Below, piece by piece: positions 1 through 64,000 of a stretch of DNA of 64,000 bases; within the stretch, counting starts at the first letter, position 1, and every line of letters starts with the position of its first letter. The DNA lies in contig NZ_CABHMS010000002.1 in NCBI RefSeq assembly GCF_902167635.1, forward strand, positions 310,001 to 374,000, read 5' to 3'. The stretch comes from Chitinophaga vietnamensis (GTDB taxonomy: Bacteria; Bacteroidota; Bacteroidia; Chitinophagales; Chitinophagaceae). The notes beneath the pieces are model-generated. The model was not told the DNA's origin. It made no database searches and saw only the letters and a list, made by a program, of their open reading frames with translations. Position numbers and translations under genes: made by a program.

Positions 1-96
1 GCGATAACGAAGTATTGTTTGAGTATAGATAAAGTAGCCAAACCGATGGAAGAATGGGGCAAAGCCCATAAAAAGAAGATCAGTAAATTTTATTAA
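1..96 (+). CDS. C-terminal fragment of an unidentified protein
   Basis: An open frame runs from the window edge to a TAA at 94-96 and encodes the last 31 residues of a protein whose start lies outside the window. The tail is lysine-rich (ends KKKISKFY) and contains WGKAH, which resembles the WG-x-x-H found near the end of HxlR-type regulators, but the spacing to the preceding Leu-Ser does not fit well. The fragment is too short to assign a function. It converges on the DUF2306 gene, with only a few bases between the stop codons. Confidence 0.4.
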   Translation, partial: AITKYCLSIDKVAKPMEEWGKAHKKKISKFY

Positions 97-100
97 GATG

Positions 101-727
101 TCATTTCGGCTTTACCACTTTGATCATTTCATAAATATACAGCGGCACCGACCATCCCAGCCAAAAGAAAGAGGGGCTTATCTCTTCAAAGCTGCCAAGA
201 CTGTTTACCAGCGGGGTTTTCAGCAGCAGGCCCGATACCACAAACGCCAGTGTTATGAGATAGCTTCTGATCATCCAGTCTTGATGCTGTTTGAATCGCC
301 CCTTTACGGCCAGCCACCAGGCTACAAAGGTGGCGGTGATCCAAACAGATACCCACACCTGCAACGAAAAGGCATAAGCCCAGTTGATAGCATACGCGGT
401 TGTGGAAGCCAGCACTACGGCGCAGATGCTGCTGCAAAGGATTGCGAGCAGGTACAGGTAGCCGACCACACGATGCAGCTTCGTATGATGCTGAAGTCTT
501 TTCCAGAACTGGAAAGGGCCTAATACCAGCGCGCCGCCGCCGGCGGTGATATGCATCAGTAGAAGCCATTTCACCGGCAGATATTTCCCCAGCGCTTCAG
601 GGGTGAGTGCAAGGAATCTGTCGGCGCCGTGCATGAATGTCCATGTGATGAACAGGATGCCCAGCCAGAGCAGTATGTAGAGGATGTCTTTTGATGTAAA
701 CGGCCTGTCGCTAATAATTTTATTCAT
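101..727 (-). CDS. DUF2306-family integral membrane protein
   Basis: A 208-residue hydrophobic protein with about six predicted membrane segments, starting at residues 16-32. Histidine-bearing motifs between helices match what I recall of DUF2306 proteins: HKxxGxxYL-like KLHRVVGYLYLL in the middle and QHQDWMIRSY near residue 150, followed by two more helices. The biochemical role of the family is unknown; related proteins sit in the inner membrane and may bind haem through these histidines, which is inference. The gene lies about 65 bases downstream of an HxlR-type regulator on the same strand, so the regulator may control it. Confidence 0.8.
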   Translation of the reverse strand: MNKIISDRPFTSKDILYILLWLGILFITWTFMHGADRFLALTPEALGKYLPVKWLLLMHITAGGGALVLGPFQFWKRLQHHTKLHRVVGYLYLLAILCSSICAVVLASTTAYAINWAYAFSLQVWVSVWITATFVAWWLAVKGRFKQHQDWMIRSYLITLAFVVSGLLLKTPLVNSLGSFEEISPSFFWLGWSVPLYIYEMIKVVKPK

Positions 728-792
728 ATACTATACGGATTTGTTAAGCACAAAATTCCGTATCCCGAAGGCCGCAGTCAATAACCGAAAAA

Positions 793-1158
793 TTATTCGG
801 TATAGATGCTGGCAGTGGCTTCTCTTACCTGTTCGCCGTACTGCCTGCCCCATTTGTCCATTGCCAGGATAAGCGGTACCAGCGAGAGGCCCAGGTCGGT
901 CAGCGTATAGTCTGCACGGAGCGGGAATCCCGGCTGCACCTGTTTCTCCACGGCGCCGATAGCTTCCAGCTCACGCAGTTGCATATCCAGCACCCGCGGC
1001 GTGGCCTCTTTGATGGCCTGGTGAATTTCACTGGGGCGGCGGTATCCTTTGTAGATAGCATCTATGATGCAGGGTTTCCATTTGGCGCCCAGTACCGCCA
1101 TGAATACAGTGATGCCGCAATTGAGATCAGGCGGTATTTTACGTTCATATGTCAGCAT
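793..1158 (-). CDS. HxlR-family winged-helix transcriptional regulator
   Basis: A 121-residue protein of normal HxlR length. The winged-helix core begins at LGAKWKPCIIDAI (residues 23-35; the W-K-x-x-I signature), continues through RRPSEIHQAI and the recognition region RVLDMQLRELEAIGAV, and ends with the wing YTLTDLGLSL and a WG near the C-terminus. Family members usually sense electrophiles or redox signals and often regulate an adjacent reductase or membrane protein. Here the nearest same-strand target is the DUF2306 gene downstream. A cysteine at residue 14 (NCGIT) is placed where many HxlR proteins carry their conserved sensor cysteine. Confidence 0.9.
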   Translation of the reverse strand: MLTYERKIPPDLNCGITVFMAVLGAKWKPCIIDAIYKGYRRPSEIHQAIKEATPRVLDMQLRELEAIGAVEKQVQPGFPLRADYTLTDLGLSLVPLILAMDKWGRQYGEQVREATASIYTE

Positions 1159-1370
1159 GGTACAGTCGTTTTATAGGTTTATCGTTTCTTAAAGGTACGT
1201 GATGTACACGACTAATTTACTGCTGTTAAAAGTAATGTTGCTTGCCATCACCTTGATCGATCAGCCAGCCGGCACTTGCGGATGTTGTTCCATGTGTATG
1301 ATGTTTTCATAAGCAGCAGCTGATGCATCCGGATTGTTGCCGAAATCATATCTTCAGGCAAAAAAGCATC

Positions 1371-1892
1371 ATGGCGTATATTATGGTAGATGTTGAGAGC
1401 GACGGGCCGATACCGGGAGATTATTCAATGATCTCTTTCGGCGCTGTGCTGGTAGATGAACAGCTGGACAAGACCTTCTATGGCCAGTTACGGCCGGTTT
1501 CAGATAAATTTATTCCCGAGGCGCTGGCGGTGTCCGGTCATACCCGCGAAGCATGCCAGCAGTTCCCGGCGCCCTCACAGGTGATGCAGGATTTCGATCA
1601 ATGGATACGCAGCGTAGCCAAAGACCGCGCTGTTTTTGTCAGCGATAATAATGGTTTCGACTGGATGTTCATCTGCTGGTATTTTCATCATTTCCTGGGG
1701 CATAATCCTTTCGGCCACAGCTCGCAGAACCTGGGCAGCTTGTATAAAGGGATGGTGAAAGATACTTTCGAGAACTTCAAACACCTGCGGCGCCGGGCAC
1801 ATACCCATCACCCGGTAGATGATGCGATCGGCAACGCCGAAGCGCTGCTGACCATGAAAAAGGAGATGGGCCTCCGCATCAAGCTTTCATAA
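1371..1892 (+). CDS. DEDDh-type 3'-5' exonuclease
   Basis: A 173-residue protein. The start at 1371 is chosen because the DEDD fold begins immediately after it; a further-upstream ATG at 1323 would only add a cysteine-rich, non-homologous tail. The three exonuclease motifs are visible: Exo I as VDVESDGP (D-x-E), Exo II around NNGFDWMF (N-x-x-F-D), and Exo III as HHPVDDAIGNA (H-x-x-x-D), so it is the DEDDh subtype related to RNase T, oligoribonuclease and the proofreading subunit epsilon. It probably trims RNA or DNA 3' ends in the cytoplasm. The true substrate cannot be read from sequence. It appears monocistronic. Confidence 0.85.
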   Translation: MAYIMVDVESDGPIPGDYSMISFGAVLVDEQLDKTFYGQLRPVSDKFIPEALAVSGHTREACQQFPAPSQVMQDFDQWIRSVAKDRAVFVSDNNGFDWMFICWYFHHFLGHNPFGHSSQNLGSLYKGMVKDTFENFKHLRRRAHTHHPVDDAIGNAEALLTMKKEMGLRIKLS

Positions 1893-1927
1893 GCCGCAAA
1901 AAAAATTTTGATTTACCATTTTCCTGC

Positions 1928-1962
1928 TGACATAGGGTTGTCACTTGCGCATCGGTACTTTG
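1928..1962 (+). promoter_or_regulatory. Promoter/operator region of the DinB gene
   Basis: A short dyad TGACATAGGGTTGTCA (1928-1943; arms TGACA/TGTCA) lies just upstream of TACTTTG (1956-1962), which resembles the Bacteroidota -7 element TAnnTTTG but is one base short. The core AGGGTTGTCA recurs ahead of the SRPBCC gene at 8045, so a shared regulator is plausible. The promoter assignment is inferred from pattern only. Confidence 0.45.
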
Positions 1963-1986
1963 TATCAACAAACAAAATTTACCACT

Positions 1987-2478
1987 ATGCAAATGATTCC
2001 CGTACTCCTGAGAGAAATGCAGGAAGAAGCCCAGACCACCCGCAAGATGCTGACCCGCGTACCGCTGGACAAGTACGACTGGAAGCCTCACGAAAAGAGT
2101 ATGTCCCTGGGCCGCCTGGCCGCGCATGTCGCAGAGCTGCCGGGTTGGGTATCCATGGCACTCAATACCAGCGAACTGGATTTTGCGAAAAGCGGTTACA
2201 ATACCATGGTAGCAAAATCTACCGAAGAGCTGATGGACTATTACGAGAAGAATCTCGCTGAAGGCTTGCAAAGCCTGCAAAAGGCCAGTGAAGCCCAACT
2301 CGAAGATATGTGGACTTTGAGAGACGGCCCCACCGTATACAGTACCCGTTCCAAACTGGATGTGATCCGTATGTCGTACTGCCAGACTGTGCATCACCGC
2401 GCGCAGCTGGGTGTGTACCTTCGTCTGCTGGATGTGGCTATTCCGGGGAGTTATGGGCCGAGCGCGGATGAGCATTAG
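1987..2478 (+). CDS. DinB-family putative metal-dependent protein
   Basis: A 163-residue four-helix-bundle protein of the DinB/YfiT type. The start at 1987 (MQMIPVLL) follows the promoter-like element at a sensible distance. The usual metal-ligand histidines are present: one in LGRLAAHVAELPGW (helix 2) and a pair in TVHHRAQLGVYLRLL (helix 4), followed by the typical C-terminal IPGSYGPSADE. DinB-like proteins in Bacteroidota are often thiol-dependent transferases or have no known function. The gene is followed within 35 bases by a long perfect hairpin. Confidence 0.85.
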   Translation: MQMIPVLLREMQEEAQTTRKMLTRVPLDKYDWKPHEKSMSLGRLAAHVAELPGWVSMALNTSELDFAKSGYNTMVAKSTEELMDYYEKNLAEGLQSLQKASEAQLEDMWTLRDGPTVYSTRSKLDVIRMSYCQTVHHRAQLGVYLRLLDVAIPGSYGPSADEH

Positions 2479-2512
2479 ACCAGGATTTAGAGATTTATAA
2501 GATTAACAGGAT

Positions 2513-2570
2513 TTTACGGGGAGATCCTCAGGAAGATATTTTTCTATCTTCCTGAGGATCTCCCCGTAAA
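2513..2570. terminator. 26-bp perfect hairpin after the DinB gene
   Basis: The arms 2513-2538 and 2545-2570 are exact reverse complements (26 bp) around a 6-base loop. The core reads GGGGAGATCCTCAGGAAGATA. The preceding bases 2483-2520 show the same approximate 8-base GATTTAxA rhythm seen in the hairpins at 11451 and 21700. There is no long T-tract, so it may act as an RNA 3'-end stabiliser rather than a classic intrinsic terminator. Confidence 0.7.
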
Positions 2571-2631
2571 TTTCCGGCGGGCGGAAAGCCTGATCCATAG
2601 AAGCGATGGACACGTAGATTTTCAGAAAAAT

Positions 2632-2661
2632 TTTGCGGGGAAAAATATTTTTCTATCTTTG
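2632..2661 (+). promoter_or_regulatory. Promoter of tRNA-Lys
   Basis: TTTG at 2632-2635 and TATCTTTG at 2654-2661 match the Bacteroidota -33/-7 consensus (TTTG and TAnnTTTG) with an 18-base gap. The tRNA begins 19 bases downstream of the -7 element. This is one of the best consensus promoters in the window. Confidence 0.7.
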
Positions 2662-2679
2662 CGCTCCCTTTACGGGAAT

Positions 2680-2752
2680 GATTCCGTAGCTCAGTTGGTA
2701 GAGCAATACACTTTTAATGTATGGGCCCTGGGTTCGAGTCCCAGCGGGATCA
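2680..2752 (+). tRNA. tRNA-Lys (anticodon TTT)
   Basis: A 73-base cloverleaf can be folded by eye. The acceptor stem GATTCCG pairs with CGGGATC, the D arm is GCTC/GAGC, the anticodon stem ATACA/TGTAT holds the loop CTTTTAA (anticodon TTT), the variable loop has five bases, and the T arm CTGGG/CCCAG carries TTCGAGT. The discriminator base is A at 2752. CCA is not encoded; the sequence continues CTGG. A strong promoter precedes it and a hairpin terminator follows. Confidence 0.97.
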
Positions 2753-2761
2753 CTGGATTGC

Positions 2762-2790
2762 AAAAAGGCGCCAACTTTGGCGCTTTTTTC
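2762..2790 (+). terminator. Intrinsic terminator of tRNA-Lys
   Basis: GCGCCA (2768-2773) and TGGCGC (2778-2783) form a GC-rich stem around a four-base loop, flanked by A5 upstream and T6 downstream (2784-2789). It starts ten bases after the tRNA end. Confidence 0.8.
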
Positions 2791-2941
2791 GTTAACAATG
2801 CTGATCCTCACTTCTGACATTTCCACGTCGTAACAACAAATCAAAGTATAGAATAGACCAGTAAAATAGGATAGCTATGCTGCTGGTATACTTCGAAATA
2901 ACCCATACATTCCGTATCTTCAACAAAACAGGCCAGTTAAT

Positions 2942-4084
2942 ATGATCAGCTTTATAACAGATAAGGACATTGTGCTTGTCGAGAAACTTTCAAAGGCTCA
3001 TTACCCAACCAAAGGATTGATAGCTACAGTTCCTAGAAACGAAATTAGTGAATTACTGGAACTAAGGCGTAGGTTGAAAGCTATGTCAGATTTTTTTAAG
3101 CAGAAGTATGACAATGATTTTGGCATATTTCGCTCGGAACACTCGACAGGAAATCCAGTAGGTCGGGGTGGTAATTTAAGGAGAGCCTGGTCTGGTATCT
3201 TTAAAGGCTCGGATAATAAGCAGTATGCTGCACAAATCAGTTTTGTAATAGATGGCAAAAAAGGTTGCATGGATGTGGGGTTTTATTTCGGTAGAGCTTC
3301 TGCCTTTCGTATGAAAAAGGATGTGAGAAATATCCATGAAACTGAGCTGAAAGGAGCTGGAGAGCTTTTAGTTAAATCTCTGAATGATGATGCTGAATTA
3401 AAGAAAAGATATTACGATCTTTTTGAGATAGGATTCCGGGCTGAAATAAGGGACGCAATTGTAACCCCGGAGGAGTGGCTGAGCAACGCCGCGCAGGATC
3501 CAACATACTCTTCTGTGACCATTAGCTTATACCCCAATTCGCTCGGCTATATCGATCCGGAAACCATAGATTTTCATGTGGCCCTGGTAATCCCTTTGTT
3601 GGGCATCATTCCTGAAAAAATAAGCACCCCTGCTCCTTCCAAGAGGAAATTAATTGCGCTCACACCGGAACAAAGAGCCCAAAAAGCGCAAAGACTGGCA
3701 CTTATTGGCCTTAAAGGAGAAGAATATATCATGGGGATTGAACGGGAAAAGTTAGCCGCCTTGACGGACATAGAAAAGAGAAGCCCTACTCATGTTTCTC
3801 TGGAGTCAGACAATGCTGGCTATGATATTTTAAGTTATGAACAGGATGGGAAGGAAATATACATAGAGGTGAAAACAACTACATATGGTAAAAATCATCC
3901 CTCGGGTAATACATTTTTTCTTTCTTCTCCGGAATATGAGTTTTATCAGGCTAACAAAAAAAGCTACAAGCTGTACAGGGTTTGGGAAGTTTTTGGAATT
4001 CCTTCCTGGGAAGAAGTTGACCTTCAAAACGTGGACCTGATCAACGACGGATACAAGGTTATTATCAAAAATGAAAACAGATGA
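2942..4084 (+). CDS. DUF3883 domain protein, nuclease-like
   Basis: A 380-residue protein with lower GC than its surroundings. The C-terminal third resembles the DUF3883 ('NO VEIN') domain. It contains GEEYIMGIEREKL, then NAGYDILSYE and YIEVKTTT, the D...E-x-K arrangement of PD-(D/E)xK nucleases, then FFLSSPEYEFY and a tail in which a YRVW motif is visible. The N-terminal 200 residues are charged and I do not recognise the fold; it has an HSTGNPVGRGGNLRRAW loop reminiscent of modification-dependent restriction proteins, which is only a resemblance. DUF3883 proteins are frequently found in restriction or defence loci. Its position beside a tRNA and two broken genes suggests a horizontally acquired patch. 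Function is unproven. Confidence 0.7.
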   Translation: MISFITDKDIVLVEKLSKAHYPTKGLIATVPRNEISELLELRRRLKAMSDFFKQKYDNDFGIFRSEHSTGNPVGRGGNLRRAWSGIFKGSDNKQYAAQISFVIDGKKGCMDVGFYFGRASAFRMKKDVRNIHETELKGAGELLVKSLNDDAELKKRYYDLFEIGFRAEIRDAIVTPEEWLSNAAQDPTYSSVTISLYPNSLGYIDPETIDFHVALVIPLLGIIPEKISTPAPSKRKLIALTPEQRAQKAQRLALIGLKGEEYIMGIEREKLAALTDIEKRSPTHVSLESDNAGYDILSYEQDGKEIYIEVKTTTYGKNHPSGNTFFLSSPEYEFYQANKKSYKLYRVWEVFGIPSWEEVDLQNVDLINDGYKVIIKNENR

Positions 4085-4145
4085 AATAGCCTTATGAAAT
4101 GGATTCAATATAATTGAACTACTAGAGAGGTCTTCACATGAAAAT

Positions 4146-4519
4146 ATGGAATGCCAGCCAAGATTGCGTATTTCTGAACCCTGTAAAAACGAGGCGGACA
4201 ATCATCAGTTTACCGTATCCTTTTTCTCGAAAACGTTTACCAGTAGAAGGTTTTATACCAATGTGCCGCGGGTTCATTGCTTTGATGAACTGGATGTAGA
4301 GCAGACGGTGAACTATTGGGGGAATAATTGTAATGTGATGGGGGAAATACTTTTATCCCGGTATGATCTATTTATTTCGAATAAGATGATTACTCATGTG
4401 ACGACGAATTTGAACAGCCAGGAGTTGGAGGAAATCTACGGAATAGGTTGAGGAGTAGGATGCGGACGATGTTGAACCTCATTGTATTCAATTCGGATTC
4501 CCTTGATAAGCGAATATGA
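4146..4519 (+). pseudogene. Broken DnaC-like ATPase remnant
   Basis: The frame from 4146 reads FDELDVEQTVNYWGNN, then NVMGEILLSRYDLFIS and MITHVTTNLNSQELEEIYG. This matches the Walker B/sensor region of the Bacteroidota DnaC-like P-loop ATPase family. It then hits TGA at 4449-4451. Switching frame at 4442 gives NRLRSRMRTMLNLIVFN to a TGA at 4517-4519, exactly how that family continues after 'YGN'. One base is therefore missing near 4440. The Walker A half is absent, so this is a truncated and frameshifted fragment. Family assignment is from memory of the conserved C-terminus. Confidence 0.7.
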
Positions 4520-4601
4520 AATGAATATTTCTTGGTATAATTGCTTAGGGTTTAATATAAGTTACCAAGTCTCTAGTTTTAAATGCTGAAACAAGTGGAA
4601 G

Positions 4602-5382
4602 ATGCCCAAAAAAAAGAATCGTATTTGTTATATGTGTGGTAATCCTGCTACGTCAAAAGAACATGTCCCCCCAGCCTGTTTGTTTCCAGAAAAAAAGGAC
4701 ATAAGAACATCTGCTTTTCGGAATAATTTGATAACGGTTCCGTCATGTGATTTACATAATTCCAAAAAATCTAATGATGATGAGTTTTTGATGGCATGTA
4801 TAGCAGGTGTTGTTGGAAACAATGTTATCGGTTTTTTTCACTTTCGTACAAAAGTTAAAACGGGCACTTGAAAGGAACGGCAATTCGCTAGATTTGATAA
4901 TGAAGGATCAAATATTCGATAGTTTCACAACTGCTGATGGAGCCAAGTTCCCCATAATTATTGGGCGTCCAAATATAGAGAGGCTACATTCCTGTTTTCT
5001 TCATATAGCATCCGGGTTGTATTATTATAAATTCGCTAAGGTATTTAAAGGTGAATGCAATTTAATCATGGATTTTGTAACGTATCAAGACAGTAAAACC
5101 GAGGCATTTAAATTACTTTGTAGAAAGCTTTTTCAGATAGATATTGAGAACTTAAATAGTGAAGGGAATAACCCAGACATATTTAACTATAGATTTCTTG
5201 AACCAGATCAGTTTGGCTTAATTGCCTTAAGGTTGACATTTTATGGAGGGGCAAATGTATTTATTGCATTTAAAGGGGAAGACGCCAAAGAACCATATGA
5301 CTTAATTTCAGCTTCTATAGACTCAGGAATTGAAACAATTATCCACTTTGATGATGGCTCAAAATTTGAATTTAATAAATAA
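4602..5382 (+). pseudogene. Frameshifted HNH-like endonuclease-type gene
   Basis: Two overlapping frames together make one protein of about 260 residues. The first (4602-4871) begins MPKKKNRICYMCGNPATSKEHVPP, a zinc-binding C-x-x-C followed by an EHVPP motif and CDLHNSKKSNDDEF, the arrangement of HNH-type nucleases of the phage/defence kind. The second (in frame with 4807-5382) carries the helical remainder, FTFVQKLKRALERNG and onward, with no domain I recognise. The switch coincides with a run of seven T at about 4832; six T would join the frames perfectly. It is either a recent frameshift or a sequencing slip. The gene is strongly AT-rich, unlike the flanking DNA. Confidence 0.65.
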
Positions 5383-5687
5383 TCACAGCTATCAAATACC
5401 TAGGTAAATAGTTTGATCAGGGGACAGTTTATTATTAGTCGTTTGTATTTCGTGCTGTTGAATTCCAATTCTACCATTGAACCATTCGCGCCAGACTATT
5501 CCCAACTGAGTTAGAAAAAGTAGGAGAACGTAATACATAATCATTTCTCCCCTATATATAGAAAGCCGTAATCGCTACAGGTCCTCGTTAACCTTTACCG
5601 CGCCCTCGGCGGCGGGTGGTAATAAAAACTGTTGACGATCGGCAAGGTTTGATATAGCTTTACAGATGAAAAAAGCCTTGGAGAAAT
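5383..5687. other. Gene-free spacer, end of AT-rich patch
   Basis: This stretch has no convincing open frame. Composition changes here from AT-rich to the local average near 5600. No second copy of the tRNA 3' end was found, so an integration boundary cannot be proven. Immediately before the Crp/Fnr gene, TAGCTTTA (about 5656) is a weak TAnnTTTG-like element. Confidence 0.4.
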
Positions 5688-6296
5688 ATGCAAAATATGG
5701 AGACTTCCGACTACTATAATATGATCCTCGACCATGTATCCGCACGGATCACCTTAACTGACGATGAAAAGCAACGTTTCTGCGATGCGCTAACAATACG
5801 GCATTTATTGCCCAGGCAATATCTTTTGCAGCGAGGTGATATTTGCAGGCATGAAATTTTTTTGTGTAAAGGGTTGTTGCGCTCTTTTTATATAGACGAT
5901 AGGGGAGATGAACATACCTTGCATTTTGCGTTAGAAGACTGGTGGATAACAGACCTGCAAAGTTTTATCCGGCAGGAGCCGGCTACACGCAATATTGTTG
6001 CCATGGAACCTGTTACCGTATTGCAGATAGACAAGCAGGCAAGAGAAGCCCTGTTGAAAGATATACCGGCGCTCGAACGTTTCTGGCGTATCCTCAATGA
6101 AAATGCCTGCGCCGCACAAGATGAGCGCATCTTGAATAATATCGCCCTTACTGGTGCGGAGCGATATATGCAGTTATTAAAAAAGTATCCTTCCATAGAT
6201 CAGCGCATGCCTTTAAAGCATATCGCTTCTTACCTGGGCATTACGCCTGTATTCCTCAGCCAGATCAGGAAAGGCAACCTGAAAAAATTAAAATAG
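5688..6296 (+). CDS. Crp/Fnr-family transcriptional regulator
   Basis: A 202-residue protein. The N-terminal cyclic-nucleotide-binding-like beta-barrel spans about residues 25-125 (LLPRQYLLQRGDICRHEIFLCKG and GDEHTLHFALEDWW), and the C-terminal helix-turn-helix includes LKHIASYLGITPVFLSQIRK. Many Bacteroidota paralogues of this type lack cAMP-binding residues and control a neighbouring gene. Here the next gene, 70 bases downstream on the same strand, is a flavin reductase, so it is the likely target. ATG at 5688 has an upstream GGAGA; an alternative ATG at 5697 is nine bases further in. Confidence 0.9.
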   Translation: MQNMETSDYYNMILDHVSARITLTDDEKQRFCDALTIRHLLPRQYLLQRGDICRHEIFLCKGLLRSFYIDDRGDEHTLHFALEDWWITDLQSFIRQEPATRNIVAMEPVTVLQIDKQAREALLKDIPALERFWRILNENACAAQDERILNNIALTGAERYMQLLKKYPSIDQRMPLKHIASYLGITPVFLSQIRKGNLKKLK

Positions 6297-6346
6297 TTTA
6301 ATTCCATTTATTATAATAGTTATACGTGCAACAGTAGCGCGTAAAA

Positions 6347-6354
6347 TACTTTTG
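6347..6354 (+). promoter_or_regulatory. -7 element ahead of the flavin reductase gene
   Basis: TACTTTTG matches TAnnTTTG exactly, 14 bases upstream of the ATG at 6368. No clear TTG is present at -33, which would fit dependence on an activator such as the adjacent Crp/Fnr protein (inference). Confidence 0.5.
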
Positions 6355-6367
6355 TGTTCATATAAAC

Positions 6368-7495
6368 ATGCATATGGACACAACAAAACATCCAATATTT
6401 CAACCGTTGCAATGGCCGGGGCATTGCCTGAAAAACAGGTTGGTGGTAGCGCCTATGTCGCGCGTAAGCGCTACTGCCGAAGGACTGGCCACCGCCGAGA
6501 TGGCGGCCTATTATACTGCCTTTGCAAAAGGAGGCTTCAGTATGATCATCACTGAAGGGAATTATACAGATGAGGTATCGAGTAAAAGTTACGCTCATCA
6601 GCCCGGGCTCATCTCTCCTTCACATGCAGCAGCCTGGCAGCCGGTAACAGCCCAAGTAAAAGCACATGGCGCGTTGATCATCGCGCAGTTGATGCATGCA
6701 GGTGCGCTATCACAGTACCTCCCGGAAACGCTGGCGCCTTCTGCTATACAGCCGGCAGGCGTTAAAATGCTGCAATATGGTGGCAATGGCGCTTATCCTT
6801 TTCCCAAGGCCATGAACCTGGAAGATATCGAAACTGTTAAAGAAGGTTTTGTAAATGCCGCGAAAGTGGCTCTACAGGCTGGCTTTGATGGCGTGGAATT
6901 ACATGCTGCCAACGGCTACCTGCTCGATCAATTTCTTACGCCGGAATTAAATGTTCGCGAAGATCATTATGGAGGCAATACCTGCAACCGTTTCCGCATC
7001 ACCGCTGAAATTATTAATGCCATCAAAGCCGCCGTGCCGGCGCATTTCCTGGTAGGCATACGCCTGTCGGAAGGGAAAGTAAATGATCTCGGCTACCGCT
7101 GGAGAGACGGTGAAGCCATGGCCATAGCGGTGCTGGAAGAAGTGAGGAAAGCGGCGCCCGATTTCATCCATATCGCGGTGCAAAGCGGAGAGTGGGAGCG
7201 CGACAGCTTTTACAACAATGACAGCTCTTATGCAGCATTGGCAAAACAAATAACTGGCAAGATGATCATCGCTAACGGCGGAATGAACCAACTGGCAAGG
7301 GCAGCGCGGGTTATTGAAGAGTCGCATGCCGATCTTCTTTCTATCGGAAAGGCCGCCCTGGCCGATCCTGCCTGGCCTTCGCATATAATGAATGGCGCAT
7401 CGCCCCTTGCTTTCCATCCTGATATGCTTTGGCCCGAAGCCACGATCAGGCATACAAATGAAATAATCAAATCAAAACATCTCACTATCTCATGA
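6368..7495 (+). CDS. NADH:flavin oxidoreductase, old yellow enzyme family
   Basis: A 375-residue TIM-barrel flavoprotein. It shows the OYE landmarks: FQPLQWPGHCLKNRLVVAPMSR at the N-terminus (FMN-binding strand 1), IAQLMHAGA, the active-site motif GVELHAANGYLLDQFL, the R-x-D-x-YGG loop (REDHYGG), and the FMN phosphate site IANGGM / SIGKAALADPAWP. The family reduces activated C=C bonds of enals, enones and nitro compounds using NAD(P)H, usually for detoxification. The last codons overlap the RidA start (ATGA), so the two are translationally coupled. Two ATGs (6368, 6374) are possible starts. It is probably controlled by the Crp/Fnr-like gene upstream. Confidence 0.93.
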   Translation: MHMDTTKHPIFQPLQWPGHCLKNRLVVAPMSRVSATAEGLATAEMAAYYTAFAKGGFSMIITEGNYTDEVSSKSYAHQPGLISPSHAAAWQPVTAQVKAHGALIIAQLMHAGALSQYLPETLAPSAIQPAGVKMLQYGGNGAYPFPKAMNLEDIETVKEGFVNAAKVALQAGFDGVELHAANGYLLDQFLTPELNVREDHYGGNTCNRFRITAEIINAIKAAVPAHFLVGIRLSEGKVNDLGYRWRDGEAMAIAVLEEVRKAAPDFIHIAVQSGEWERDSFYNNDSSYAALAKQITGKMIIANGGMNQLARAARVIEESHADLLSIGKAALADPAWPSHIMNGASPLAFHPDMLWPEATIRHTNEIIKSKHLTIS

Positions 7496-7992
7496 GAACA
7501 CTTTTTTTAATGCTCCTCAGCTTATACAGCGTACATGTTTTTGCACAATCAAACAAATCCAATCACTCGTTAAAAAGTAATAAAATGAAAATCTCACAGA
7601 TTAAAATCAATCCGGATCCTTATCAACCCTTCCGCCTGGCCCAGGGCTACCGCGTGGGCGATCTTTTATTCATCTCCGGACAAACAGCGATCGATGATCA
7701 GGGTCAGTTAACTGGTATCGGCGACTTCGACCAGCAGGTTGCCAAAGCTTTTGAGAACCTGGAGAAAGTATTGAAGGCAGGCGGTTCCAGTCTTAAAAAT
7801 GTGGTAAAGGTAACCATACTGTTAAAGGACATGGGTAACTTCAACAAGATCGTGGCTTTGAGAGGCAAGTATTTTACGGCGCCCTATCCGGCAGATACCA
7901 TACTGGAAGTATCTTCCCTTTATTCTCCCGATGCGCTGATAGAGATAGAAGCCGTGGCTGTAGCGGATGACGCGGCAGAATGGAAACAGTAA
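7492..7992 (+). CDS. RidA-family protein with signal peptide
   Basis: A 166-residue protein. Residues 1-19 (MRTLFLMLLSLYSVHVFAQ) form a clear Sec signal ending in the Bacteroidota-typical FAQ cleavage site, followed by an Asn/Ser/Lys linker and then a complete RidA/YjgF domain from MKISQIKINPDPYQPF. Domain motifs include LLFISGQTAIDDQG, VAKAFENLEKVLKAGG, VVKVTILLKDMGNF and the C-terminal LIEIEAVAVA. RidA enzymes hydrolyse reactive enamine/imine intermediates, normally in the cytoplasm, so export is unusual. An internal ATG at 7585 could give a cytoplasmic form. Its ATG overlaps the stop of the flavin reductase gene. Confidence 0.88.
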   Translation: MRTLFLMLLSLYSVHVFAQSNKSNHSLKSNKMKISQIKINPDPYQPFRLAQGYRVGDLLFISGQTAIDDQGQLTGIGDFDQQVAKAFENLEKVLKAGGSSLKNVVKVTILLKDMGNFNKIVALRGKYFTAPYPADTILEVSSLYSPDALIEIEAVAVADDAAEWKQ

Positions 7993-8044
7993 AGCGCGGG
8001 CTTGTCCGGATCACCATGCGATCTTGTCCATTTTGCATGCTATC

Positions 8045-8070
8045 AGGGTTGTCATAAAGAAGTACTTTTG
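8045..8070 (+). promoter_or_regulatory. Promoter with AGGGTTGTCA motif, SRPBCC gene
   Basis: AGGGTTGTCA (8045-8054) is followed by TACTTTTG (8063-8070), an exact TAnnTTTG match, 15 bases before the start codon. The same ten-base word occurs in the DinB promoter at 1934-1943. Confidence 0.5.
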
Positions 8071-8085
8071 AAAAAACGATCTGTT

Positions 8086-8532
8086 ATGGCAAATATCTTA
8101 CATCGAATAGGGATCAAGACTGCATCGATCAACGACGTATACCGCGCACTGACCACCAGGGATGGCCTTGCCGGCTGGTGGACCAGCAACACCAAAGGAG
8201 AAGGCGACCAGATAGATAACATCATTGAGTTCCGGTTTGGCGCCGGAGGATTTGATATGAAAGTGAAGAAGCTCGATGCACCACGCCTGGTAGAATGGGA
8301 AGTAACAGATGGACCCGACGAATGGGTGGGCACCGCCATCAATTTTGAATTGAAACAGGATGGCGATTATGTTATTGTGCTATTCCAGCACCAGGGCTGG
8401 AAGGAGCCGGTAGAGTTCATGTATCATTGCAGCACCAAATGGGCGATCTTCCTGATGAGCCTGAAATCATTGGTAGAAACAGGAAAAGGCAATCCTGATC
8501 CGATTGATATCAAGATCGATAACTGGAATTAA
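8086..8532 (+). CDS. SRPBCC (AHSA1-like) family protein
   Basis: A 148-residue protein of the START/Bet v1-like SRPBCC fold. The start at 8086 is selected because the conserved start MANILHRIGI directly precedes the first strand and lies 15 bases after the -7 element. Recognisable features are VYRALTTRDGLAGWWTS, FRFGAGGFDMKVKKLD, LVEWEVTDGPDEW and the C-terminal helix WAIFLMSLKSLVETGKG. These proteins bind hydrophobic ligands or act in stress responses; the ligand here is unknown. It stands alone between a promoter and a strong terminator. Confidence 0.87.
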   Translation: MANILHRIGIKTASINDVYRALTTRDGLAGWWTSNTKGEGDQIDNIIEFRFGAGGFDMKVKKLDAPRLVEWEVTDGPDEWVGTAINFELKQDGDYVIVLFQHQGWKEPVEFMYHCSTKWAIFLMSLKSLVETGKGNPDPIDIKIDNWN

Positions 8533-8574
8533 AGGCGTGATACCACACGCGCTATTAATAAAGAAAATTGAAAG

Positions 8575-8604
8575 GCGGATGATGCAGATCATCCGCTTTT
8601 TTTT
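8575..8604 (+). terminator. Intrinsic terminator after SRPBCC gene
   Basis: GCGGATGAT (8575-8583) and ATCATCCGC (8588-8596) form a 9-bp stem with a GCAG loop, followed by eight T (8597-8604). Confidence 0.9.
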
Positions 8605-8639
8605 CCGGCGTAAGTACGTATCATAGGGTGGCTAAAAAC

Positions 8640-8990
8640 TCAGTTCACCTGCGTATTGCCAGGAAAATACCGGCTGGCCTGTTTATTTTTTTCTTCTCTC
8701 CACTTCACAAACATGATGTGTTGTACAAATTCCAGGAATTGGTAATCATCTATCAGTGTATTCAATGACATCCCTTCCGGGCGGGCAACACGTGTGCTGC
8801 GGGCCTGTTCAAGGAAAGTGAGTTTCTCCTGTAAGGCATTGGTAAGTGATCTGACCAGTTCGGGGAATGCGGTAAATGCCTCCTGCATAATGCGCTGACC
8901 CTCGGGCGTTTGTTTCAACTCCTGGATCCGCTGATGCGTTAAAGGAGGCAGGGTCACACCGTTGGGCTGAAAATTTTGGTCTTTAGTCAT
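8640..8990 (-). CDS. Hypothetical helical protein
   Basis: A 116-residue soluble protein, probably almost wholly alpha-helical (HQRIQELKQTPEGQRIMQEAF; LVRSLTNALQEKLTFLEQ). There is no signal peptide or membrane segment, and I do not recognise a family. It diverges from the ECF sigma gene and shares with it a 140-base intergenic region holding a GTTACAAAA dyad, so it may be co-regulated with or dependent on that sigma factor. Confidence 0.65.
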   Translation of the reverse strand: MTKDQNFQPNGVTLPPLTHQRIQELKQTPEGQRIMQEAFTAFPELVRSLTNALQEKLTFLEQARSTRVARPEGMSLNTLIDDYQFLEFVQHIMFVKWREEKNKQASRYFPGNTQVN

Positions 8991-9067
8991 TTTTTTAGAT
9001 AGTTCGGGTTAATAGTCAGGCCTTTATAAGGCCTCTTTATTGGATTAGAGAACAGATTTCAAAAAAG

Positions 9068-9095
9068 GTTACAAAATGTTGGCATTTTTTGTAAC
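9068..9095. promoter_or_regulatory. Dyad between hypothetical gene and ECF sigma gene
   Basis: GTTACAAAA (9068-9076) and TTTTGTAAC (9087-9095) are exact reverse complements separated by 10 bases. The dyad sits 35 bases upstream of the sigma gene start and 78 upstream of the divergent gene. Candidate operator, or two opposed GTAAC-type ECF -35 elements allowing autoregulation; both are inference. Confidence 0.5.
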
Positions 9096-9129
9096 TTATT
9101 TTCAGCTTAACCATCTAATACCTGAATGA

Positions 9130-9783
9130 ATGACTATTACTCAGCCTATTGACACGCTTACCGACAATGAAATTATCGCCAGGGTACTGGCAGGAGAGAA
9201 ACGGTTGTACGAGCCACTGATGCGCCGCCACAACGCCAGCCTGTTCAGGCTTGGGATGACATTCCTGAACAACGACATGGACGTGGAAGACGCGATGCAA
9301 GTCACCTACATCAATGCCTATCAGCACCTGAGCCAATTCCGGCAGGAAGCCGCCTTTGGCACCTGGCTCAAAAGAATCCTGATCAATGAGTGCCATCAGC
9401 AACTCAAAAGACGGAAGAAAGCAGCCAGTGAAGATATTTCAGCGGCGGAGCATCGTCAGGATATTCCGAAAACTGAAGAAACGCCTGTGGACACCGTTAT
9501 TAACAAGGAGTTGGGTAAAGTGCTGGAACAAGCCCTGTTGAATATTCCAGAGAAGTACCGCGCCGTTTTTGTGCTGCGGGAGATGGAACAGCTCAGCGTG
9601 GCAGATACCAGCAAGGTGCTCGATATCTCCAGGGTGAATGTGAAAGTCCGCCAGATACGGGCCAAAATGATGCTGCGGGAACATATCAGCAACTTCTACA
9701 AGAACGATGTGGTATTCCCGTTCCACCTTATCCGGTGCGACAGGATCGTCAACAATGTGCTCCGCGAACTGGGTATTCAATAA
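9130..9783 (+). CDS. ECF-type RNA polymerase sigma factor
   Basis: A 217-residue sigma-70-family protein. Region 2 is visible as LYEPLMRRHNASLFRLGMTFL with DVEDAMQVTYINAYQHLSQFR (the D-x-E-D-x-x-Q helix that contacts core and -10), and TWLKRILINECHQQLKRRKK. Region 4 is ALLNIPEKYRAVFVLREMEQLSVADTSKVLDIS with a VKVRQIRAK helix. The C-terminus extends about 40 residues beyond the usual ECF end (FPFHLIRCDRIVNNVLREL), a feature of some Bacteroidota ECF groups that may serve as a built-in regulatory tail. No membrane anti-sigma gene is adjacent. Confidence 0.92.
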   Translation: MTITQPIDTLTDNEIIARVLAGEKRLYEPLMRRHNASLFRLGMTFLNNDMDVEDAMQVTYINAYQHLSQFRQEAAFGTWLKRILINECHQQLKRRKKAASEDISAAEHRQDIPKTEETPVDTVINKELGKVLEQALLNIPEKYRAVFVLREMEQLSVADTSKVLDISRVNVKVRQIRAKMMLREHISNFYKNDVVFPFHLIRCDRIVNNVLRELGIQ

Positions 9784-9796
9784 TATATTTAAGAGA

Positions 9797-9823
9797 GAAG
9801 ACCGGCCACCAGTGCCGGTCTTC
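9797..9823. terminator. Bidirectional hairpin terminator
   Basis: GAAGACCGG (9797-9805) pairs with CCGGTCTTC (9815-9823) across a nine-base loop, between the convergent sigma and HD-domain genes. The stem is GC-rich with no long T-run on either side. Confidence 0.65.
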
Positions 9824-9829
9824 CTGTTA

Positions 9830-10480
9830 TTATTCCTTCCAGGGAGAATGGAGGATGCAATCACAGAAGTTCTTCCGCTGGAATCCCGGGATCATATAAG
9901 CGCAAACATCGGCCTTGATATTGCCGAAAGTGGTGTCTGTCTTGTGTTCAAAGCCACCAAAGAAAGTGGGGATGATCCGCTTCTTGAAATCTGTTCTTGG
10001 AAACGCATGGAGGATCTCATCGCGATGTGCTTCACTTAAATGTTCATAACCTTCTCCCATCACATCCAGGCCTACGCCGGAATACATCAGCGCTACTTCT
10101 GCTTCTTTATGTTCGGCAATGCCAATCGTGGTATGCAGGGCGATGGTATCCCAAACCAATTGCAGCGCTTCTTTTGGTAAGCCATGGCTTTTGAGGAAAT
10201 CGCGCGCCGCGTTGGCGCCATCTACTTCAAAGCGGAGATCAGGGCTGCTGTAGTGCGGTACCAGGCCCAGGTCGTGGAAAACGGCGCTGACATATAGCAG
10301 CTCGGCGTCGTACTTGATCTTAAACCGTTTGCCGTTCAACGAAGAGAAAAGAAACACCCGCAGCGAGTGGTTGTAAATAAATTCAGTGCCATGTTCCAAC
10401 AATAGTTCCGTAGCTTCCTGTGCTATCTTGCTCTCGGGAATGGCGATTCCCGCCACTGTTTTTAACCTGTTTACTGACAT
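9830..10480 (-). CDS. HD-domain phosphohydrolase-like protein
   Basis: A 216-residue protein. The HD metal site is visible: NHSLRVFLFSS (first His, residue 38), then LLYVSAVFHDLGL (the His-Asp doublet near residue 69) and a later DTIALHTTIGIAEHKEAEVALM region supplying further ligands. The pattern is closest to the cyanamide-hydratase-like/HDIG subgroup of small HD hydrolases. The substrate cannot be predicted. It is transcribed toward the ECF sigma gene and separated from it by a hairpin. A short intergenic gap separates it from the AraC gene on the same strand. Confidence 0.85.
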   Translation of the reverse strand: MSVNRLKTVAGIAIPESKIAQEATELLLEHGTEFIYNHSLRVFLFSSLNGKRFKIKYDAELLYVSAVFHDLGLVPHYSSPDLRFEVDGANAARDFLKSHGLPKEALQLVWDTIALHTTIGIAEHKEAEVALMYSGVGLDVMGEGYEHLSEAHRDEILHAFPRTDFKKRIIPTFFGGFEHKTDTTFGNIKADVCAYMIPGFQRKNFCDCILHSPWKE

Positions 10481-10546
10481 AAAATAAATTTTTATGCAGC
10501 AAAACTAAGCTGGTGGCGCTGTTGGGGGAATGTCAGAAAGTGTGGT

Positions 10547-11404
10547 TCATCTGCCAATATTTACGAAGATATGGCGATAGTCTGCCGGTGAAGCATGGGT
10601 AATCTTCTTGAAAAAATGACTGAATTGTTCCGGCGTTGCAAAGGCAAGATCGTAGGCGATCTGTTTGATGGGTTTCGTGGAAAATTGAAGCGAGCGTTTG
10701 GCTTCAGCGATCAGGTAGGTGTTGATGATCTCTTTTGCGCCATAGCCGCTTTTCTGTTTGCAAACATCGGAAAGCTTGCGGGTAGAAACAGCGAGCATTT
10801 TGGCGAAGTCTGATACTTCGCGGGTATCGCGGAAACGGGTACTTATCAGTTCAAGGAATTGCTGGTACAGCCGGTTATCGAAATCATTCAGCTCACAGCC
10901 GGATGCAGCAAGGATGTTGGCCAATTTGATCATAATGATTTTCAGAAAAGCGGCCATGGCATCGAGTTGGTTGGGATAGTCCGCGTTGGCATATTCCTGC
11001 AACAGCAGTTCGCAAACCGGGAGGAGGCTGGCAGCATCATTTTCAAGCAAGGGAAGCCTTTGGTGCAAGGCCGTATGATTGAAGAGTGCAGCCTTGCAGT
11101 TGGATGCGCTGGTGGGTGTCTTCTCCCAAAAACAATCGCCAAATATGATCTCAAATCCGTTCAAGCGGGTATCTGCTGTAAATGCAAATACTTGTCCTTT
11201 GGCCACCAGGAATACTTCCCGGCCATTGACGGGATGATCTTCCTGATCTATTTGTATAGTCCCTTTTGCTTCAGAGAGAATAAATATCCGGTGGTAGGCA
11301 ACGCTTACCAGTGCGGTGGTTCCCATGCTGGTATTGGATAGCCTCGACACCTGGAATGAATCTTTTATCTCCCTGTCAACAATCAGCTGGCGTTGCATAT
11401 GCAT
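10547..11404 (-). CDS. AraC-family transcriptional regulator
   Basis: A 285-residue protein. The N-terminal half is a cupin-like sensor (FILSEAKGTIQIDQEDHPVNGREVFLV). The C-terminal 100 residues hold the two AraC helix-turn-helix motifs: DFAKMLAVSTRKLSDVCKQ, then IAYDLAFATPEQFSHFFKK and the ending THASPADYRH. Two in-frame ATGs lie six bases apart (11404, 11398). Its target is unknown; the HD hydrolase gene just downstream on the same strand is a candidate. Its upstream region is filled by the octamer-repeat hairpin. Confidence 0.92.
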   Translation of the reverse strand: MHMQRQLIVDREIKDSFQVSRLSNTSMGTTALVSVAYHRIFILSEAKGTIQIDQEDHPVNGREVFLVAKGQVFAFTADTRLNGFEIIFGDCFWEKTPTSASNCKAALFNHTALHQRLPLLENDAASLLPVCELLLQEYANADYPNQLDAMAAFLKIIMIKLANILAASGCELNDFDNRLYQQFLELISTRFRDTREVSDFAKMLAVSTRKLSDVCKQKSGYGAKEIINTYLIAEAKRSLQFSTKPIKQIAYDLAFATPEQFSHFFKKITHASPADYRHIFVNIGR

Positions 11405-11450
11405 GCCTAAATATAAAAATAAAATAGTAGTAAATTGGCTCCCATGCTAA

Positions 11451-11586
11451 GGATTTACGAATTTGAGGATTTACGAATTTACGAATTTGAGGATTTACGG
11501 ATTTATCAATCAATAAATCCGTAAATCCGTAAATCCTCAAATTCGTAAATTCGTAAATTCGTAAATTCGTAAATCCATAAATTCTC
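11451..11586. repeat. Octamer-repeat hairpin, 17 units of 8 bp
   Basis: The interval divides without remainder into seventeen 8-base words. Seven of the type GGATTTAC/GAATTTGA/GAATTTAC are followed by a CAATCAAT loop and nine of the type AAATCCGT/AAATTCGT/AAATCCTC. The two halves are reverse complements unit by unit if one unit is bulged out, so the RNA could fold into a long hairpin. It ends four bases from the stop codon of the secreted protein gene (11590). Confidence 0.9.
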
Positions 11587-11589
11587 ACA

Positions 11590-11952
11590 TCAATTCACCA
11601 CTTCATCAGCTACGATCCTGAAATCAACGGGGATGTCGCCATTGGGTAATGCGCCTACTAAAACAGTACAGCCGAGGTAGGATTCACCTCCTGAAGGAAC
11701 TGTTACGATGATTGTTTCCACGTAAGGCTGGGGATAATCCGGGTTTTGCTCAGTACGTTCAACGGTCACTTTGTGGGTGTGGGTGTCCTGGTTCTCTACA
11801 TAGGCGCTCAATGCATTCCAGCATTGGCCGGGTTTCTTCTGGATGAAGGCGCTGATAGCCGCTTTCTTCGCGGGTTGTTTACCAGTTGCCTGCACCTGGA
11901 ATGTGCCTGAAAACACCAGGCCTGTAGCGAACAAAACAATGAACTTTCTCAT
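11590..11952 (-). CDS. Small secreted protein of unknown function
   Basis: A 120-residue protein using the start at 11952 (MRKFIVLFATGLVFSG...QVQA), which gives a clean signal peptide; an ATG six bases upstream is an alternative. The mature part is short and basic at its start (GKQPAKKAA), then predicted beta-rich (YVETIIVTVPSGGESYLGCTVLVG). It contains two cysteines, in QCWNAL and LGCTVLV, that could form a disulfide after export. I recognise no family. It is followed by the octamer-repeat hairpin. Confidence 0.7.
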   Translation of the reverse strand: MRKFIVLFATGLVFSGTFQVQATGKQPAKKAAISAFIQKKPGQCWNALSAYVENQDTHTHKVTVERTEQNPDYPQPYVETIIVTVPSGGESYLGCTVLVGALPNGDIPVDFRIVADEVVN

Positions 11953-12133
11953 GGTCATTTAATTTTTCTGTTAACAAAAATTGAGGTTGTTTACACGAAG
12001 CTAGGGGAGCAATGTGACTAAACTGTTAACTGAGCTTTTGAAGGGAATAAAATTTTTGAAATCTCGTGCACTTAGCGCCAAATTATTGACACAGCGCCTG
12101 TGACAGAACCAACTACAGTATTGCATTACGACC

Positions 12134-13144
12134 TTAAAGCACCGACACCTCCACCACCGATAACCTGCTATTCAGCTGCGCGAGTATGCGGCTATCTTTG
12201 AATATCTTCTTTGCCTGGTAATACAGCAGAATATCTTTCTCTACAAACAGGATTTCATTTAACTCAAGTTCCTGTTGCAGGTGCTGCTGTTCCTGGTCTG
12301 CATCTGGCTTGGTGTCCATTTGCCGGTAGGCCGCCACGGTGATCTCTTTTGAGATCTTGTCCTTGATTTTCTCCTGTTCTTCTTCCGACAGCTTCGCAAT
12401 GATCTTTTTTGATTGCGCGATCAGCGGAAGGAAATCTTTGACGGCTGCGGGCTGTTCTGTTTCCAGGTCATAGGTGACATTCACTGTTTTGTTTTGTAAG
12501 ATATTGATCTTGCCTTTGAGCATGCTGCCTTCCAGGTGCGGGGCGGAAATAAAATCGTCCGGCAGGGCAACGGGCTGCGCCGCCGCCACGGGGGCGGATG
12601 GCGTGAAATGGAACAGTTCCTCCAACTGTTTTTTATGGGCTTCGTTGTTGGAGACAAAATAGAGGATCTCTTCATTGTTATCTACCAGCACAAAACTCTT
12701 GTAGCTGTCGTTGATCCATACTTTGAACGGATAATCCACATCTTTACAGAACAGTTCAAAATGTTCCCTTAAAATGGGGTATACGTCAAACCCTTTGTGG
12801 CGGAGGCTATGCGCGGATTGCGCAAAGAGGTATTGCGACAGCTCCGTTAATAAAATGATAGACGATGTGGCAAAGTATAATACCGGTTTGTTCTTTTTGA
12901 TAAAATACAAAGGAGGATCTTCTTTATGGAAGTCCGCTTTTTTTATGAGGAACTGCTGTTGTTCTTTTTTATAGAAAGATAGATAGATACCGTCTTTGTC
13001 TGTCCTTGTGTGAACGAATGATGGCAGGGATGCCAATACTGCAATGCTTTTCGGCGCTTCCGCAGGCTGTGCAGGGGAAAGGGACTGATCAAATATCTGC
13101 AACAGTTTCGTCAGTTTGTCTGTATATTCTTTGTACGGTATCAT
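12134..13144 (-). CDS. Candidate immunity protein for the Rhs toxin
   Basis: A 336-residue protein whose ATG lies one base after the Rhs stop (TGATATG), so it is translated coupled to the toxin. No signal peptide, which suits neutralising a toxin acting in the cytoplasm. The C-terminal part (about 205-336: MLKGKINILQNKTVNVTYDLE, KIKDKISKEITVAAYRQMD, LELNEILFVEKDILLYY) resembles the DUF2262 fold as I remember it; the N-terminal 200 residues look like a separate alpha/beta domain I do not recognise. Position, length and absence of export make an immunity role likely, but a chaperone/adaptor role is possible. Confidence 0.6.
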   Translation of the reverse strand: MIPYKEYTDKLTKLLQIFDQSLSPAQPAEAPKSIAVLASLPSFVHTRTDKDGIYLSFYKKEQQQFLIKKADFHKEDPPLYFIKKNKPVLYFATSSIILLTELSQYLFAQSAHSLRHKGFDVYPILREHFELFCKDVDYPFKVWINDSYKSFVLVDNNEEILYFVSNNEAHKKQLEELFHFTPSAPVAAAQPVALPDDFISAPHLEGSMLKGKINILQNKTVNVTYDLETEQPAAVKDFLPLIAQSKKIIAKLSEEEQEKIKDKISKEITVAAYRQMDTKPDADQEQQHLQQELELNEILFVEKDILLYYQAKKIFKDSRILAQLNSRLSVVEVSVL

Positions 13145-13145
13145 A

Positions 13146-16100
13146 TCAATTACATTTTATCTTGGTCCTTCTGCCTGTTTCCATGTTGTATTTGTATTTC
13201 GCTTTCACCTTGCCTCTCAGGCTTTCTGTCTGGATGAGGTGCTTGTCGCTGATCCTTTCCCAATGATAGGTTCTGCGGGTAGAGGTAGCGTAGTAGCTGG
13301 CGGTAACTTTATTGGCCATCACGAATTTCCTGATGGCGGGCTGACAGCCAGGCCGGCAAGGATTCAGGCGGCCCCGCATCTGCAGGTGATCGCCGGGTTT
13401 TACGATATCGTTTGCATCCGAGAGGAACTTGCGTTCGGTGTGCGTAAGCAGCGCTTGTTGCTGGTTCGGCGCGCCTTGCCCGGTAAACATGCCTCCACTC
13501 GTATAGTTCTTGCTATGGATCGTATCCGTGCCCCGGATGATCTGGCCGCTTAGCCCGTGTGGCGCAAGCCCCAATATATCTACCCAGGCATTGGGATCGT
13601 GCACATAAGCATAGAAGGCCAATCCGCCGCCAAGGCCTATCGGGTCCTGGCTGATGTAGATGCCTTCCTGCGGACTGTAATACCTGAAACGGTTGTAGTA
13701 CAAACCGGTTTCAATGTCCTCATATTGCCCCTGGTAGCGGAACGGCACAAAATCTTTCGGGCCTTCCAAATTACGGACATTCCCATAAATATCCAATTCA
13801 CAGGCCCATACACGTTCGCCATTTTCATCGTAGGCTTCGCAGGGCGTGCCGAGATGATCGGTGATCACCGAGTAGGCGTGCCCGTTATATATCTTCGCTG
13901 CCAGTATGGAGCTGTCGCCCTCAAACACCCAGGTGGTAAGGGTTTCACGGGGTACTGGTTCGGGATGGCTTTGCTGTATCTCGCCATTTTCATCGATGGT
14001 GATATGCGGCCGGTCTTTTTCCGGGTAGCTCCATTCGTGCAAGGGGGTATCGCCATTCCAGAGGTAGCGGGTAACCTGTCCGTTGAAAGTCTTTTCTATC
14101 CTGCGTCCGATGGCATCATAGCGGAACTGCACTATCTTCTGGTCGGGACGGCGCACCTGTTTCAGCAGGCCGTTGCCATACCATTCATATTCATAAGTGA
14201 CCGGAGAAGTAGAGGTGCTTACAATTTTCCGGATAAGATTTCCCTCCTCGTCATAGACGAACCTTGCGGAATCGCTTTCCTGTAAACGCCCGCCGGCGGC
14301 GTATTTGCGGTCGTTGCGGAGCTTGGTGCGATAGAGGTTGCCGGCCTTGTCGGGCAAGCGGTAATCGTAGTCGCCGTTTTCGTATTGCGCCCAGGCGAGA
14401 TTGCTGAAGGCGTCGTAGCCGAACTGGCGCGTGCCGCGGTGGAGCTGATCGATCACCTGTTTGAGCTGCTGGTTGGCATCCCAGCGGTAATGGCGGCTTC
14501 GTTTGATGTTACTGCCACTGCTCACGGTATGTGTAGCCGGCGTGCCGCTTTCAGCGCTGCCGGCAGCATAGGTCCAGGCGCTTCTGATGCCGCCGGGCAG
14601 GGTACGCGCTATTTCCAGGCCGAGCAGGTTGTGTTGTATCTCTGCACGCCAGGGCTGCGCGCGGCCGGTGCCGGCGGTGATGGTGCTGAGGTCGCCTGTC
14701 AGGCTCCATTGGTGTTGGGTGTCTGCACCCAGACTGCTTTTCAGTGATATGCGTTCGCCATCGCTGTTATAAGTGCTGCTGATGGCGTAGTCGTCCTGTA
14801 TTTCGTGGAGAAGGCGGCCCATGTTGTCGCGCTCCATCCGGATGCTGCCATGCTGGTTGCTGGCTTCTATCAGGAGGTCGGCGCCATTGTACGTATAGGC
14901 GTCCCAGGTACCATCGCTGTGTTCTATGCGGGTAACGAGATGGCTGGCATTGTATTCAAAGGAAGTCCATTTGCCGCCGGGGCGGTGCACTTTGAGCACA
15001 TTGCCGTTGCTGTCCAGCTCAAAGTGACGGGTGATGCCATCGAAGCCGGTTTCGGAAATGATATCGCCGTTGGCGTTGCGGGTAAAGCGATAACTTTCAC
15101 CATGTTCATTCACCACGCCGGTGAGCTGCTCATCGCGGTTGTAGAGGAAATGCACTTTCACGCCGTTCTCTTCGCGGTACTGCATGCTGCCCAGCGGCGT
15201 ATAGCCGAAGCGTACCTGGTAATGTTTATCGGTAACAGCGGTGATATCGTCGTAAGCATCGTATTGTAAAGTGACCTGGTTGCCATCGGGCAGGCTGATT
15301 CCGATGACGCGGCCCAGCGCATCAACCCGGAAGTATTGCTGCTCGCCGGCAGGGTTACGCAGTTGGAGGCAATTGCCCCAGGCGTCGTACTGCCAGCTGG
15401 ATTCGCTGCCATCGGGCAATTGCATGCTGCTGATGTTGCCGTCTTCATCATAATGAAAAAGGGTGAGATGTTCTCTCTCATCTTCTATCTTGCTCAACAG
15501 GTTTTTATCATTATACCGGAAGATGGTGATATGGCCGGCGCTATCGGTGAGCGTGTGCAACAGGCCATTGTCGTAATACGTGTAGGTGCGGCTGTTGCCG
15601 TCTGCTTCGGCACGACTGATCAATTGTCCTTTATCGTTGAAGCCGGAGACGCTCTCCGAGCCATCAGCAGCGGTGATGGTGGTGCAATTGCCCATTTCGT
15701 CATACGTATAGCCGGTAACGTTACCTTCCGCATCGATCTCCCGGTATACTTCCATCTCATCAGTATATTGGTAGAAGATGGAATTGCCCATCGGCTCTTT
15801 GATCTGCGTTACCACAAAATCGGGTGTATAATAATAGGTGGTGGTATGGCCTTGCGCGTTGGTGATGCGGTTGAAGCCTTCCCTGGGATGGTATTCCAGG
15901 AAGCCCTCCAGCAGGCCGTTGTCGCCGGTGGTATGGATACAGCGCCCTTGTTTATCGTAGTTCCAGTAGAAGCTGTTGCCGTTGCGGTCTGTTTTCTTTA
16001 ACATGAGGTGATCACGGTAATGGATATACGTTGTTTTACCCAATGCGTCGGTGATGCCGCTAAGGTCGCCATCTTCATTATAAGTATAGCTTACCATCAG

Positions 16101-17282
16101 CCTTTGTTCGCCGCGGTGCTGGGCTGTTACGCTGAGGATGCGCCCTTCGACGTCGTTTTTGATATGCAGGTGGCGGCCGGCGCTGTCGATCACGCGCAGC
16201 AGGTGGCCTTGTGCATTGTAGTGGAAGCTGATAAGGCAGGCGGCTTCGTCATGAATGCTTACGAGGCGGTATTGCCCGTCCTGCGGATGTAATTTCCGGA
16301 AAGTATAAGTTTGCCGCACGTCGTAATCGAAGAGCGTATATTCGTTGGCGTGAGTACGGGTGAGGAGCAGTTGTTCATGCCGGTTATAGTCGCTGTTGCC
16401 GGGGAAGGGCAATGCCTCAAATACGGCGCTGCGGCCGTCTCCCAGCAATACTACGGTGGCGTCTTCAGCAATAAATTCCTGTATGCGCAGGTCGTAACAC
16501 AGGTGTGTGCCGTGGCCGAGCAGACCTTTAAAGGGGCTGTCGCTGTTCCAGGAGCGTTCCCATTTCAGCGGCAGGGGACCGGCGAGTTCAAAATCGGCGC
16601 CATCGTAGATGACGATACCCTGCACGAGGTCTACCGGCTCAAAGCCTTTCTTGCAAAGGGCTTTGCTGAGTTTATTACTGCCAAGTTTATTCTTGAGGGC
16701 ATGATTGAATTTGGTGAGCGCTTTCTTTCCGGCCTTGCCCAATCCTTTCATGAGGGCGCCAAATCCGTAAGACATGATCAGGTTCATGAGCACGCCGGCC
16801 CAATCCGGTACGAAAGGACCGCCCACCATCACGGGTTTGCCGAAAGACAGCGGAATAGAATAGGAGGTAGGGAGATATAAACTTGGGATGGGAATGAATT
16901 TTTTGCCGGGCTGTAAAGAGAGCGGTATCCCGATATCATTACAGGTCATGAGCATGTGGCCGGAAGGGCTCATGAGATTACCTTCCACCTTTACTTTTTT
17001 GCTGCCGAAGAAGTTCACGGAATTATGACCGATCATGGGCGCCAACAGGAAGGGGCCGCCCATCGGGATGTGAAAAAGGAACACCAGCTTGCCGCTGGTA
17101 TCGCTCTTGCCGCGTGGCACATGGTTTATCCTGGTACTGGCGCCAATGAACGGAATGTAGTCCATCGGATCAACCACCAGCCCGATATACGGATGCGGCA
17201 ATGGTATGGGGAAACCGAAAAGGATAACAATATGAATATCCAGTCCGATAACGGGGGTAAAGTGTTTGTTGCTGACTAACAT
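13146..17282 (-). CDS. Rhs polymorphic toxin with PAAR-like N-terminus and deaminase-like C-terminus
   Basis: A 1378-residue T6SS-type Rhs protein. Residues 1-170 are a PAAR-like/Rhs N-terminus with the FPIPLPHPYIGLVVDPMDYIPF signature, followed by a hydrophobic helical patch (VLMNLIMSYGFGALMKGLG). About 230-1180 are YD/Rhs repeats (YTYNEDGDLSGITDALGKTT and many similar). The core ends with RYQGQYEDIETGLYYNRFRY, YISQDPIGLGGG and VDILGLA (to residue 1240). The last 138 residues are the variable toxin: HTE at 1281-1283 in a helix and NPCRPGCQ at 1307-1314 after a strand, then a helix and strand. That order matches zinc deaminases (H-x-E and PC...C), though the cysteine spacing is C-x3-C rather than C-x2-C. 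It is likely to deaminate DNA, RNA or nucleotides. Confidence 0.88.
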   Translation of the reverse strand: MLVSNKHFTPVIGLDIHIVILFGFPIPLPHPYIGLVVDPMDYIPFIGASTRINHVPRGKSDTSGKLVFLFHIPMGGPFLLAPMIGHNSVNFFGSKKVKVEGNLMSPSGHMLMTCNDIGIPLSLQPGKKFIPIPSLYLPTSYSIPLSFGKPVMVGGPFVPDWAGVLMNLIMSYGFGALMKGLGKAGKKALTKFNHALKNKLGSNKLSKALCKKGFEPVDLVQGIVIYDGADFELAGPLPLKWERSWNSDSPFKGLLGHGTHLCYDLRIQEFIAEDATVVLLGDGRSAVFEALPFPGNSDYNRHEQLLLTRTHANEYTLFDYDVRQTYTFRKLHPQDGQYRLVSIHDEAACLISFHYNAQGHLLRVIDSAGRHLHIKNDVEGRILSVTAQHRGEQRLMVSYTYNEDGDLSGITDALGKTTYIHYRDHLMLKKTDRNGNSFYWNYDKQGRCIHTTGDNGLLEGFLEYHPREGFNRITNAQGHTTTYYYTPDFVVTQIKEPMGNSIFYQYTDEMEVYREIDAEGNVTGYTYDEMGNCTTITAADGSESVSGFNDKGQLISRAEADGNSRTYTYYDNGLLHTLTDSAGHITIFRYNDKNLLSKIEDEREHLTLFHYDEDGNISSMQLPDGSESSWQYDAWGNCLQLRNPAGEQQYFRVDALGRVIGISLPDGNQVTLQYDAYDDITAVTDKHYQVRFGYTPLGSMQYREENGVKVHFLYNRDEQLTGVVNEHGESYRFTRNANGDIISETGFDGITRHFELDSNGNVLKVHRPGGKWTSFEYNASHLVTRIEHSDGTWDAYTYNGADLLIEASNQHGSIRMERDNMGRLLHEIQDDYAISSTYNSDGERISLKSSLGADTQHQWSLTGDLSTITAGTGRAQPWRAEIQHNLLGLEIARTLPGGIRSAWTYAAGSAESGTPATHTVSSGSNIKRSRHYRWDANQQLKQVIDQLHRGTRQFGYDAFSNLAWAQYENGDYDYRLPDKAGNLYRTKLRNDRKYAAGGRLQESDSARFVYDEEGNLIRKIVSTSTSPVTYEYEWYGNGLLKQVRRPDQKIVQFRYDAIGRRIEKTFNGQVTRYLWNGDTPLHEWSYPEKDRPHITIDENGEIQQSHPEPVPRETLTTWVFEGDSSILAAKIYNGHAYSVITDHLGTPCEAYDENGERVWACELDIYGNVRNLEGPKDFVPFRYQGQYEDIETGLYYNRFRYYSPQEGIYISQDPIGLGGGLAFYAYVHDPNAWVDILGLAPHGLSGQIIRGTDTIHSKNYTSGGMFTGQGAPNQQQALLTHTERKFLSDANDIVKPGDHLQMRGRLNPCRPGCQPAIRKFVMANKVTASYYATSTRRTYHWERISDKHLIQTESLRGKVKAKYKYNMETGRRTKIKCN

Positions 17283-17427
17283 CTGATATGGTTTGGGCGT
17301 GTTATGGCCAGGTTAAACAATACAGATTAAAAATAACCATTCTGATCGGAAAACAAGCGAAGTCAGGAGTTAGTAATCCGAACCAGGATATTTTTCATGG
17401 CTATACGAATTTTTATATTGAATGATA

Positions 17428-17476
17428 TATATTTGCAGCCAAAATTAACCCCTCCTTTCATGCTTTGTATGAAAGG
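17428..17476 (+). promoter_or_regulatory. VgrG promoter and leader hairpin
   Basis: TATATTTG (17428-17435) matches TAnnTTTG. The leader then contains CCTTTCAT (17454-17461) pairing with ATGAAAGG (17469-17476), an 8-bp stem 28 bases before the VgrG ATG. On the opposite strand TAATTTTG (17440-17447) also fits a -7 element for the divergent Rhs gene. The two would run through each other, so firing may be mutually exclusive (inference). Confidence 0.45.
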
Positions 17477-17504
17477 CAGCCTGTATAAAATTTATAATTA
17501 ACCC

Positions 17505-20500
17505 ATGTCTTTGTACACCACGACCTCAGTGACAATTGGCGATCATGTCTTTTCTTCTTTTCAGTCGTTAAAGATAGATCAGCGCATTCACGACCACCAT
17601 CAGTTTGAACTACTCATCAGCTACGATTGGTTTAACCGCATTGGTAAGGGGCTTTTTGCCGCCGGCAAGGAGTTTCTGGGCAAAGAGGCTCATATTTCCA
17701 TCACGCCGGTACTGCCGGGTACAGGCTATGATCCGCTTGTTTTTAATGGCATCGTTACCAGTGTTCATGCCGGAAAAGAATGCGATGGCACGCATGGTTT
17801 CTGCATCATCAGGGGGAGCAGTCCTACCGTGTTGCTGGAGAATGATCCGCATATCTGCACTTTTGAATCGCAGTCCCTGGCGGATATCGTATCTGCCACC
17901 GTGAAACTGGCGGAGCCCTTCTGCCGTAACAATACCATCTCTCCATCTGATAACGTCCAGCTTAAATATACCGTGCAGTATAAAGAAACGGCCTATGACT
18001 TTCTGCGTCGCCTGGCGAGAAGGCATGGGGAGTGGTTCTTTTATGACGGGCAACAGCTGGTGTTTGGCAGGTATACGCCGCGAAAGGTAGTGCTGACGCA
18101 TCTCACCGACCTGCTCGACTTTGACCTGGCTTTGCATGTAAAACCGAACAATGCCACCCTTAATGGTTTCGATTACCGGCAGGATGCCGTAAGCGGCAAC
18201 CATACCGGCCGGCCGGCGGAAGGCAGCATGAACAGCTATTCCCGTCATGCGGCGGATATCAGCCGGAAACTATACCGCAAGCCATCTTTGTACAAAATGG
18301 ATTATCCCTTTGGCAGTAACCTGCGCCAGCAGGTCGATAAGCAATCGGAGCTGCAATACAAAGGCCGCCTGGCTACCATGGTAACGCTGAAAGGCACGAG
18401 CAAGCACAGTAGCCTGCGTATAGGCGATACCGTAGGTATCAGGGAGCAATTCCTTGGCAGCGCTGATCATGGCGAATATGTCATCACCCAGCTCACGCAT
18501 ACCTGCACCAGCAGCGGCGAATACCGTAATACCTTTGAAGGCATCCCGGCGGATGTGGCCATGCCCGAGGTAGCGGTAGACGCGCATCCCCTCTGCGAGC
18601 CGCAGAGCGCCCTGGTGGTGGACAATAACGACCCGCGCGGCTTAGGCCGCGTAAAAGTGGCCTTCCGCTGGCAGGAGCAGGGCAGCACGCCCTGGCTGCG
18701 CATCGTAGCGCCGCATGGCGGAGGCAACAAAGGCTTTTATTTTGTGCCGGAGATAGGGGAAGAAGTGTGGGTCGACTTTGAAGGCGGCAACCCCGAAACC
18801 CCTATTGTGATCGGCGCCACCTATAACGGTAACGCACCTGCGAATATCGGCGATGAACGTAACAACGTAAAGGCCATCCGTACCCGCAGCGGCCACACGC
18901 TCGAGTTCAATGATGCGGGCAGCGGCACGCACCTCATCATCCGCGACCCCGGCGGCAACGAGATCTTCCTCGACACCGCCGGAAAAAATATCACCATCAC
19001 CGCCCCCGAAACCATGACCTTCCAGGCGCGCAACATGAACATCAGTGTAGCGCAGCATATGGAAGTGAACGTAGGGCGTAATACCATGATGAGCAGCGGG
19101 CAACAATTTATGGTAAATGCCGGACAGCAGTTACTCATGAACACGCCATTCCTCCAACAGATGGCCACTTCCTTCATGCACCTGCAATCCGCCAAAACCT
19201 TGATCAACTCCGGCAATGAGATCAAGATAGAATCGCCGAAACTCTTTGCTGCCGGCGCCAGTCAGCTCATGCTGCACAGCGATGAGAAGATCACCGCCAA
19301 CAGTAAAGGCACCCTGCACCTGAAAGGACAGGAAGGCAACAAGCATAGCAACAAAGCAGAATCTTACGAAACCGTGAAGCCCGTCATCGATGCAAAATGT
19401 ATCGTCAGCTTCCGCCCCGGCAGCAGCTGGCAGGGAGAAGGCTATGGTATCGACTGGATGCGCAATGGCGATACCGGCAAAGGCGGCGATATCTTATACG
19501 AAACCAGCATGGGCAAATATTATCTTGATGCTGCCTTCACACAGGTGAACCGCGACATCAACAGTGATACGCCCTACCAGAAGCCCGATGATGCGATGTA
19601 CGATCGTCTCAAATCAAAATATCACGTGCATAGCATCCCCTGGAAAACAAAAATGAAAAATGGCAAAGAGGTGCCGGAAGAATATTTCGTGGCCTGGCTT
19701 AGCCTCTATCCCAAATCCGTAAAAGCCACCAAAGCGGTGCTGTCGCTGGATGTGGAGGTGAAGGAAGAACCCGAATGCCTGAAGTTTGAAGACAATGAGC
19801 ATTTCACTATTACGCCGAAGGAGATCTCCTCCAAATCTGTCGGTAATCACAAGCTGCCGGATTTTGTAACGATAGAATGTATCAAAGAATTTAAAACGGA
19901 CCAGACGATCAAAGTACTGGCGGTAACGAAAGGCCCGGATGGTAAGGAATCCACGGCAATAGCCGGCAAGATATGCGTGTGGGCCAACGATGCTACCAGG
20001 CGGAAAAAGAAGAATATCCTGCTGGTAGAAGTGACCACTTCTCTCAACGGTAATACCGTATCCGGCAGTGCGGCAGGGCAGGAGGACCTCTTCCGTCATT
20101 CACTTAACCAGGCTTATATTGATCCGCATGTGGAGACGACTACGCTCAACCTCTCCGCAGATGCGTATTTCAACAGCAATTATACAAGTGGTGCAAATAT
20201 TGTATCTTTCGATGATAGCAAATCCACGAAGGATATGTCGGAATACCTGAACAGTGTATTGAAGAAGATACCAGGCTTTGGTACAAAGTACGATCACTAT
20301 TTTAAGGCCTTCTATCTTGGCGGCAGCGGTGGTGCGATGGAGAGCGGGCAGATGAAGTTGCTGAACGGTTATTCACTGGGCGATAAGGTAGTGTTGTTTA
20401 AAAGTGCGATTGCTTCCACGCCGGCGCATGAATTTCTGCACTCCCTGAAGCTCCCGCATACCTTCACCAATGCGGAAGCGGATGCCAATGCCCTGTTCAC

Positions 20501-20618
20501 GTATAAGTCAAAACGAACGGATAACCTGATGGATTATTCTCATTGGAATAACATCACCCGTTATACATTATGGTACTGGCAATGGAGAATTGCCAATGCC
20601 CACGCTGATAAAGTATAA
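17505..20618 (+). CDS. VgrG spike with C-terminal metzincin-like protease domain
   Basis: A 1037-residue evolved VgrG. Residues 1-350 are gp27-like (Phage_GPD/VgrG: FELLISYDWFNRIGKG, YDFLRRLARRHGEWFFYDGQ). About 370-450 is the gp5 OB-fold (VVDNNDPRGLGRVKVAF, PWLRIVAPHGGGNKGFYFVPE, DFEGGNPETPIVIGA). About 455-620 is the beta-helical needle. From 630 a cargo/linker region follows (SFRPGSSWQGEGYGIDWM), and the last 130 residues hold HEFLHSLKLPH at 975-985 and NLMDYS with Met 1009. This is the zinc triad plus Met-turn of metzincins, except the usual Gly is Lys. It is predicted to puncture target cells and deliver a protease. Confidence 0.9.
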   Translation: MSLYTTTSVTIGDHVFSSFQSLKIDQRIHDHHQFELLISYDWFNRIGKGLFAAGKEFLGKEAHISITPVLPGTGYDPLVFNGIVTSVHAGKECDGTHGFCIIRGSSPTVLLENDPHICTFESQSLADIVSATVKLAEPFCRNNTISPSDNVQLKYTVQYKETAYDFLRRLARRHGEWFFYDGQQLVFGRYTPRKVVLTHLTDLLDFDLALHVKPNNATLNGFDYRQDAVSGNHTGRPAEGSMNSYSRHAADISRKLYRKPSLYKMDYPFGSNLRQQVDKQSELQYKGRLATMVTLKGTSKHSSLRIGDTVGIREQFLGSADHGEYVITQLTHTCTSSGEYRNTFEGIPADVAMPEVAVDAHPLCEPQSALVVDNNDPRGLGRVKVAFRWQEQGSTPWLRIVAPHGGGNKGFYFVPEIGEEVWVDFEGGNPETPIVIGATYNGNAPANIGDERNNVKAIRTRSGHTLEFNDAGSGTHLIIRDPGGNEIFLDTAGKNITITAPETMTFQARNMNISVAQHMEVNVGRNTMMSSGQQFMVNAGQQLLMNTPFLQQMATSFMHLQSAKTLINSGNEIKIESPKLFAAGASQLMLHSDEKITANSKGTLHLKGQEGNKHSNKAESYETVKPVIDAKCIVSFRPGSSWQGEGYGIDWMRNGDTGKGGDILYETSMGKYYLDAAFTQVNRDINSDTPYQKPDDAMYDRLKSKYHVHSIPWKTKMKNGKEVPEEYFVAWLSLYPKSVKATKAVLSLDVEVKEEPECLKFEDNEHFTITPKEISSKSVGNHKLPDFVTIECIKEFKTDQTIKVLAVTKGPDGKESTAIAGKICVWANDATRRKKKNILLVEVTTSLNGNTVSGSAAGQEDLFRHSLNQAYIDPHVETTTLNLSADAYFNSNYTSGANIVSFDDSKSTKDMSEYLNSVLKKIPGFGTKYDHYFKAFYLGGSGGAMESGQMKLLNGYSLGDKVVLFKSAIASTPAHEFLHSLKLPHTFTNAEADANALFTYKSKRTDNLMDYSHWNNITRYTLWYWQWRIANAHADKV

Positions 20619-20630
20619 ACAACACACACG

Positions 20631-21359
20631 ATGCGTAAAACATTTCTGGTATTTATTTTTTTGATTCACGGCGTAGCGGCCTGCCACGCGCAAGGCCCGC
20701 AAGCATCGCAGCCATCGCTTGTAAAAACAACAACTATGCAATCACAGGAACCTCTGATCAACGATACATTTGAAACCCTCGACCTTAAAACTTTACAGGA
20801 GAAAGGCCGTAAAACACAGGCTGCAGTGGCTCGCCCCGATGGCAAGATGGTAAGCGGGACATCATATTCTTTGGATGAAACCAATGACAAAGGCGTCCGG
20901 ATTGTTATTTTTGGAGATGATGTTGCCGGATATGTACGCCGGGAAATGTTACCCGACAGTTATTTCGAGATCAGCAAAGAGTTTTATCCGGATGGAAAAA
21001 TTAAGGCGAAAGGCCTTCGTTTTGTTCGCGGCGGCTTCACAAAAGGTACCTGGTATTATTTCGGGACCGATGGAAAGCTGAGCAAGTCCATCAACTATGA
21101 TACCCCCTTCAGATACACGCTGGAAGACGTTTTCCGTTTCCTTACCAATGAGCGTATCCCCATAGAGAAAGGACCGGAAAAGCCAAATGAGGGAATGAAG
21201 ACGTCTATATTCAGAACCTCCGATACCCTGGGGCCATTGTGGAAAATCTTATGGTTGAAAGATAGGAACAGCATGCCTAACATCGTCGAAGAGATCACCA
21301 TCGACGGGGTAAGCGGTAAAGTGCTGAAACGTGTAGACCGCAAATACAACAATAGCTGA
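20631..21359 (+). CDS. Lipoprotein, candidate immunity to the VgrG protease
   Basis: A 242-residue protein with a signal sequence ending in VAAC (Cys 18), a lipobox, so it should be anchored in the envelope. The mature protein has a MORN-like strand repeat (EFYPDGKIKAKGLRF, GTWYYFGTDGKLSKS) but no catalytic motif. It starts 12 bases after the VgrG stop and two bases before the PAAR-like gene, in the position where T6SS immunity genes lie. Envelope location would fit protection against a protease delivered to the periplasm. Role is inferred from position only. Confidence 0.6.
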   Translation: MRKTFLVFIFLIHGVAACHAQGPQASQPSLVKTTTMQSQEPLINDTFETLDLKTLQEKGRKTQAAVARPDGKMVSGTSYSLDETNDKGVRIVIFGDDVAGYVRREMLPDSYFEISKEFYPDGKIKAKGLRFVRGGFTKGTWYYFGTDGKLSKSINYDTPFRYTLEDVFRFLTNERIPIEKGPEKPNEGMKTSIFRTSDTLGPLWKILWLKDRNSMPNIVEEITIDGVSGKVLKRVDRKYNNS

Positions 21360-21361
21360 TC

Positions 21362-21700
21362 ATGCCGCATATCGTTACAGAAACGGCGCAATTGCGCTGC
21401 GACAAAGGAGCGGCGCCCGCTTCACTGAAGGTGACCAGCCAGCATTATTCCTGTTACGACGACAAGCCCATTGCCACAGAGCAGGACAAAGCGCCGGAAG
21501 CGAACATCCCTTCTTTCGGTACCTGCATGATCACCCGCTCACGTTGTACGCCCGCACCACTGGCCTGGGACAGCCCCGCAGAAAAAGAAGAGATCGACGG
21601 CATGCGGGTGCTGTTGTTATGCAGCACTTGCAAATGCGCTGTGGGCGGTACTATCAGCATAGCGGACAAAGGGCATTCGTGTGATGCGGACATCCAGTGA
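21362..21700 (+). CDS. DUF4280 PAAR-like tip protein
   Basis: A 112-residue cysteine-rich protein matching the DUF4280 (PAAR-like) family: TETAQLRCDKGAAPASLKV at the start, then FGTCMITRSRCTP, and VLLLCSTCKCAVGGTISIADKGH at the end. Members cap VgrG spikes in Bacteroidota T6SS (subtype iii), sharpening the tip and docking effectors. The conserved cysteines probably hold the fold or a metal. It begins two bases after the lipoprotein stop, so vgrG, lipoprotein and tip form one operon. Its stop codon is directly followed by the 53-bp inverted repeat. Confidence 0.85.
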   Translation: MPHIVTETAQLRCDKGAAPASLKVTSQHYSCYDDKPIATEQDKAPEANIPSFGTCMITRSRCTPAPLAWDSPAEKEEIDGMRVLLLCSTCKCAVGGTISIADKGHSCDADIQ

Positions 21701-21818
21701 TATTTACGGATTTCTTGATTTACGGATTTTTTGATTTTATCAGAGCGGAGATGATAACATCGTTTATCTCCGCTCTGATAAAATCAAAAAATCCGTAAAT
21801 CAAGAAATCCGTAAATAT
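21700..21818. repeat. 53-bp perfect inverted repeat with 8-bp internal rhythm
   Basis: 21700-21752 and 21766-21818 are exact reverse complements (53 of 53), with a 13-base loop. The outer part follows an 8-base rhythm (ATTTACGG, ATTTCTTG, ATTTACGG, ATTTTTTG, ATTTTATC). The inner part is the GC-richer AGAGCGGAGAT. It abuts the stop codon of the PAAR-like gene and ends 32 bases before the next start codon. It may act as a terminator or RNA stabiliser. Confidence 0.93.
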
Positions 21819-21849
21819 TTAGTTCTATTTTTGCCGAAAATCCACGACT

Positions 21850-22260
21850 ATGAACTCCCAGGTACAATACATCAATCCAGACGGGCTTTCTAAAAATCCC
21901 GCATTTTCGCAGGCAGTTATCACACAGGGAAATGGAAAAACTATTTATATTGGCGGGCAAAACGCTGTTACTGCGCAAGGAGAGATCATTGGTAAAGGAG
22001 AGGTAGGCGAACAAACAGAGCAGGTGATGAAAAATTTGCAGACCGCCCTGGCCGCCTGTGGCGCCACTTTCGAGAACCTGGTGAAACTTACGATTCATAT
22101 TGTACAGGGGCAAGACCTGTATAAGGGATTTCAGGCTTCGCAGAAATACCTGGGCGGATTGAAGAACCCTCCCGCTATTACCGGCTTCTTTGTGGCCGCC
22201 CTGGCCCGCCCCGACTACCTGGTAGAAGTTGATGCCATTGCCTTTATTCCGGAAGTGTAG
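21850..22260 (+). CDS. RidA-family protein (cytoplasmic)
   Basis: A 136-residue RidA/YjgF domain without signal peptide. Motifs include YIGGQNAVTAQGEIIGKGEV, MKNLQTALAACGATFENLVKLTIHIV and the C-terminal PDYLVEVDAIAFIPE, which includes the Glu that activates water and neighbouring trimer-interface residues. The usual substrate-anchoring Arg of canonical RidA (R105 in E. coli) is represented by the R of ALARPDYLVEV. It probably hydrolyses imines or belongs to a RidA subgroup with another amide-type substrate. It is followed 19 bases later by the DUF1801 gene, probably co-transcribed. Confidence 0.88.
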   Translation: MNSQVQYINPDGLSKNPAFSQAVITQGNGKTIYIGGQNAVTAQGEIIGKGEVGEQTEQVMKNLQTALAACGATFENLVKLTIHIVQGQDLYKGFQASQKYLGGLKNPPAITGFFVAALARPDYLVEVDAIAFIPEV

Positions 22261-22278
22261 CTATTAAAACTATACGTT

Positions 22279-22857
22279 ATGAATCCAAAAGTTGACAAGT
22301 TCATTGGCAGGTCCACACAATGGCAGGAAGAGTTTGAGCAATTGAGAACGATTGTACTGGATTGCCAGTTGACCGAAACATTGAAATGGGGCGTGCCCTG
22401 TTACACCTACCAGGAAAGCAATATCGTGCTGATGCACGGTTTCAAAGACTATTGCGCGCTCTTGTTCTTCAAAGGCGCACTGATGGCTGATCCTGAAAGC
22501 ATCCTGGTGCAGCAAACGGAAAACGTGCAATCGGGCCGCCAGCTCCGCTTCACCAGCCTGGCGGAGATCAAAAAAAAGGAACGTATCATCAAAGCATATA
22601 TTCATGAGTCCATTGAAGTAGAAAGGGCAGGACTGAAAGTAGATTTTAAAAAGAGCTCGGAATATCCTGTTCCAGAAGAGTTCCAGCAGCAGCTGGATGC
22701 AAAGCCCGCTTTGAAGGCCGCCTTCGAAGCGCTGACGCCGGGTCGTCAAAGGGGATACCTGTTGTTTTTTGCAGCGCCTAAACAATCCAAAACCCGTAGC
22801 GCAAGGGTGGAGAAGTATACGCCACAGATTCTCGATGGAAAAGGATTGAATGATTAA
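22279..22857 (+). CDS. YdeI/OmpD-associated family protein (DUF1801)
   Basis: A 192-residue protein with the YdhG/DUF1801 core in the N-terminal two thirds (LRTIVLDCQLTETLKWGVPCYTY, then NIVLMHGFKDYCALLFFKGALM, RQLRFTSLAEI) and the YdeI C-terminal bacteriocin-protection-like tail (EALTPGRQRGYLLFFAAPKQSKTRSARVEKY). The biochemical role is unknown; homologues have been linked to peptide-antibiotic resistance and stress. It shares an operon with the RidA gene and ends before a strong terminator. Confidence 0.88.
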   Translation: MNPKVDKFIGRSTQWQEEFEQLRTIVLDCQLTETLKWGVPCYTYQESNIVLMHGFKDYCALLFFKGALMADPESILVQQTENVQSGRQLRFTSLAEIKKKERIIKAYIHESIEVERAGLKVDFKKSSEYPVPEEFQQQLDAKPALKAAFEALTPGRQRGYLLFFAAPKQSKTRSARVEKYTPQILDGKGLND

Positions 22858-22880
22858 GATATTTATCATTTCGTTTTGTG

Positions 22881-22906
22881 AAAGCCGCTGTGATAGCGGC
22901 TTTTTT
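22881..22906 (+). terminator. Intrinsic terminator after DUF1801 gene
   Basis: AAAGCCGCT (22881-22889) pairs with AGCGGCTTT (22895-22903) over a GTGAT loop, and runs into a T-rich tail. Confidence 0.9.
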
Positions 22907-22930
22907 GTTTTTCGAAGGCGTTGTAAATCT

Positions 22931-23280
<350 letters not shown>

Positions 23281-23446
23281 ACGGATACAACCCGGATGCA
23301 ACCCATGCGTCAAAACGTGCTTCAACCTGTGCATCAAAACAGATGCACCCGTGTGTCACCTGTGCATCAAAACATTTGTACCCCGGGTATCAAAACATAA
23401 TCTACACAGCAATCAGCTCCGTAACCCACCAGCCTCAAAAGAAAAA

Positions 23447-23493
23447 TTTGCGTAGTTAAATGACTACACATATATTTGTAGTCAAATGGCTAC
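23447..23493 (+). promoter_or_regulatory. Promoter flanked by two identical-type operators
   Basis: TTTG (23447-23450) and TATATTTG (23471-23478) make a consensus promoter with a 20-base gap. GTAGTTAAATGACTAC (23452-23467) lies between the two elements and GTAGTCAAATGGCTAC (23478-23493) overlaps the -7 end and start site. The two 16-base near-palindromes are in direct repeat, 26 bases apart, which is a strong repressor arrangement. Confidence 0.7.
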
Positions 23494-23607
23494 ATGATGG
23501 ATAACGCACAAACCGATTTCATAACATCCCTCCGCCGCATGTGGGACAACCGGTTTAATAAGCTAACCGCCATCATGAGCAGGTATCCATCCAAAAAACA
23601 ACACACT
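23494..23607 (+). pseudogene. Possible remnant of the repressor gene
   Basis: The frame upstream of the DoxX-like gene encodes 38 residues (MMDNAQTDFITS ... WDNRFNKLTAIMSRYPSKK) with coding-like codon use, in frame with the next gene and starting at the edge of the second operator. Loci of this design usually carry an ArsR-type repressor between operator and DoxX gene. The WDNRFNKL...YPSKK text resembles the C-terminal end of such regulators as I remember them. An internal deletion of the repressor is the suggested explanation; alternatively it is a translated leader. Confidence 0.35.
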
Positions 23608-24078
23608 ATGAAAAAGAGAAACAACATCATTTACTGGATCGCCACGCTGTGGCTGGCTTTGGGCATGACCGCCACCGGTATCTCACAGTTATTCAGGGCA
23701 CAATCAGATGGAGCGCTGGCGCCTCCGGGGGTATATGGCATCGTTCATTTGGGGTATCCTGTTTATCTGCTCACCATCCTGGGCGTATGGAAAATATTGG
23801 GCGTAATTGCATTGCTGGTACCACGGTTCCCGCTGCTGAAGGAGTGGGCATATGCGGGCTTTTTCTTCCTCACGTCCGGCGCTATCGCTTCACATATTGC
23901 GGTGGGGCATCCGGCGGCTGAAATATTTCCTGCCTTGTTATTGCTGGTGCTGACGCTAGTATCCTGGTATTTCAGGCCGGCAGGGCGGAGGCTGGCTATT
24001 CCAGCACACGGCGCAGGTAATTTACCTGCCCGAGGTGATAGTTCAGGTGTAATAACAACTGCACCAGCACATAGCTGA
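23608..24078 (+). CDS. DoxX-like membrane protein
   Basis: A 156-residue protein with four predicted membrane segments, started at 23608 (MKKRNNIIYWIATLWLALGM), which is where family members begin. Typical text includes TGISQLF, IVHLGYPVYLLTILGVWKILGVIALLVPRFPLLKEWAYAGFFF and SHIAVG. DoxX-like proteins of this type are found with ArsR-family repressors and SRPBCC proteins; they probably function in quinone or oxidative stress at the membrane. The last 27 codons overlap the convergent DinB-like gene by 83 bases, and the C-terminal residues look unlike the family, so the frame may have lost its original stop. Confidence 0.82.
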   Translation: MKKRNNIIYWIATLWLALGMTATGISQLFRAQSDGALAPPGVYGIVHLGYPVYLLTILGVWKILGVIALLVPRFPLLKEWAYAGFFFLTSGAIASHIAVGHPAAEIFPALLLLVLTLVSWYFRPAGRRLAIPAHGAGNLPARGDSSGVITTAPAHS

Positions 24079-24439
24079 TGGTGGTATGTGGCTTGTCGAA
24101 GAATATCGGGAACTCGGCCTCCATATCTTGCGGTGTGAGAGGCCGCAGTGTGTTGCTGATCAAGGGAATCAAGGCTTCCAGACCGGCCACCAGCTCCTTT
24201 CTGGCTACCCCCTTCTGCGTAAATTCCTGATCACGATGACGGATATACGCTGTTTTGGCCAGCGTGGCGCCAATAAGGAAATTGGTACCGCCGATGATAT
24301 GTAATACAAGATTACCGCTTGAATTTTTCACGGAGCCTTGCGTTTTCCACAGGTTCTCTTCCTGTTGGAACAGGTTGATCTCTGCGATCAGCTGGCGAAG
24401 GTCGCGTTCGTAGAAATCGGCGAGGGTGTTACCAAGCAT
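23996..24439 (-). CDS. DinB-like protein (DUF1572 type)
   Basis: A 147-residue four-helix protein: DFYERDLRQLIAEINLFQ, SSGNLVLHIIGGTNFLIGATLAKT with the first histidine, and the C-terminal VLVQLLLHLNYHLGQVNYLRRVL with the H-x3-H pair typical of DinB/DUF1572 metal sites. The function is probably metal-dependent but not defined. ATG lies two bases after the stop of the alkyltransferase-like gene, so the two are coupled. The 3' end overlaps the convergent DoxX-like gene by 83 bases. Confidence 0.82.
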   Translation of the reverse strand: MLGNTLADFYERDLRQLIAEINLFQQEENLWKTQGSVKNSSGNLVLHIIGGTNFLIGATLAKTAYIRHRDQEFTQKGVARKELVAGLEALIPLISNTLRPLTPQDMEAEFPIFFDKPHTTISYVLVQLLLHLNYHLGQVNYLRRVLE

Positions 24440-24441
24440 AT

Positions 24442-24777
24442 TTACAATTCAATTTCATTGATCGGATCCCAGAACAATTGTTGAAAATTCACCACCTTGC
24501 CATTCTTCACTTTCACGCCTTCCGCTTCCAGTTTCTTCTGGCGGGCGCCGTTGTCGCCGCTGAGGTGGCCGCTGCTGTTCACTACACGCTGCACAGGCAC
24601 CACAGGCTTTTGTCCGCTGGTAAAGGCCATAGCACGGCCTACCATCCTGGCGCCGGATTTCAGTCCCATCGCTTTGGCCACCGCGCCATAACTGGTTACG
24701 CGCCCTTTCGGAATGCTGCGCACAATATCGAAAATGCCTTTGTAGATGGCTTCCGTATCAGTTATTTGCTGTTTCAT
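24442..24777 (-). CDS. Alkyltransferase-like (ATL) DNA-lesion-binding protein
   Basis: A 111-residue protein equal to the DNA-binding domain of O6-alkylguanine transferases. The start at 24777 gives MKQQITDTEAIYKGIFDIV. The helix-turn-helix and 'finger' residues are present (GRVTSYGAVAKAMGL; Arg in SGARMVGRAM). The active-site PCHRV is replaced by PVQRV (61-65), so the alkyl-accepting Cys is Val and the repair reaction is impossible. Such ATL proteins flip out O6-alkylguanine and flag it for nucleotide-excision repair. It is coupled to the DinB-like gene behind it. Confidence 0.88.
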   Translation of the reverse strand: MKQQITDTEAIYKGIFDIVRSIPKGRVTSYGAVAKAMGLKSGARMVGRAMAFTSGQKPVVPVQRVVNSSGHLSGDNGARQKKLEAEGVKVKNGKVVNFQQLFWDPINEIEL

Positions 24778-24851
24778 GAATATAAGATACGAATTAATAA
24801 AGAATCTGCCAGCGATCGCCATACGGCTGGTAGATCGTATACCCCTTACCG

Positions 24852-25595
24852 TTATTCTTCCTCTTCCTCTTCGCCATATGCCAGTGCCACATCGATGAAC
24901 TGGATGAACAGCGCGCATATTTTATCGTCTTCATCATAACCGAAATACACCGGGTAGGCGCCGTCGCCGAAGCCGGTGGCGAAAATAGGCATCTTGTAAG
25001 CAGTGCCGGGCACCGTCCAGGATATCCAGTCGCCGCCACTGCGCTGGTATTCGGGATATTGCGCATAGCTATCTGCAAACAAGGCGGCAAAGTAATGATC
25101 GTAGATATTGCCATCGGGATGCTCGCGATGGAACTGGTCTTTAAAATCGCAATAGGCATCTCTCGTTTTGATATCTGCGATAGTGGCGAGGCCCGCATCT
25201 ACATTAAATCCGAAGAACTCGCCCGGCGCCATATTTTCCAGGTCTTCAATACCCACCAGGGCTTCTTCCAGTCTTACTGTACGCCTGCCGGTGAAATCCA
25301 CTTTTGCGGCAGCGTAACGGGCGCAGTCGCCCTCCGCCATCGTCGCTGCAATGGTCACATTAAATGTTCCCTGTGGCGCCTTGGTAAGATAAGGCTGGTC
25401 GTCGCGGCGCATCCATGCCAGCGGATCACGCACGAGGAGCATGCCGCTGGGAAGCGATACTTCGCCAACAGAAAAACGCCGCAGCGGGATGCCGCTGATC
25501 TCCTCTTCTTCAAAATAAGTTTCGAGATTGTAAGGCGGAGTTAATTTGCTTTTGTTCCTGGCGTATTTTTCCAGCCATTGTTGATCGGGTGCCAT
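24852..25595 (-). CDS. DUF4241 domain protein
   Basis: A 247-residue protein, started at 25595 (MAPDQQWLEKYARNKSKL). It shows what I recall of DUF4241: LPSGMLLVRDPLAWMRR near the N-terminus, then GDCARYAAAKVDFTGRRTVRWEE-like text, FFGFNVDAGLATIAD, and a C-terminal GDGAYPVYFGYDEDD followed by an acidic tail of six Glu. DUF4241 has no established function; some members lie beside toxin or immunity genes, but nothing here shows a toxin partner. It is probably soluble and cytoplasmic. Confidence 0.8.
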   Translation of the reverse strand: MAPDQQWLEKYARNKSKLTPPYNLETYFEEEEISGIPLRRFSVGEVSLPSGMLLVRDPLAWMRRDDQPYLTKAPQGTFNVTIAATMAEGDCARYAAAKVDFTGRRTVRLEEALVGIEDLENMAPGEFFGFNVDAGLATIADIKTRDAYCDFKDQFHREHPDGNIYDHYFAALFADSYAQYPEYQRSGGDWISWTVPGTAYKMPIFATGFGDGAYPVYFGYDEDDKICALFIQFIDVALAYGEEEEEE

Positions 25596-25639
25596 GTATT
25601 TCCTTTTTATCGTCGGGTTACAAGGCCAAAGATATAAAA

Positions 25640-26002
25640 CTATGCTCTTCCCCAGGCGATAAACCCTGCAACAAAAAAGCAGACGATATTGAATCCGATC
25701 ACCTGCGCTTCTCCACGTACGATGTGAAAGATGCTGGCGGCCACCATCAGCAGCATTACGCCGATAGCTGCGTAGCACGTGAGTTGAGGCCTGATGCCCA
25801 GCAGTCCGGGTAGTATTAGTCCCAGTGCGCCGAGCAGGTCTACAAAACCGGTAAATTTCAGGAAGGCCACAGGCGCCTGTCCCATCCAGGGGTATTTGGC
25901 GGCGAGCGCTTTAAGTGGTTGAAAGAATTTCATCCAGGCAGCCCAGCCCAGAACGCCCGCCAGCAAAGCTTGCGCGATCCATAGGAAAATGTGCTTTATC
26001 AT
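25640..26002 (-). CDS. DoxX-family membrane protein
   Basis: A 120-residue protein with four hydrophobic segments and the DoxX pattern: LLAGVLGWAAWMKFF near the N-terminus, FLKFTGFVDLLGALGLILPGLLGIRP in the centre and a C-terminal NIVCFFVAGFIAWGR. DoxX-like proteins are small inner-membrane proteins implicated in thiosulfate or quinone chemistry; the role here is unknown. It is divergent from the HxlR-type gene at 26128, which is the usual arrangement for HxlR control of a DoxX target. Confidence 0.87.
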   Translation of the reverse strand: MIKHIFLWIAQALLAGVLGWAAWMKFFQPLKALAAKYPWMGQAPVAFLKFTGFVDLLGALGLILPGLLGIRPQLTCYAAIGVMLLMVAASIFHIVRGEAQVIGFNIVCFFVAGFIAWGRA

Positions 26003-26127
26003 TTCTTTTTTGTTAAGGCGCCAAAATTAGCTAGGTTTGTTGGGCTCACGCGCGGCGCTTTCCTCCCGGATAGCACTTTCCGCTGAGATAGTAACGTTTA
26101 CGCACCCACGCTCAAACCTGTCAATTT

Positions 26128-26466
26128 ATGCTGAATGGACAAAGTTGCCCGGCAACGATGCGTTCCATCAAAGACGCGCTGGAAGCACTCGAAGGGAGAT
26201 GGAAATTATTGATACTGTTCTCGCTTTCGTCCGGGCCGAAACGCTTCCGGCAACTTTCAAAAGAGGTAGAAGGTATTTCCGACAAGATATTATCCAAAGA
26301 ACTAAAAAGCCTGGAAACCAATAAGCTGATCCACCGCGAAGTGCAAAACGCTTTTCCAACATCGGTGGAATATTCCATCAGCGCCCACGGCCGCTCGCTG
26401 GAAAAGTTGATCGCTGAACTACACTACTGGGGCCTGGCGCACCGGCAGGCGATCATCGGAAAATAG
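26128..26466 (+). CDS. HxlR-family transcriptional regulator
   Basis: A 112-residue winged-helix protein: CPATMRSIKDALEALEGRWKLLILFSL (the Cys near the N-terminus and the G-x-W-K-x-x-I signature), KRFRQLSKEVEGISDKILSKELKSLE (recognition helix) and VEYSISAHGRSLEKLIAELHYWG (wing and dimer helix). It probably senses reactive electrophiles and controls the divergent DoxX gene. The intergenic region is about 125 bases. Confidence 0.92.
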   Translation: MLNGQSCPATMRSIKDALEALEGRWKLLILFSLSSGPKRFRQLSKEVEGISDKILSKELKSLETNKLIHREVQNAFPTSVEYSISAHGRSLEKLIAELHYWGLAHRQAIIGK

Positions 26467-26525
26467 CATAAACTGCTTAATGAATTCTTAACATAGCACC
26501 TATACCCATGTAAAGGCAACTATTT

Positions 26526-26533
26526 TACTTTTG
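26526..26533 (+). promoter_or_regulatory. -7 element of the FecI operon
   Basis: TACTTTTG, an exact TAnnTTTG match, nine bases before the ATG at 26542, implying a very short leader. No clear TTTG at -33 was found. Confidence 0.5.
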
Positions 26534-26541
26534 TTCTGCTC

Positions 26542-27132
26542 ATGGAATCTTCAACAAAATACCATACTGCTGACGAGCGTTTGTTCAAAGACATCTATCT
26601 TACCTATTGGGATACCCTTTACCGGATTGCCAATAAGAAGATCGGCTACACGCAGGATGCAATGGATATTGTACAGGATACCTTCACTTATGTATGGCAG
26701 CAGTGGCCTACCCTGCAGCTCGATACGCCGAAAACCCGCTCTTTCCTCATCACCTGCCTCTATTACCGCATCTTCGGCTTCCTGCGCTCCAAAGGACTGA
26801 ACGAAAAACATCTGCAACATTTCCAGGCATATCTTGAAAACGAGATCGCGATATCACCCGATTATAATGCACAGGATATTGAAGCAGAGATAGAAGCCAT
26901 CAACATCGCCATCATGGGCGCGCTGGACCGCATGCCCGAGCGCATGAAACAGATCTTTATCCTCAGTCGTTATGAAAATAAATCCATTGAAGAGATAGCC
27001 ACCCTGTATGCTATCGCCCCCAAAACCGTCAAGAACCAGCTGAGCGATGCCATGCGCCGGCTCAAAGACTTCGCCGATTCCTATCCTGCCACCGCGCTGT
27101 TACCTATTATCCTCTTCCTGCTGGAAGATTAA
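26542..27132 (+). CDS. FecI-type ECF sigma factor
   Basis: A 196-residue sigma factor. Region 2: LFKDIYLTYWDTLYRIANKKIGYTQDAMDIVQDTFTYVWQQW (the D-x-x-Q-x-x-F helix); region 4: ALDRMPERMKQIFILSRYENKSIEEIATLYAIAPKTVKNQLSDAMRRLKD. The C-terminus ends in a hydrophobic patch (LLPIILFLLED), typical of the Bacteroidota FecI group. It should direct polymerase to the operon when the FecR protein downstream relays a signal from the outer-membrane receptor. A FecR gene follows 67 bases later. Confidence 0.93.
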   Translation: MESSTKYHTADERLFKDIYLTYWDTLYRIANKKIGYTQDAMDIVQDTFTYVWQQWPTLQLDTPKTRSFLITCLYYRIFGFLRSKGLNEKHLQHFQAYLENEIAISPDYNAQDIEAEIEAINIAIMGALDRMPERMKQIFILSRYENKSIEEIATLYAIAPKTVKNQLSDAMRRLKDFADSYPATALLPIILFLLED

Positions 27133-27199
27133 TCTCTGGTAATAATTTCTTAACATCAAATACCCGGGACTTTTTTCACTCCGTGCTCTAACGCTATGT

Positions 27200-28165
27200 A
27201 TGGAACCGGAAAAACAAATACCAGTAGCAATATTGGAACGCCTTTTTAAAGGCACTGCCACCAAAGAAGAGGCGGAGATGATCCGCCGCTGGATCCTTTT
27301 CATGGACATTGCTGATGAACATTTATCAGAAGAAACTTTACAAGCGGAGAAAATGGCTATGCTTTCCCGCATCATGGAAAGCAAGCCGGAAGCCATGGCG
27401 CCGCCGCACCGCCGTTCTGTGATCACTATCTGGAGAGCCGCCGCCGCAGTAGTGGTAATAACGTTTGCATCCTGGTTCCTGCTGCACCGCCATCAACGCC
27501 AACAAGCACGGGATCCGCAATACACCACCATTGCCGCTACCGATAAAAATGCCAAACATATCAAACTGCCCGATGGATCGGATGTGTGGCTGAATGCCCG
27601 TTCGAGATTGGAATACATAGAAGATGAGTTCAATAAAGAGAAACGATGCGTACGACTGACCGGCGAAGGTTATTTCGAGATCGCGAAAGATGATGCCCGT
27701 CCATTTATCGTGGCATCAGAAAATATTGAAACAAAAGTGTTGGGTACTGCCTTCAACATAGAAACCTATCCCGGCGAAGCCGAGATCAGGGTGGCGCTCG
27801 TACATGGCGCCGTAGCCGTGAAAGATACGCGCACTGACAACTATACGCTGCTGCATCCGAATGAAATGTTACGCTATTCCCGGAACAATAAAAAATGGGG
27901 CGTGGTGCCATTCGCCGCCGGCATGGTCCGCAACTGGATTGATGGTCACCTGATCTTTGAAGAACTGCCACTGGCCGATGTGCTGGACCGCTTCGCCTAC
28001 AAGTATGGCATAACGCTGCAATACAGTAAAGAACTGGTGAAGAACAAAAGAGTAACCGGCGATTTCCAACCCGGCAACTGGCAAACAGTATTGGACAATA
28101 TCCTTTTCATTCACAAACTGACGTACACTACTAAAAATGGTATTGTATATATAAACAAGCGGTAA
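27200..28165 (+). CDS. FecR-family anti-sigma protein
   Basis: A 321-residue inner-membrane protein. The N-terminal cytoplasmic part (1-75) binds the sigma factor. One membrane helix lies at about 80-95 (AAAVVVITFASWFLL). The periplasmic FecR domain follows, recognisable by KHIKLPDGSDVWLNARSRLEY, RCVRLTGEGYFEIAKDDARPFIV and TKVLGTAFNIETYPGEAEI, then a C-terminal domain (LADVLDRFAYKYGITLQY) that contacts the TonB receptor's STN domain. It lies between the sigma gene and the receptor, a standard trans-envelope signalling trio. Confidence 0.94.
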   Translation: MEPEKQIPVAILERLFKGTATKEEAEMIRRWILFMDIADEHLSEETLQAEKMAMLSRIMESKPEAMAPPHRRSVITIWRAAAAVVVITFASWFLLHRHQRQQARDPQYTTIAATDKNAKHIKLPDGSDVWLNARSRLEYIEDEFNKEKRCVRLTGEGYFEIAKDDARPFIVASENIETKVLGTAFNIETYPGEAEIRVALVHGAVAVKDTRTDNYTLLHPNEMLRYSRNNKKWGVVPFAAGMVRNWIDGHLIFEELPLADVLDRFAYKYGITLQYSKELVKNKRVTGDFQPGNWQTVLDNILFIHKLTYTTKNGIVYINKR

Positions 28166-28190
28166 ACAACCCTTTTCAACAAGTTTAAAA

Positions 28191-31100
28191 ATGGATCATA
28201 AGATTAAAAAGAAATTGGCGCCCCGCCGGTTCCTTCAGGCTATGCTATTGTCTTTACTGCTCCTGCAACTGGTATCCGCCAGCTATGCACAGATAGGCAG
28301 TTTAAAGCAAAGGGTAGACCTCAAACAGGACAAGACGACGGCGCTGGCTATCATCACTGCACTGGCGCAGCAATCCGGTTGCTCGTTTTACTACACCGCC
28401 GCTGAACTGGGAAGGATCAAAGTGGCCAGCTTCAGTGCCAGCGGCACTTTGGGCGCAGCGCTGCAAAAGCTGAAAGCCCTTGCCCCACTGGATTTCAAGG
28501 TGTCTGGTAATAATATATCCGTGCAGGTAACCAGCAACATGCCGGCATCCGGCAACGATACTACCGGCCTGCACACTTTCAAAGGACATATCACCGATGC
28601 CAAAACAGGCAAGCCCCTCGCGCATGTAGAAGTGTATGCACAGGAAGGCCACGGCGCTACCTCCACCGATGCCAACGGAAATTTTTCACTGCCAACAAAA
28701 GCAGCGCAGGACCTGCTGGTATTTTCCCACGCAGGCTATGCCAGCCAAGTGATCACCGCCAATACGCATATCCCGCTGGACCTCCGGATGGTGGCCGATA
28801 ACAGAACCTTATCCGGCGTAACGGTAGCCTCCCGCCGCAATCTGAATAATGAAGCGTCGCTGTTAAGTGAAAGACAACGCGCTGCTACGGTATCTGATGG
28901 TATCTCCGCAGAAAATATTGAGAAGACAGCGAGCATCACCACCACACAAGCTTTGCAAAGGGTGTCCGGCGTTACCGTAACGGATGATAAATATGTTGCG
29001 GTGAGAGGTCTCGGCGACCGTAGCGTGATCGGGCAACTCAACGGTATCCGCCTCTCTTCCTCTGATCCCGACAGAAGCACCATTCCACTGGATCTTGTAC
29101 CTGCTAACCTGCTCGATAATATTGTGGTATTCAAAACCATGACGCCGGATAAACCGGCAGATGCTTCCGGTGGTATCGTGGAATTGAAAACGCTATCTAT
29201 CCCTACCAAACAAACACTCAGCTTTACCGCGGAAACAGGCGCCAATTCCAACATCGGGATAGGCGGCAAGGTGAATAGTTTTTACAACAGCGATATGGGA
29301 TTTTTCGGCGGGAAGATAAAGGAACATGACCTGCAACCCGAATTCCTTCATCTCGACAAACGCTTTCCCGGCGGCCTTTCACAGATACAACAACTGGCGG
29401 CTGCCGCTAAAAATGATCCGTCGCTCCTCGCGCAGATCAACGATGTTAACAACATCATGCATCGCTTTGATCCCATACTCACCACGCGTTACAAAAAAGC
29501 GCCGCTGAATGGCATCTACAATATCACTTACGGCAATTCTTTATCTCTCTTCAAACAACATAAACTCGGTATTATCCTCAGCGGCAGTTATTACAACCGC
29601 ACCACTGATGTGACCGACGGTGCGCTGAATCAATACAGCATCTACCAGGGTGTGATGACAGGCAATTCATCTATCGACGAATCGCGCAATGTGCCGGCCT
29701 ACATTACCCCTAACACGCCTAACCTCGGAAAATATGTTGGTTATAAAGAGAACACTGGCACGCAAACGCTGAACTATGGCCTGTTAGGCGGCCTGGCCTA
29801 TCGTTTCAGTCCTGAACATGAGATCAGTTTTCAATACATGGGCAGCTGGGGCGGAGAAACGCAGGCGACCAGTCTTACCGGGCAATACGCTTATGTAACG
29901 GGCCTCAACGGACCGGTATACAGCAACATCTATTCTCTGAAACAAACCTGGCGCACTTTCAATACGCTCAACCTGCAAGGCGAACATAAATTCGGTACCG
30001 GCAAATACGCGCCCCGCCTGAGTTACAACGGCGCCTCGTCGCGTTCCACGCAGGATGATCCGGATTACCGTTTCGTGAACCTGGCCGACTACCGTCCTGC
30101 CGGTGGCGGCTATTACCAGTTGCCTGCACCCGATGTGAATGGCGCACGTTATATGGCCGTTACGGATTATTACGCGCTGGTATCCGGCTATGTGAATGGC
30201 TATGGCCCCTATGGCAAGATACAGGCCGATCCCAATGGCCGCCGCTTCCGCGATATGAACGAAACGAATTACAACTACAAGGCGGATGTGACATTGCCAT
30301 TCGGCATACGCGGACTGGATCAGGCTTTCAAGGCAGGCGTGAACTACCTGTACCGCGAACGCCACTTCAATGAGAATGTGCTCTCCCTACCGGGTTCGAG
30401 CTTCTCAACCTTGAAGCAGTATCCCTTGTACCAGGTATACGGCAATCTCGACAGGCTCGTAGGATACGACCAGGTGGGCATTCATTTGCCTGGCAGCAGC
30501 ACGCCGGAAGGCATGCCACTGGCCAGCGGATTTTTGTATAACATCAGAAAATCTCCCAACAACTACATCGGTTTTTATGAGACCAACGCTTTCTATGGTA
30601 TGCTGGATCTGCATCTCCTTAAAGATCTGCGTCTCACTGGCGGGGTGCGTTTTGAAAGGACCAATATTCAAAGTAAAGTCGACACCGCCGGCATTTACAT
30701 CGACCCATCGCTTTCGGAAGGAGGGATAAATCTCGTATATCCGGACCCGGTATCCCGGTACACCACCGGCTACAAACCTTACTACTCGGCCAATCTCACG
30801 TATTCTTTACATGATATGATGAACTTCCGCCTCGCCTACAGCACCTCGCTGGCGCGGCCCGAGATACGCGAGCTGACCAGCGTGTTCGAATTCGATCCCT
30901 TTCAACAAGCCCTGGTAGTAGGTAATCCGCACCTGGTGAACCAGCAAACCAGGAGTTACGATTTCCGTTGGGAATGGTTTCCGCATAAAGGAGAAGTGCT
31001 GGCTGCTTCTGTTTTTGCCAAAGAGATCAACAACCAGCTCGAAAAAGTTTTTATACAAAACTCCGACGGCGTAAATGCCACCTACCCGGAATTCCCCACA

Positions 31101-31661
31101 GTGGCCTATCAGAACAATCCTAATACCGGCCATGTATGGGGGATAGAGTTAGAGATCGTGAAGAACCTCGGCCTGCTCTGGCGCCCGCTGAATAATTTCT
31201 TCCTGGGTTCCAACCTCATGATGGCATCGAGCAATGTGCGCAAGAACCGCGAAAGACTGGAAGCCGCACGCATCATCGACCGGCAGTCGCCCGAAAGAAG
31301 CCCCTTGTTTGAACAGGCGCCTTATTCAGTGAATGGCTTCCTCAACTATACCAATAACAAGTATGGCACCGATGTCACCCTCACTTTCAACCTGGTAGGG
31401 GAGCGCCTGATACAGGTAAATATGGATGGCGCGCCTGATCTCTACAGCCGGCCGGTGCCCTTGCTGGACTTCGTATTCAGCCAGAAGCTCGCCAAAAGGC
31501 TCGTGATAAAGGGCTATGCCAAAAATCTTTTCAACAGCGCTTTTGAAGAAGTATACAGCAATCCCGGAACAGGCGGAAAATATTATGGTACAAAGTATAT
31601 CAGAAGAAGTTATCGCCGTGGCACGGAATATATGCTGGGACTCACTTATAACCTGTTCTGA
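28191..31661 (+). CDS. TonB-dependent receptor with STN signalling domain
   Basis: A 1156-residue outer-membrane receptor. Order of domains: signal peptide (to about residue 33, SYAQ); STN signalling domain (KTTALAIITALAQQSGCSFYYTAAEL...); carboxypeptidase-like regulatory beta-domain (TFKGHITDAKTGKPLAHVEVYAQ, about 128-200); plug (TTTQALQRVSGVTVTDDKYVAVRGLGDR); and a 22-strand barrel ending in ...YMLGLTYNLF with the final aromatic Phe. The STN domain matches the FecR partner upstream. The ligand is unknown. No SusD-type partner follows; instead a string of surface lipoproteins does. Confidence 0.93.
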   Translation: MDHKIKKKLAPRRFLQAMLLSLLLLQLVSASYAQIGSLKQRVDLKQDKTTALAIITALAQQSGCSFYYTAAELGRIKVASFSASGTLGAALQKLKALAPLDFKVSGNNISVQVTSNMPASGNDTTGLHTFKGHITDAKTGKPLAHVEVYAQEGHGATSTDANGNFSLPTKAAQDLLVFSHAGYASQVITANTHIPLDLRMVADNRTLSGVTVASRRNLNNEASLLSERQRAATVSDGISAENIEKTASITTTQALQRVSGVTVTDDKYVAVRGLGDRSVIGQLNGIRLSSSDPDRSTIPLDLVPANLLDNIVVFKTMTPDKPADASGGIVELKTLSIPTKQTLSFTAETGANSNIGIGGKVNSFYNSDMGFFGGKIKEHDLQPEFLHLDKRFPGGLSQIQQLAAAAKNDPSLLAQINDVNNIMHRFDPILTTRYKKAPLNGIYNITYGNSLSLFKQHKLGIILSGSYYNRTTDVTDGALNQYSIYQGVMTGNSSIDESRNVPAYITPNTPNLGKYVGYKENTGTQTLNYGLLGGLAYRFSPEHEISFQYMGSWGGETQATSLTGQYAYVTGLNGPVYSNIYSLKQTWRTFNTLNLQGEHKFGTGKYAPRLSYNGASSRSTQDDPDYRFVNLADYRPAGGGYYQLPAPDVNGARYMAVTDYYALVSGYVNGYGPYGKIQADPNGRRFRDMNETNYNYKADVTLPFGIRGLDQAFKAGVNYLYRERHFNENVLSLPGSSFSTLKQYPLYQVYGNLDRLVGYDQVGIHLPGSSTPEGMPLASGFLYNIRKSPNNYIGFYETNAFYGMLDLHLLKDLRLTGGVRFERTNIQSKVDTAGIYIDPSLSEGGINLVYPDPVSRYTTGYKPYYSANLTYSLHDMMNFRLAYSTSLARPEIRELTSVFEFDPFQQALVVGNPHLVNQQTRSYDFRWEWFPHKGEVLAASVFAKEINNQLEKVFIQNSDGVNATYPEFPTVAYQNNPNTGHVWGIELEIVKNLGLLWRPLNNFFLGSNLMMASSNVRKNRERLEAARIIDRQSPERSPLFEQAPYSVNGFLNYTNNKYGTDVTLTFNLVGERLIQVNMDGAPDLYSRPVPLLDFVFSQKLAKRLVIKGYAKNLFNSAFEEVYSNPGTGGKYYGTKYIRRSYRRGTEYMLGLTYNLF

Positions 31662-31665
31662 AAAA

Positions 31666-33360
31666 ATGGAAATTATGCATCACACCACTACAAAAGTTTT
31701 TTATCATACCGCGATGGCCTGCATCCTGCTGCTGGCGGCCGCCTGCAGCAAAGACAAATCAGACGTGCGCGCAGGCAATGAGCCGGATTACAGTAACATG
31801 GCCAAATCTACCGTGCGACTGGTAACCTTCACCAACAGCGATGTAATGGTGAACGGCGTTAAAGTCACCAGCTGGCATTTCAATCCTGCTAATAGTTCCC
31901 TGCCGGACGTGCCTTACCCAACGCCGTATTTCCCGAGCACCGGCAAATTAAGCGGCGCCTGGTTCCTGCCACAGCAATTCCTAGATGGCAAAGGACAGGC
32001 CACCATCAAAACCGGTTTGCCGCAAGGCGCGCCCGCACCGGATATCATGACGGATTCGTTCCAGGTGCAGGATGATTACAATCATCCCTGGGATTATTAT
32101 CTCGGCACCAGCGCAGAAGCGAAGAACGGGATCTACACTGTCAGCCGCGTACCGCGCACCACTGTGTTGCCGTCTGCACCGGATCATATCCGGATACGAC
32201 TCGTCAATCTCTGCACCGCCTTGGGGAATGGCGGTAGCGGTACACTGTCGCTGGCCTATGCTGATGGCACACCGGTGAGCAACACTACCTCCGGTATCGG
32301 AAATCATCAATGGTCCGATTATATAGAGCTGCCATATGGTACCTATCAGTTTAAAGTGCTGATCGATGGCAGCAATTTACAGATACCCGGCAAAACGCCT
32401 ACGCTCACCGAAGCCACTTCCGAAGATAACTTTTCATTGAAAGGCACACAGGTATATTACAGCCCGGTGCAAACGTTCCAGCCCGGCGGCGTGTATACGT
32501 TAGCGGTAGGAATAGGCTTCGGCGCTTACGGCTATAAGGAATATCCACTGTATCCTAATTGTTTTACTGTCATCACCGATATCACGCCGGCTGTTAATGT
32601 CACCTATGGCCATGTGCAACTGGTGAATGCTTTTGTAGATGGAAATATACAATGGCAGGTAGATGGCGCGAACGCCTCCACCGCAGCCTATGGAAAAGGC
32701 GGCAGCAACAGCACACTGGTGACTGGCGCACACACGATAAAAGTGATGGACGCGACTGGCAAAGTGCTGGTAGAAAAAAATATAGACCTCAAAGGCGGCG
32801 ATAACCTGAGCCTCTGGGTGTACCCGGATGTCAGCGGCAATGCCGCCATCACCGTAGTTGCCAACAATATGGGCGGTATCAGGGTGCAAGGCGCCAACCC
32901 TGATGGATCAGATGCCGCCAACAATATTTACGATCCGCTCAAATTCAATATGCTGGTGCAAACGCGCTTCCTGAACCTGTGTCCTGACCTGCCTTATGTC
33001 ACCTTCACCGGTATCAACGGCGCGCTGTTCCAGGACGGGATGTTCTCTGCCGCCGCTGCCGCGCAGCAATTGCAGCCGGGGCAGGCGCCTGCCGCTACTG
33101 TGGCGCCTTATCCGTATGTGGACCTGAAGGTCATCACCGGCGGCAATGTACAGGCCTATCGCTCGCAACCCGGTGTGATGCCCGGCGACCGCCTCACGGA
33201 TGTGCCGGCGCTTACCATTATGGATTTCGTAAGGATGCCAAACTATTATTTCTACAATGGCAACTACGGCGCCGAGCCGGGTGTGTACACGGTAGCGCTG
33301 ATAGGGCGCAGCAAGGCGGGGCAGCATCCCAAGATGATCGTGATAAAACATAACCAGTAA
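31666..33360 (+). CDS. Surface lipoprotein with DUF4397-like repeats
   Basis: A 564-residue lipoprotein. The start is placed at 31666 (ATG at 31675 is also possible), four bases after the receptor stop. The signal sequence ends in LLLAAACS (lipobox Cys). The mature protein has at least three beta-sandwich-like segments that begin like DUF4397 repeats: STVRLVTFTNSDVMVNG, HIRIRLVNLCTALGNG and VNVTYGHVQLVNAFVDGN. It is probably exported to the cell surface as a ligand-binding partner of the receptor. The binding target is unknown. Confidence 0.72.
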   Translation: MEIMHHTTTKVFYHTAMACILLLAAACSKDKSDVRAGNEPDYSNMAKSTVRLVTFTNSDVMVNGVKVTSWHFNPANSSLPDVPYPTPYFPSTGKLSGAWFLPQQFLDGKGQATIKTGLPQGAPAPDIMTDSFQVQDDYNHPWDYYLGTSAEAKNGIYTVSRVPRTTVLPSAPDHIRIRLVNLCTALGNGGSGTLSLAYADGTPVSNTTSGIGNHQWSDYIELPYGTYQFKVLIDGSNLQIPGKTPTLTEATSEDNFSLKGTQVYYSPVQTFQPGGVYTLAVGIGFGAYGYKEYPLYPNCFTVITDITPAVNVTYGHVQLVNAFVDGNIQWQVDGANASTAAYGKGGSNSTLVTGAHTIKVMDATGKVLVEKNIDLKGGDNLSLWVYPDVSGNAAITVVANNMGGIRVQGANPDGSDAANNIYDPLKFNMLVQTRFLNLCPDLPYVTFTGINGALFQDGMFSAAAAAQQLQPGQAPAATVAPYPYVDLKVITGGNVQAYRSQPGVMPGDRLTDVPALTIMDFVRMPNYYFYNGNYGAEPGVYTVALIGRSKAGQHPKMIVIKHNQ

Positions 33361-33381
33361 CAAACGACAAGCATTTATACG

Positions 33382-34665
33382 ATGACACGTTTTCATAACA
33401 TCCTGTTTTGCTGTTGCCTGCTCATCATGGCGGGCTGCCGCAAAACTGAATACAATGTGATACCAGAGGCGGCCTACCTGCGGGTGTTCAACAGTTTGAA
33501 CTATGAGGTGAACGTTACCACGAAAGACCAGCCGCCGCCATTTCTGACGATGGTGATAGACCCGGAATACGATGCCGCTGGCTTGATCACCGGCGGGAAA
33601 ATTATCGGCGATCACCTGGATCGCCGCAGCCCTTATGCAGCGCCATATCCGGCCAATGCAGGCAGCACCTCTTACAAGAACACCGAATATCCGGGTAACA
33701 AAAAAGTGCTGGTAGCGCCGATCGTGAACGGTATCAATTTGTCCAGCTGGGCGCAGATACCTTCCGGCAAACACCGCGTGGTGTTTTACAGCCGCCCGAT
33801 CAGCGAGATGCCTTTTTTCGATTTGCAGGAACGTGAGCGCCGCAGCCTGTTGGTAGACAGTACCATTGACTTTAAACCAGGGGAGATCTACACCATGGAA
33901 GTGTTGCAGAAAACGGTCTCCACGCAATATCCTTTGCCCATCACTTTATACCTGCGCCAGGAGCAGTTTGCCAAAGTGCCTTTCTCGGATTCGATGATGT
34001 ATGTCAATTTTTACAACCTGAGCGCAGCAGGCTATGCCGCCAGTGCTCCATCAACGTTCGGTGTGCAGTCGTATTACTACGCCAGCAACAAGTGTACGCC
34101 TTTTGGCGATACCATGAATATCTTCTACTCACTGTATAAAGACGATTGCGCTTATCCCTATGTCAATGGCGCCACTGTTGGGAGCATGTTGATCCCCGGC
34201 TATAATAATATATCGCTTGGAACGCTTGTCAGGTCGCATGTTTCAGGCGTGGCGCCTTATCATCCTGTGCCGATGTTTGCAGCGCCGGATACTACCGGCG
34301 GTATTCTCAGCACGCAGTGGGAATTGTTTGTGCTGATGCAACCCGGCCTGACGCCGGTTCCCGGCCAGGTAGCGGTAGATGATAACGGTGGTATGGCCAC
34401 AGCCAACCCGCAATATGGTGCGATCGGCTGCGGCAATGTAAGCAATGATGGTAGAACGCCGCCCCAGGGTATTGCGAGAAGAAGTGTTCCCAGGGTAAAT
34501 TTCACCAGCTATATCGCCAGCTGCTGGCTGCCTAACCTGATCAAATACACCGCTTCCGGCCCTTACCCACAGCGCTCTTTCGCTACCATCAGCACTATTG
34601 AGATCATCAATGGACAGGTGTACCTCATGAGCGTACAACGTAACTATCCGCCACCGGCCAAGTGA
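33382..34665 (+). CDS. Surface lipoprotein, DUF4397-like
   Basis: A 427-residue lipoprotein whose signal ends in LLIMAGC (lipobox), followed by RKTEYNVIPEAAYLRVFNSLNYEVNV, which resembles the first strand pair of DUF4397. The rest is Gly/Pro/Tyr-rich and beta-predicted with a cysteine pair (NKCTPFGDTM, KDDCAYPY) that may be disulfide-bonded. No enzymatic motif is visible. It belongs to the same operon as the receptor upstream and overlaps the fasciclin genes in transcription, and probably forms part of a surface complex. Confidence 0.7.
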   Translation: MTRFHNILFCCCLLIMAGCRKTEYNVIPEAAYLRVFNSLNYEVNVTTKDQPPPFLTMVIDPEYDAAGLITGGKIIGDHLDRRSPYAAPYPANAGSTSYKNTEYPGNKKVLVAPIVNGINLSSWAQIPSGKHRVVFYSRPISEMPFFDLQERERRSLLVDSTIDFKPGEIYTMEVLQKTVSTQYPLPITLYLRQEQFAKVPFSDSMMYVNFYNLSAAGYAASAPSTFGVQSYYYASNKCTPFGDTMNIFYSLYKDDCAYPYVNGATVGSMLIPGYNNISLGTLVRSHVSGVAPYHPVPMFAAPDTTGGILSTQWELFVLMQPGLTPVPGQVAVDDNGGMATANPQYGAIGCGNVSNDGRTPPQGIARRSVPRVNFTSYIASCWLPNLIKYTASGPYPQRSFATISTIEIINGQVYLMSVQRNYPPPAK

Positions 34666-34694
34666 AATACTTTATCGTCAAACATAATAATACG

Positions 34695-35831
34695 ATGCAA
34701 ATGAATAAACATATATACGCCTGCTGGATCATAATCGCATGGCTGCTGGCCGGGAGCTGCAAGAAGCCGGACTTCGAAGCGCAGCAACAGGCACAGGCCG
34801 CAGGCACCATCAGTGATTACCTGAGCAACAATTTCGATTTCTCGCTCTTTGCTGCCGCCGTGCGCAAAACGGGCCTGATGGATACATTGAACCAGGCTAA
34901 TAACGCATTGACCGTGCTGGCGCCCGTGAACAGCGCTTTCAATAAAGACGGCGTATATAACGCCGCTGATTTTGACGCCTGGCCGGCAGACAGTCTCCGT
35001 TATTTTGTAAGAACACATATCATCCCCGGCAAACAGTTCTACAATACCATTCCCTTATCGTCCGATAACCGTTACGATAACCTGAACGGCACACGGCTGT
35101 ATCTTTCCCGCAGCAATGCAGATCCTTCGGCGGCCTTCACTATCAACGGGGTGAATGTACAGAAGCAACCCGTGCTCGGCAATGCTACAACGGCCTCCTA
35201 TGGCGCTACACAGCTGAATGGTATTGTTTATCCCTTGTCCAACACCTTGAAAGTGCTGCCGCAAACGGTACAGGCTTTCCTCTCCGGAAGACCGCAATTT
35301 TCGCATCTGGTAGCCGGACTGAAAAAATTCGGCTACTGGGATCAACTCAATGCCGACAGGCCTGTCACAGTGTATGCGCCCATGGATTCCTGCTTCGAAC
35401 GCCGCGGCATTACGCTGGATAGCATCAGTCGCATGGATACCAGCTACTACGATCCTGTGCTGTTCGGTGGTTATTTTCTCACCCCCAACCACTTGTTTGT
35501 GCTGGATATCACACAACTCCGGAACGGCGCTATCTATCTGCCTTTTCAATTACAGGACCCGAAATATAAACTGATTATGTGCCAGCAGCCTTTTGGTTCC
35601 GGCGTGGGCGTAGTAACCAATGCATCTATAGCGATCAATGATATGAAATCGGTAGGACCCTTGGCTGATATGCCTTACGGCTTCCAGGGCGTTGCCTTCA
35701 CCGGTGAAAGTAATAGCCTCATTTTCCTGTACACCCTGAACGGCACTTATATCAACTACACCTGTACCAACGGTGTGGTGCACCTGATGTCTGACCTGCT
35801 GGTGATGCCTGACAAAGTGATGAAGCAATAA
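34695..35831 (+). CDS. Fasciclin-domain lipoprotein 1
   Basis: A 378-residue lipoprotein. The start at 34695 gives MQMNKHIYACWIIIAWLLAGSC with a lipobox Cys; a GTG at 34662 that overlaps the previous stop is less likely. Two FAS1 units are visible: DFSLFAAAVRKTGLMDTLNQANNALTVLAPVNSAFNKDGV with RYFVRTHIIPGKQFY, and QFSHLVAGLKKFGYWDQLNADRPVTVYAPMDSCFERRGI. FAS1 domains mediate adhesion or surface binding. It is the first of three consecutive fasciclin genes, spaced by 33 and 5 bases. Confidence 0.85.
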   Translation: MQMNKHIYACWIIIAWLLAGSCKKPDFEAQQQAQAAGTISDYLSNNFDFSLFAAAVRKTGLMDTLNQANNALTVLAPVNSAFNKDGVYNAADFDAWPADSLRYFVRTHIIPGKQFYNTIPLSSDNRYDNLNGTRLYLSRSNADPSAAFTINGVNVQKQPVLGNATTASYGATQLNGIVYPLSNTLKVLPQTVQAFLSGRPQFSHLVAGLKKFGYWDQLNADRPVTVYAPMDSCFERRGITLDSISRMDTSYYDPVLFGGYFLTPNHLFVLDITQLRNGAIYLPFQLQDPKYKLIMCQQPFGSGVGVVTNASIAINDMKSVGPLADMPYGFQGVAFTGESNSLIFLYTLNGTYINYTCTNGVVHLMSDLLVMPDKVMKQ

Positions 35832-35864
35832 CGTTAACGAATAAACGAAAAAGAAGATATTTTT

Positions 35865-37073
35865 ATGAATAGAGATCATAACAGGTGGAAGATGCTGGGG
35901 CTAGCCCTGCTGCTGATGCTGGCTGCCGCCTGCTCCAAAACAGAAGAGCCGCCCAGGCCGGTAGGCAACAAGCTGCCTTATACCGGCGTCACTAAGAGCT
36001 TGTCGCAGTTGCTGGATTCCATACCGGAAGCGTCGATCTATCGCACGGCGCTGGGCCGCACACAGATCCAGCAGTATATGGACAGCCTCGCGGCCAACAG
36101 CAGCAATGCGCCCTACACGCTGTTTGTGCCCACCAACAAAGCGTTTCAGGCTGCGGGCTATACAGCCGATAATATCAATACGGCGCCAGTAGCCGTGCTG
36201 GATTCCCTCATCCGCTACCTCATTATTCCCGGTGGCGTGGCAGCCGGCGTTACTGACATGAGTGGTGAAAATACTTACTATCCGCTGATGTACCCCGACA
36301 GGGACATTACGCGCTCGCAGGTACCCTCGCCATTTCAGGCAGCTTATAATGCTTACTATTATTACCGTTTGATCGTGGGTTTGTCTAAGGGTACATTGCG
36401 TTTAAACGGCCTGCCGGTCAGTAAAGCGCCCGCCATCCCTGCTACCAATGGCGCCCTCTTCCTGATCGACACGCTTATCGTCAAACCTTTTTATGAAAGC
36501 TACCAGGTGCTGAGCAGCGATACCAGTTTCAGTTTTTACATGGCGGCATTGAAGAAGAGTAATACGGTGTATAGTGAGAATGGTACATTGGGCGTATTCA
36601 ATGATACTTCAGCATTGGTGCTGGCTATCGGCGCATATGGCGAATCCGGCCGCGATCCTTTTGCCATCGTATTTGCGCCGGAGAACAATGCATTCAGGAA
36701 AGCAGGCTTCAATAGCATCGATGATATCAATAAATATATCGACGGATCAGCCGCCGCCTCCGGTAGCTGGGGAGCCACCAATATGGATTCTATCCTGGTG
36801 AACCATATCCTCTACAGCTGGTATAACTTCAATACCAACCCGGGTTGGAGCTATCTCTATTCATTTGATCTGCGTTATGGATTGTATAAAATAAATCTGA
36901 GCAACAGCCCGGCGCCGGGGGCATTGTTCGTGCAGGTTAATAATGGCCAGGTGATCCTGCATCGCCAGGATGCGCCATCCGGGCGGGGCGCGGCCATCAT
37001 CGGCCCTTCCGATATCACTACGCTCACCGGTGTGATACACCGGGTAGATAACCTGTTATTACCCACGCCGTAA
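35865..37073 (+). CDS. Fasciclin-domain lipoprotein 2
   Basis: A 402-residue lipoprotein; the signal ends LLLMLAAACSKT. FAS1-type text: SIYRTALGRTQIQQYMDS, APYTLFVPTNKAFQAAGYTADN, VLDSLIRYLIIPGG, TLRLNGLPVSKAPAIPATNGALFLIDTLIV, and a second copy around FAIVFAPENNAFRKAGFNSIDDINKYIDG with VNHILYSWYN. The two domains are widely divergent. Proposed surface role as for its neighbours; the partner is unknown. Confidence 0.83.
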   Translation: MNRDHNRWKMLGLALLLMLAAACSKTEEPPRPVGNKLPYTGVTKSLSQLLDSIPEASIYRTALGRTQIQQYMDSLAANSSNAPYTLFVPTNKAFQAAGYTADNINTAPVAVLDSLIRYLIIPGGVAAGVTDMSGENTYYPLMYPDRDITRSQVPSPFQAAYNAYYYYRLIVGLSKGTLRLNGLPVSKAPAIPATNGALFLIDTLIVKPFYESYQVLSSDTSFSFYMAALKKSNTVYSENGTLGVFNDTSALVLAIGAYGESGRDPFAIVFAPENNAFRKAGFNSIDDINKYIDGSAAASGSWGATNMDSILVNHILYSWYNFNTNPGWSYLYSFDLRYGLYKINLSNSPAPGALFVQVNNGQVILHRQDAPSGRGAAIIGPSDITTLTGVIHRVDNLLLPTP

Positions 37074-37078
37074 AAGAA

Positions 37079-38053
37079 ATGACGCATATGCTACATAAAA
37101 GATTTTTTGCCGCTATAACAGGGATCGCGCTGCTGGCGGCCTGTACAAAGGATAAGATATTGCCGGAAGATATCTACGCGAAGAATGGCATCACCGCCGT
37201 GGTGAACAGTAATTTCAGTCTCTCCCTGTTCAAATACGCACTGGTGGCCACTACCTATAACGATACCCTGAGCACGCCGGGGCCTTATACTTTGCTCGGT
37301 CCTTCCAATAATGCGTTCACGGCGGCGGGCTTTACCTCCGGCACCGCCATCATCCGCGCACTGGATTCGATGCGCGCTATCGTACCTTATCATATCATCC
37401 GGGGAAGGGTGCGCCTGGATTCCTTGCCACTGGCCTTTAACCAGCTGTTCACCACTATGAGTGGCCAGCCGCTTTATATCACCCACTGGATCAACAGCCG
37501 CGATACGGCCGTGGTGGTGAATGGCGTCCGCATCAGCATCTACGATAAACCTGCATCCAATGGCCTCGTGAATGTAACGGATGGTATATTGAATCCTGTG
37601 GTGTATAGCCACATCCAGCAGGCTATCTCCGGCGATCCGCAGTTGTCGCTCTTCAATGCTGCCGTGATCCAAAGCGGCCTTGCCGCGGAATACCAGGCTG
37701 GCGGCCCTTATACGGTATTTGCACCGGTGAATAGCGCCTTTGCGGCCATCGGCATCAACACTACCGACAGCATCTACCACATGGATCCATCGGCCTTGAA
37801 AAGCATGGTACAAGCGCATATCGCCGCCGGCAGGAATTTCACTTACGATTATATCCTGAAAGCAGATGTGCGCAGCAACCGCTTCATAGAACATATGTTG
37901 AACGGCGCGAATGCTACCATCACCCTGGCGCCGGATAATACGCAGCCCGGCCGCTTTTCAGGCATCTATATACAAAATGCTTCACTCTCCCGAAAAAATA
38001 TACTGGCTGCAAATGGCGTAGTACACAGTATTTCGAGGGTATTAACACAATAA
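37079..38053 (+). CDS. Fasciclin-domain lipoprotein 3
   Basis: A 324-residue lipoprotein with two FAS1 domains. Start at 37079 or at 37088; the signal ends in ALLAACTKDK. Domain 1: NSNFSLSLFKYALVAT, PGPYTLLGPSNNAFTAAGF, IVPYHIIRGRVRLDSLP. Domain 2: DPQLSLFNAAVIQSGLAAEYQAGGPYTVFAPVNSAFAAIGI with KSMVQAHIAAGRNF and the terminal VVHSISRVL. It is the most canonical of the three and directly precedes the Oar-like receptor by four bases, so their products may interact. Confidence 0.87.
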   Translation: MTHMLHKRFFAAITGIALLAACTKDKILPEDIYAKNGITAVVNSNFSLSLFKYALVATTYNDTLSTPGPYTLLGPSNNAFTAAGFTSGTAIIRALDSMRAIVPYHIIRGRVRLDSLPLAFNQLFTTMSGQPLYITHWINSRDTAVVVNGVRISIYDKPASNGLVNVTDGILNPVVYSHIQQAISGDPQLSLFNAAVIQSGLAAEYQAGGPYTVFAPVNSAFAAIGINTTDSIYHMDPSALKSMVQAHIAAGRNFTYDYILKADVRSNRFIEHMLNGANATITLAPDNTQPGRFSGIYIQNASLSRKNILAANGVVHSISRVLTQ

Positions 38054-38057
38054 AGCT

Positions 38058-41000
38058 ATGAACAAAGGCATTCATATTTTTCTGACCGTGGTATTATGGT
38101 GCTGCTGCGCCATCTTCCCGGCCAGCGCGCAACAAACGGATGGCAGTCTTACCGGACGTGTTACCGACAGCAGCCGGCAATCGCTGCCCGGTGCTACTAT
38201 CGTTGCCATTCACCAGCCATCCGGAACAAAGTACAGTACCCATGCCGACAAAACCGGCGGTTTCTTCCTGCCAGGCCTCCGCATAGGCGGCCCTTACACG
38301 GTCACAGTAAGTATGGTAGGAAGAAAAACCGCCGTGATGGACCAGCTCACCGTAAGGCTCGGAGAGCCGCAACAGCTGGTGTTTATACTGGCAGAAGAAC
38401 AAAAACAGCTCAGCGAGATCGTGATACGTTCCACACCCGCCACGCATCGTGCCAACACCTATGGCGCCGCGCAGAACATCACGCGCTCACAGCTCAACAG
38501 CCTGCCCACCGTGAATCGCAGCCTGCAAGACATCACGCGCCTGGTGCCACAGGGTTCCAAAGACAATTCTTTCGCCGGTACCAATTTCCGATATAACAAC
38601 ATCACTGTAGATGGCGCGGTCAACAATGATGCGATCGGCTTCAGTCCCTCTGCCGGCGGTATCACCGGCACTTCGGGCACACCCGGTTCCAGCACCCGCA
38701 GCAATGCCATCTCCCTGGATGCCATCGAAGATATGCAGGTATACCTTGCACCCTATGATGTGAAGATCGGTAACTTCACCGGCGGCAGCATCAACGCCGT
38801 TACCCGCAGTGGTACCAATACGCTCACCGGCTCCGTATATGCCTATGGCCGTAATGCCGCCATCACCGGGAAAGACAGGATAGGATCACTGGGGAAGATG
38901 AACAATGATTTTTACGATTACCAGGCAGGTATTCGTTTAGGCTTTCCCGTTATCAAGGATAAACTATTCTTTTTTACAAATGAAGAGATCAGCCGCCGCC
39001 AGGACCCCGCACAGCTCATGGCCGGACAACCGGAAACGGCGCAGATCTTCAGCGCCAAAGATGCAGATGATATCCGCAACTTCACATTGAACCACTATGG
39101 TAATATCTTCGATCCGGGTACAGCCGGCGCTTATAACAGCTATGCGCGCTCGGAGAAATATTTTAACCGTCTCGACTGGAACCTCAATGAACACAACCAG
39201 CTGTCGGTACGTAATAACACCGTGCTATCACGCGCGGTGAATATGGACCGCGACCAGATGGATTTCCGTTTTAGCTCCATGGCTTACCGCCAAACCAACA
39301 ACCAGAGCTCTACGGTAGCGGAGTTGAAAACACATTTCAATGGCGGCTTCTCCAACAGTTTGATCCTTGGCTATACCAGCATCCACGATTACCGAGATCC
39401 GCTGGCAGATCCGGCTTTGCCGCAGATACAGATCATGGGTCGCACGCCCGGTACCACCATCTACCTGGGCACCGACAGGGAAGCATCTATCTTCAACATG
39501 AAACAACGTACCTGGGAGATCACCGACAACCTCACCTGGCAGCGCGGAAAACACACACTGTTGCTTGGTACGCACAATGAGCTGTATCATGTGAGCTATG
39601 GCTTTGTAAATGCCTGGAACGGCAGGGTGGATTACCTCAGCATCGAAGATTTCCTCAATGGCAATCCTTATCGCGTAAGAGGCAACTACAACTATCATAA
39701 CAACTCGCGTGATTATATTTTATCGCACCCCGAAGCTGTATTTGATGTGAACATGCTGAGCGCCTATTTCCAGGATGAAATCCGGCTTTCCGACAGGTTC
39801 CGTATCACACCCGGTATCCGCGTGGATTACAGCTTTGTGCCGCACAAGCAGCCTTTGAGCGAGCAAGTGAGGACCGCCTATACCGATAGCTACTTTGGTA
39901 ACACCTACGACTATACGCCGATGCGGCAGATCACTAACAACTACCTGGATCGTCCGCAGGTATCTCCCCGTATCGGCTTCCGTTATGATCTTAGTCGCGA
40001 TGGCCTGCTGGTGTTGCGCGGCGGCGCGGGCCTGTTTACCGGCCGTATACCGCTCGCGTGGCTCGGTTACGCCTTTTACAACACCGGTGTGAATTATGGC
40101 GCCTACGATCAGAAGGCCGACCAGCAGCCTTTTGCACCAGGGTCAGACCCTGTGAAACCGGGACCGAATGGTATGGCGGATTTCATCTCTCAAAACGGTG
40201 TAGTGACCAATAATCCGCATGCAGGTAAAACGCAGGTAGATCTGATAGATAATCACTTCACCCTGCCTAAAGTGATGCGTGCCAGTCTGGCGCTGGATTA
40301 CACCAGTAATGCCGGTTACAAGCTGGGGATAGAAGGTTTGTACACCAAAACCATCCACGACGTTTATTTTCAGCAGGTGAATATCATCGATAATCCGCGT
40401 TACTATGGTTTTGATGCATCGCATCAAATGCCGGTGTACAGCGGCACAGTAGACCCCCGTTTTGCCAATGCGTATGAGTTGAGCAATACCAGCCTGGGAT
40501 ACCGTTTCTCTGTTACTGCTACTGCCAGCAAACGTTTCAGCGGCGGCTGGAATACGTCCCTGGCCTATACCTATGGGCAATCGAAGGATGCTTTCAACGG
40601 CATCCGTAACTCGATGGAAAGCAACTGGCAGCTGAACCAGGCGCTGAATCCCAACAATGCGGGCCTGGCGTGGTCCAACTTTGATATACGTCATCGTATT
40701 ATTCTCAATATCGGCTATCAGCATGCCTGGAACGAAACCTGGACCACGAATGTGAATCTCTTTGTGAGTGCGCAATCGGGCAGTCCGTTTACATATGGCA
40801 TTGTGAACAACAGTATACAGGGATTGCCGCAGCAGGTAAGTCTGGCCTATATTCCCAAAGAAGAGGAAGCGGTGCATTTCTTCCAGGATTATACCGATGC
40901 TGGCGGCGCTACGGTTACGGCTGCGCAGCAGGCGGCGGGTTTTAATCGCTATATTGATGGCAGCAAGTACCTGAGTGGCCGCCGTGGCCAGTTTACGGAG

Positions 41001-41330
41001 CGCAATGCGGGCCGCACGCCCTGGAATACTACAGCCGATCTGCATGTGGCGCAGGAGTTCCATTTTGCGGGGAGCAGCCGTTTCATCACGCTTACGCTGG
41101 ATGTGATGAACATTGCTAACCTGATCAACAGCAGCTGGGGACAGGTATATTTCTCTCCCAATACTTTCAACTCTACTGCCAGCGTAGGTCTTGCGCCGGC
41201 CTTGTTCCCGCCGAAACAGAATATGGGTAACTATCCTGTGTTCAGGTTTGTAGATCCGGGGAAAGCCTGGTCTACAGACTATTTCAGCTCGCGGGCGCAG
41301 GGGCAGTTGGGCTTACGTTATTCATTTTGA
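38058..41330 (+). CDS. Oar-like TonB-dependent receptor
   Basis: A 1090-residue outer-membrane protein. Signal peptide to about residue 25 (FPASAQ), then a carboxypeptidase-regulatory domain (GSLTGRVTDSSRQSLPGATIVAIHQPSGTKYSTHAD), a plug with the Oar-type text ITRSQLNSLPTVNRSLQDITRLVPQG and NNITVDGAVNNDAIGFSPSAGG, and a large barrel ending GLRYSF. Oar-like receptors export or import poorly defined substrates; Myxococcus Oar takes part in protein-toxin uptake and Porphyromonas homologues are surface antigens. It ends a nine-gene operon with no SusD. Confidence 0.9.
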   Translation: MNKGIHIFLTVVLWCCCAIFPASAQQTDGSLTGRVTDSSRQSLPGATIVAIHQPSGTKYSTHADKTGGFFLPGLRIGGPYTVTVSMVGRKTAVMDQLTVRLGEPQQLVFILAEEQKQLSEIVIRSTPATHRANTYGAAQNITRSQLNSLPTVNRSLQDITRLVPQGSKDNSFAGTNFRYNNITVDGAVNNDAIGFSPSAGGITGTSGTPGSSTRSNAISLDAIEDMQVYLAPYDVKIGNFTGGSINAVTRSGTNTLTGSVYAYGRNAAITGKDRIGSLGKMNNDFYDYQAGIRLGFPVIKDKLFFFTNEEISRRQDPAQLMAGQPETAQIFSAKDADDIRNFTLNHYGNIFDPGTAGAYNSYARSEKYFNRLDWNLNEHNQLSVRNNTVLSRAVNMDRDQMDFRFSSMAYRQTNNQSSTVAELKTHFNGGFSNSLILGYTSIHDYRDPLADPALPQIQIMGRTPGTTIYLGTDREASIFNMKQRTWEITDNLTWQRGKHTLLLGTHNELYHVSYGFVNAWNGRVDYLSIEDFLNGNPYRVRGNYNYHNNSRDYILSHPEAVFDVNMLSAYFQDEIRLSDRFRITPGIRVDYSFVPHKQPLSEQVRTAYTDSYFGNTYDYTPMRQITNNYLDRPQVSPRIGFRYDLSRDGLLVLRGGAGLFTGRIPLAWLGYAFYNTGVNYGAYDQKADQQPFAPGSDPVKPGPNGMADFISQNGVVTNNPHAGKTQVDLIDNHFTLPKVMRASLALDYTSNAGYKLGIEGLYTKTIHDVYFQQVNIIDNPRYYGFDASHQMPVYSGTVDPRFANAYELSNTSLGYRFSVTATASKRFSGGWNTSLAYTYGQSKDAFNGIRNSMESNWQLNQALNPNNAGLAWSNFDIRHRIILNIGYQHAWNETWTTNVNLFVSAQSGSPFTYGIVNNSIQGLPQQVSLAYIPKEEEAVHFFQDYTDAGGATVTAAQQAAGFNRYIDGSKYLSGRRGQFTERNAGRTPWNTTADLHVAQEFHFAGSSRFITLTLDVMNIANLINSSWGQVYFSPNTFNSTASVGLAPALFPPKQNMGNYPVFRFVDPGKAWSTDYFSSRAQGQLGLRYSF

Positions 41331-41376
41331 TTTTGTGTGTATCTTAGGGGCTATTATCAATGTTTAATAGCAATAA

Positions 41377-41859
41377 ATGAAAAAAAGAACATTAATAATA
41401 GTAGCGCTTGCCACATCATTCAGTGCTGGTTTTGCATTCAATTCAGTATTCACTAAAGCAACCCTAAAACACAACAACATGAAACGAGTAACAGGTATCG
41501 GCGGTATTTTCTTTAAGTGTAATGACCCCGAGAAAGTTAAACAATGGTATCAGACCCATCTTGGTTTCGGGGCGGATCAGTATGGGACCAAGTTTGAATG
41601 GCGGCAGGCGGAGGATTCAACGAAGAAGGGATATACGGTATGGAGCCCTTTTGCCGACAATACCAAATACTTTGCGCCTTCAACAAAGGATTTTATGATC
41701 AATTACCAGGTGGAGGATATTGAGGCACTGGTAGCGGCTTTGAAGGAAGAGGGTGTGACGGTGCTGGATAAAATAGAGACGTATGACTATGGGAAGTTTG
41801 TTCATATTCTTGATATAGAGGGTAACAAAATTGAATTATGGGAGCCAGCTAACAAATAG
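41377..41859 (+). CDS. VOC-superfamily (glyoxalase-like) protein with signal peptide
   Basis: A 160-residue protein. Residues 1-22 (MKKRTLIIVALATSFSAGFAF) look like a secretion signal, followed by a linker and a single VOC domain from MKRVTGIGGIFFKCNDPEKVKQWYQTHLGFG to the end, with DFMINYQVEDIEALVAALKEEGVTV and FVHILDIEGNKIELWEP (the last Glu is the usual metal ligand). An internal ATG at 41479 could start a cytoplasmic form. The reaction is unknown. A strong terminator follows. Confidence 0.85.
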   Translation: MKKRTLIIVALATSFSAGFAFNSVFTKATLKHNNMKRVTGIGGIFFKCNDPEKVKQWYQTHLGFGADQYGTKFEWRQAEDSTKKGYTVWSPFADNTKYFAPSTKDFMINYQVEDIEALVAALKEEGVTVLDKIETYDYGKFVHILDIEGNKIELWEPANK

Positions 41860-41878
41860 CTGTTTCTTCAGAAAAAAG

Positions 41879-41911
41879 TGCGGACTGGCAGGCGCCGGTC
41901 CGCATTTTTTT
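41879..41911 (+). terminator. Intrinsic terminator after VOC gene
   Basis: TGCGGACTGG (41879-41888) pairs with CCGGTCCGCA (41895-41904) with a single G-T pair, followed by seven T. Confidence 0.9.
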
Positions 41912-41923
41912 GTAAATAGGTAG

Positions 41924-42376
41924 CTACTGACGTACCATTGTAAAGGTTATTCTGTCGCCGATTGTAAGGGCATTGTCTATATAATACACCAGTGTTTTGC
42001 AATCGTAGCTGCCGATGGTGCCATGCAGAACGCCGTCGCTGGTGAGGGTGTTGCCGCTAACTTGCCAGGTGCCGTGATCGGTGGCCTGGTCGGTGCAGGG
42101 AGTGCCGGCATCGCTGTATTGATAGGTGCCGTCGCTTTTGAGGGTAAGGATATCATCTTTTTCGCAGGCTTCCATTTGCGCGTAATAGTCGACCGGCGTG
42201 GCGGTGGCGCTGGATCTGTACTGTGCTGCGATCAATTTGTAGGAGCCGGAAAGGCCTGCCAGTGTTTTGCTGCAGCTGCTGCCATTGTCGGCGCTTTTAT
42301 CTTTTTTGCAGGAGAAAAGCAGGATGCCGCCGCTAACGATTACGAGTAAAGCCCATTTCATAGACATTGTTTTCAT
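41924..42376 (-). CDS. Lipocalin-like lipoprotein
   Basis: A 150-residue lipoprotein. The start at 42376 gives MKTMSMKWALLVIVSGGILLFSC, with lipobox Cys; a longer upstream frame is not supported. The mature part resembles DUF5004/lipocalin-like Bacteroidota proteins: KTLAGLSGSYKLIAAQYRSS at the start, ACEKDDILTLKSDGTYQYSDAGTPC, DHGTWQVSGNTLTSDG and IGDRITFTMVRQ. These small beta-barrel lipoproteins have no assigned ligand. Its upstream region carries a complex set of interleaved inverted repeats. Confidence 0.8.
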   Translation of the reverse strand: MKTMSMKWALLVIVSGGILLFSCKKDKSADNGSSCSKTLAGLSGSYKLIAAQYRSSATATPVDYYAQMEACEKDDILTLKSDGTYQYSDAGTPCTDQATDHGTWQVSGNTLTSDGVLHGTIGSYDCKTLVYYIDNALTIGDRITFTMVRQ

Positions 42377-42416
42377 ACTATTCGATTGATTTGAGTGGAT
42401 AAACTTTGTGTTGATA

Positions 42417-42510
42417 GTAGTACCCTCAAAAAATGCCGATGGTTGGGAGAGAAGAAAAAAATATATTTTTTTGAGGATACCCAACCTTTCCCGAAAATCA
42501 GGGGTACTAC
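42417..42510. promoter_or_regulatory. Interleaved inverted repeats between two lipoprotein genes
   Basis: Three exact arm pairs occur: GTAGTACCC (42417-42425) with GGGTACTAC (42502-42510); CCTCAAAAAA (42424-42433) with TTTTTTGAGG (42467-42476); and GGTTGGG (42441-42447) with CCCAACC (42480-42486). The last two interleave in A-B-A'-B' order, which in RNA would be an H-type pseudoknot. The region lies 41-134 bases upstream of the divergent lipoprotein start at 42376. Its role is unknown. Confidence 0.6.
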
Positions 42511-42580
42511 ATAAAAGGTCCGCGCTGGCTGGCCTGAAATAAATAAGTGGAATAAATAAATTGCAATATCAATCTGTAGT

Positions 42581-43411
42581 ATGAAGAATCAGGTATTAGT
42601 AGTATTGGGCATCGCTTTTCTCACGGCTTGTGGTACTTCCATGAAGCTGGCCGTCCCGGAAACATTCAGGCAACAGGCTACCATGCAGCATGTAGCGGGC
42701 GCCAGGGGCAACAAAATGTCGTTTGCCAATTTCAGCACTTCCAAAATCAAAAGAGGGGCGCATGTCAGTTATCCCGGCTGGGGGCGTACCCGCGGCTTTT
42801 TCCTGGAGAACCTGGTATTGAATAAAGTGGGCGTACAGGTAGGAGAGACGATCGAGAACGAGAAAGCGAAGTTCCGTTATACCATCACGGACGGTAAAAA
42901 TTATGCCGCGGTATATGCGAGGGAAAAACAGGTGACCAAAAAGCTGGAGATAGAGATGACGCGCTACCATGGCCTGTTCAGCAGTTTCGAGCAATTGCAG
43001 CATTATAACTATGTGTTTTCAGCATGGATCAGTGCGGACACTACGCAGGACAGTAAAGACTGGGAGCTGATGATGACGAATATCTACGATCGTGAGGCGG
43101 AGCGCGACCCTAATCCGTTTACCTTTATCAAGCAGCAGGACGCGGGCCTGGCCACCAATGGCCGCGATACCCTCTTCATCCATCCGCTGAGCCTCCGGAA
43201 AACGGAATTGTCCAATGGCAAAACAGGCCAGCTGCCGTTTAAATTATTGTCGGGCTATGAACTGAGCACCAGCGCCGGTGTGGTGGCCATCGTGGACCTG
43301 ATCGACCGGAACATCTGGTTCTATAATGAACTGGACCCGGCAGAGAAACTGAACATCAGCGCCATCGGTACGGCGATACTCGCCAGGAAAGTAAACGACG
43401 CTAAATGGTAA
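42581..43411 (+). CDS. Lipoprotein of unknown function
   Basis: A 276-residue protein with signal ending FLTACG (lipobox Cys 17). The mature part is basic and beta-predicted, with IENEKAKFRYTITDGKNYAAVYAREKQVTK and a closing VVAIVDLIDRNIWFYNELDPAEKLNISAIGTAIL. I recognise no domain. It is followed 43 bases later by an ECF sigma/membrane-protein pair on the same strand, which might control or depend on it. It is transcribed away from the lipocalin-like gene. Confidence 0.75.
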   Translation: MKNQVLVVLGIAFLTACGTSMKLAVPETFRQQATMQHVAGARGNKMSFANFSTSKIKRGAHVSYPGWGRTRGFFLENLVLNKVGVQVGETIENEKAKFRYTITDGKNYAAVYAREKQVTKKLEIEMTRYHGLFSSFEQLQHYNYVFSAWISADTTQDSKDWELMMTNIYDREAERDPNPFTFIKQQDAGLATNGRDTLFIHPLSLRKTELSNGKTGQLPFKLLSGYELSTSAGVVAIVDLIDRNIWFYNELDPAEKLNISAIGTAILARKVNDAKW

Positions 43412-43454
43412 CAGCGCCCCGGCGTTGGTGACGGAACATTATACAGGATAAGCA

Positions 43455-43988
43455 CTGGAACAGGATTTAATCCATATCATCGAAGACTGCCGCAAAGGCA
43501 ACAGGAAAGCGCAGGAACAGCTGTACCGGCAGCTCTATGGCTTTGCCATGTCCGTTGCCATGCGCTATGTCGCCGATGAACATGAAGCCGGCGATATCCT
43601 GGCCCAGGCCTTCGTGAAAATGTTCCGCAGCATACAAACCTTCGATGCCACAAAAGGCAATGTGCACGGCTGGCTCAAGAAGATCGTGATCAACGAGGCG
43701 CTGGATCATATCAAACAACGCAGCCGCTTTACCAGCCTGGAGCTGGAGGCGGCGGAAGAACCGTTTGTCAATAACAGTATCATAGAAAAAACAGATGCCG
43801 CAGCGATCCTGCAGCTGCTCAGGCAATTGCCGCCCGCCACCCATGCGGTCTTTGTCCTGTACGCTGTCGATGGCTATACCCACAAGGAAATAGCCACCCA
43901 GCTGGGTATTAGCGAAGGCACCAGCAAATGGCACCTGAGCGAAGCAAGAAAGATACTTCAACAAAAAATAAATGCGATAAAAGTCTAG
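43455..43988 (+). CDS. ECF-type sigma factor, probable CTG start
   Basis: The conserved ECF text begins EQDLIHIIEDCRKGNRKAQEQLYRQLYGFAMS, which lies upstream of the first in-frame ATG (43548). The only stop-free extension runs back to a TAA at 43449, and the codon CTG at 43455 directly precedes GAACAG, with AGGATAA at 43445-43451 as a possible ribosome-binding site. It therefore most likely starts at CTG and has 178 residues. Region 2 (HEAGDILAQAFVKMFRSI) and region 4 (LPPATHAVFVLYAVDGYTHKEIATQLGISEGTSKWHLSEARKIL) are intact. Confidence 0.82.
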   Translation: MEQDLIHIIEDCRKGNRKAQEQLYRQLYGFAMSVAMRYVADEHEAGDILAQAFVKMFRSIQTFDATKGNVHGWLKKIVINEALDHIKQRSRFTSLELEAAEEPFVNNSIIEKTDAAAILQLLRQLPPATHAVFVLYAVDGYTHKEIATQLGISEGTSKWHLSEARKILQQKINAIKV

Positions 43989-43991
43989 TCC

Positions 43992-44591
43992 TTGGATACT
44001 AACACACCATACGAACAATTAATAGCAGCAAAGCTGGACCAGGTACCTGTGCCCGATATGGCAGACAGTATCTGGGCCAGCATTGACGCGCAATTGGATG
44101 CGGTGGTGGAAGATGTACCTCAACCTCAACAAAAAACAACGCCCACATTCAAAGGCAAGATCTGGCTCGCATTCGCCGGCCTGATGATCATCATATCTGC
44201 ACTCTGGTGGCACCTCAGCCATCAGGCGCCTGCACCTGCCCTTGTTCCCAAAGTGCCGCCCCTGGCCCCGGTGATCAAAGAGCCGCCACCTGCGGCGCCC
44301 AAAAAAGATACCCTGCTGCGGCTTCCTCAAAAGCCTGCACCCGTATCGCCCATCATCATCTCGGAAGATACCCTGCAAACAAATGACAGCACTACTGCCG
44401 ATTCAGTAGTGGAAAGGATCTTGCCCATCATGAAAATGGAGCCGCCACTAAAGTATCACAAGCCTGCGCCGGATAGCGCCACCGTGGCGCCCGCGCCCAA
44501 AGTGAAGCCACCTAAAGGGGTGAGCGGCATCACCAGCGACGATTACCGCATTGGCGTGGAAAAGGATTCTACGAAGAAGAAGGTTAACTAA
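43992..44591 (+). CDS. Single-pass membrane protein, likely anti-sigma partner
   Basis: A 199-residue protein starting at TTG (43992), four bases after the sigma stop. The N-terminal 50 residues are soluble and acidic (YEQLIAAKLDQVPVPDMADSIWASIDAQL), which is the typical sigma-binding end. One transmembrane helix (about 56-73, IWLAFAGLMIIISALWW) follows, then a Pro/Ala/Lys-rich periplasmic stretch (APAPALVPKVPPLAPV...). No FecR or zinc anti-sigma motif is present. Its tight coupling to the sigma gene is the main evidence for an anti-sigma role. The 3' end overlaps the convergent RND pump gene by eight bases. Confidence 0.7.
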   Translation: MDTNTPYEQLIAAKLDQVPVPDMADSIWASIDAQLDAVVEDVPQPQQKTTPTFKGKIWLAFAGLMIIISALWWHLSHQAPAPALVPKVPPLAPVIKEPPPAAPKKDTLLRLPQKPAPVSPIIISEDTLQTNDSTTADSVVERILPIMKMEPPLKYHKPAPDSATVAPAPKVKPPKGVSGITSDDYRIGVEKDSTKKKVN

Positions 44592-47500
44592 GCTGGTTCG
44601 TTTGCTGCTTCCGTTTATACCGCATCCTTATCAGCCCAGGCAACACAATCAGCAACAGCGGCAGCGCCAGCAGGAAACCACCGATCACCGCGATGGCCAG
44701 CGGCTGGTGCAACTGTGCGCCTGTACCGATGCCTAGGGCAATCGGCATCAACGCGATCACTGCGCCCAAAGCCGTCATCAGCTTGGGCCGCAGCCTGGTG
44801 GAGATGGCATAGATGATCGCCTCATCCACATTTTGGGAATGCGCCATAGACTCCCGGAATTGCAGGAAAGTGAAGATACCATTCTCGCCAATGATACCTA
44901 CGATCATGATCAGGCCGGTGTAACTGCCCACGTTCAGCGGCGTATGCGTGAGGAAAAGCGCCGCATAGCTGCCCCCGATGCCCAGCACCGCCACCAGCAG
45001 GATGATCAGCGCATCAATGAAATCGCGGTAGAGAAAGAGGATCACGCCAAATACGAGCAGACTGGCCGTGATCAGGATCAGCAGCAGCTCCCGGAAGGAT
45101 TGCTGCTGGTCGGCATAGGCGCCGCCATAAGTGATATTGTATCCCTGTGGCAAACTAACCTCTGCGCCTACACGCTGCGTGATCTCTTTCATCACAGAGC
45201 CGAGATCGCGGTTGTCGAGGCGGGCGGTTACAATGCTCATGGATTGCAGGTTTTCGCGGGACACTTCCGCATCGCCGCTATTGATCTTGATATGCGCGAA
45301 ATCTGTGAGCGGGCGCAACTTGCCGCCGGGCAGGAATACTTGTAAATGTCCTATATCCGCTACCGTTAGCCGGGTATTACCCGGGTATACCAGGCGTATA
45401 TTCGCCAGCTGTTCTTTTTCAAATACGGCGCCCGCTACATTGCCCTCCAACGCTGTTTGCAGCTGGTATTGCAGGTTGGCCGGCGTGATGCCATATTGCG
45501 CCAGCATGCGCATATCCGGTTCCATACTGATGGAAGGGCCGGCGATCACAATACCGTCGAACACGTCGGCGGTGCCGTGCACTTCGCTGATGACGCCGGC
45601 TACACGTTTGGCCAGACTGTGCAATGTTTCAGGATCATTGCCGAATATTTTCACTTCTACAGGTTGTACCGAGGTCATAAGATCGCCGAGCATGTCGCCG
45701 ATCACCTGCCCGAAATCGACGCGCAGCGAGGGCTGCGTGGCTTCTATCTGTTTGCGTATCTTATCGATCACTGCATCGGTGGAGAGCTGCCGGTCTTTTT
45801 TCAACTGGATCAGGTAATCACCCTTGTTAGGTTCTGTGATGAAGAAGCCCATCTGCGTACCGGTACGGCGCGAGTAGGCCGCTACTTCAGGTGTGTGGGT
45901 GATGATCTTCTCTACCTCTTGCAGGATCCGGTCGGTCTCTTCGAGCGAAGTGCCCGGTGGAGAGCTGTAGTCCAGCACAATGCTGCCTTCGTCCATCTCC
46001 GGCAGGAAGCCGGTTTCCAGCCGCGGCCCGATCACGAGGATCAGCGCCAGCATCAAAGCAATGATGCCCAGGCTCACCCATGGCCGCGTGATAAACCATT
46101 TCACCCAGCGCTGCGGTTTCACATCATGACCCGCGGTATGCGCCGCGATAGCTTTCCGCTCTTTCTTCCTGTTGGTGAGAGCGAGGTAGATGACCGGCAA
46201 GCCCAGCCAGGTAACGAGGAAAGAGCACATCAGCGTAATGATCATGGTATTGGTCATCACTTTGAAATAAGCGCCGGCAACGCCAGACATCAGCAGGAAA
46301 GGCAGGAAGATAACGATGGTGCTGAGAGAGGAACCCAGCATCGCAGGGAACAGGTAATGAATGGCTTTTTGAATCAGGGCGAGGGTGGGCTCGTCGGGAT
46401 GCTCTTCATGTGTGCGATGTATCTGCTCCACTACTACAATGGCATCATCGATGATCAGGCCGATGGCCGCCGCCATGGCGCCCAAGGTCATGATGTTGAA
46501 GGTTTCGCCGATGGCATATATCACGATCAGGGTGAGCAGGAGCGTGACCGGAATCGTAATGAGGATGGTAGTACTGGCTTTTAAAGACCGCAGGAAGATA
46601 ACCGCAACAGCGATGGCCAGGAACAGTCCTATCCACAGACTGTCGGTCACACTTTTGATAGCATCTTTTACAAAATCAGCCTGTATATAGTAGGGAGATA
46701 TCTTCACATCTGCCGGTAAAGTTTTTTTCAGCGCTTCCACTTTATCGCGCATCTTGTCCGACAGGTCCACCAGGTTGGCATTGGGCTGCTTGATCACGGC
46801 GATGAGTATGCCTTCTTTGCCATTGGCGTTCACCTTGATGTATTCTTTCGCTTCGCGTATCTCCACCGCTGCGATATCTGCCAGTGTGATCACGCGTTTG
46901 CTGTTGTTGCTGATCACCAGTTTCTCCAATTTATCTTTCGTATCTACTACGGCATCTGTAACCGTGAGATATAGCAGGCGATAGTCGGCCAGGTATCCAT
47001 TGGATTTGATAAAATTCGTTTGTGCGAGGGCGTTATTGATCACATCGGGCGTAATGCCGAAGGTATTCATCTTCTGTACATCCAGCTGCACCCAATATTC
47101 TTTTGTTTTACCGCCGATGATCCTGATCTCGGCTACGCCATCCACTTGTGAGAGAAAGGGTTTGATGGTATAGGTGGCGAGATATTTCAGGTCGATGGGA
47201 GAGCGGTGATGACTTTCCAGCGTATAGCCGCTAACCGGTAGTATGGAGGGGTTCATTCTTTCTACCGTGATCTGTATATCCGGTGGCAGGTTATTTTTGA
47301 TCTCCGCAATTTTGGATTCGATGCGTTGCTGGCTGATATTGATATCTGCTTTCCAGTCCATGAAGGCAGATATTTCGCAGCTGCCCCTGCTGGTGGTGCT
47401 GCGGATCGTTTTAAGGTCGGGCACCTGTTTGATGGCCAGTTCCAGCGGGCGTGTAACGGTTACCACCATCTTGTTCACCGGCTGCTGGCCGGCGTCGGCA

Positions 47501-47637
47501 ATGATCTTGATCTTGGGAAAAGTGATCTCCGGGAAGAGGGCCGACTGTATCTTGCTATAGGCAAACAGTCCGCCGGCGATGATGATCACCAGTAATACTG
47601 CCACCGGGTTTTTATATGTCGTAAAGAAATTTTTCAT
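44584..47637 (-). CDS. RND-family efflux pump inner-membrane transporter
   Basis: A 1017-residue protein of normal RND length. The start at 47637 (MKNFFTTYKNPVAVLLVIII) fits the family's first membrane helix. Two repeats each hold a large periplasmic loop and six helices; helix 4 carries GLIIDDAIVVVEQ with the Asp-Asp pair that relays protons. FGQVIGDMLGDL and GTSLEETDRI are porter-domain landmarks. Subgroup HAE-1/MdtC-like is suggested by LEAAIKQ-type text in the N-terminus; the substrate is undefined. It is transcribed with the adaptor (4-base gap) and outer-membrane channel upstream. Confidence 0.94.
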   Translation of the reverse strand: MKNFFTTYKNPVAVLLVIIIAGGLFAYSKIQSALFPEITFPKIKIIADAGQQPVNKMVVTVTRPLELAIKQVPDLKTIRSTTSRGSCEISAFMDWKADINISQQRIESKIAEIKNNLPPDIQITVERMNPSILPVSGYTLESHHRSPIDLKYLATYTIKPFLSQVDGVAEIRIIGGKTKEYWVQLDVQKMNTFGITPDVINNALAQTNFIKSNGYLADYRLLYLTVTDAVVDTKDKLEKLVISNNSKRVITLADIAAVEIREAKEYIKVNANGKEGILIAVIKQPNANLVDLSDKMRDKVEALKKTLPADVKISPYYIQADFVKDAIKSVTDSLWIGLFLAIAVAVIFLRSLKASTTILITIPVTLLLTLIVIYAIGETFNIMTLGAMAAAIGLIIDDAIVVVEQIHRTHEEHPDEPTLALIQKAIHYLFPAMLGSSLSTIVIFLPFLLMSGVAGAYFKVMTNTMIITLMCSFLVTWLGLPVIYLALTNRKKERKAIAAHTAGHDVKPQRWVKWFITRPWVSLGIIALMLALILVIGPRLETGFLPEMDEGSIVLDYSSPPGTSLEETDRILQEVEKIITHTPEVAAYSRRTGTQMGFFITEPNKGDYLIQLKKDRQLSTDAVIDKIRKQIEATQPSLRVDFGQVIGDMLGDLMTSVQPVEVKIFGNDPETLHSLAKRVAGVISEVHGTADVFDGIVIAGPSISMEPDMRMLAQYGITPANLQYQLQTALEGNVAGAVFEKEQLANIRLVYPGNTRLTVADIGHLQVFLPGGKLRPLTDFAHIKINSGDAEVSRENLQSMSIVTARLDNRDLGSVMKEITQRVGAEVSLPQGYNITYGGAYADQQQSFRELLLILITASLLVFGVILFLYRDFIDALIILLVAVLGIGGSYAALFLTHTPLNVGSYTGLIMIVGIIGENGIFTFLQFRESMAHSQNVDEAIIYAISTRLRPKLMTALGAVIALMPIALGIGTGAQLHQPLAIAVIGGFLLALPLLLIVLPGLIRMRYKRKQQTNQLS

Positions 47638-47641
47638 GCCT

Positions 47642-48562
47642 TCATTTGTTAATGATGGAAACCTTTGCTGTGTCTGGCAATCCGTAGTTGCCGCTGGTGA
47701 GCACTTTATCCTGCGCACTAAGGGCGGGTGTCAGTATCTCTACTTTGCCATCTGTTTCCATGCCTTTGGTAACGATCACTTTTACAGCGGTGGTGCTGTC
47801 GCTCATTTTCATGATCCAGTATTCACGTTGCGCTTCATCGGAAAGTATGGCTGCTTTGGGAATGAATACTGCATTGGTTTTGACGGACCGGACCAGGTGC
47901 ACTTTGGCGATGAGATTTTCGGGGATCACTTTGGAAGAAGCAACGCGGATCACATAGTTCTGTGTTTGCGCTACGGAATCCACGCTGGGCAAAGGCGCGT
48001 CCATGGCGCCGGGCAGCCGTTGGCCATCGGGGAGGGTAAGCGTCACTTTCCGGTTGCCGGGGATGAGTGAGCTGTATTCATATGGCAGGCTGAGAATAAA
48101 AGCGAAGCTGTTATCATCGGAGATGGTAGCCAGTTGCTCGCCATCCTGCACATAGCTGCCAGCTTGCATGGTGAGCTGCGTAATATAGCCGTTACCGTTA
48201 GCCCGGATCGGTATCAGGCCGGTAAAATGAAAAGAGGTATCCAGTTTGTTGATGGTATTGCCGAGGTTTTCAGCTTCTTTGGTCTTTAGTAGGAACAACA
48301 CTTCACCTTTACGGACATGCTGCCCCTGTTTAACATTGGATGTCTGTAAAAAGCCGTTGGCCACTGCCTTTACATTTGTTTTCAGCAGGAATACGGCGCT
48401 GGCGTTGAGTTCTACGGAATCGCCCATCGTGCCGGTTTCCGGAGAGGCTACGGTAACAGGCGTGCCTGGCGTTTCTGCCGGTGCTTCAGCGGCCGGAGTG
48501 CTGTTATGACAGGATGCTGCGATGATCAGCCAAACAAGCAAAGTCGATGGGTATAATTTCAT
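47642..48562 (-). CDS. RND efflux periplasmic adaptor (membrane-fusion lipoprotein)
   Basis: A 306-residue protein with a signal ending AASC (lipobox Cys 18). The lipoyl-like half-motifs are present: AVANGFLQTSNVKQGQHVRKGEVLFLL and GYITQLTMQAGSYVQDGEQLATI, with a short helical hairpin between them. The beta-barrel and membrane-proximal domains follow (FILSLPYEYSSLIPGNRKVTLTL; NAVFIPKAAILSD; LTPALSAQDKVLTSGNYGLPD). It links the inner-membrane pump to the outer-membrane channel. The hairpin is short compared with AcrA, as in many Bacteroidota metal or drug pumps. Confidence 0.9.
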   Translation of the reverse strand: MKLYPSTLLVWLIIAASCHNSTPAAEAPAETPGTPVTVASPETGTMGDSVELNASAVFLLKTNVKAVANGFLQTSNVKQGQHVRKGEVLFLLKTKEAENLGNTINKLDTSFHFTGLIPIRANGNGYITQLTMQAGSYVQDGEQLATISDDNSFAFILSLPYEYSSLIPGNRKVTLTLPDGQRLPGAMDAPLPSVDSVAQTQNYVIRVASSKVIPENLIAKVHLVRSVKTNAVFIPKAAILSDEAQREYWIMKMSDSTTAVKVIVTKGMETDGKVEILTPALSAQDKVLTSGNYGLPDTAKVSIINK

Positions 48563-48569
48563 AGCGCTT

Positions 48570-49811
48570 TCAATTAGTACTGTTCCAGTAATTGATTTGA
48601 TTGATCAGCTGATATTTGTTGATCGTATTTTGTGTGATTACATTTTTCGCATTCAGGTAATTGTTGATCGCAATTACATAGTCTGCTATCCTCACATCGC
48701 CATGTGCCAGCAGCAGTTTGTTGGCCTGCATCAGGCCGCCGGCGTAGCTGAGCTGTGCGCGGGCTTCTTCGATGAGTTGCTGTGCTGCGTTCAGTTGCTG
48801 CGCCAGCTGCTGTACCTGTTGCCGGTATTGGCGGGAAAAAAATTCCTGGTAATGTTTTCGGGTATCTTCCGAGATGGCGATCTTGTTATGTTGCATTTTA
48901 CGTTGGCGGCCGTCGTAGATGGGTACGATCACGCTCACGCCCGCACTCACGCCTACATTTTTGTAAGGGTCTACCGCGAGGGTAGTATTGAGACCGCCAT
49001 CTGCAAATACGTTGATGCGTGGACGGTAGGCCAGGTTGACGGCGGCATCTGCATTGCGTAGTTGCAGACTGTCTATCACAAATTGCCGGTAAAATACGGT
49101 GTTCTCCAATCCTGGCAATTGTTCCAGGCTGAGCGCCGGATCGGGCAGGGCCGTGAAAGCGGTGTCTGTTGTGCCAGAGAGATAATTCAGCTGTGCGTAG
49201 TCGTTAGCATATTGCGCTTTCAGCTGCCTGATCAGTAATTCCTGCTGCCGTAGCGTAACCAGGAAAGTGAGATAATCTATTTGTTTGTAGGTGCCGGTTT
49301 GCGTAAGTTTTTTCAATATCACTTCCTCTTCTCTCAGGATGTTGAGCACTTCCTGGTTGAAGTTGCACTGGGCCCAGTCGCCATAAGCGGTGATATATTG
49401 TGCGGTGATACTTTTCTTCAGTTCCTGCGCCGATATTTTAGCGGTATTGCGGGCGCCCTGGCTTTGCAGGTCGATGCCTTGTAATTGATTACGTAAATTT
49501 TTGAGACCATTTAATTCTTTGGAGGCGCCTACCAATGCGCTGACCTGCGCACCGTTAGTGATGGCATTGTCGTAGCCATAGCCATGAATCAGCGGGGCGT
49601 AGGTACTGTTGCTGGTGCCATTCACCTGTGGGCCATAGGCGGCCCGGAGCCGCTGGCTGTCTATAGCTGCTGCCCGCACCTGGTTCTGGTAGTCTTTCAA
49701 CAAGGGGCTGTTCTGATTGGCCTGCGATAAGAAAAACGGGAGGTCTTTTTCCTGTGCTGTTGCGTAGAGGCAGCATAAAGCGAGCCATAGTAGCAATCCT
49801 GTTCTTTTCAT
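48570..49811 (-). CDS. TolC-like outer-membrane efflux channel
   Basis: A 413-residue protein, start at 49811 (MKRTGLLLWLALCCLYATAQ, a clean signal peptide). Two OEP repeats with long alpha-helical coiled-coil segments are recognisable (LLKDYQNQVRAAAIDSQRLRAAYGPQVNG; QQLAQQLNAAQQLIEEARAQLSYAGGLMQANKLL). It lacks an acylated Cys, unlike the NodT subgroup. It is the first gene of the operon pump-channel-adaptor; it lies eight bases upstream of the adaptor. The upstream region contains REP-like palindromes. Confidence 0.9.
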   Translation of the reverse strand: MKRTGLLLWLALCCLYATAQEKDLPFFLSQANQNSPLLKDYQNQVRAAAIDSQRLRAAYGPQVNGTSNSTYAPLIHGYGYDNAITNGAQVSALVGASKELNGLKNLRNQLQGIDLQSQGARNTAKISAQELKKSITAQYITAYGDWAQCNFNQEVLNILREEEVILKKLTQTGTYKQIDYLTFLVTLRQQELLIRQLKAQYANDYAQLNYLSGTTDTAFTALPDPALSLEQLPGLENTVFYRQFVIDSLQLRNADAAVNLAYRPRINVFADGGLNTTLAVDPYKNVGVSAGVSVIVPIYDGRQRKMQHNKIAISEDTRKHYQEFFSRQYRQQVQQLAQQLNAAQQLIEEARAQLSYAGGLMQANKLLLAHGDVRIADYVIAINNYLNAKNVITQNTINKYQLINQINYWNSTN

Positions 49812-49888
49812 CAGATCCGGTTTTACAGATGTATAACAAATGTAGTGGGTAAATCTGTTCAACTTCTGTAGTAAAAAAGACAGGCCGC

Positions 49889-50076
49889 CCTACCAATATG
49901 CCGCCCCTACGGGGCGCTATATTGGTAGAATATATTCATTCGCTACGTCATTGCCCCGATAGGGGCGCTACGTTGGTAGAACATATTCATTCGCTACGTC
50001 ATTGCCCCGACAGGGGCAAAATATTGGTCGGGAAACATAAACGTCGCGTCCTCGCCCCGTAGGGGCGTCATATTAT
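49889..50076. repeat. REP-like palindrome cluster 2
   Basis: Four palindromes (GCCCC-TACG-GGGC, GCCCCGATAGGGGC, GCCCCGACAGGGGC, GCCCCGTAGGGGC) with CTACCAATAT / ATATTGGTAG flanks. Two 51-base tandem copies begin at TTGGTAGAA 49922 and 49973 and share the sequence TATTCATTCGCTACGTCATT. The cluster lies between the divergent efflux and araB operons and may terminate neither, since both are transcribed away from it. Confidence 0.82.
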
Positions 50077-50129
50077 CCCAATCCTCCCACACGGCCCTCC
50101 CTGTACCCCAAAAAAATTAAACCCATTTT

Positions 50130-50150
50130 TAATTGTAATTATGACAATTA
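50130..50150. promoter_or_regulatory. AraR operator 1 (araB promoter)
   Basis: TAATTGT (50130-50136), a 7-base spacer and ACAATTA (50144-50150) form a perfect dyad. TTG at 50133-50135 within it and TTCTTTTG (50156-50163), a near-match to TAnnTTTG, could be the -33 and -7 elements of the araB promoter, so repressor binding would block polymerase. Confidence 0.75.
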
Positions 50151-50179
50151 TTTTGTTCTTTTGAATCGTCTTAAAAAGA

Positions 50180-50200
50180 TAATTGTCAATTTTACAATAA
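50180..50200. promoter_or_regulatory. AraR operator 2 (araB leader)
   Basis: TAATTGT (50180-50186), a 7-base spacer and ACAATAA (50194-50200) differ from the first site by one base. Its centre is 50 bases from that of operator 1, about five helical turns, and it ends two bases before the araB start codon. Confidence 0.72.
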
Positions 50201-50202
50201 TA

Positions 50203-51855
50203 ATGCAGGAATTCTACGTTATAGGTGTCGACTTCGGCACAGACTCCGTCCGCACAATCATAGCAGACACCCGCAATGGCGCGGAAGTGGCATCCGCCGT
50301 ATATTTTTATCCACGTTGGAAAGAAGGCCTGTATTGCGATGCCTCCCAAAGCCGCTTCCGCCAGCATCCGCAGGACTATATCGACGGATTGGAAAATACC
50401 ATCCGGCAATGCCTGCAACAGGCCGGCAGCCATATCGCCGCACGTATCAAAGCCATCTCCGTAGATACTACCGGCTCCACACCTGTAGCCGTGGACGAAA
50501 GCGGCACCCCGCTGGCTTTGCTACCTGCATTCGCCAACAATCCCAACGCCATGTTCGTGCTCTGGAAAGATCATACGGCCATCCGGGAAGCCGCCGCCAT
50601 CAACGCCACTGCCGCCGCTTTCGGAGGCAACTATCTCCGCTTCGTAGGCGGCATCTACTCTTCTGAATGGTTCTGGGCCAAACTGCTGCACATACTTCGT
50701 ACAGACGAGGCCGTTAGGAAGGCAACCTATTCCTGGGCAGAGCATTGCGACTGGATACCTTTCCTGCTCTCGGGTGGCAAGCATGCGCTTGAAATGAAGC
50801 GTGGCATTTGCAGCGCCGGCCATAAAGCCCTTTTCGCTGCGGAATTTGGCGGCCTGCCGCCGGATGCTTTCTTCACGGCCATCGATCCGCTGCTGCAGGG
50901 ATTTACAGAACGGCTTTTTCAAACTACCTATACCGCCAGCGAAGCCGCGGGGCATCTCTGCCCGGAATGGGCCGACAGGCTGGGCCTCTCCACGGAAGTG
51001 GTGATCGGCATCGGCGCATTTGATGCGCACATGGGCGCCGTAGGCGGACAAATAGAACCTTATCATCTCAGCAAAGTAATGGGCACCTCCACCTGCGATA
51101 TGCTGGTGGCGCCACTGCACGAAGTAGAACATACACTGGTGAAAGGCATTTGCGGACAAGTGCCCGGCTCCGTGATCCCTGGTATGATGGGCATGGAAGC
51201 GGGGCAATCGGCCTTCGGTGATGCCTACGCCTGGTTCAGTCAATTATTGTCCTGGCCCCTGCAACAGCTCTTACCTGCTGATGCGGCCCATCTGGCGCAA
51301 GAAGCCAGCAGCCGGATGATCACGGAACTCTCCGCACAAGCGGCGCTGATCACGCCCGATGCGCACAGCGAAATCGGTACCGACTGGCTCAACGGGCGCC
51401 GCACACCGGATGCGGATCAGTCGCTCCACGCTACTTTCACCGGCCTGCACCTCGCTACAGATGCGCCGCGCCTGTTCCGCGCTATAGCGGAGGCCACCTG
51501 CTTCGGCGCCAAAGCCATCGTGGAACGATTTGAAAGGGAAGGCGTGCCCGTGAAAGGCCTCATCGGCATCGGTGGCGTAGCAAAGAAATCTCCCTTCATC
51601 ATGCAGATGATGGCCGATGTGATGAACATGCCTATCCGCATCCACCGCTCAGAACAAACCTGCGCCCTCGGCGCAGCCATGTTTGCCGCTACAGCCGCCG
51701 GCATCTTCCCTAAAGTGGAAGACGCTATGCAGGCCATGGGACAAGGCTTTGAACGTACCTACTATCCCGATGAACAACGTATAAGCCTATACGAAAACAG
51801 GTATCAACGGTATAAAGCCCTGGGCGCTTTTACCAGCACCTTCACCATAGATTGA
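50203..51855 (+). CDS. araB: Ribulokinase
   Basis: A 550-residue FGGY-family kinase that phosphorylates L-ribulose at O5 using ATP. The start at 50203 yields MQEFYVIGVDFGTDSVRTIIAD, with the phosphate-1 loop DFGTDSVR. Other landmarks are AISVDTTGSTPVAVDE, the ribulokinase-type SYSWAEHCDWIPFLLSGG, IGAFDAHMGAVGG, the C-terminal FGGY-type GLIGIGGVAKKSPFIMQMMADVMNMPI and the DUF-like end ALGAFTSTF. Full length for AraB. It begins the araBDA-transporter operon, seven bases upstream of araD, with the start codon abutted by an AraR operator. Confidence 0.96.
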   Translation: MQEFYVIGVDFGTDSVRTIIADTRNGAEVASAVYFYPRWKEGLYCDASQSRFRQHPQDYIDGLENTIRQCLQQAGSHIAARIKAISVDTTGSTPVAVDESGTPLALLPAFANNPNAMFVLWKDHTAIREAAAINATAAAFGGNYLRFVGGIYSSEWFWAKLLHILRTDEAVRKATYSWAEHCDWIPFLLSGGKHALEMKRGICSAGHKALFAAEFGGLPPDAFFTAIDPLLQGFTERLFQTTYTASEAAGHLCPEWADRLGLSTEVVIGIGAFDAHMGAVGGQIEPYHLSKVMGTSTCDMLVAPLHEVEHTLVKGICGQVPGSVIPGMMGMEAGQSAFGDAYAWFSQLLSWPLQQLLPADAAHLAQEASSRMITELSAQAALITPDAHSEIGTDWLNGRRTPDADQSLHATFTGLHLATDAPRLFRAIAEATCFGAKAIVERFEREGVPVKGLIGIGGVAKKSPFIMQMMADVMNMPIRIHRSEQTCALGAAMFAATAAGIFPKVEDAMQAMGQGFERTYYPDEQRISLYENRYQRYKALGAFTSTFTID

Positions 51856-51861
51856 TATGTT

Positions 51862-52560
51862 ATGTTACGATACCAGGATATCAGAGAAATGGCTTACGAA
51901 GCCAATATGCAATTGCCCGCACTGGGACTGGTGATCTTCACCTTTGGCAATGTGAGCGCGGCAGACCGCCAGCAGGGCCTGTTTGCGATCAAGCCCAGTG
52001 GCGTGCCTTACCAGGAACTATCTCCCGAAAAAATGGTGATAGTGGACTTCGACGGAAAAGTGGTAGACGGCCGCCTGCGCCCTTCTTCAGACACCCTTAC
52101 GCATGCGGTGCTGTACAAACATTGGGAAGGCATCGGCGGTATTGTGCATACGCATTCCACCTACGCCACCGCCTGGGCGCAGAGCCAGCGCGATATTCCC
52201 ATCTATGGCACCACTCACGCAGATCATAATACGGTAGACATTCCCTGCGCGCCGCCCATGAGCGACGAGATGATAGCGGGGGATTACGAATATCAGACTG
52301 GTTTCCAAATCATGGATACGCTGGCGCAAAGGGGATTGTCGTACCGTGATATAGAAATGATACTCGTGGGCAATCACGCGCCTTTCACCTGGGGCGCCAC
52401 CGCCGCCAAGGCCGTGTACAACAGCGCCGTACTGGAATCAGTGGCGCAGATGGCGCATCTCACAGAAGCGATCAATGGGAATGCGCCCCGTCTCAAAGAT
52501 GCCCTCGTCAAAAAACATTATGAACGTAAACATGGCCCAGGTTCCTACTATGGCCAATAA
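51862..52560 (+). CDS. araD: L-ribulose-5-phosphate 4-epimerase
   Basis: A 232-residue class-II aldolase-fold enzyme that converts L-ribulose-5-phosphate to D-xylulose-5-phosphate, the last step before the pentose-phosphate pathway. Motifs: [24 protein letters not shown], the zinc-ligand pair in [14 protein letters not shown] (H-x-H), [12 protein letters not shown], and the third His region [11 protein letters not shown] with the closing [16 protein letters not shown]. Normal length for AraD. It lies six bases after araB, and its end overlaps a possible alternative start of araA. Confidence 0.96.
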
Positions 52561-52570
52561 ATTGTCCGAT

Positions 52571-54046
52571 ATGATCAATCTGAAAACATTAGAGATATGG
52601 CTTGTTACCGGTAGTCAGCACCTGTACGGCGAAGCCACCTTGCAACAGGTAGCCGCCCACAGCCAGGAGATCGCAAAAGCGCTCAACTCCGATCTGCGTA
52701 TACCCCTTACCGTTGTATACAAACCAGTGGTAAAAACACCGGAAGAGATATATGCCACCTGCATGGAAGCCAATGCCAGCGCCAATTGTATCGGTATTGT
52801 CGCCTGGATGCATACCTTCTCGCCTGCGAAGATGTGGATACGCGGGCTCAAAGCCTTATCGAAACCCGTCTGTCATCTCCACACACAATATAACCGCGAT
52901 ATTCCCTGGGCCACGATCGATATGGATTTCATGAACCTGAACCAGAGCGCGCATGGCGACCGTGAGTTTGGATTCATGATGAGCCGCATGCGCATCAACC
53001 GGAAAGTGATCACCGGCCACTGGCGGGACGCCGCCGTGCTCGAAGAGCTGGGCGCCTGGACACGCGCAGCCGCCGGCTGGCACGACTGGCAGGGCGCACG
53101 CTTCGTGCGTTTCGGCGATAACATGCGCTATGTAGCGGTAACCGATGGTGATAAAGTGGAAGCAGAATCGCAGTTCGGTTTTGCTACCAATACCCACGGC
53201 ATCGGCGACCTGGTAGCGATGATCAACCAGGTCACAGATAGCGCCACCGATACACTGGTGAAAGAATATGCAGATACCTACCGCATCTCCTCCGCTTTGT
53301 TGCAGGACGCTGCGTTACGCGATGCCGCGAAGATAGAGCTGGGATTGAAAGCATTTCTGGAAGAGGGGAGATACAAAGGCTTTTCTGATACTTTTGAAGA
53401 CCTCCACGGCATGGTACAATTGCCCGGCATCGCGGTACAACGCCTGATGCACGCGGGCTACGGCTTCGCCGGAGAAGGCGACTGGAAAACAGCTGCGCTC
53501 GTGCGCGCCATGAAAGTAATGGGCAGCGGTATTCCCGGCGGCGCTTCTTTCATGGAAGACTATACCTATCATTTCGATCCGGCCAACCCGCTGGTGCTCG
53601 GCGCGCACATGCTGGAGATCTGTTCCTCTATTGCCGACGGCCAGGTTGCCTGTGAAAAGCATCCTTTGGGCATCGGCGGCAAAGCCGATCCGGTAAGGCT
53701 TGTATTCAATAGCGCGGCCGGTCCGGCCATCAATGCCTCGCTGGTGGATATGGGGCAACGTTTTCGTTTACTCGTGAACGTAGTAAACGCCGTTGCGCCG
53801 CCGCAGGACCTGCCCAAATTGCCCGTAGCGCGCGTGTTGTGGAAACCTTACCCGGATATGAAAACTGCCTGCACGGCCTGGATACTGGCCGGCGGCGCGC
53901 ATCATACCTGTTACAGTCAGCAGCTGAATGCTGGTCATATGCAGGACTTTGCCGATATCGCCAACATCGAGCTGGCGCTGATCGACCAGGATACCCGCCT
54001 GCGTGAGTTCCGCAATGAGTTGCGCTGGAACGAGGCCTGCTTTTAA
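52571..54046 (+). CDS. araA: L-arabinose isomerase
   Basis: A 491-residue enzyme that isomerises L-arabinose to L-ribulose in the cytoplasm, manganese-dependent. Start at 52571 ([20 protein letters not shown]) matches family starts; an upstream in-frame ATG at 52550 overlaps araD. Active-site elements are present: [30 protein letters not shown] (Glu), [13 protein letters not shown] (Glu), [10 protein letters not shown] (His) and [11 protein letters not shown] (His) . Third in the operon, eleven bases after araD and 24 before the transporter. Confidence 0.96.
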
Positions 54047-54070
54047 TGCCAACAGCTAAATAGTTCCCGT

Positions 54071-55753
54071 ATGAAAAATGTACTCTCTACCGGCGATGTG
54101 ATCGTCTTCGTTATTTATTTCTGCATCGTAGCGGCCTATGGCTACTGGATCTATCAACGGAAGAAAAAGAGCAGCACCGATACCAAAGATTTTTTCCTGG
54201 CCGAAGGTTCCCTCACCTGGTGGGCGATTGGCGCATCGCTGATCGCTTCCAATATTTCGGCGGAGCAATTCATTGGTATGAGCGGTGACGGCTATTTTGT
54301 GGGTATCGCGGTGGCCGCCTATGAATGGATTGCAGCGGTAGCGCTGATTATCATTGCCGTGTGGTTTATTCCGGTGTACCTGAAGAACCGCATCTACACG
54401 ATGCCGCAATTCCTTAAAACACGCTACAATGAAACAGTGGCCCTGATCATGGCGGTGTTCTGGTTGTTTCTCTATGTATTTGTGAACCTGACATCTATCC
54501 TTTATCTCGGCGCGCTGGCCATCAACGGGCTGCTGGGCGGTGAATACCTGCATGTGGTGATGATCGCATTGTCCATCTTTGCAGTGATCATTACATTGGG
54601 CGGCATGAAGGTGATCGGCTATACCGATGTGATACAGGTAGGCGTGCTCATCATCGGCGGACTGGCCACCACCTATATGGCCCTGGCATTGGTAAGTGAG
54701 CACGCCGGCTTGGGACGTAATGCCCTGGCGGGTTTCAATGCTTTGTTGCGCGATGCGCCGGATCATTTTCATATGATACTCGCCAAACCGGATGCCAGTT
54801 CTTCGCAGGAGTATATCAACAAATACCTGGTGTTGCCAGGTATCCTGATGTATGCGGCAGGGCAGTGGATCGTGAACCTCAACTACTGGGGTTGCAATCA
54901 GTACATCACACAACGCGCGCTGGGCGCGGATCTGAAGACGGCGCGGCATGGTATCCTGTTCGCCGGTCTGCTCAAGATGATGATGCCTGTGATTGTAATG
55001 CTGCCTGGTATTGCCGCCTATGTGCTGCAAAAGAATGGCGCATTACCTGGCCTGGCCAATAAAGACGGCGCCTATGCCGCTATCCTCGGATTTCTGCCGA
55101 ATGGCCTGAAAGGCTTATCCATCGCGGCATTGACAGCTGCCATCGTAGCCTCGCTGGCAGGGAAGGCCAACAGTATCTCTACTATCTTCACCCTCGATAT
55201 CTACCATCGCTATATCAACAAAGAAGCGCCGGAAAAGCAACTGGTATGGACAGGCCGCATCGTAGTGATCGTGGCGATGGTGCTGGCGATCTGTTTTACC
55301 TGGAAAGACCTGCTGGGCATCGGTGGTGCGGGCGGTTTTACTTTTATTCAGAAGTACACCGGCTTTATCAGTCCGGGCGTATTCGCGATGTTCCTGCTGG
55401 GTATGTTCTGGAAACGCACTACCGGCGCGGCAGCCGTGGCAGGTATCATTACCGGTTTCTCGCTTTGCGTATTCTTTAACCAGTTTGCACCGGCAGTGCT
55501 GGGGCATGAAACATTCTTCTATACGGCCTATCCCAACGGTAAGGGCGGTTATGAAATTCCCTTCCTCATTTGTATGGGATTGGCTTTTATGTTCACCATG
55601 ATCGTGATGGTGCTGTTAAGTCTTGCCGGCCCGAAAGTGAATCCACGCGCTTTTGCGCTGGATAAGGAGATGTTTAAGGTGAGCCCGTCTGCGATGGTGA
55701 TGATTGTGGTGACGTTGCTGATACTATCGGCCTTGTATATACGTTTCTGGTAA
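54071..55753 (+). CDS. Sodium:solute symporter, probable L-arabinose importer
   Basis: A 560-residue SSS-family transporter with about 13-14 predicted helices. It carries the sodium/solute signature region GASLIASNISAEQFIGMSGDGYFVGIAV and later SIAALTAAIVASLAGKANSISTIFTLDIY. It is the fourth gene of the araBDA operon, in the position of the Bacteroidetes arabinose importer called AraP, so L-arabinose is the likely substrate; sequence alone cannot exclude another sugar. The next 435 bases up to araR hold REP-like palindromes and a heptamer array. Confidence 0.88.
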   Translation: MKNVLSTGDVIVFVIYFCIVAAYGYWIYQRKKKSSTDTKDFFLAEGSLTWWAIGASLIASNISAEQFIGMSGDGYFVGIAVAAYEWIAAVALIIIAVWFIPVYLKNRIYTMPQFLKTRYNETVALIMAVFWLFLYVFVNLTSILYLGALAINGLLGGEYLHVVMIALSIFAVIITLGGMKVIGYTDVIQVGVLIIGGLATTYMALALVSEHAGLGRNALAGFNALLRDAPDHFHMILAKPDASSSQEYINKYLVLPGILMYAAGQWIVNLNYWGCNQYITQRALGADLKTARHGILFAGLLKMMMPVIVMLPGIAAYVLQKNGALPGLANKDGAYAAILGFLPNGLKGLSIAALTAAIVASLAGKANSISTIFTLDIYHRYINKEAPEKQLVWTGRIVVIVAMVLAICFTWKDLLGIGGAGGFTFIQKYTGFISPGVFAMFLLGMFWKRTTGAAAVAGIITGFSLCVFFNQFAPAVLGHETFFYTAYPNGKGGYEIPFLICMGLAFMFTMIVMVLLSLAGPKVNPRAFALDKEMFKVSPSAMVMIVVTLLILSALYIRFW

Positions 55754-55774
55754 ATGATTAATTAGTATTTTTAT

Positions 55775-56047
55775 CGGGCTACCGATATGGCGCCCCGCCG
55801 GGGCGCATTATGTTATAGCTGTGTTGCTACCAATATAGCGCCCCACCGGGGCGCTGTGATTGATGGTCCGCGTTGTCGATGCCGATGTGCTACCGGGCTT
55901 TCGCCCCGGCGGGGCGTCATATTGGTAGAAAACGTGAGCCGTCATGTCATCGCCCCGTAGGGGCGAAATATTGGTAGCCGGAATGTAACCGCGGTCATCA
56001 GCCCCGTAGGGGCGACAGCTCGGTAGCCCCGGGTGGAACCCGGGGGC
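55775..56047. repeat. REP-like palindrome cluster 3
   Basis: Five palindromes with GC-rich arms: CGCCCCGCCGGGGCG, CGCCCCACCGGGGCG, CGCCCCGGCGGGGCG, CGCCCCGTAGGGGCG and GCCCCGTAGGGGC. Several are flanked by CTACCAATAT, CTACCGGGC or ATATTGGTAG words. The first follows the transporter stop by some 35 bases and could serve as its terminator. Confidence 0.82.
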
Positions 56048-56172
56048 ATGCGCCACACGCAATGTGCAATGTGCAACGTGCAATGTGCGACATGCAATGC
56101 GCAATGTGCTATGTACAACGTGCGACATGCCACACGATACGTGCCACACGCCACACGCAACACGCAACAAAC
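56048..56172. repeat. Heptamer array in the araR leader
   Basis: The sequence divides into 7-base words: CAATGTG, CAATGTG, CAACGTG, CAATGTG, CGACATG, CAATGCG, CAATGTG, CTATGTA, CAACGTG, CGACATG, CCACACG, ATACGTG, CCACACG, CCACACG, CAACACG. Several words pair with others in reverse complement (CATTG/CAATG type). It ends about 20 bases before the araR start and produces a spurious in-frame N-terminal extension of cysteine and asparagine. Confidence 0.85.
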
Positions 56173-56188
56173 CACTAATTCATCATTT

Positions 56189-56890
56189 ATGAAAAGATAT
56201 TCGCAGCAAACGAGAATACTATTTGCCGTTGATTGTATCATTTTCGGGTTCGACGGGCAAGAGCTGAAGCTGTTACTGATACAGCGCGGCTTTGAGCCGT
56301 TTAAAGGTAAATGGAGCCTGGTGGGGGGCTTTGTGCAGCCGGATGAAAGTGCAGAAGATGCAGCCGCCCGTGTGCTGGAAAATCTCACCGGGCTGGATGG
56401 CATTTACATGGAGCAGCTGCATGCATTCAGTGCGCCTGCCCGCGATACAGTGGAACGCACAGTGTCGGTGGCATATACAGCGCTGATAGATATTCAGCAG
56501 CTCAGGCAGCCGCTGAACAAGGACTTCCATGCAGTATGGTTTCCCATCAACCATTACCCGGAACTGATATTCGATCATCAGGATATGGTGAACCTGGCGA
56601 AAGAGAAGCTGCGTTACAAAGCGGCGCTGCATCCGTTGTTGCTGGAGTTGCTGCCGGGCAAGTTCACCATCCCGCAATTGCAGCAACTGTACGAATCTGT
56701 TTATAACGCTACTTTCGATAAAGGGAATTTCAGCAGGAAGATACTATCGACAAAACTGCTGGTAAAACTCGCTGATAAAGACAAGCTCGGCTCCCGGAAA
56801 GGTGCTTTCTATTATAAAGTTGATCGTAAAAAATACAATGCCAATTTTCACGCATTCCTCAACTTTGTGCCTGATCCACATTTGCGCTGA
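56189..56890 (+). CDS. araR: AraR, Nudix-fold transcriptional repressor of arabinose genes
   Basis: A 233-residue protein with an N-terminal Nudix domain and C-terminal winged-helix (YESVYNATFDKGNFSRKILSTKLLVKLADKDK). The start at 56189 excludes the repeat-coded extension upstream. The Nudix box (about 47-69) keeps Gly 47, Glu 53, Arg 61 and Gly 68 but three acidic positions are Val 62, Asn 65 and Leu 66, so it cannot hydrolyse nucleotides. This matches the Bacteroides AraR family, in which the degenerate Nudix domain binds L-arabinose. It should bind the three operators found in this locus and be released by the sugar. No operator is seen in front of araR. Confidence 0.92.
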   Translation: MKRYSQQTRILFAVDCIIFGFDGQELKLLLIQRGFEPFKGKWSLVGGFVQPDESAEDAAARVLENLTGLDGIYMEQLHAFSAPARDTVERTVSVAYTALIDIQQLRQPLNKDFHAVWFPINHYPELIFDHQDMVNLAKEKLRYKAALHPLLLELLPGKFTIPQLQQLYESVYNATFDKGNFSRKILSTKLLVKLADKDKLGSRKGAFYYKVDRKKYNANFHAFLNFVPDPHLR

Positions 56891-56912
56891 GCGCAGATAA
56901 AACAACCCGCTG

Positions 56913-58889
56913 ATGAAAACAAGACCTATCGCGATGTGCATGCTGCTCATCGCTTATGTGTGGCCGCTGGCGGCACAACAGCCTTTGCAGCTCACCGTAA
57001 AAGCCGATGAAATAAAAGCCTCCGTATCTCCGCAGATGTGGGGGATATTTTTTGAAGATATCAATTTCGCTGCAGATGGCGGGCTATATGCCGAGCTGGT
57101 GAAAAACCGTTCCTTTGAATTCAATACCCCGCTCATGGGATGGCAGATACCTGAGCCGACTGCCGCCAATGGCAAGGCGCTCGTGGTAAACCGTGCAGCG
57201 GAAAACGCGGCCAATCCGAGGTTTGCACGGGTAACGGTAAGGGATACACGCAATTTTGTGATGACGAATGAAGGTTTCCGCGGCATGGGTATCCATGAAG
57301 GTGAAGTATATCATTTTTCGATGTATGCCCGCCAGCAGGGCGCTGCCAACGTGAAAGTGCGTATCGCCCTGATCGATGAAGGAGGAAAGGAGATCGGCAG
57401 TGCGGCTTTGTCGCCATCCGGCAAAAACTGGCAGCTTTACAAAGCCAGTTTCACCGCCAAAGCTACCACGCCTCATGCAAAGCTGCAATTGCAATACAGC
57501 GGCCCCGGCGTGCTGGACGTAGATATGATCTCCCTCTTTCCACAGCATACCTGGCAGGAGCGGCCTAATGGCCTCCGGGCCGACCTGGTGCAGCTTCTGG
57601 CCGACCTGCATCCCGGGTTTATCCGCTTTCCAGGTGGTTGTATCGTGGAAGGCCGCGATCTCAACAACCGTTATCAATGGAAGAAAACAGTAGGCGCTAC
57701 GGATCAAAGGGAGCTAATCATCAATCGCTGGAATACGGAGTTCAAAGAGCGCGCGGCGCCGGATTATTTTCAATCGTTCGGACTGGGCTTCTATGAATAT
57801 TTTCAGCTGGCAGAAGATATCGGCGCTGCGCCGCTGCCGATCCTCAACTGTGGTATGGCCTGTCAGTACAACAGCGGCGAAGTGGCTGCCATCGAGCAGC
57901 TCGACCCTTATATCCAGGATGCGCTCGACCTCATCGAATTTGCCAATGGCGCGGTGAGCAGCACCTGGGGCGCGCTCCGCGCGAAGATGGGACACCCCGA
58001 ACCTTTTAACTTGCAGATGATCGGCATCGGCAATGAACAATGGGGACCACAATACATCGAGCGATATACCCTCTTTGCCAAAGCGATCAAAAGCAAACAC
58101 CCGGAAATCAGGCTGGTAAACAGTCTTGGCCCCGGTCCCGACGGTGCACAGTTTAATTTCCTGAACGATACCCTGCGCAAACTACATGCCGACATACTCG
58201 ATGAACATTACTACCGCTCGCCGGAATGGTTCCTGAAAAATGCCGCCCGCTATGATCAGTACGACCGCCAGGGCGCCAAAATATTTGCCGGCGAATATGC
58301 CGCGCACAGCACGCAGCATACGGAAGGAGAGCAACGCAGCACCTGGGAATGCGCGCTTGCGGAGGCCGCCTTCATGACCGGCCTGGAACGTAATGCCGAC
58401 GTGGTGGCGATGGCTTCCTATGCGCCGCTGCTCGCACATGTGGATGCCTGGCAATGGGCGCCTGATCTTATCTGGTTCGATAACCTCCGCGCCTATGGCA
58501 CGCCTTCTTACTACGTACAGCAGCTGTATGCCCGCAACCGGGGCAGCAAGGTAGTGCCCATCCTGCAAAATGGAAAAGCGCTGACAGGGCAGGATAGCGT
58601 GTATGCGTCGGCGGTAGTAGACAATAACGGCGATGTGATCGTGAAACTGGTGAACACTTCCGCCAGCGCGAAGCCCATCGTGATGCAGATACAGGGCGGC
58701 AGCGAAGGAGAACATGTGGCGCGCTTAAATACCCTGCAAAATGACGATTTACAGGCGCGCAATTCACTCGATCATCCTGTGCCGGTATCGCCCATGGAAA
58801 AATACATTGTCGTAAAGGACAATACCTACCAGGCGGAGATGTTGCCCCATTCGTTCTATGTGTTAAGGGTGGGGGGAATGAGACATTAA
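56913..58889 (+). CDS. Alpha-L-arabinofuranosidase, GH51 family
   Basis: A 658-residue secreted enzyme with a signal peptide (to WPLAAQ). It hydrolyses terminal alpha-L-arabinofuranosyl groups from arabinan, arabinoxylan or arabinogalactan. Motifs: MWGIFFEDINFAADGGLYAELVKNRSFEF, FIRFPGGCIVEGRDLNNRYQWK, IGIGNEQWG (acid/base Glu) and FAGEYAAHS (nucleophile Glu), plus a carbohydrate-binding-like beta segment at about 100-210. The C-terminal beta domain ends in HSFYVLRVG. It lies 22 bases after araR and converges on the GH146-like gene. Confidence 0.93.
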   Translation: MKTRPIAMCMLLIAYVWPLAAQQPLQLTVKADEIKASVSPQMWGIFFEDINFAADGGLYAELVKNRSFEFNTPLMGWQIPEPTAANGKALVVNRAAENAANPRFARVTVRDTRNFVMTNEGFRGMGIHEGEVYHFSMYARQQGAANVKVRIALIDEGGKEIGSAALSPSGKNWQLYKASFTAKATTPHAKLQLQYSGPGVLDVDMISLFPQHTWQERPNGLRADLVQLLADLHPGFIRFPGGCIVEGRDLNNRYQWKKTVGATDQRELIINRWNTEFKERAAPDYFQSFGLGFYEYFQLAEDIGAAPLPILNCGMACQYNSGEVAAIEQLDPYIQDALDLIEFANGAVSSTWGALRAKMGHPEPFNLQMIGIGNEQWGPQYIERYTLFAKAIKSKHPEIRLVNSLGPGPDGAQFNFLNDTLRKLHADILDEHYYRSPEWFLKNAARYDQYDRQGAKIFAGEYAAHSTQHTEGEQRSTWECALAEAAFMTGLERNADVVAMASYAPLLAHVDAWQWAPDLIWFDNLRAYGTPSYYVQQLYARNRGSKVVPILQNGKALTGQDSVYASAVVDNNGDVIVKLVNTSASAKPIVMQIQGGSEGEHVARLNTLQNDDLQARNSLDHPVPVSPMEKYIVVKDNTYQAEMLPHSFYVLRVGGMRH

Positions 58890-58904
58890 AGTGCTATTTG
58901 GCGC

Positions 58905-61250
58905 TTATTCTTTCACCATCCGGCAACCATACAGCGGTCCCGCGCTGTTATTGGCTTTGGGCACAAAGCGCACCTGTACGGTGTGTTTGCCTTTGGTCAG
59001 CTCCGCCGGAACAGGATAAGCCATATCATAGAATTTACTTTCCTTAAAACGATTGATGTCTACGGTGGCGATCAGCGTATTTTCTACGAAGATATCGAAG
59101 GTACGGCCGCGGTTGTCCATGCCCCAGTAGGTGCATTGCAGTGAATGCTTGCTCTCAGGCGATACGCGCATCGTAAAAGTGAAATGGCCGTCCGGCCCTG
59201 CCATGCGCCATTTGCGGCCATGTTCCTCTTCTGTGCTGATCTTTTCGCCGCTGAACTGGTGATCGCGCTCCGGCTGCATTTCACCCGGGCGGAAAATATC
59301 GGTGGTACGGGCATCCAGCTCCTGCTGCTTTCTTTTTTCTGCAGCATATACCGCCTGCTGTTGCTGCCAGCGTTCGGGAGAGAACACATCCCAGTACACG
59401 GTATAGTATTCGTTGCGGGTTTCGTTGAAGGGGATGAGCGTTACATCCTGCGGCTGTGCGGCGCCATGGGTGCGGAACGCCAGCGATGCGCCTTCGCTGC
59501 GCGCGATCCAGGTGGCGGGCGATGCGTTTGGTGTTACCAGCACCGGCACGCCCCTTACAGGGTCCGGCTCTTTGTTGCCCAATACCCCGGAAAGCAGCAG
59601 GGGACCGTAGAAGAGCGCCTGCCGCCCGGGATTGTCCGGCAGTGATACCGCGTAAACGGTGGCCGGCAAAGTAAGCGTAATGCGGTCATTGTTTTGCCAT
59701 TGGCGTTGCAGGACGATGTAGCCGCTGCTATCTGTTTGCCACGCCTGCGCTTTGCCGTTTACCTGTAATGCCACGCCATCGGCCGCCCATGCGGGTTTGC
59801 GGATACGTATGGTAAATGACACCGGCCGACGTGCACTAACGGTAAAGGTTACACGATTTTCAGCAGGCAGCTGGCCTTCCTGTTTGATCCTGATATTTTT
59901 CTCCCGCCATTCCAGGATAGAGGGGATGAAGAGATTGACATACAAACTGCCATCTTTCCCGCGATAGTAAATGCTTTCGCCATACTTCACATGATTTTCC
60001 ATACCTGAACCTACGCAGCAGGTGAAGGTTTCAAACTCATTGCTGTATTCTTTTCTGCCGCCCATGCGCAGCGGCACGAAATAGCACATCATACCGGTTT
60101 CATGATTTTGCGATGCCAGGATATGGTTGTACAGCGCTCTTTCGTAATAGTCCATGAGCCGGGCCTGCGGCGCAAGTGCAAACAGGTGCCGCGTCAGCTT
60201 CAGCATATTATAGGTATTGCAGGTTTCGGTGGTATTATCGCTGAGCGCATCATTGAGTTGCCGCGCCGGCCCGAAATATTCATAGTTGCTGTTGCCGCCG
60301 TTGGCATAGGAATGGTCGCGGGTAACGGTTTCCCAGAAGAAGGCGGCAATGGCCGCATCCGTGGTATCGTGCGTCAGCTCGTAACGACGGATGCAGGCGA
60401 TAGCCTTTGGTATCTGCGTATTGGAATGTTTACCGGGCAGGATATCCTTGCGGGCCGCCAGCGAATCGAGAATGCGTTTATCATGGAAGCGGCGGGAGAG
60501 GGCGAGGTATTTTTCGTCGCCGCTCAAAGCATAAGTATTGGCAAGGGTTTCGGCCATGCCGCCATATTCGCAGATCAGCATCTGCTGCATCTGTTGTTCG
60601 GAGAGATGGCTCACTTCCGCTGCGGTCCAGTCGGCAAGGCCTTTATTCACTTGCCAGGCCTGCGCGTTGTGGCAATATAGCCAGGCATCCAGCAGTCCGG
60701 CCATGATCTTGTGCACGGTATACCAGGGCGACCAGCCCCCATTGAGATCGAAGCCGCGGGAGCGGATATCGCCGGCTGCTACTTCGGCCCATAATTTTTC
60801 ATCATCCGGGAAAGCGCCGATATAGCCGTTGTGGCGCGCCTGCTGGCAAAGCGCCAGTTCGCTTACCAGGTAATTGACGCGTTGCAGATAGGCGCTGTCT
60901 TTTGTAGCGGCATAATGCATCGCGCAGGCCGAGAGATAATGCCCCATGGTATGCCCGGCAAGACCGCCCGTTTCCCAGCCGCCATATTGCCGGCCTTTGG
61001 GCGGAAGGCCCGCATTGCTGCGGAAGGCCGCCAGCAGGCGGTCGGGGTCTATTTTTAGCAGGTAGCGCGCATCCGCCTGCATCGCAGTTTTGAAAGGACC
61101 ATCCAGTAAAGTCACGTCAGATAAAGGAAAGGGATAGGCGCGGATATCCACCGCCGGCAATACTTTCATGCGCTGCTCCTGCCACTCCGGCACATAGGAT
61201 TGCGCAAATGCACTGCTACAGAGCAGCAGGGCTGTTATCAGTCTTTTCAT
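58905..61250 (-). CDS. GH127/GH146-family beta-L-arabinofuranosidase
   Basis: A 781-residue secreted enzyme (signal to SAFAQ). The catalytic (alpha/alpha)6 barrel has the cysteine-based zinc site: TTETCNTYNM with Glu 342 and Cys 344, and FETFTCCVGSGMENH with Cys 411/412, one of which is the nucleophile. Text matches the GH146 branch (BT_0349-like) more than canonical GH127. A beta-sandwich and C-terminal domain (about 640-781, WGMDNRGRTFDIFVENTLIATV) follow. It should release beta-L-arabinofuranose, in the same pathway as the GH51 enzyme. Divergent from the GH127 gene with a shared AraR operator. Confidence 0.88.
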   Translation of the reverse strand: MKRLITALLLCSSAFAQSYVPEWQEQRMKVLPAVDIRAYPFPLSDVTLLDGPFKTAMQADARYLLKIDPDRLLAAFRSNAGLPPKGRQYGGWETGGLAGHTMGHYLSACAMHYAATKDSAYLQRVNYLVSELALCQQARHNGYIGAFPDDEKLWAEVAAGDIRSRGFDLNGGWSPWYTVHKIMAGLLDAWLYCHNAQAWQVNKGLADWTAAEVSHLSEQQMQQMLICEYGGMAETLANTYALSGDEKYLALSRRFHDKRILDSLAARKDILPGKHSNTQIPKAIACIRRYELTHDTTDAAIAAFFWETVTRDHSYANGGNSNYEYFGPARQLNDALSDNTTETCNTYNMLKLTRHLFALAPQARLMDYYERALYNHILASQNHETGMMCYFVPLRMGGRKEYSNEFETFTCCVGSGMENHVKYGESIYYRGKDGSLYVNLFIPSILEWREKNIRIKQEGQLPAENRVTFTVSARRPVSFTIRIRKPAWAADGVALQVNGKAQAWQTDSSGYIVLQRQWQNNDRITLTLPATVYAVSLPDNPGRQALFYGPLLLSGVLGNKEPDPVRGVPVLVTPNASPATWIARSEGASLAFRTHGAAQPQDVTLIPFNETRNEYYTVYWDVFSPERWQQQQAVYAAEKRKQQELDARTTDIFRPGEMQPERDHQFSGEKISTEEEHGRKWRMAGPDGHFTFTMRVSPESKHSLQCTYWGMDNRGRTFDIFVENTLIATVDINRFKESKFYDMAYPVPAELTKGKHTVQVRFVPKANNSAGPLYGCRMVKE

Positions 61251-61274
61251 ACCGACAAGATAATACTTATTTTA

Positions 61275-61295
61275 TAATTGTTTAAATGACAATTA
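61275..61295. promoter_or_regulatory. AraR operator 3 (divergent hydrolase promoter)
   Basis: TAATTGT (61275-61281), a 7-base spacer and ACAATTA (61289-61295) form a perfect dyad. It extends one more base each way (A/T), and is identical in design to the araB sites. It lies 25 bases from the GH146-like start and 37 from the GH127 start. Confidence 0.78.
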
Positions 61296-61331
61296 TAATT
61301 TACTATCTTGCCAGCCTATAACAATTAACAC

Positions 61332-63740
61332 ATGAGGCCATACTGGAAGGCGCTCTTTACCGGCGCCAGCATGTTGCTCTCCTGCGCTGCCGCGGCGCAA
61401 TTGAAGAAAGATTACCCGATCCGGCCGGTGCCCTTCACGCAGGTGAAGGTCAGCGACCGCTTCTGGGCGCCGAAGCTGCGTACCAACACGCAGGTAACGA
61501 TCCCCTATACCCTGGAGCAATGCCGGAAAACGGGCCGGATCGATAATTTTTTACGGGCAGCAGGCAAGCTGCCTGCCGATCATCTCACCGAATATCCCTT
61601 CGATGATACCGATCTTTATAAAGTGATCGAAGGCGCTTCCTATGGCTTGCAGGTACAGCCCAATCCTGCGCTGGAAAAATATCTCGACACCCTCATCAGT
61701 ATCATCGGCGCTGCACAGGAACGCGATGGTTATCTCTATACCTTCCGAACCATGAAGGCCGCAAAACCGCATGAGTGGATCGGCAGCAAACGCTGGGAGA
61801 AAGAAGAAGACCTCAGTCATGAACTGTACAATGCCGGCCACCTTTTCGAGGCCGCAGTGGCGCATTTCCAGGCAACAGGCAAAAGGTCCCTGCTGGATAT
61901 CGCGATCAAAAATGCCGATCTGCTCGTGCGTGTTTTTGGCTGGGGCAAGGAAGAGAAATTTCCCGGCCACCAGATCGTGGAAACGGGCCTCACGCGCTTG
62001 TACCGCGTGACGGGCAAACAACAATACCTCGATCTCGCCCGGTTTTTCCTCGATGTGCGCGGCCCGGGAACGCCGTATAGCCAGGAGTATAGCCAGTCGC
62101 ACAAAAAAGTAACAGACCAGCATGAAGCCGTGGGCCATGCGGTACGCGCCACTTACATGTACACCGGTATGGCCGATGTGGCGGCGCTTACGGGCGATCG
62201 TCAATATCTCCACGCCATCGATGATATCTGGGAAGATGTAGTGAACCGGAAACTGTACATCACCGGCGGCATCGGCGCCACCGGCGCAGGAGAGGCCTTC
62301 GGAGCGGCTTACGACCTGCCGAACATGTCGGCCTATGCGGAAACCTGTGCGGCTATCGCCAATGTGTACTGGAACAGCCGCATGTTCCTGCTGCATGGCG
62401 ATGCCCGTTACATCGATGTGCTGGAACGCACGCTGTACAATGGTTTGCTCTCGGGCGTATCGCTCAGCGGCGATCGTTTCTTCTACCCTAATCCACTGGC
62501 GTCTATGGGGCAGCATCAACGCAGCGCCTGGTTTGGCTGTGCATGCTGCATCTCCAATATGACCCGCTTCCTGCCTTCGATGCCGGGTTACATCTATGCA
62601 AAGAAAGACGATGATCTCTACCTGAATCTCTTTGTAGGAGATACCGCACAGATACAATTAAAATCGGGGAAGATAAAAATTATACAGCAGACAGATTATC
62701 CATGGGAGGGAAGAGATGAGATCACGCTGGAACCTGCGCGGCCGCTGCCTTTCACATTGCGGGTGCGTATCCCCGGATGGGCGCAGGGCCATCCTGTGCC
62801 GGGCAGTTTGTATGTAGAAGAAGACAGCGCCGCAGTGAATATCCCGCTCACGATCAACGGTCAGCCCTTATCTTATAAAATAGAAAAAGGTTACGCAGTG
62901 ATCAAACGTACCTGGAAGAAGGGCGATAAACTGGTGATCGATTTTCCGATGGCCGTTAAGAAAGTATTAGCCGCTGCGCCTGTGAAGGCCGACAGTCGCC
63001 GCTTTGCGCTGGAGCGCGGCCCGCTCATGTTCTGCCTCGAAGGGCCGGACAACAAAGATGCGGTGGTACAAAATATCGTGGTCGATAAACAGGCGGCGGT
63101 ACAAACCGTCTTCCGTCCCGAACTGCTCAATGGCATCCTGACCTTGCAAATGCCCGGCAGCGCCGCCAGCAGGCAATTGCATAGCGATAGTATAATTACC
63201 ACGCAACAAACGGTAACGGCTATACCGTATTATGCCTGGGCGAATCGTGGCCCTGCTGAGATGACAGTTTGGATTCCTTACGAAACATCGGCCGCCCGCC
63301 CGAAACCTGCGCCCACCATCGCTTCCAAGAGCAAGGTGCTGGCATCGGTGAAGAATGAGCGCATGTACAAGGCGGTCAATGACCAATACGATCCGCAGGA
63401 CTCTAAAGATAACAGCGCCGTTTACCTGCACTGGTGGCCTAACAAAGGCACAACAGAATGGATCAGCTATGAATTCGACAGCGTTCATACGGTGAGCCGC
63501 TCCCGTGTGTATTGGTATGATGATGGCCCTTTCGGCGGTTGCCGTATCCCTGCCGCATGGAAACTATATTACAAACAAGGTAACAGCTGGATACCTGTTA
63601 AGAACATCGTGCCATATCCTGTCACGAAAGACCGCTACGATACTGTCACCTTCGAGCCTGTGGCTACTTCCGCTATGAAGCTGGAAGTACAGCTGCCGGC
63701 CGATAATTCATCCGGGGTACACGAATGGACGGTGGAATAA
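61332..63740 (+). CDS. Beta-L-arabinofuranosidase, GH127 family
   Basis: An 802-residue secreted enzyme (signal to CAAAAQ). It has the HypBA1-type zinc-thiolate site: AYAETCAAIANVYWNSRM with Glu 337 and Cys 339, and WFGCACCISNM with Cys 405 (nucleophile) and Cys 406. Other motifs are KVSDRFWAPKLRTNTQVTIPYT, EEDLSHELYNAGHLFEAA, GHAVRATYMYTGMADVA and LYITGGIGATGAGEAFG. C-terminal beta domains and a lectin-like end (YDTVTFEPVATSAMKLEVQL) follow. It cleaves beta-L-arabinofuranosyl links such as those in extensin or arabinogalactan side chains. Likely co-regulated with araB by AraR. Confidence 0.93.
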   Translation: MRPYWKALFTGASMLLSCAAAAQLKKDYPIRPVPFTQVKVSDRFWAPKLRTNTQVTIPYTLEQCRKTGRIDNFLRAAGKLPADHLTEYPFDDTDLYKVIEGASYGLQVQPNPALEKYLDTLISIIGAAQERDGYLYTFRTMKAAKPHEWIGSKRWEKEEDLSHELYNAGHLFEAAVAHFQATGKRSLLDIAIKNADLLVRVFGWGKEEKFPGHQIVETGLTRLYRVTGKQQYLDLARFFLDVRGPGTPYSQEYSQSHKKVTDQHEAVGHAVRATYMYTGMADVAALTGDRQYLHAIDDIWEDVVNRKLYITGGIGATGAGEAFGAAYDLPNMSAYAETCAAIANVYWNSRMFLLHGDARYIDVLERTLYNGLLSGVSLSGDRFFYPNPLASMGQHQRSAWFGCACCISNMTRFLPSMPGYIYAKKDDDLYLNLFVGDTAQIQLKSGKIKIIQQTDYPWEGRDEITLEPARPLPFTLRVRIPGWAQGHPVPGSLYVEEDSAAVNIPLTINGQPLSYKIEKGYAVIKRTWKKGDKLVIDFPMAVKKVLAAAPVKADSRRFALERGPLMFCLEGPDNKDAVVQNIVVDKQAAVQTVFRPELLNGILTLQMPGSAASRQLHSDSIITTQQTVTAIPYYAWANRGPAEMTVWIPYETSAARPKPAPTIASKSKVLASVKNERMYKAVNDQYDPQDSKDNSAVYLHWWPNKGTTEWISYEFDSVHTVSRSRVYWYDDGPFGGCRIPAAWKLYYKQGNSWIPVKNIVPYPVTKDRYDTVTFEPVATSAMKLEVQLPADNSSGVHEWTVE

Positions 63741-63784
63741 TCACCGTTATTAGTTTTCGGGGAAAAGATGTATTTTATCTTTCT

Positions 63785-64000
63785 ATGAAAACGATCCGTT
63801 GCATTTACTTTTCCACGTTGTGGCTGCTGCTGTCGATGCAGCTGCCTGCACAATCCACGGTGGTGAATGGCCGGTTGAAACCCGGCATCTGGCCTGCCTC
63901 GTGGATCGCCTGTCCGGGCGCTCCCGCCAAAGCATATGGCGTGTATCATTTCAGGCGGGTTATTTCACTGCCTGTCAAACCCGCTACCTTCAAGGTACAT
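63785..64000 (+). CDS. Start of a GH78-like alpha-L-rhamnosidase (partial)
   Basis: The first 72 residues of a gene continuing beyond the window. A signal peptide (MKTIRCIYFSTLWLLLSMQLPAQ) is followed by WPASWIACPGAPAKAYGVYHFRR, a text usual at the start of GH78 alpha-L-rhamnosidases and related Bacteroidota glycoside hydrolases. It lies 44 bases after the GH127 stop, so it is probably in the same operon and may act on pectin or arabinogalactan. The family call rests on this short N-terminus. Confidence 0.6.
   Translation, partial: MKTIRCIYFSTLWLLLSMQLPAQSTVVNGRLKPGIWPASWIACPGAPAKAYGVYHFRRVISLPVKPATFKVH

Follow-up and report, generated by a model that had tools for sequence, protein, structure and literature searches.

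Zinc-dependent deaminases share an active site in which a histidine and two cysteines bind zinc and a glutamate activates water. The closest described system to the toxin domain reported here is DddB, or BaDTF3, of Taylorella equigenitalis (PDB 9k3e and 9pw0-9pw2), a Pput_2613-like deaminase toxin with a PCPRC zinc loop, that is, with C-x2-C spacing of the two cysteines. The accessible text of PMC7901873 ties BaDTF3 to Pput_2613 and reports that in E. coli this toxin changes C to T, preferentially where T precedes the C and not where G does. DddB acts on double-stranded DNA (accessible text of PMC13299692; title of 9k3e) and is reported in the same text as a double-stranded DNA deaminase for mitochondrial genome editing. 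Imm10 is listed as a partner of Pput_2613 deaminases in a table of PMC3482391. Outside of this lineage, the motif range HXE-X25-30-PCX2-4C given for APOBEC in the available part of PMC7760323 includes C-x3-C spacing.

The window analyzed here, a 64,000-nt stretch of a contig of Chitinophaga vietnamensis (NZ_CABHMS010000002.1, positions 310,001 to 374,000), contains an Rhs gene whose product matched RHS, DUF6531 and Rhs_assc_core above cut-off, and also the RHS protein motif, in Pfam and NCBIfam (Table 1). As a preliminary description of this DNA had proposed, translation of the ORF places a tip of 138 residues after the end of the Rhs core (...WVDILGLA); the start given there for the tip, 13146, is correct, whereas its end, 13560, falls 2 bases short, as the codon for residue 1241 occupies 13560-13562. 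The HTE and PCRPGC motifs and their C-x3-C spacing, claimed in the same description, were also borne out, with the codons on the minus strand at 13440-13442 (H1281), 13434-13436 (E1283), 13356-13358 (C1309) and 13344-13346 (C1313), and with 24 residues between E1283 and P1308. The genome contains a single copy of the tip.

Table 1. Position of the Rhs toxin gene, its predicted toxin domain and neighboring genes in the window.
Feature	Coordinates	Strand	Comments
Rhs polymorphic toxin, 1378 aa	13146..17282	-	DUF6531, RHS repeats, Rhs-associated core, then tip
C-terminal tip, predicted deaminase-fold toxin domain, residues 1241-1378	13146..13562	-	
HTE motif, residues 1281-1283	13434..13442	-	H1281 presumed zinc ligand, E1283 presumed proton shuttle
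PCRPGC motif, residues 1308-1313	13344..13361	-	C1309 and C1313 presumed zinc ligands, C-x3-C
Basic C-terminal extension, tip residues 106-138 (33 residues)	13149..13247	-	Past the part aligned to DddB
Presumed immunity gene P0003, 336 aa	12134..13144	-	Begins 1 base past the stop codon of the toxin
C-terminal half of presumed immunity protein, residues 204-336	12137..12535	-	Stands alone in two relatives
VgrG-type spike protein, 1037 aa	17505..20618	+	Phage_base_V and Phage_GPD above cut-off; divergent from the Rhs gene
DUF4280 protein	21362..21700	+	Further along the VgrG strand

Whole-genome searches with the tip retrieved, besides the window's own copy, matches in one of 293 other genomes of the family, in five of 394 genomes of the phylum sample and in one of 394 of the class sample, the last being the same relative (in genome G304) found in the phylum sample. 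This tip is 59% identical to that of the window and is the sole real relative from these searches: the weak matches L002, L005, and L006 overlap other ORFs that look ordinary, as judged by eye, and L004 and L007 were dropped because of their internal stops and E-values. In a collection of species genomes, none of the 24 candidate stretches retrieved with the window tip alone encodes a relative, while a profile of this tip and that of G304 yielded five relatives among 99 candidate stretches, from Niabella ginsengisoli, Flavobacterium sp. Leaf82, Apibacter adventoris, Clostridium punense, and Chryseobacterium cheonjiense. The last one (L012) is on the same contig as the relative from G304, with an agreeing protein sequence, and is counted once. 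We take the four relatives other than that from C. punense to belong to Bacteroidota; among 299 genomes around C. punense the clade appeared in one, which is the known Clostridium member itself. With this one genome of 299 and, besides the window, a single real relative shared by the phylum and class samples, the clade looks rare in these samples. No relatives were retrieved from plasmids and phages with the window tip or from plasmids with the Flavobacterium tip (both at E<=1), nor from viral contigs scanned twice with the clade and once with a pair of Pput_2613 members.

HTE and PC[KR]PGC are kept in the six aligned members (the window and its five relatives), and this conservation tells more than the shuffle count given below. 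In this alignment, 29 columns are invariant, all of them inside the stretch covered by the Apibacter row, for which we used just the initial piece. The Apibacter tip (L010 4995-5423) is itself an orphan Rhs cassette; its reading frame is broken, and a 143-aa immunity-like ORF comes after it. Other deaminase toxin domains occur in the same type of locus in relatives: MsddA-like domains (PF24174) are near the clade tip in the Rhs cassette arrays of two of them (L009 3190-4017 and L010 3799-4176), and in Niabella a MafB19-like (PF14437) deaminase ORF (L008 6943-7305) lies downstream of both the tip and the presumed immunity genes.

The window tip alone had no match at E<=10 in Pfam, NCBIfam or the PDB sequences. 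The profile of the Pput_2613-like deaminases (PF14427) matched four of the six clade members (best E 3.6e-6), those of Flavobacterium (27.2 bits) and Chryseobacterium (25.9 bits) above the 25-bit cut-off and those of Niabella (22.1 bits) and the Apibacter piece (17.2 bits) below it; the tips from the window and from Clostridium did not match this profile at E<=10. The match of the clade is marginal, because a genome-level search with PF14427 (E<=0.001) missed both the window's genome and G304. In the Bacteroidota sample, PF14427 was found in one of 296 genomes (G315, member L014, with 118.2 bits), and in none of 299 genomes around Clostridium, although this search cannot show absence. A profile of the clade retrieved 9k3e and 9pw0-9pw2 (DddB/BaDTF3) as the first ranking PDB chains, with E-values (0.011-0.094) that are weak alone; with the true PF14427 member from Bacteroidota as query, E-values for these four chains ranged from 3.5e-26 to 1.1e-22, linking BaDTF3 to Pput_2613.

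Profile-profile comparison of the clade with two true PF14427 members reached 97.3% (E 2.7e-11, 55 columns), vs. 0.8% for a pair of MsddA-like deaminases, whose profile did not align to the clade. Likewise, HMM scores between the clade and Pput_2613 were 21.2 and 19.4 in one direction, with a maximum of 8.3 in 10,000 shuffles, and 12.7-22.1 in the other, with a maximum of 9.9 in 12,000 shuffles; MafB19, one HMM target among others, was not among the best 12 rows. In a joint alignment with Pput_2613 members, 12 columns (S, G, H, T, E, G, D, G, P, C, C, Y) are invariant in the seven rows, the first five of them corresponding to the HxE helix and the upstream Ser-Gly of Pput_2613-like deaminases. 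The PF14427 members L014 and L021, the latter from a plasmid of Streptomyces zaomyceticus, share with the clade the SG, THTE, GD, G, PC, C, and Y positions but differ in having C-x2-C; additionally, the Streptomyces ORF stops around 12 residues past the YVWDG strand, and an Imm10 gene comes after it. The zinc loop of the clade is one residue longer in this alignment, with PCRPGC in the window and PC[KR]PGC in the five relatives vs. PCPRC, PCSSC, and PCTRC in the Pput_2613 members, a comparison that rests on three members only. Because of this C-x3-C spacing instead of C-x2-C, we filed the clade as a sister branch of the Pput_2613-like (BaDTF3/DddB) lineage rather than as a plain Pput_2613 member; the latter assignment was rejected, since the window tip shows neither C-x2-C nor, in Pfam at E<=10, an Imm10 partner.

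At E<=10, the Pfam profiles for SCP1.201/DddA, YwqJ, MafB19, and BURPS668_1122 were not listed for any of the six members, and that for XOO_2897 matched two of them below cut-off (E 0.0021 and 0.059). The profiles for DYW deaminases (which include SsdA/BaDTF2) and for APOBEC were also absent from the Pfam matches listed for the six members, AID/APOBEC proteins being moreover eukaryotic and with larger solved chains. Membership in the DddA, DYW, MsddA-like or MafB19-like groups was set aside for lack of profile support in these comparisons. Among the toxin deaminase families that the preliminary description had named for an HMM search, then, Pput_2613 returned a partial match, while SCP1.201 and YwqJ were unlisted and XOO_2897 remained below cut-off. 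Its suggestion of a new deaminase branch holds insofar as we found no name for this branch, and the accessible portions of the literature on BaDTF3, Pput_2613, and DddB yielded no description of a C-x3-C branch; however, the branch is sister to the Pput_2613-like lineage, already among the candidates of that description, and C-x3-C is within the APOBEC range. Two other sources, in their available parts, had no bearing on the clade: the "DddB" of PMC9935910 is its own label Ddd_Bc, and PMC11754093 deals with APOBEC-like domains.

In the predicted model of the tip (positions in tip numbering), the elements run E E H H E H E E and then three further strands: a beta-hairpin, helices 34-40 and 42-51 around HTE, strand 59-64, PCRPGC at 68-73, helix 73-84, and two strands, which is close to the order anticipated from the letters (a helix with HTE, a strand, PCRPGC, a helix, and a strand). 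The beta-hairpin/alpha/beta/alpha/beta core of the zinc-dependent deaminase superfamily is thus present in the predicted order, and its HxE and PCxnC motifs in all six members. In a comparison with VIA-align, the best solved match of the predicted fold was the DddB/BaDTF3 deaminase, with 22% identity over the aligned part. The alignment to DddB stops at tip residue 105, and beyond it the window domain has a basic stretch of 33 residues with three more predicted strands (E108-115, E118-126, and E132-135 in tip numbering). Tip residues 68-71 (P1308 to P1311, including C1309) were modeled with pLDDT under 50. The profile evidence and the predicted fold together support the initial reading of the tip as a deaminase, and the tip is very probably a zinc-dependent base-changing enzyme and a divergent, unannotated cousin of the DNA-mutating toxin DddB.

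The product of the gene following the toxin, P0003, had one match in Pfam (E 0.055) and two in NCBIfam (E 0.016 and 0.09), all below the cut-offs, and a search of the window's genome at E<=0.01 retrieved P0003 itself as the one match. It is 30% identical along its length (E 2e-51) to the product of the Flavobacterium gene at the equivalent position. Chryseobacterium contains only the C-terminal half (BLASTP, E 4e-14), as does Apibacter, by alignment alone, and in Niabella the two halves are separate ORFs (L008 5445-5999 and 6037-6345), the N-terminal half with an E-value of 4e-11 and the C-half-like ORF recognized by alignment alone. The split ORFs in Niabella and the lone C-terminal half in Apibacter and Chryseobacterium therefore suggest a modular, two-domain family with separable halves. 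In C. punense, the toxin is followed instead by a SUKH-like gene (L011 5430-6068), with weak matches below cut-offs (best E 5e-4); therefore, two apparently different kinds of presumed immunity protein accompany this one toxin clade. Imm10 did not match P0003 (Pfam, E<=10) or the Clostridium partner, while an Imm10 gene adjoins the Streptomyces Pput_2613 member L021; such a partner gene often accompanies the toxin without being strictly required for Pput_2613-like membership. P0003 probably protects its owner from the adjacent toxin.

The locus and its genome contain the features of an Rhs toxin delivered by a type VI secretion system (T6SS), namely an Rhs core, a variable tip, a VgrG neighbor, and a TssC gene in the genome. 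The latter was detected with PF17541 (776.9 bits), which we take to be a marker of Bacteroidota-type TssC; a search of the genome with TIGR03355 found no TssC. The DUF4280 protein is presumably PAAR-like and its gene possibly belongs to the same secretion gene group as VgrG and Rhs. In the VgrG-type protein, a long C-terminal extension carries the sequence HEFLHSLKLPH at residue 975 (window 20427-20459), which to us looks like a metzincin-type zinc-peptidase motif, although no peptidase family was listed for this protein in Pfam at E<=0.1; this extension is possibly a second, VgrG-borne effector.

We consider it likely that this toxin tip is a zinc-dependent deaminase of nucleic acids, belongs to a divergent branch beside the Pput_2613-like lineage, is delivered by Rhs and T6SS, converts C to U in DNA, and is countered by a downstream immunity protein. 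The observations behind this explanation are the sequence itself, the conservation of the motifs, the relationship to Pput_2613/DddB, the predicted fold, the paired gene, VgrG, and the TssC gene. From them we infer zinc binding, deamination, a DNA substrate, delivery, and immunity, which could operate as follows. The Rhs shell would carry the tip, via the T6SS of the genome, into a neighboring bacterium, where H1281, C1309, and C1313 would hold a zinc ion and E1283 would activate a water molecule that replaces the amino group of cytosine; DNA cytosines would become uracil, damaging or mutating the genome of the rival, and the gene situated 1 base downstream of the toxin would encode the protective protein. 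By analogy, DNA cytosine is the most likely substrate, because BaDTF3 mutates E. coli DNA and DddB acts on double-stranded DNA. A deaminase toxin with RNA or free nucleotides as its physiological substrate seems improbable, as the closest relative in sequence and fold is a DNA deaminase and the tested BaDTF3 member mutates DNA (accessible text of PMC7901873).

The poor prediction of the C1309 loop would fit a deaminase-like fold that serves as a zinc-binding nuclease or is an inactive remnant; nevertheless, the presumed catalytic positions are invariant in the six members, from two phyla, which argues against decay, and the nearest solved relative is a deaminase, so that we give this alternative very little credit. 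Scarcely any remains for the occurrence of HxE and PCxxxC by chance in a tip of unrelated activity: the tip indeed lacks a direct match in Pfam or NCBIfam, but even a relaxed form of the motif (HxE, then 15-45 residues, PC, 2-4 residues and C) appeared in just 35 of 200,000 shuffles of the tip, and chance, which we rejected, is already contradicted by motif invariance, the profile-profile match, and the predicted fold.

Within the preferred reading as a DNA deaminase toxin, neither the deaminase fold nor the Rhs toxin architecture is new; what appears new is a branch largely missed by Pfam, with a zinc loop one residue longer than in the three Pput_2613 members compared, additional strands at the C-terminus, and an immunity family of modular make-up. 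It is a tentative idea, and one that we rather doubt, that the C-x3-C loop and the basic beta extension set this clade apart in function from DddB, as a deaminase with a different substrate or sequence context (it may act, for example, on double-stranded DNA free of context, or on RNA) and with an immunity protein of an undescribed fold. A compact branch largely missed by family databases would broaden the natural pool of candidates for editing deaminases, and the altered zinc loop, together with the added strands at the C-terminus, offers a natural comparison for the determinants of substrate and context; likewise, it adds an immunity protein family with what appear to be separable halves.
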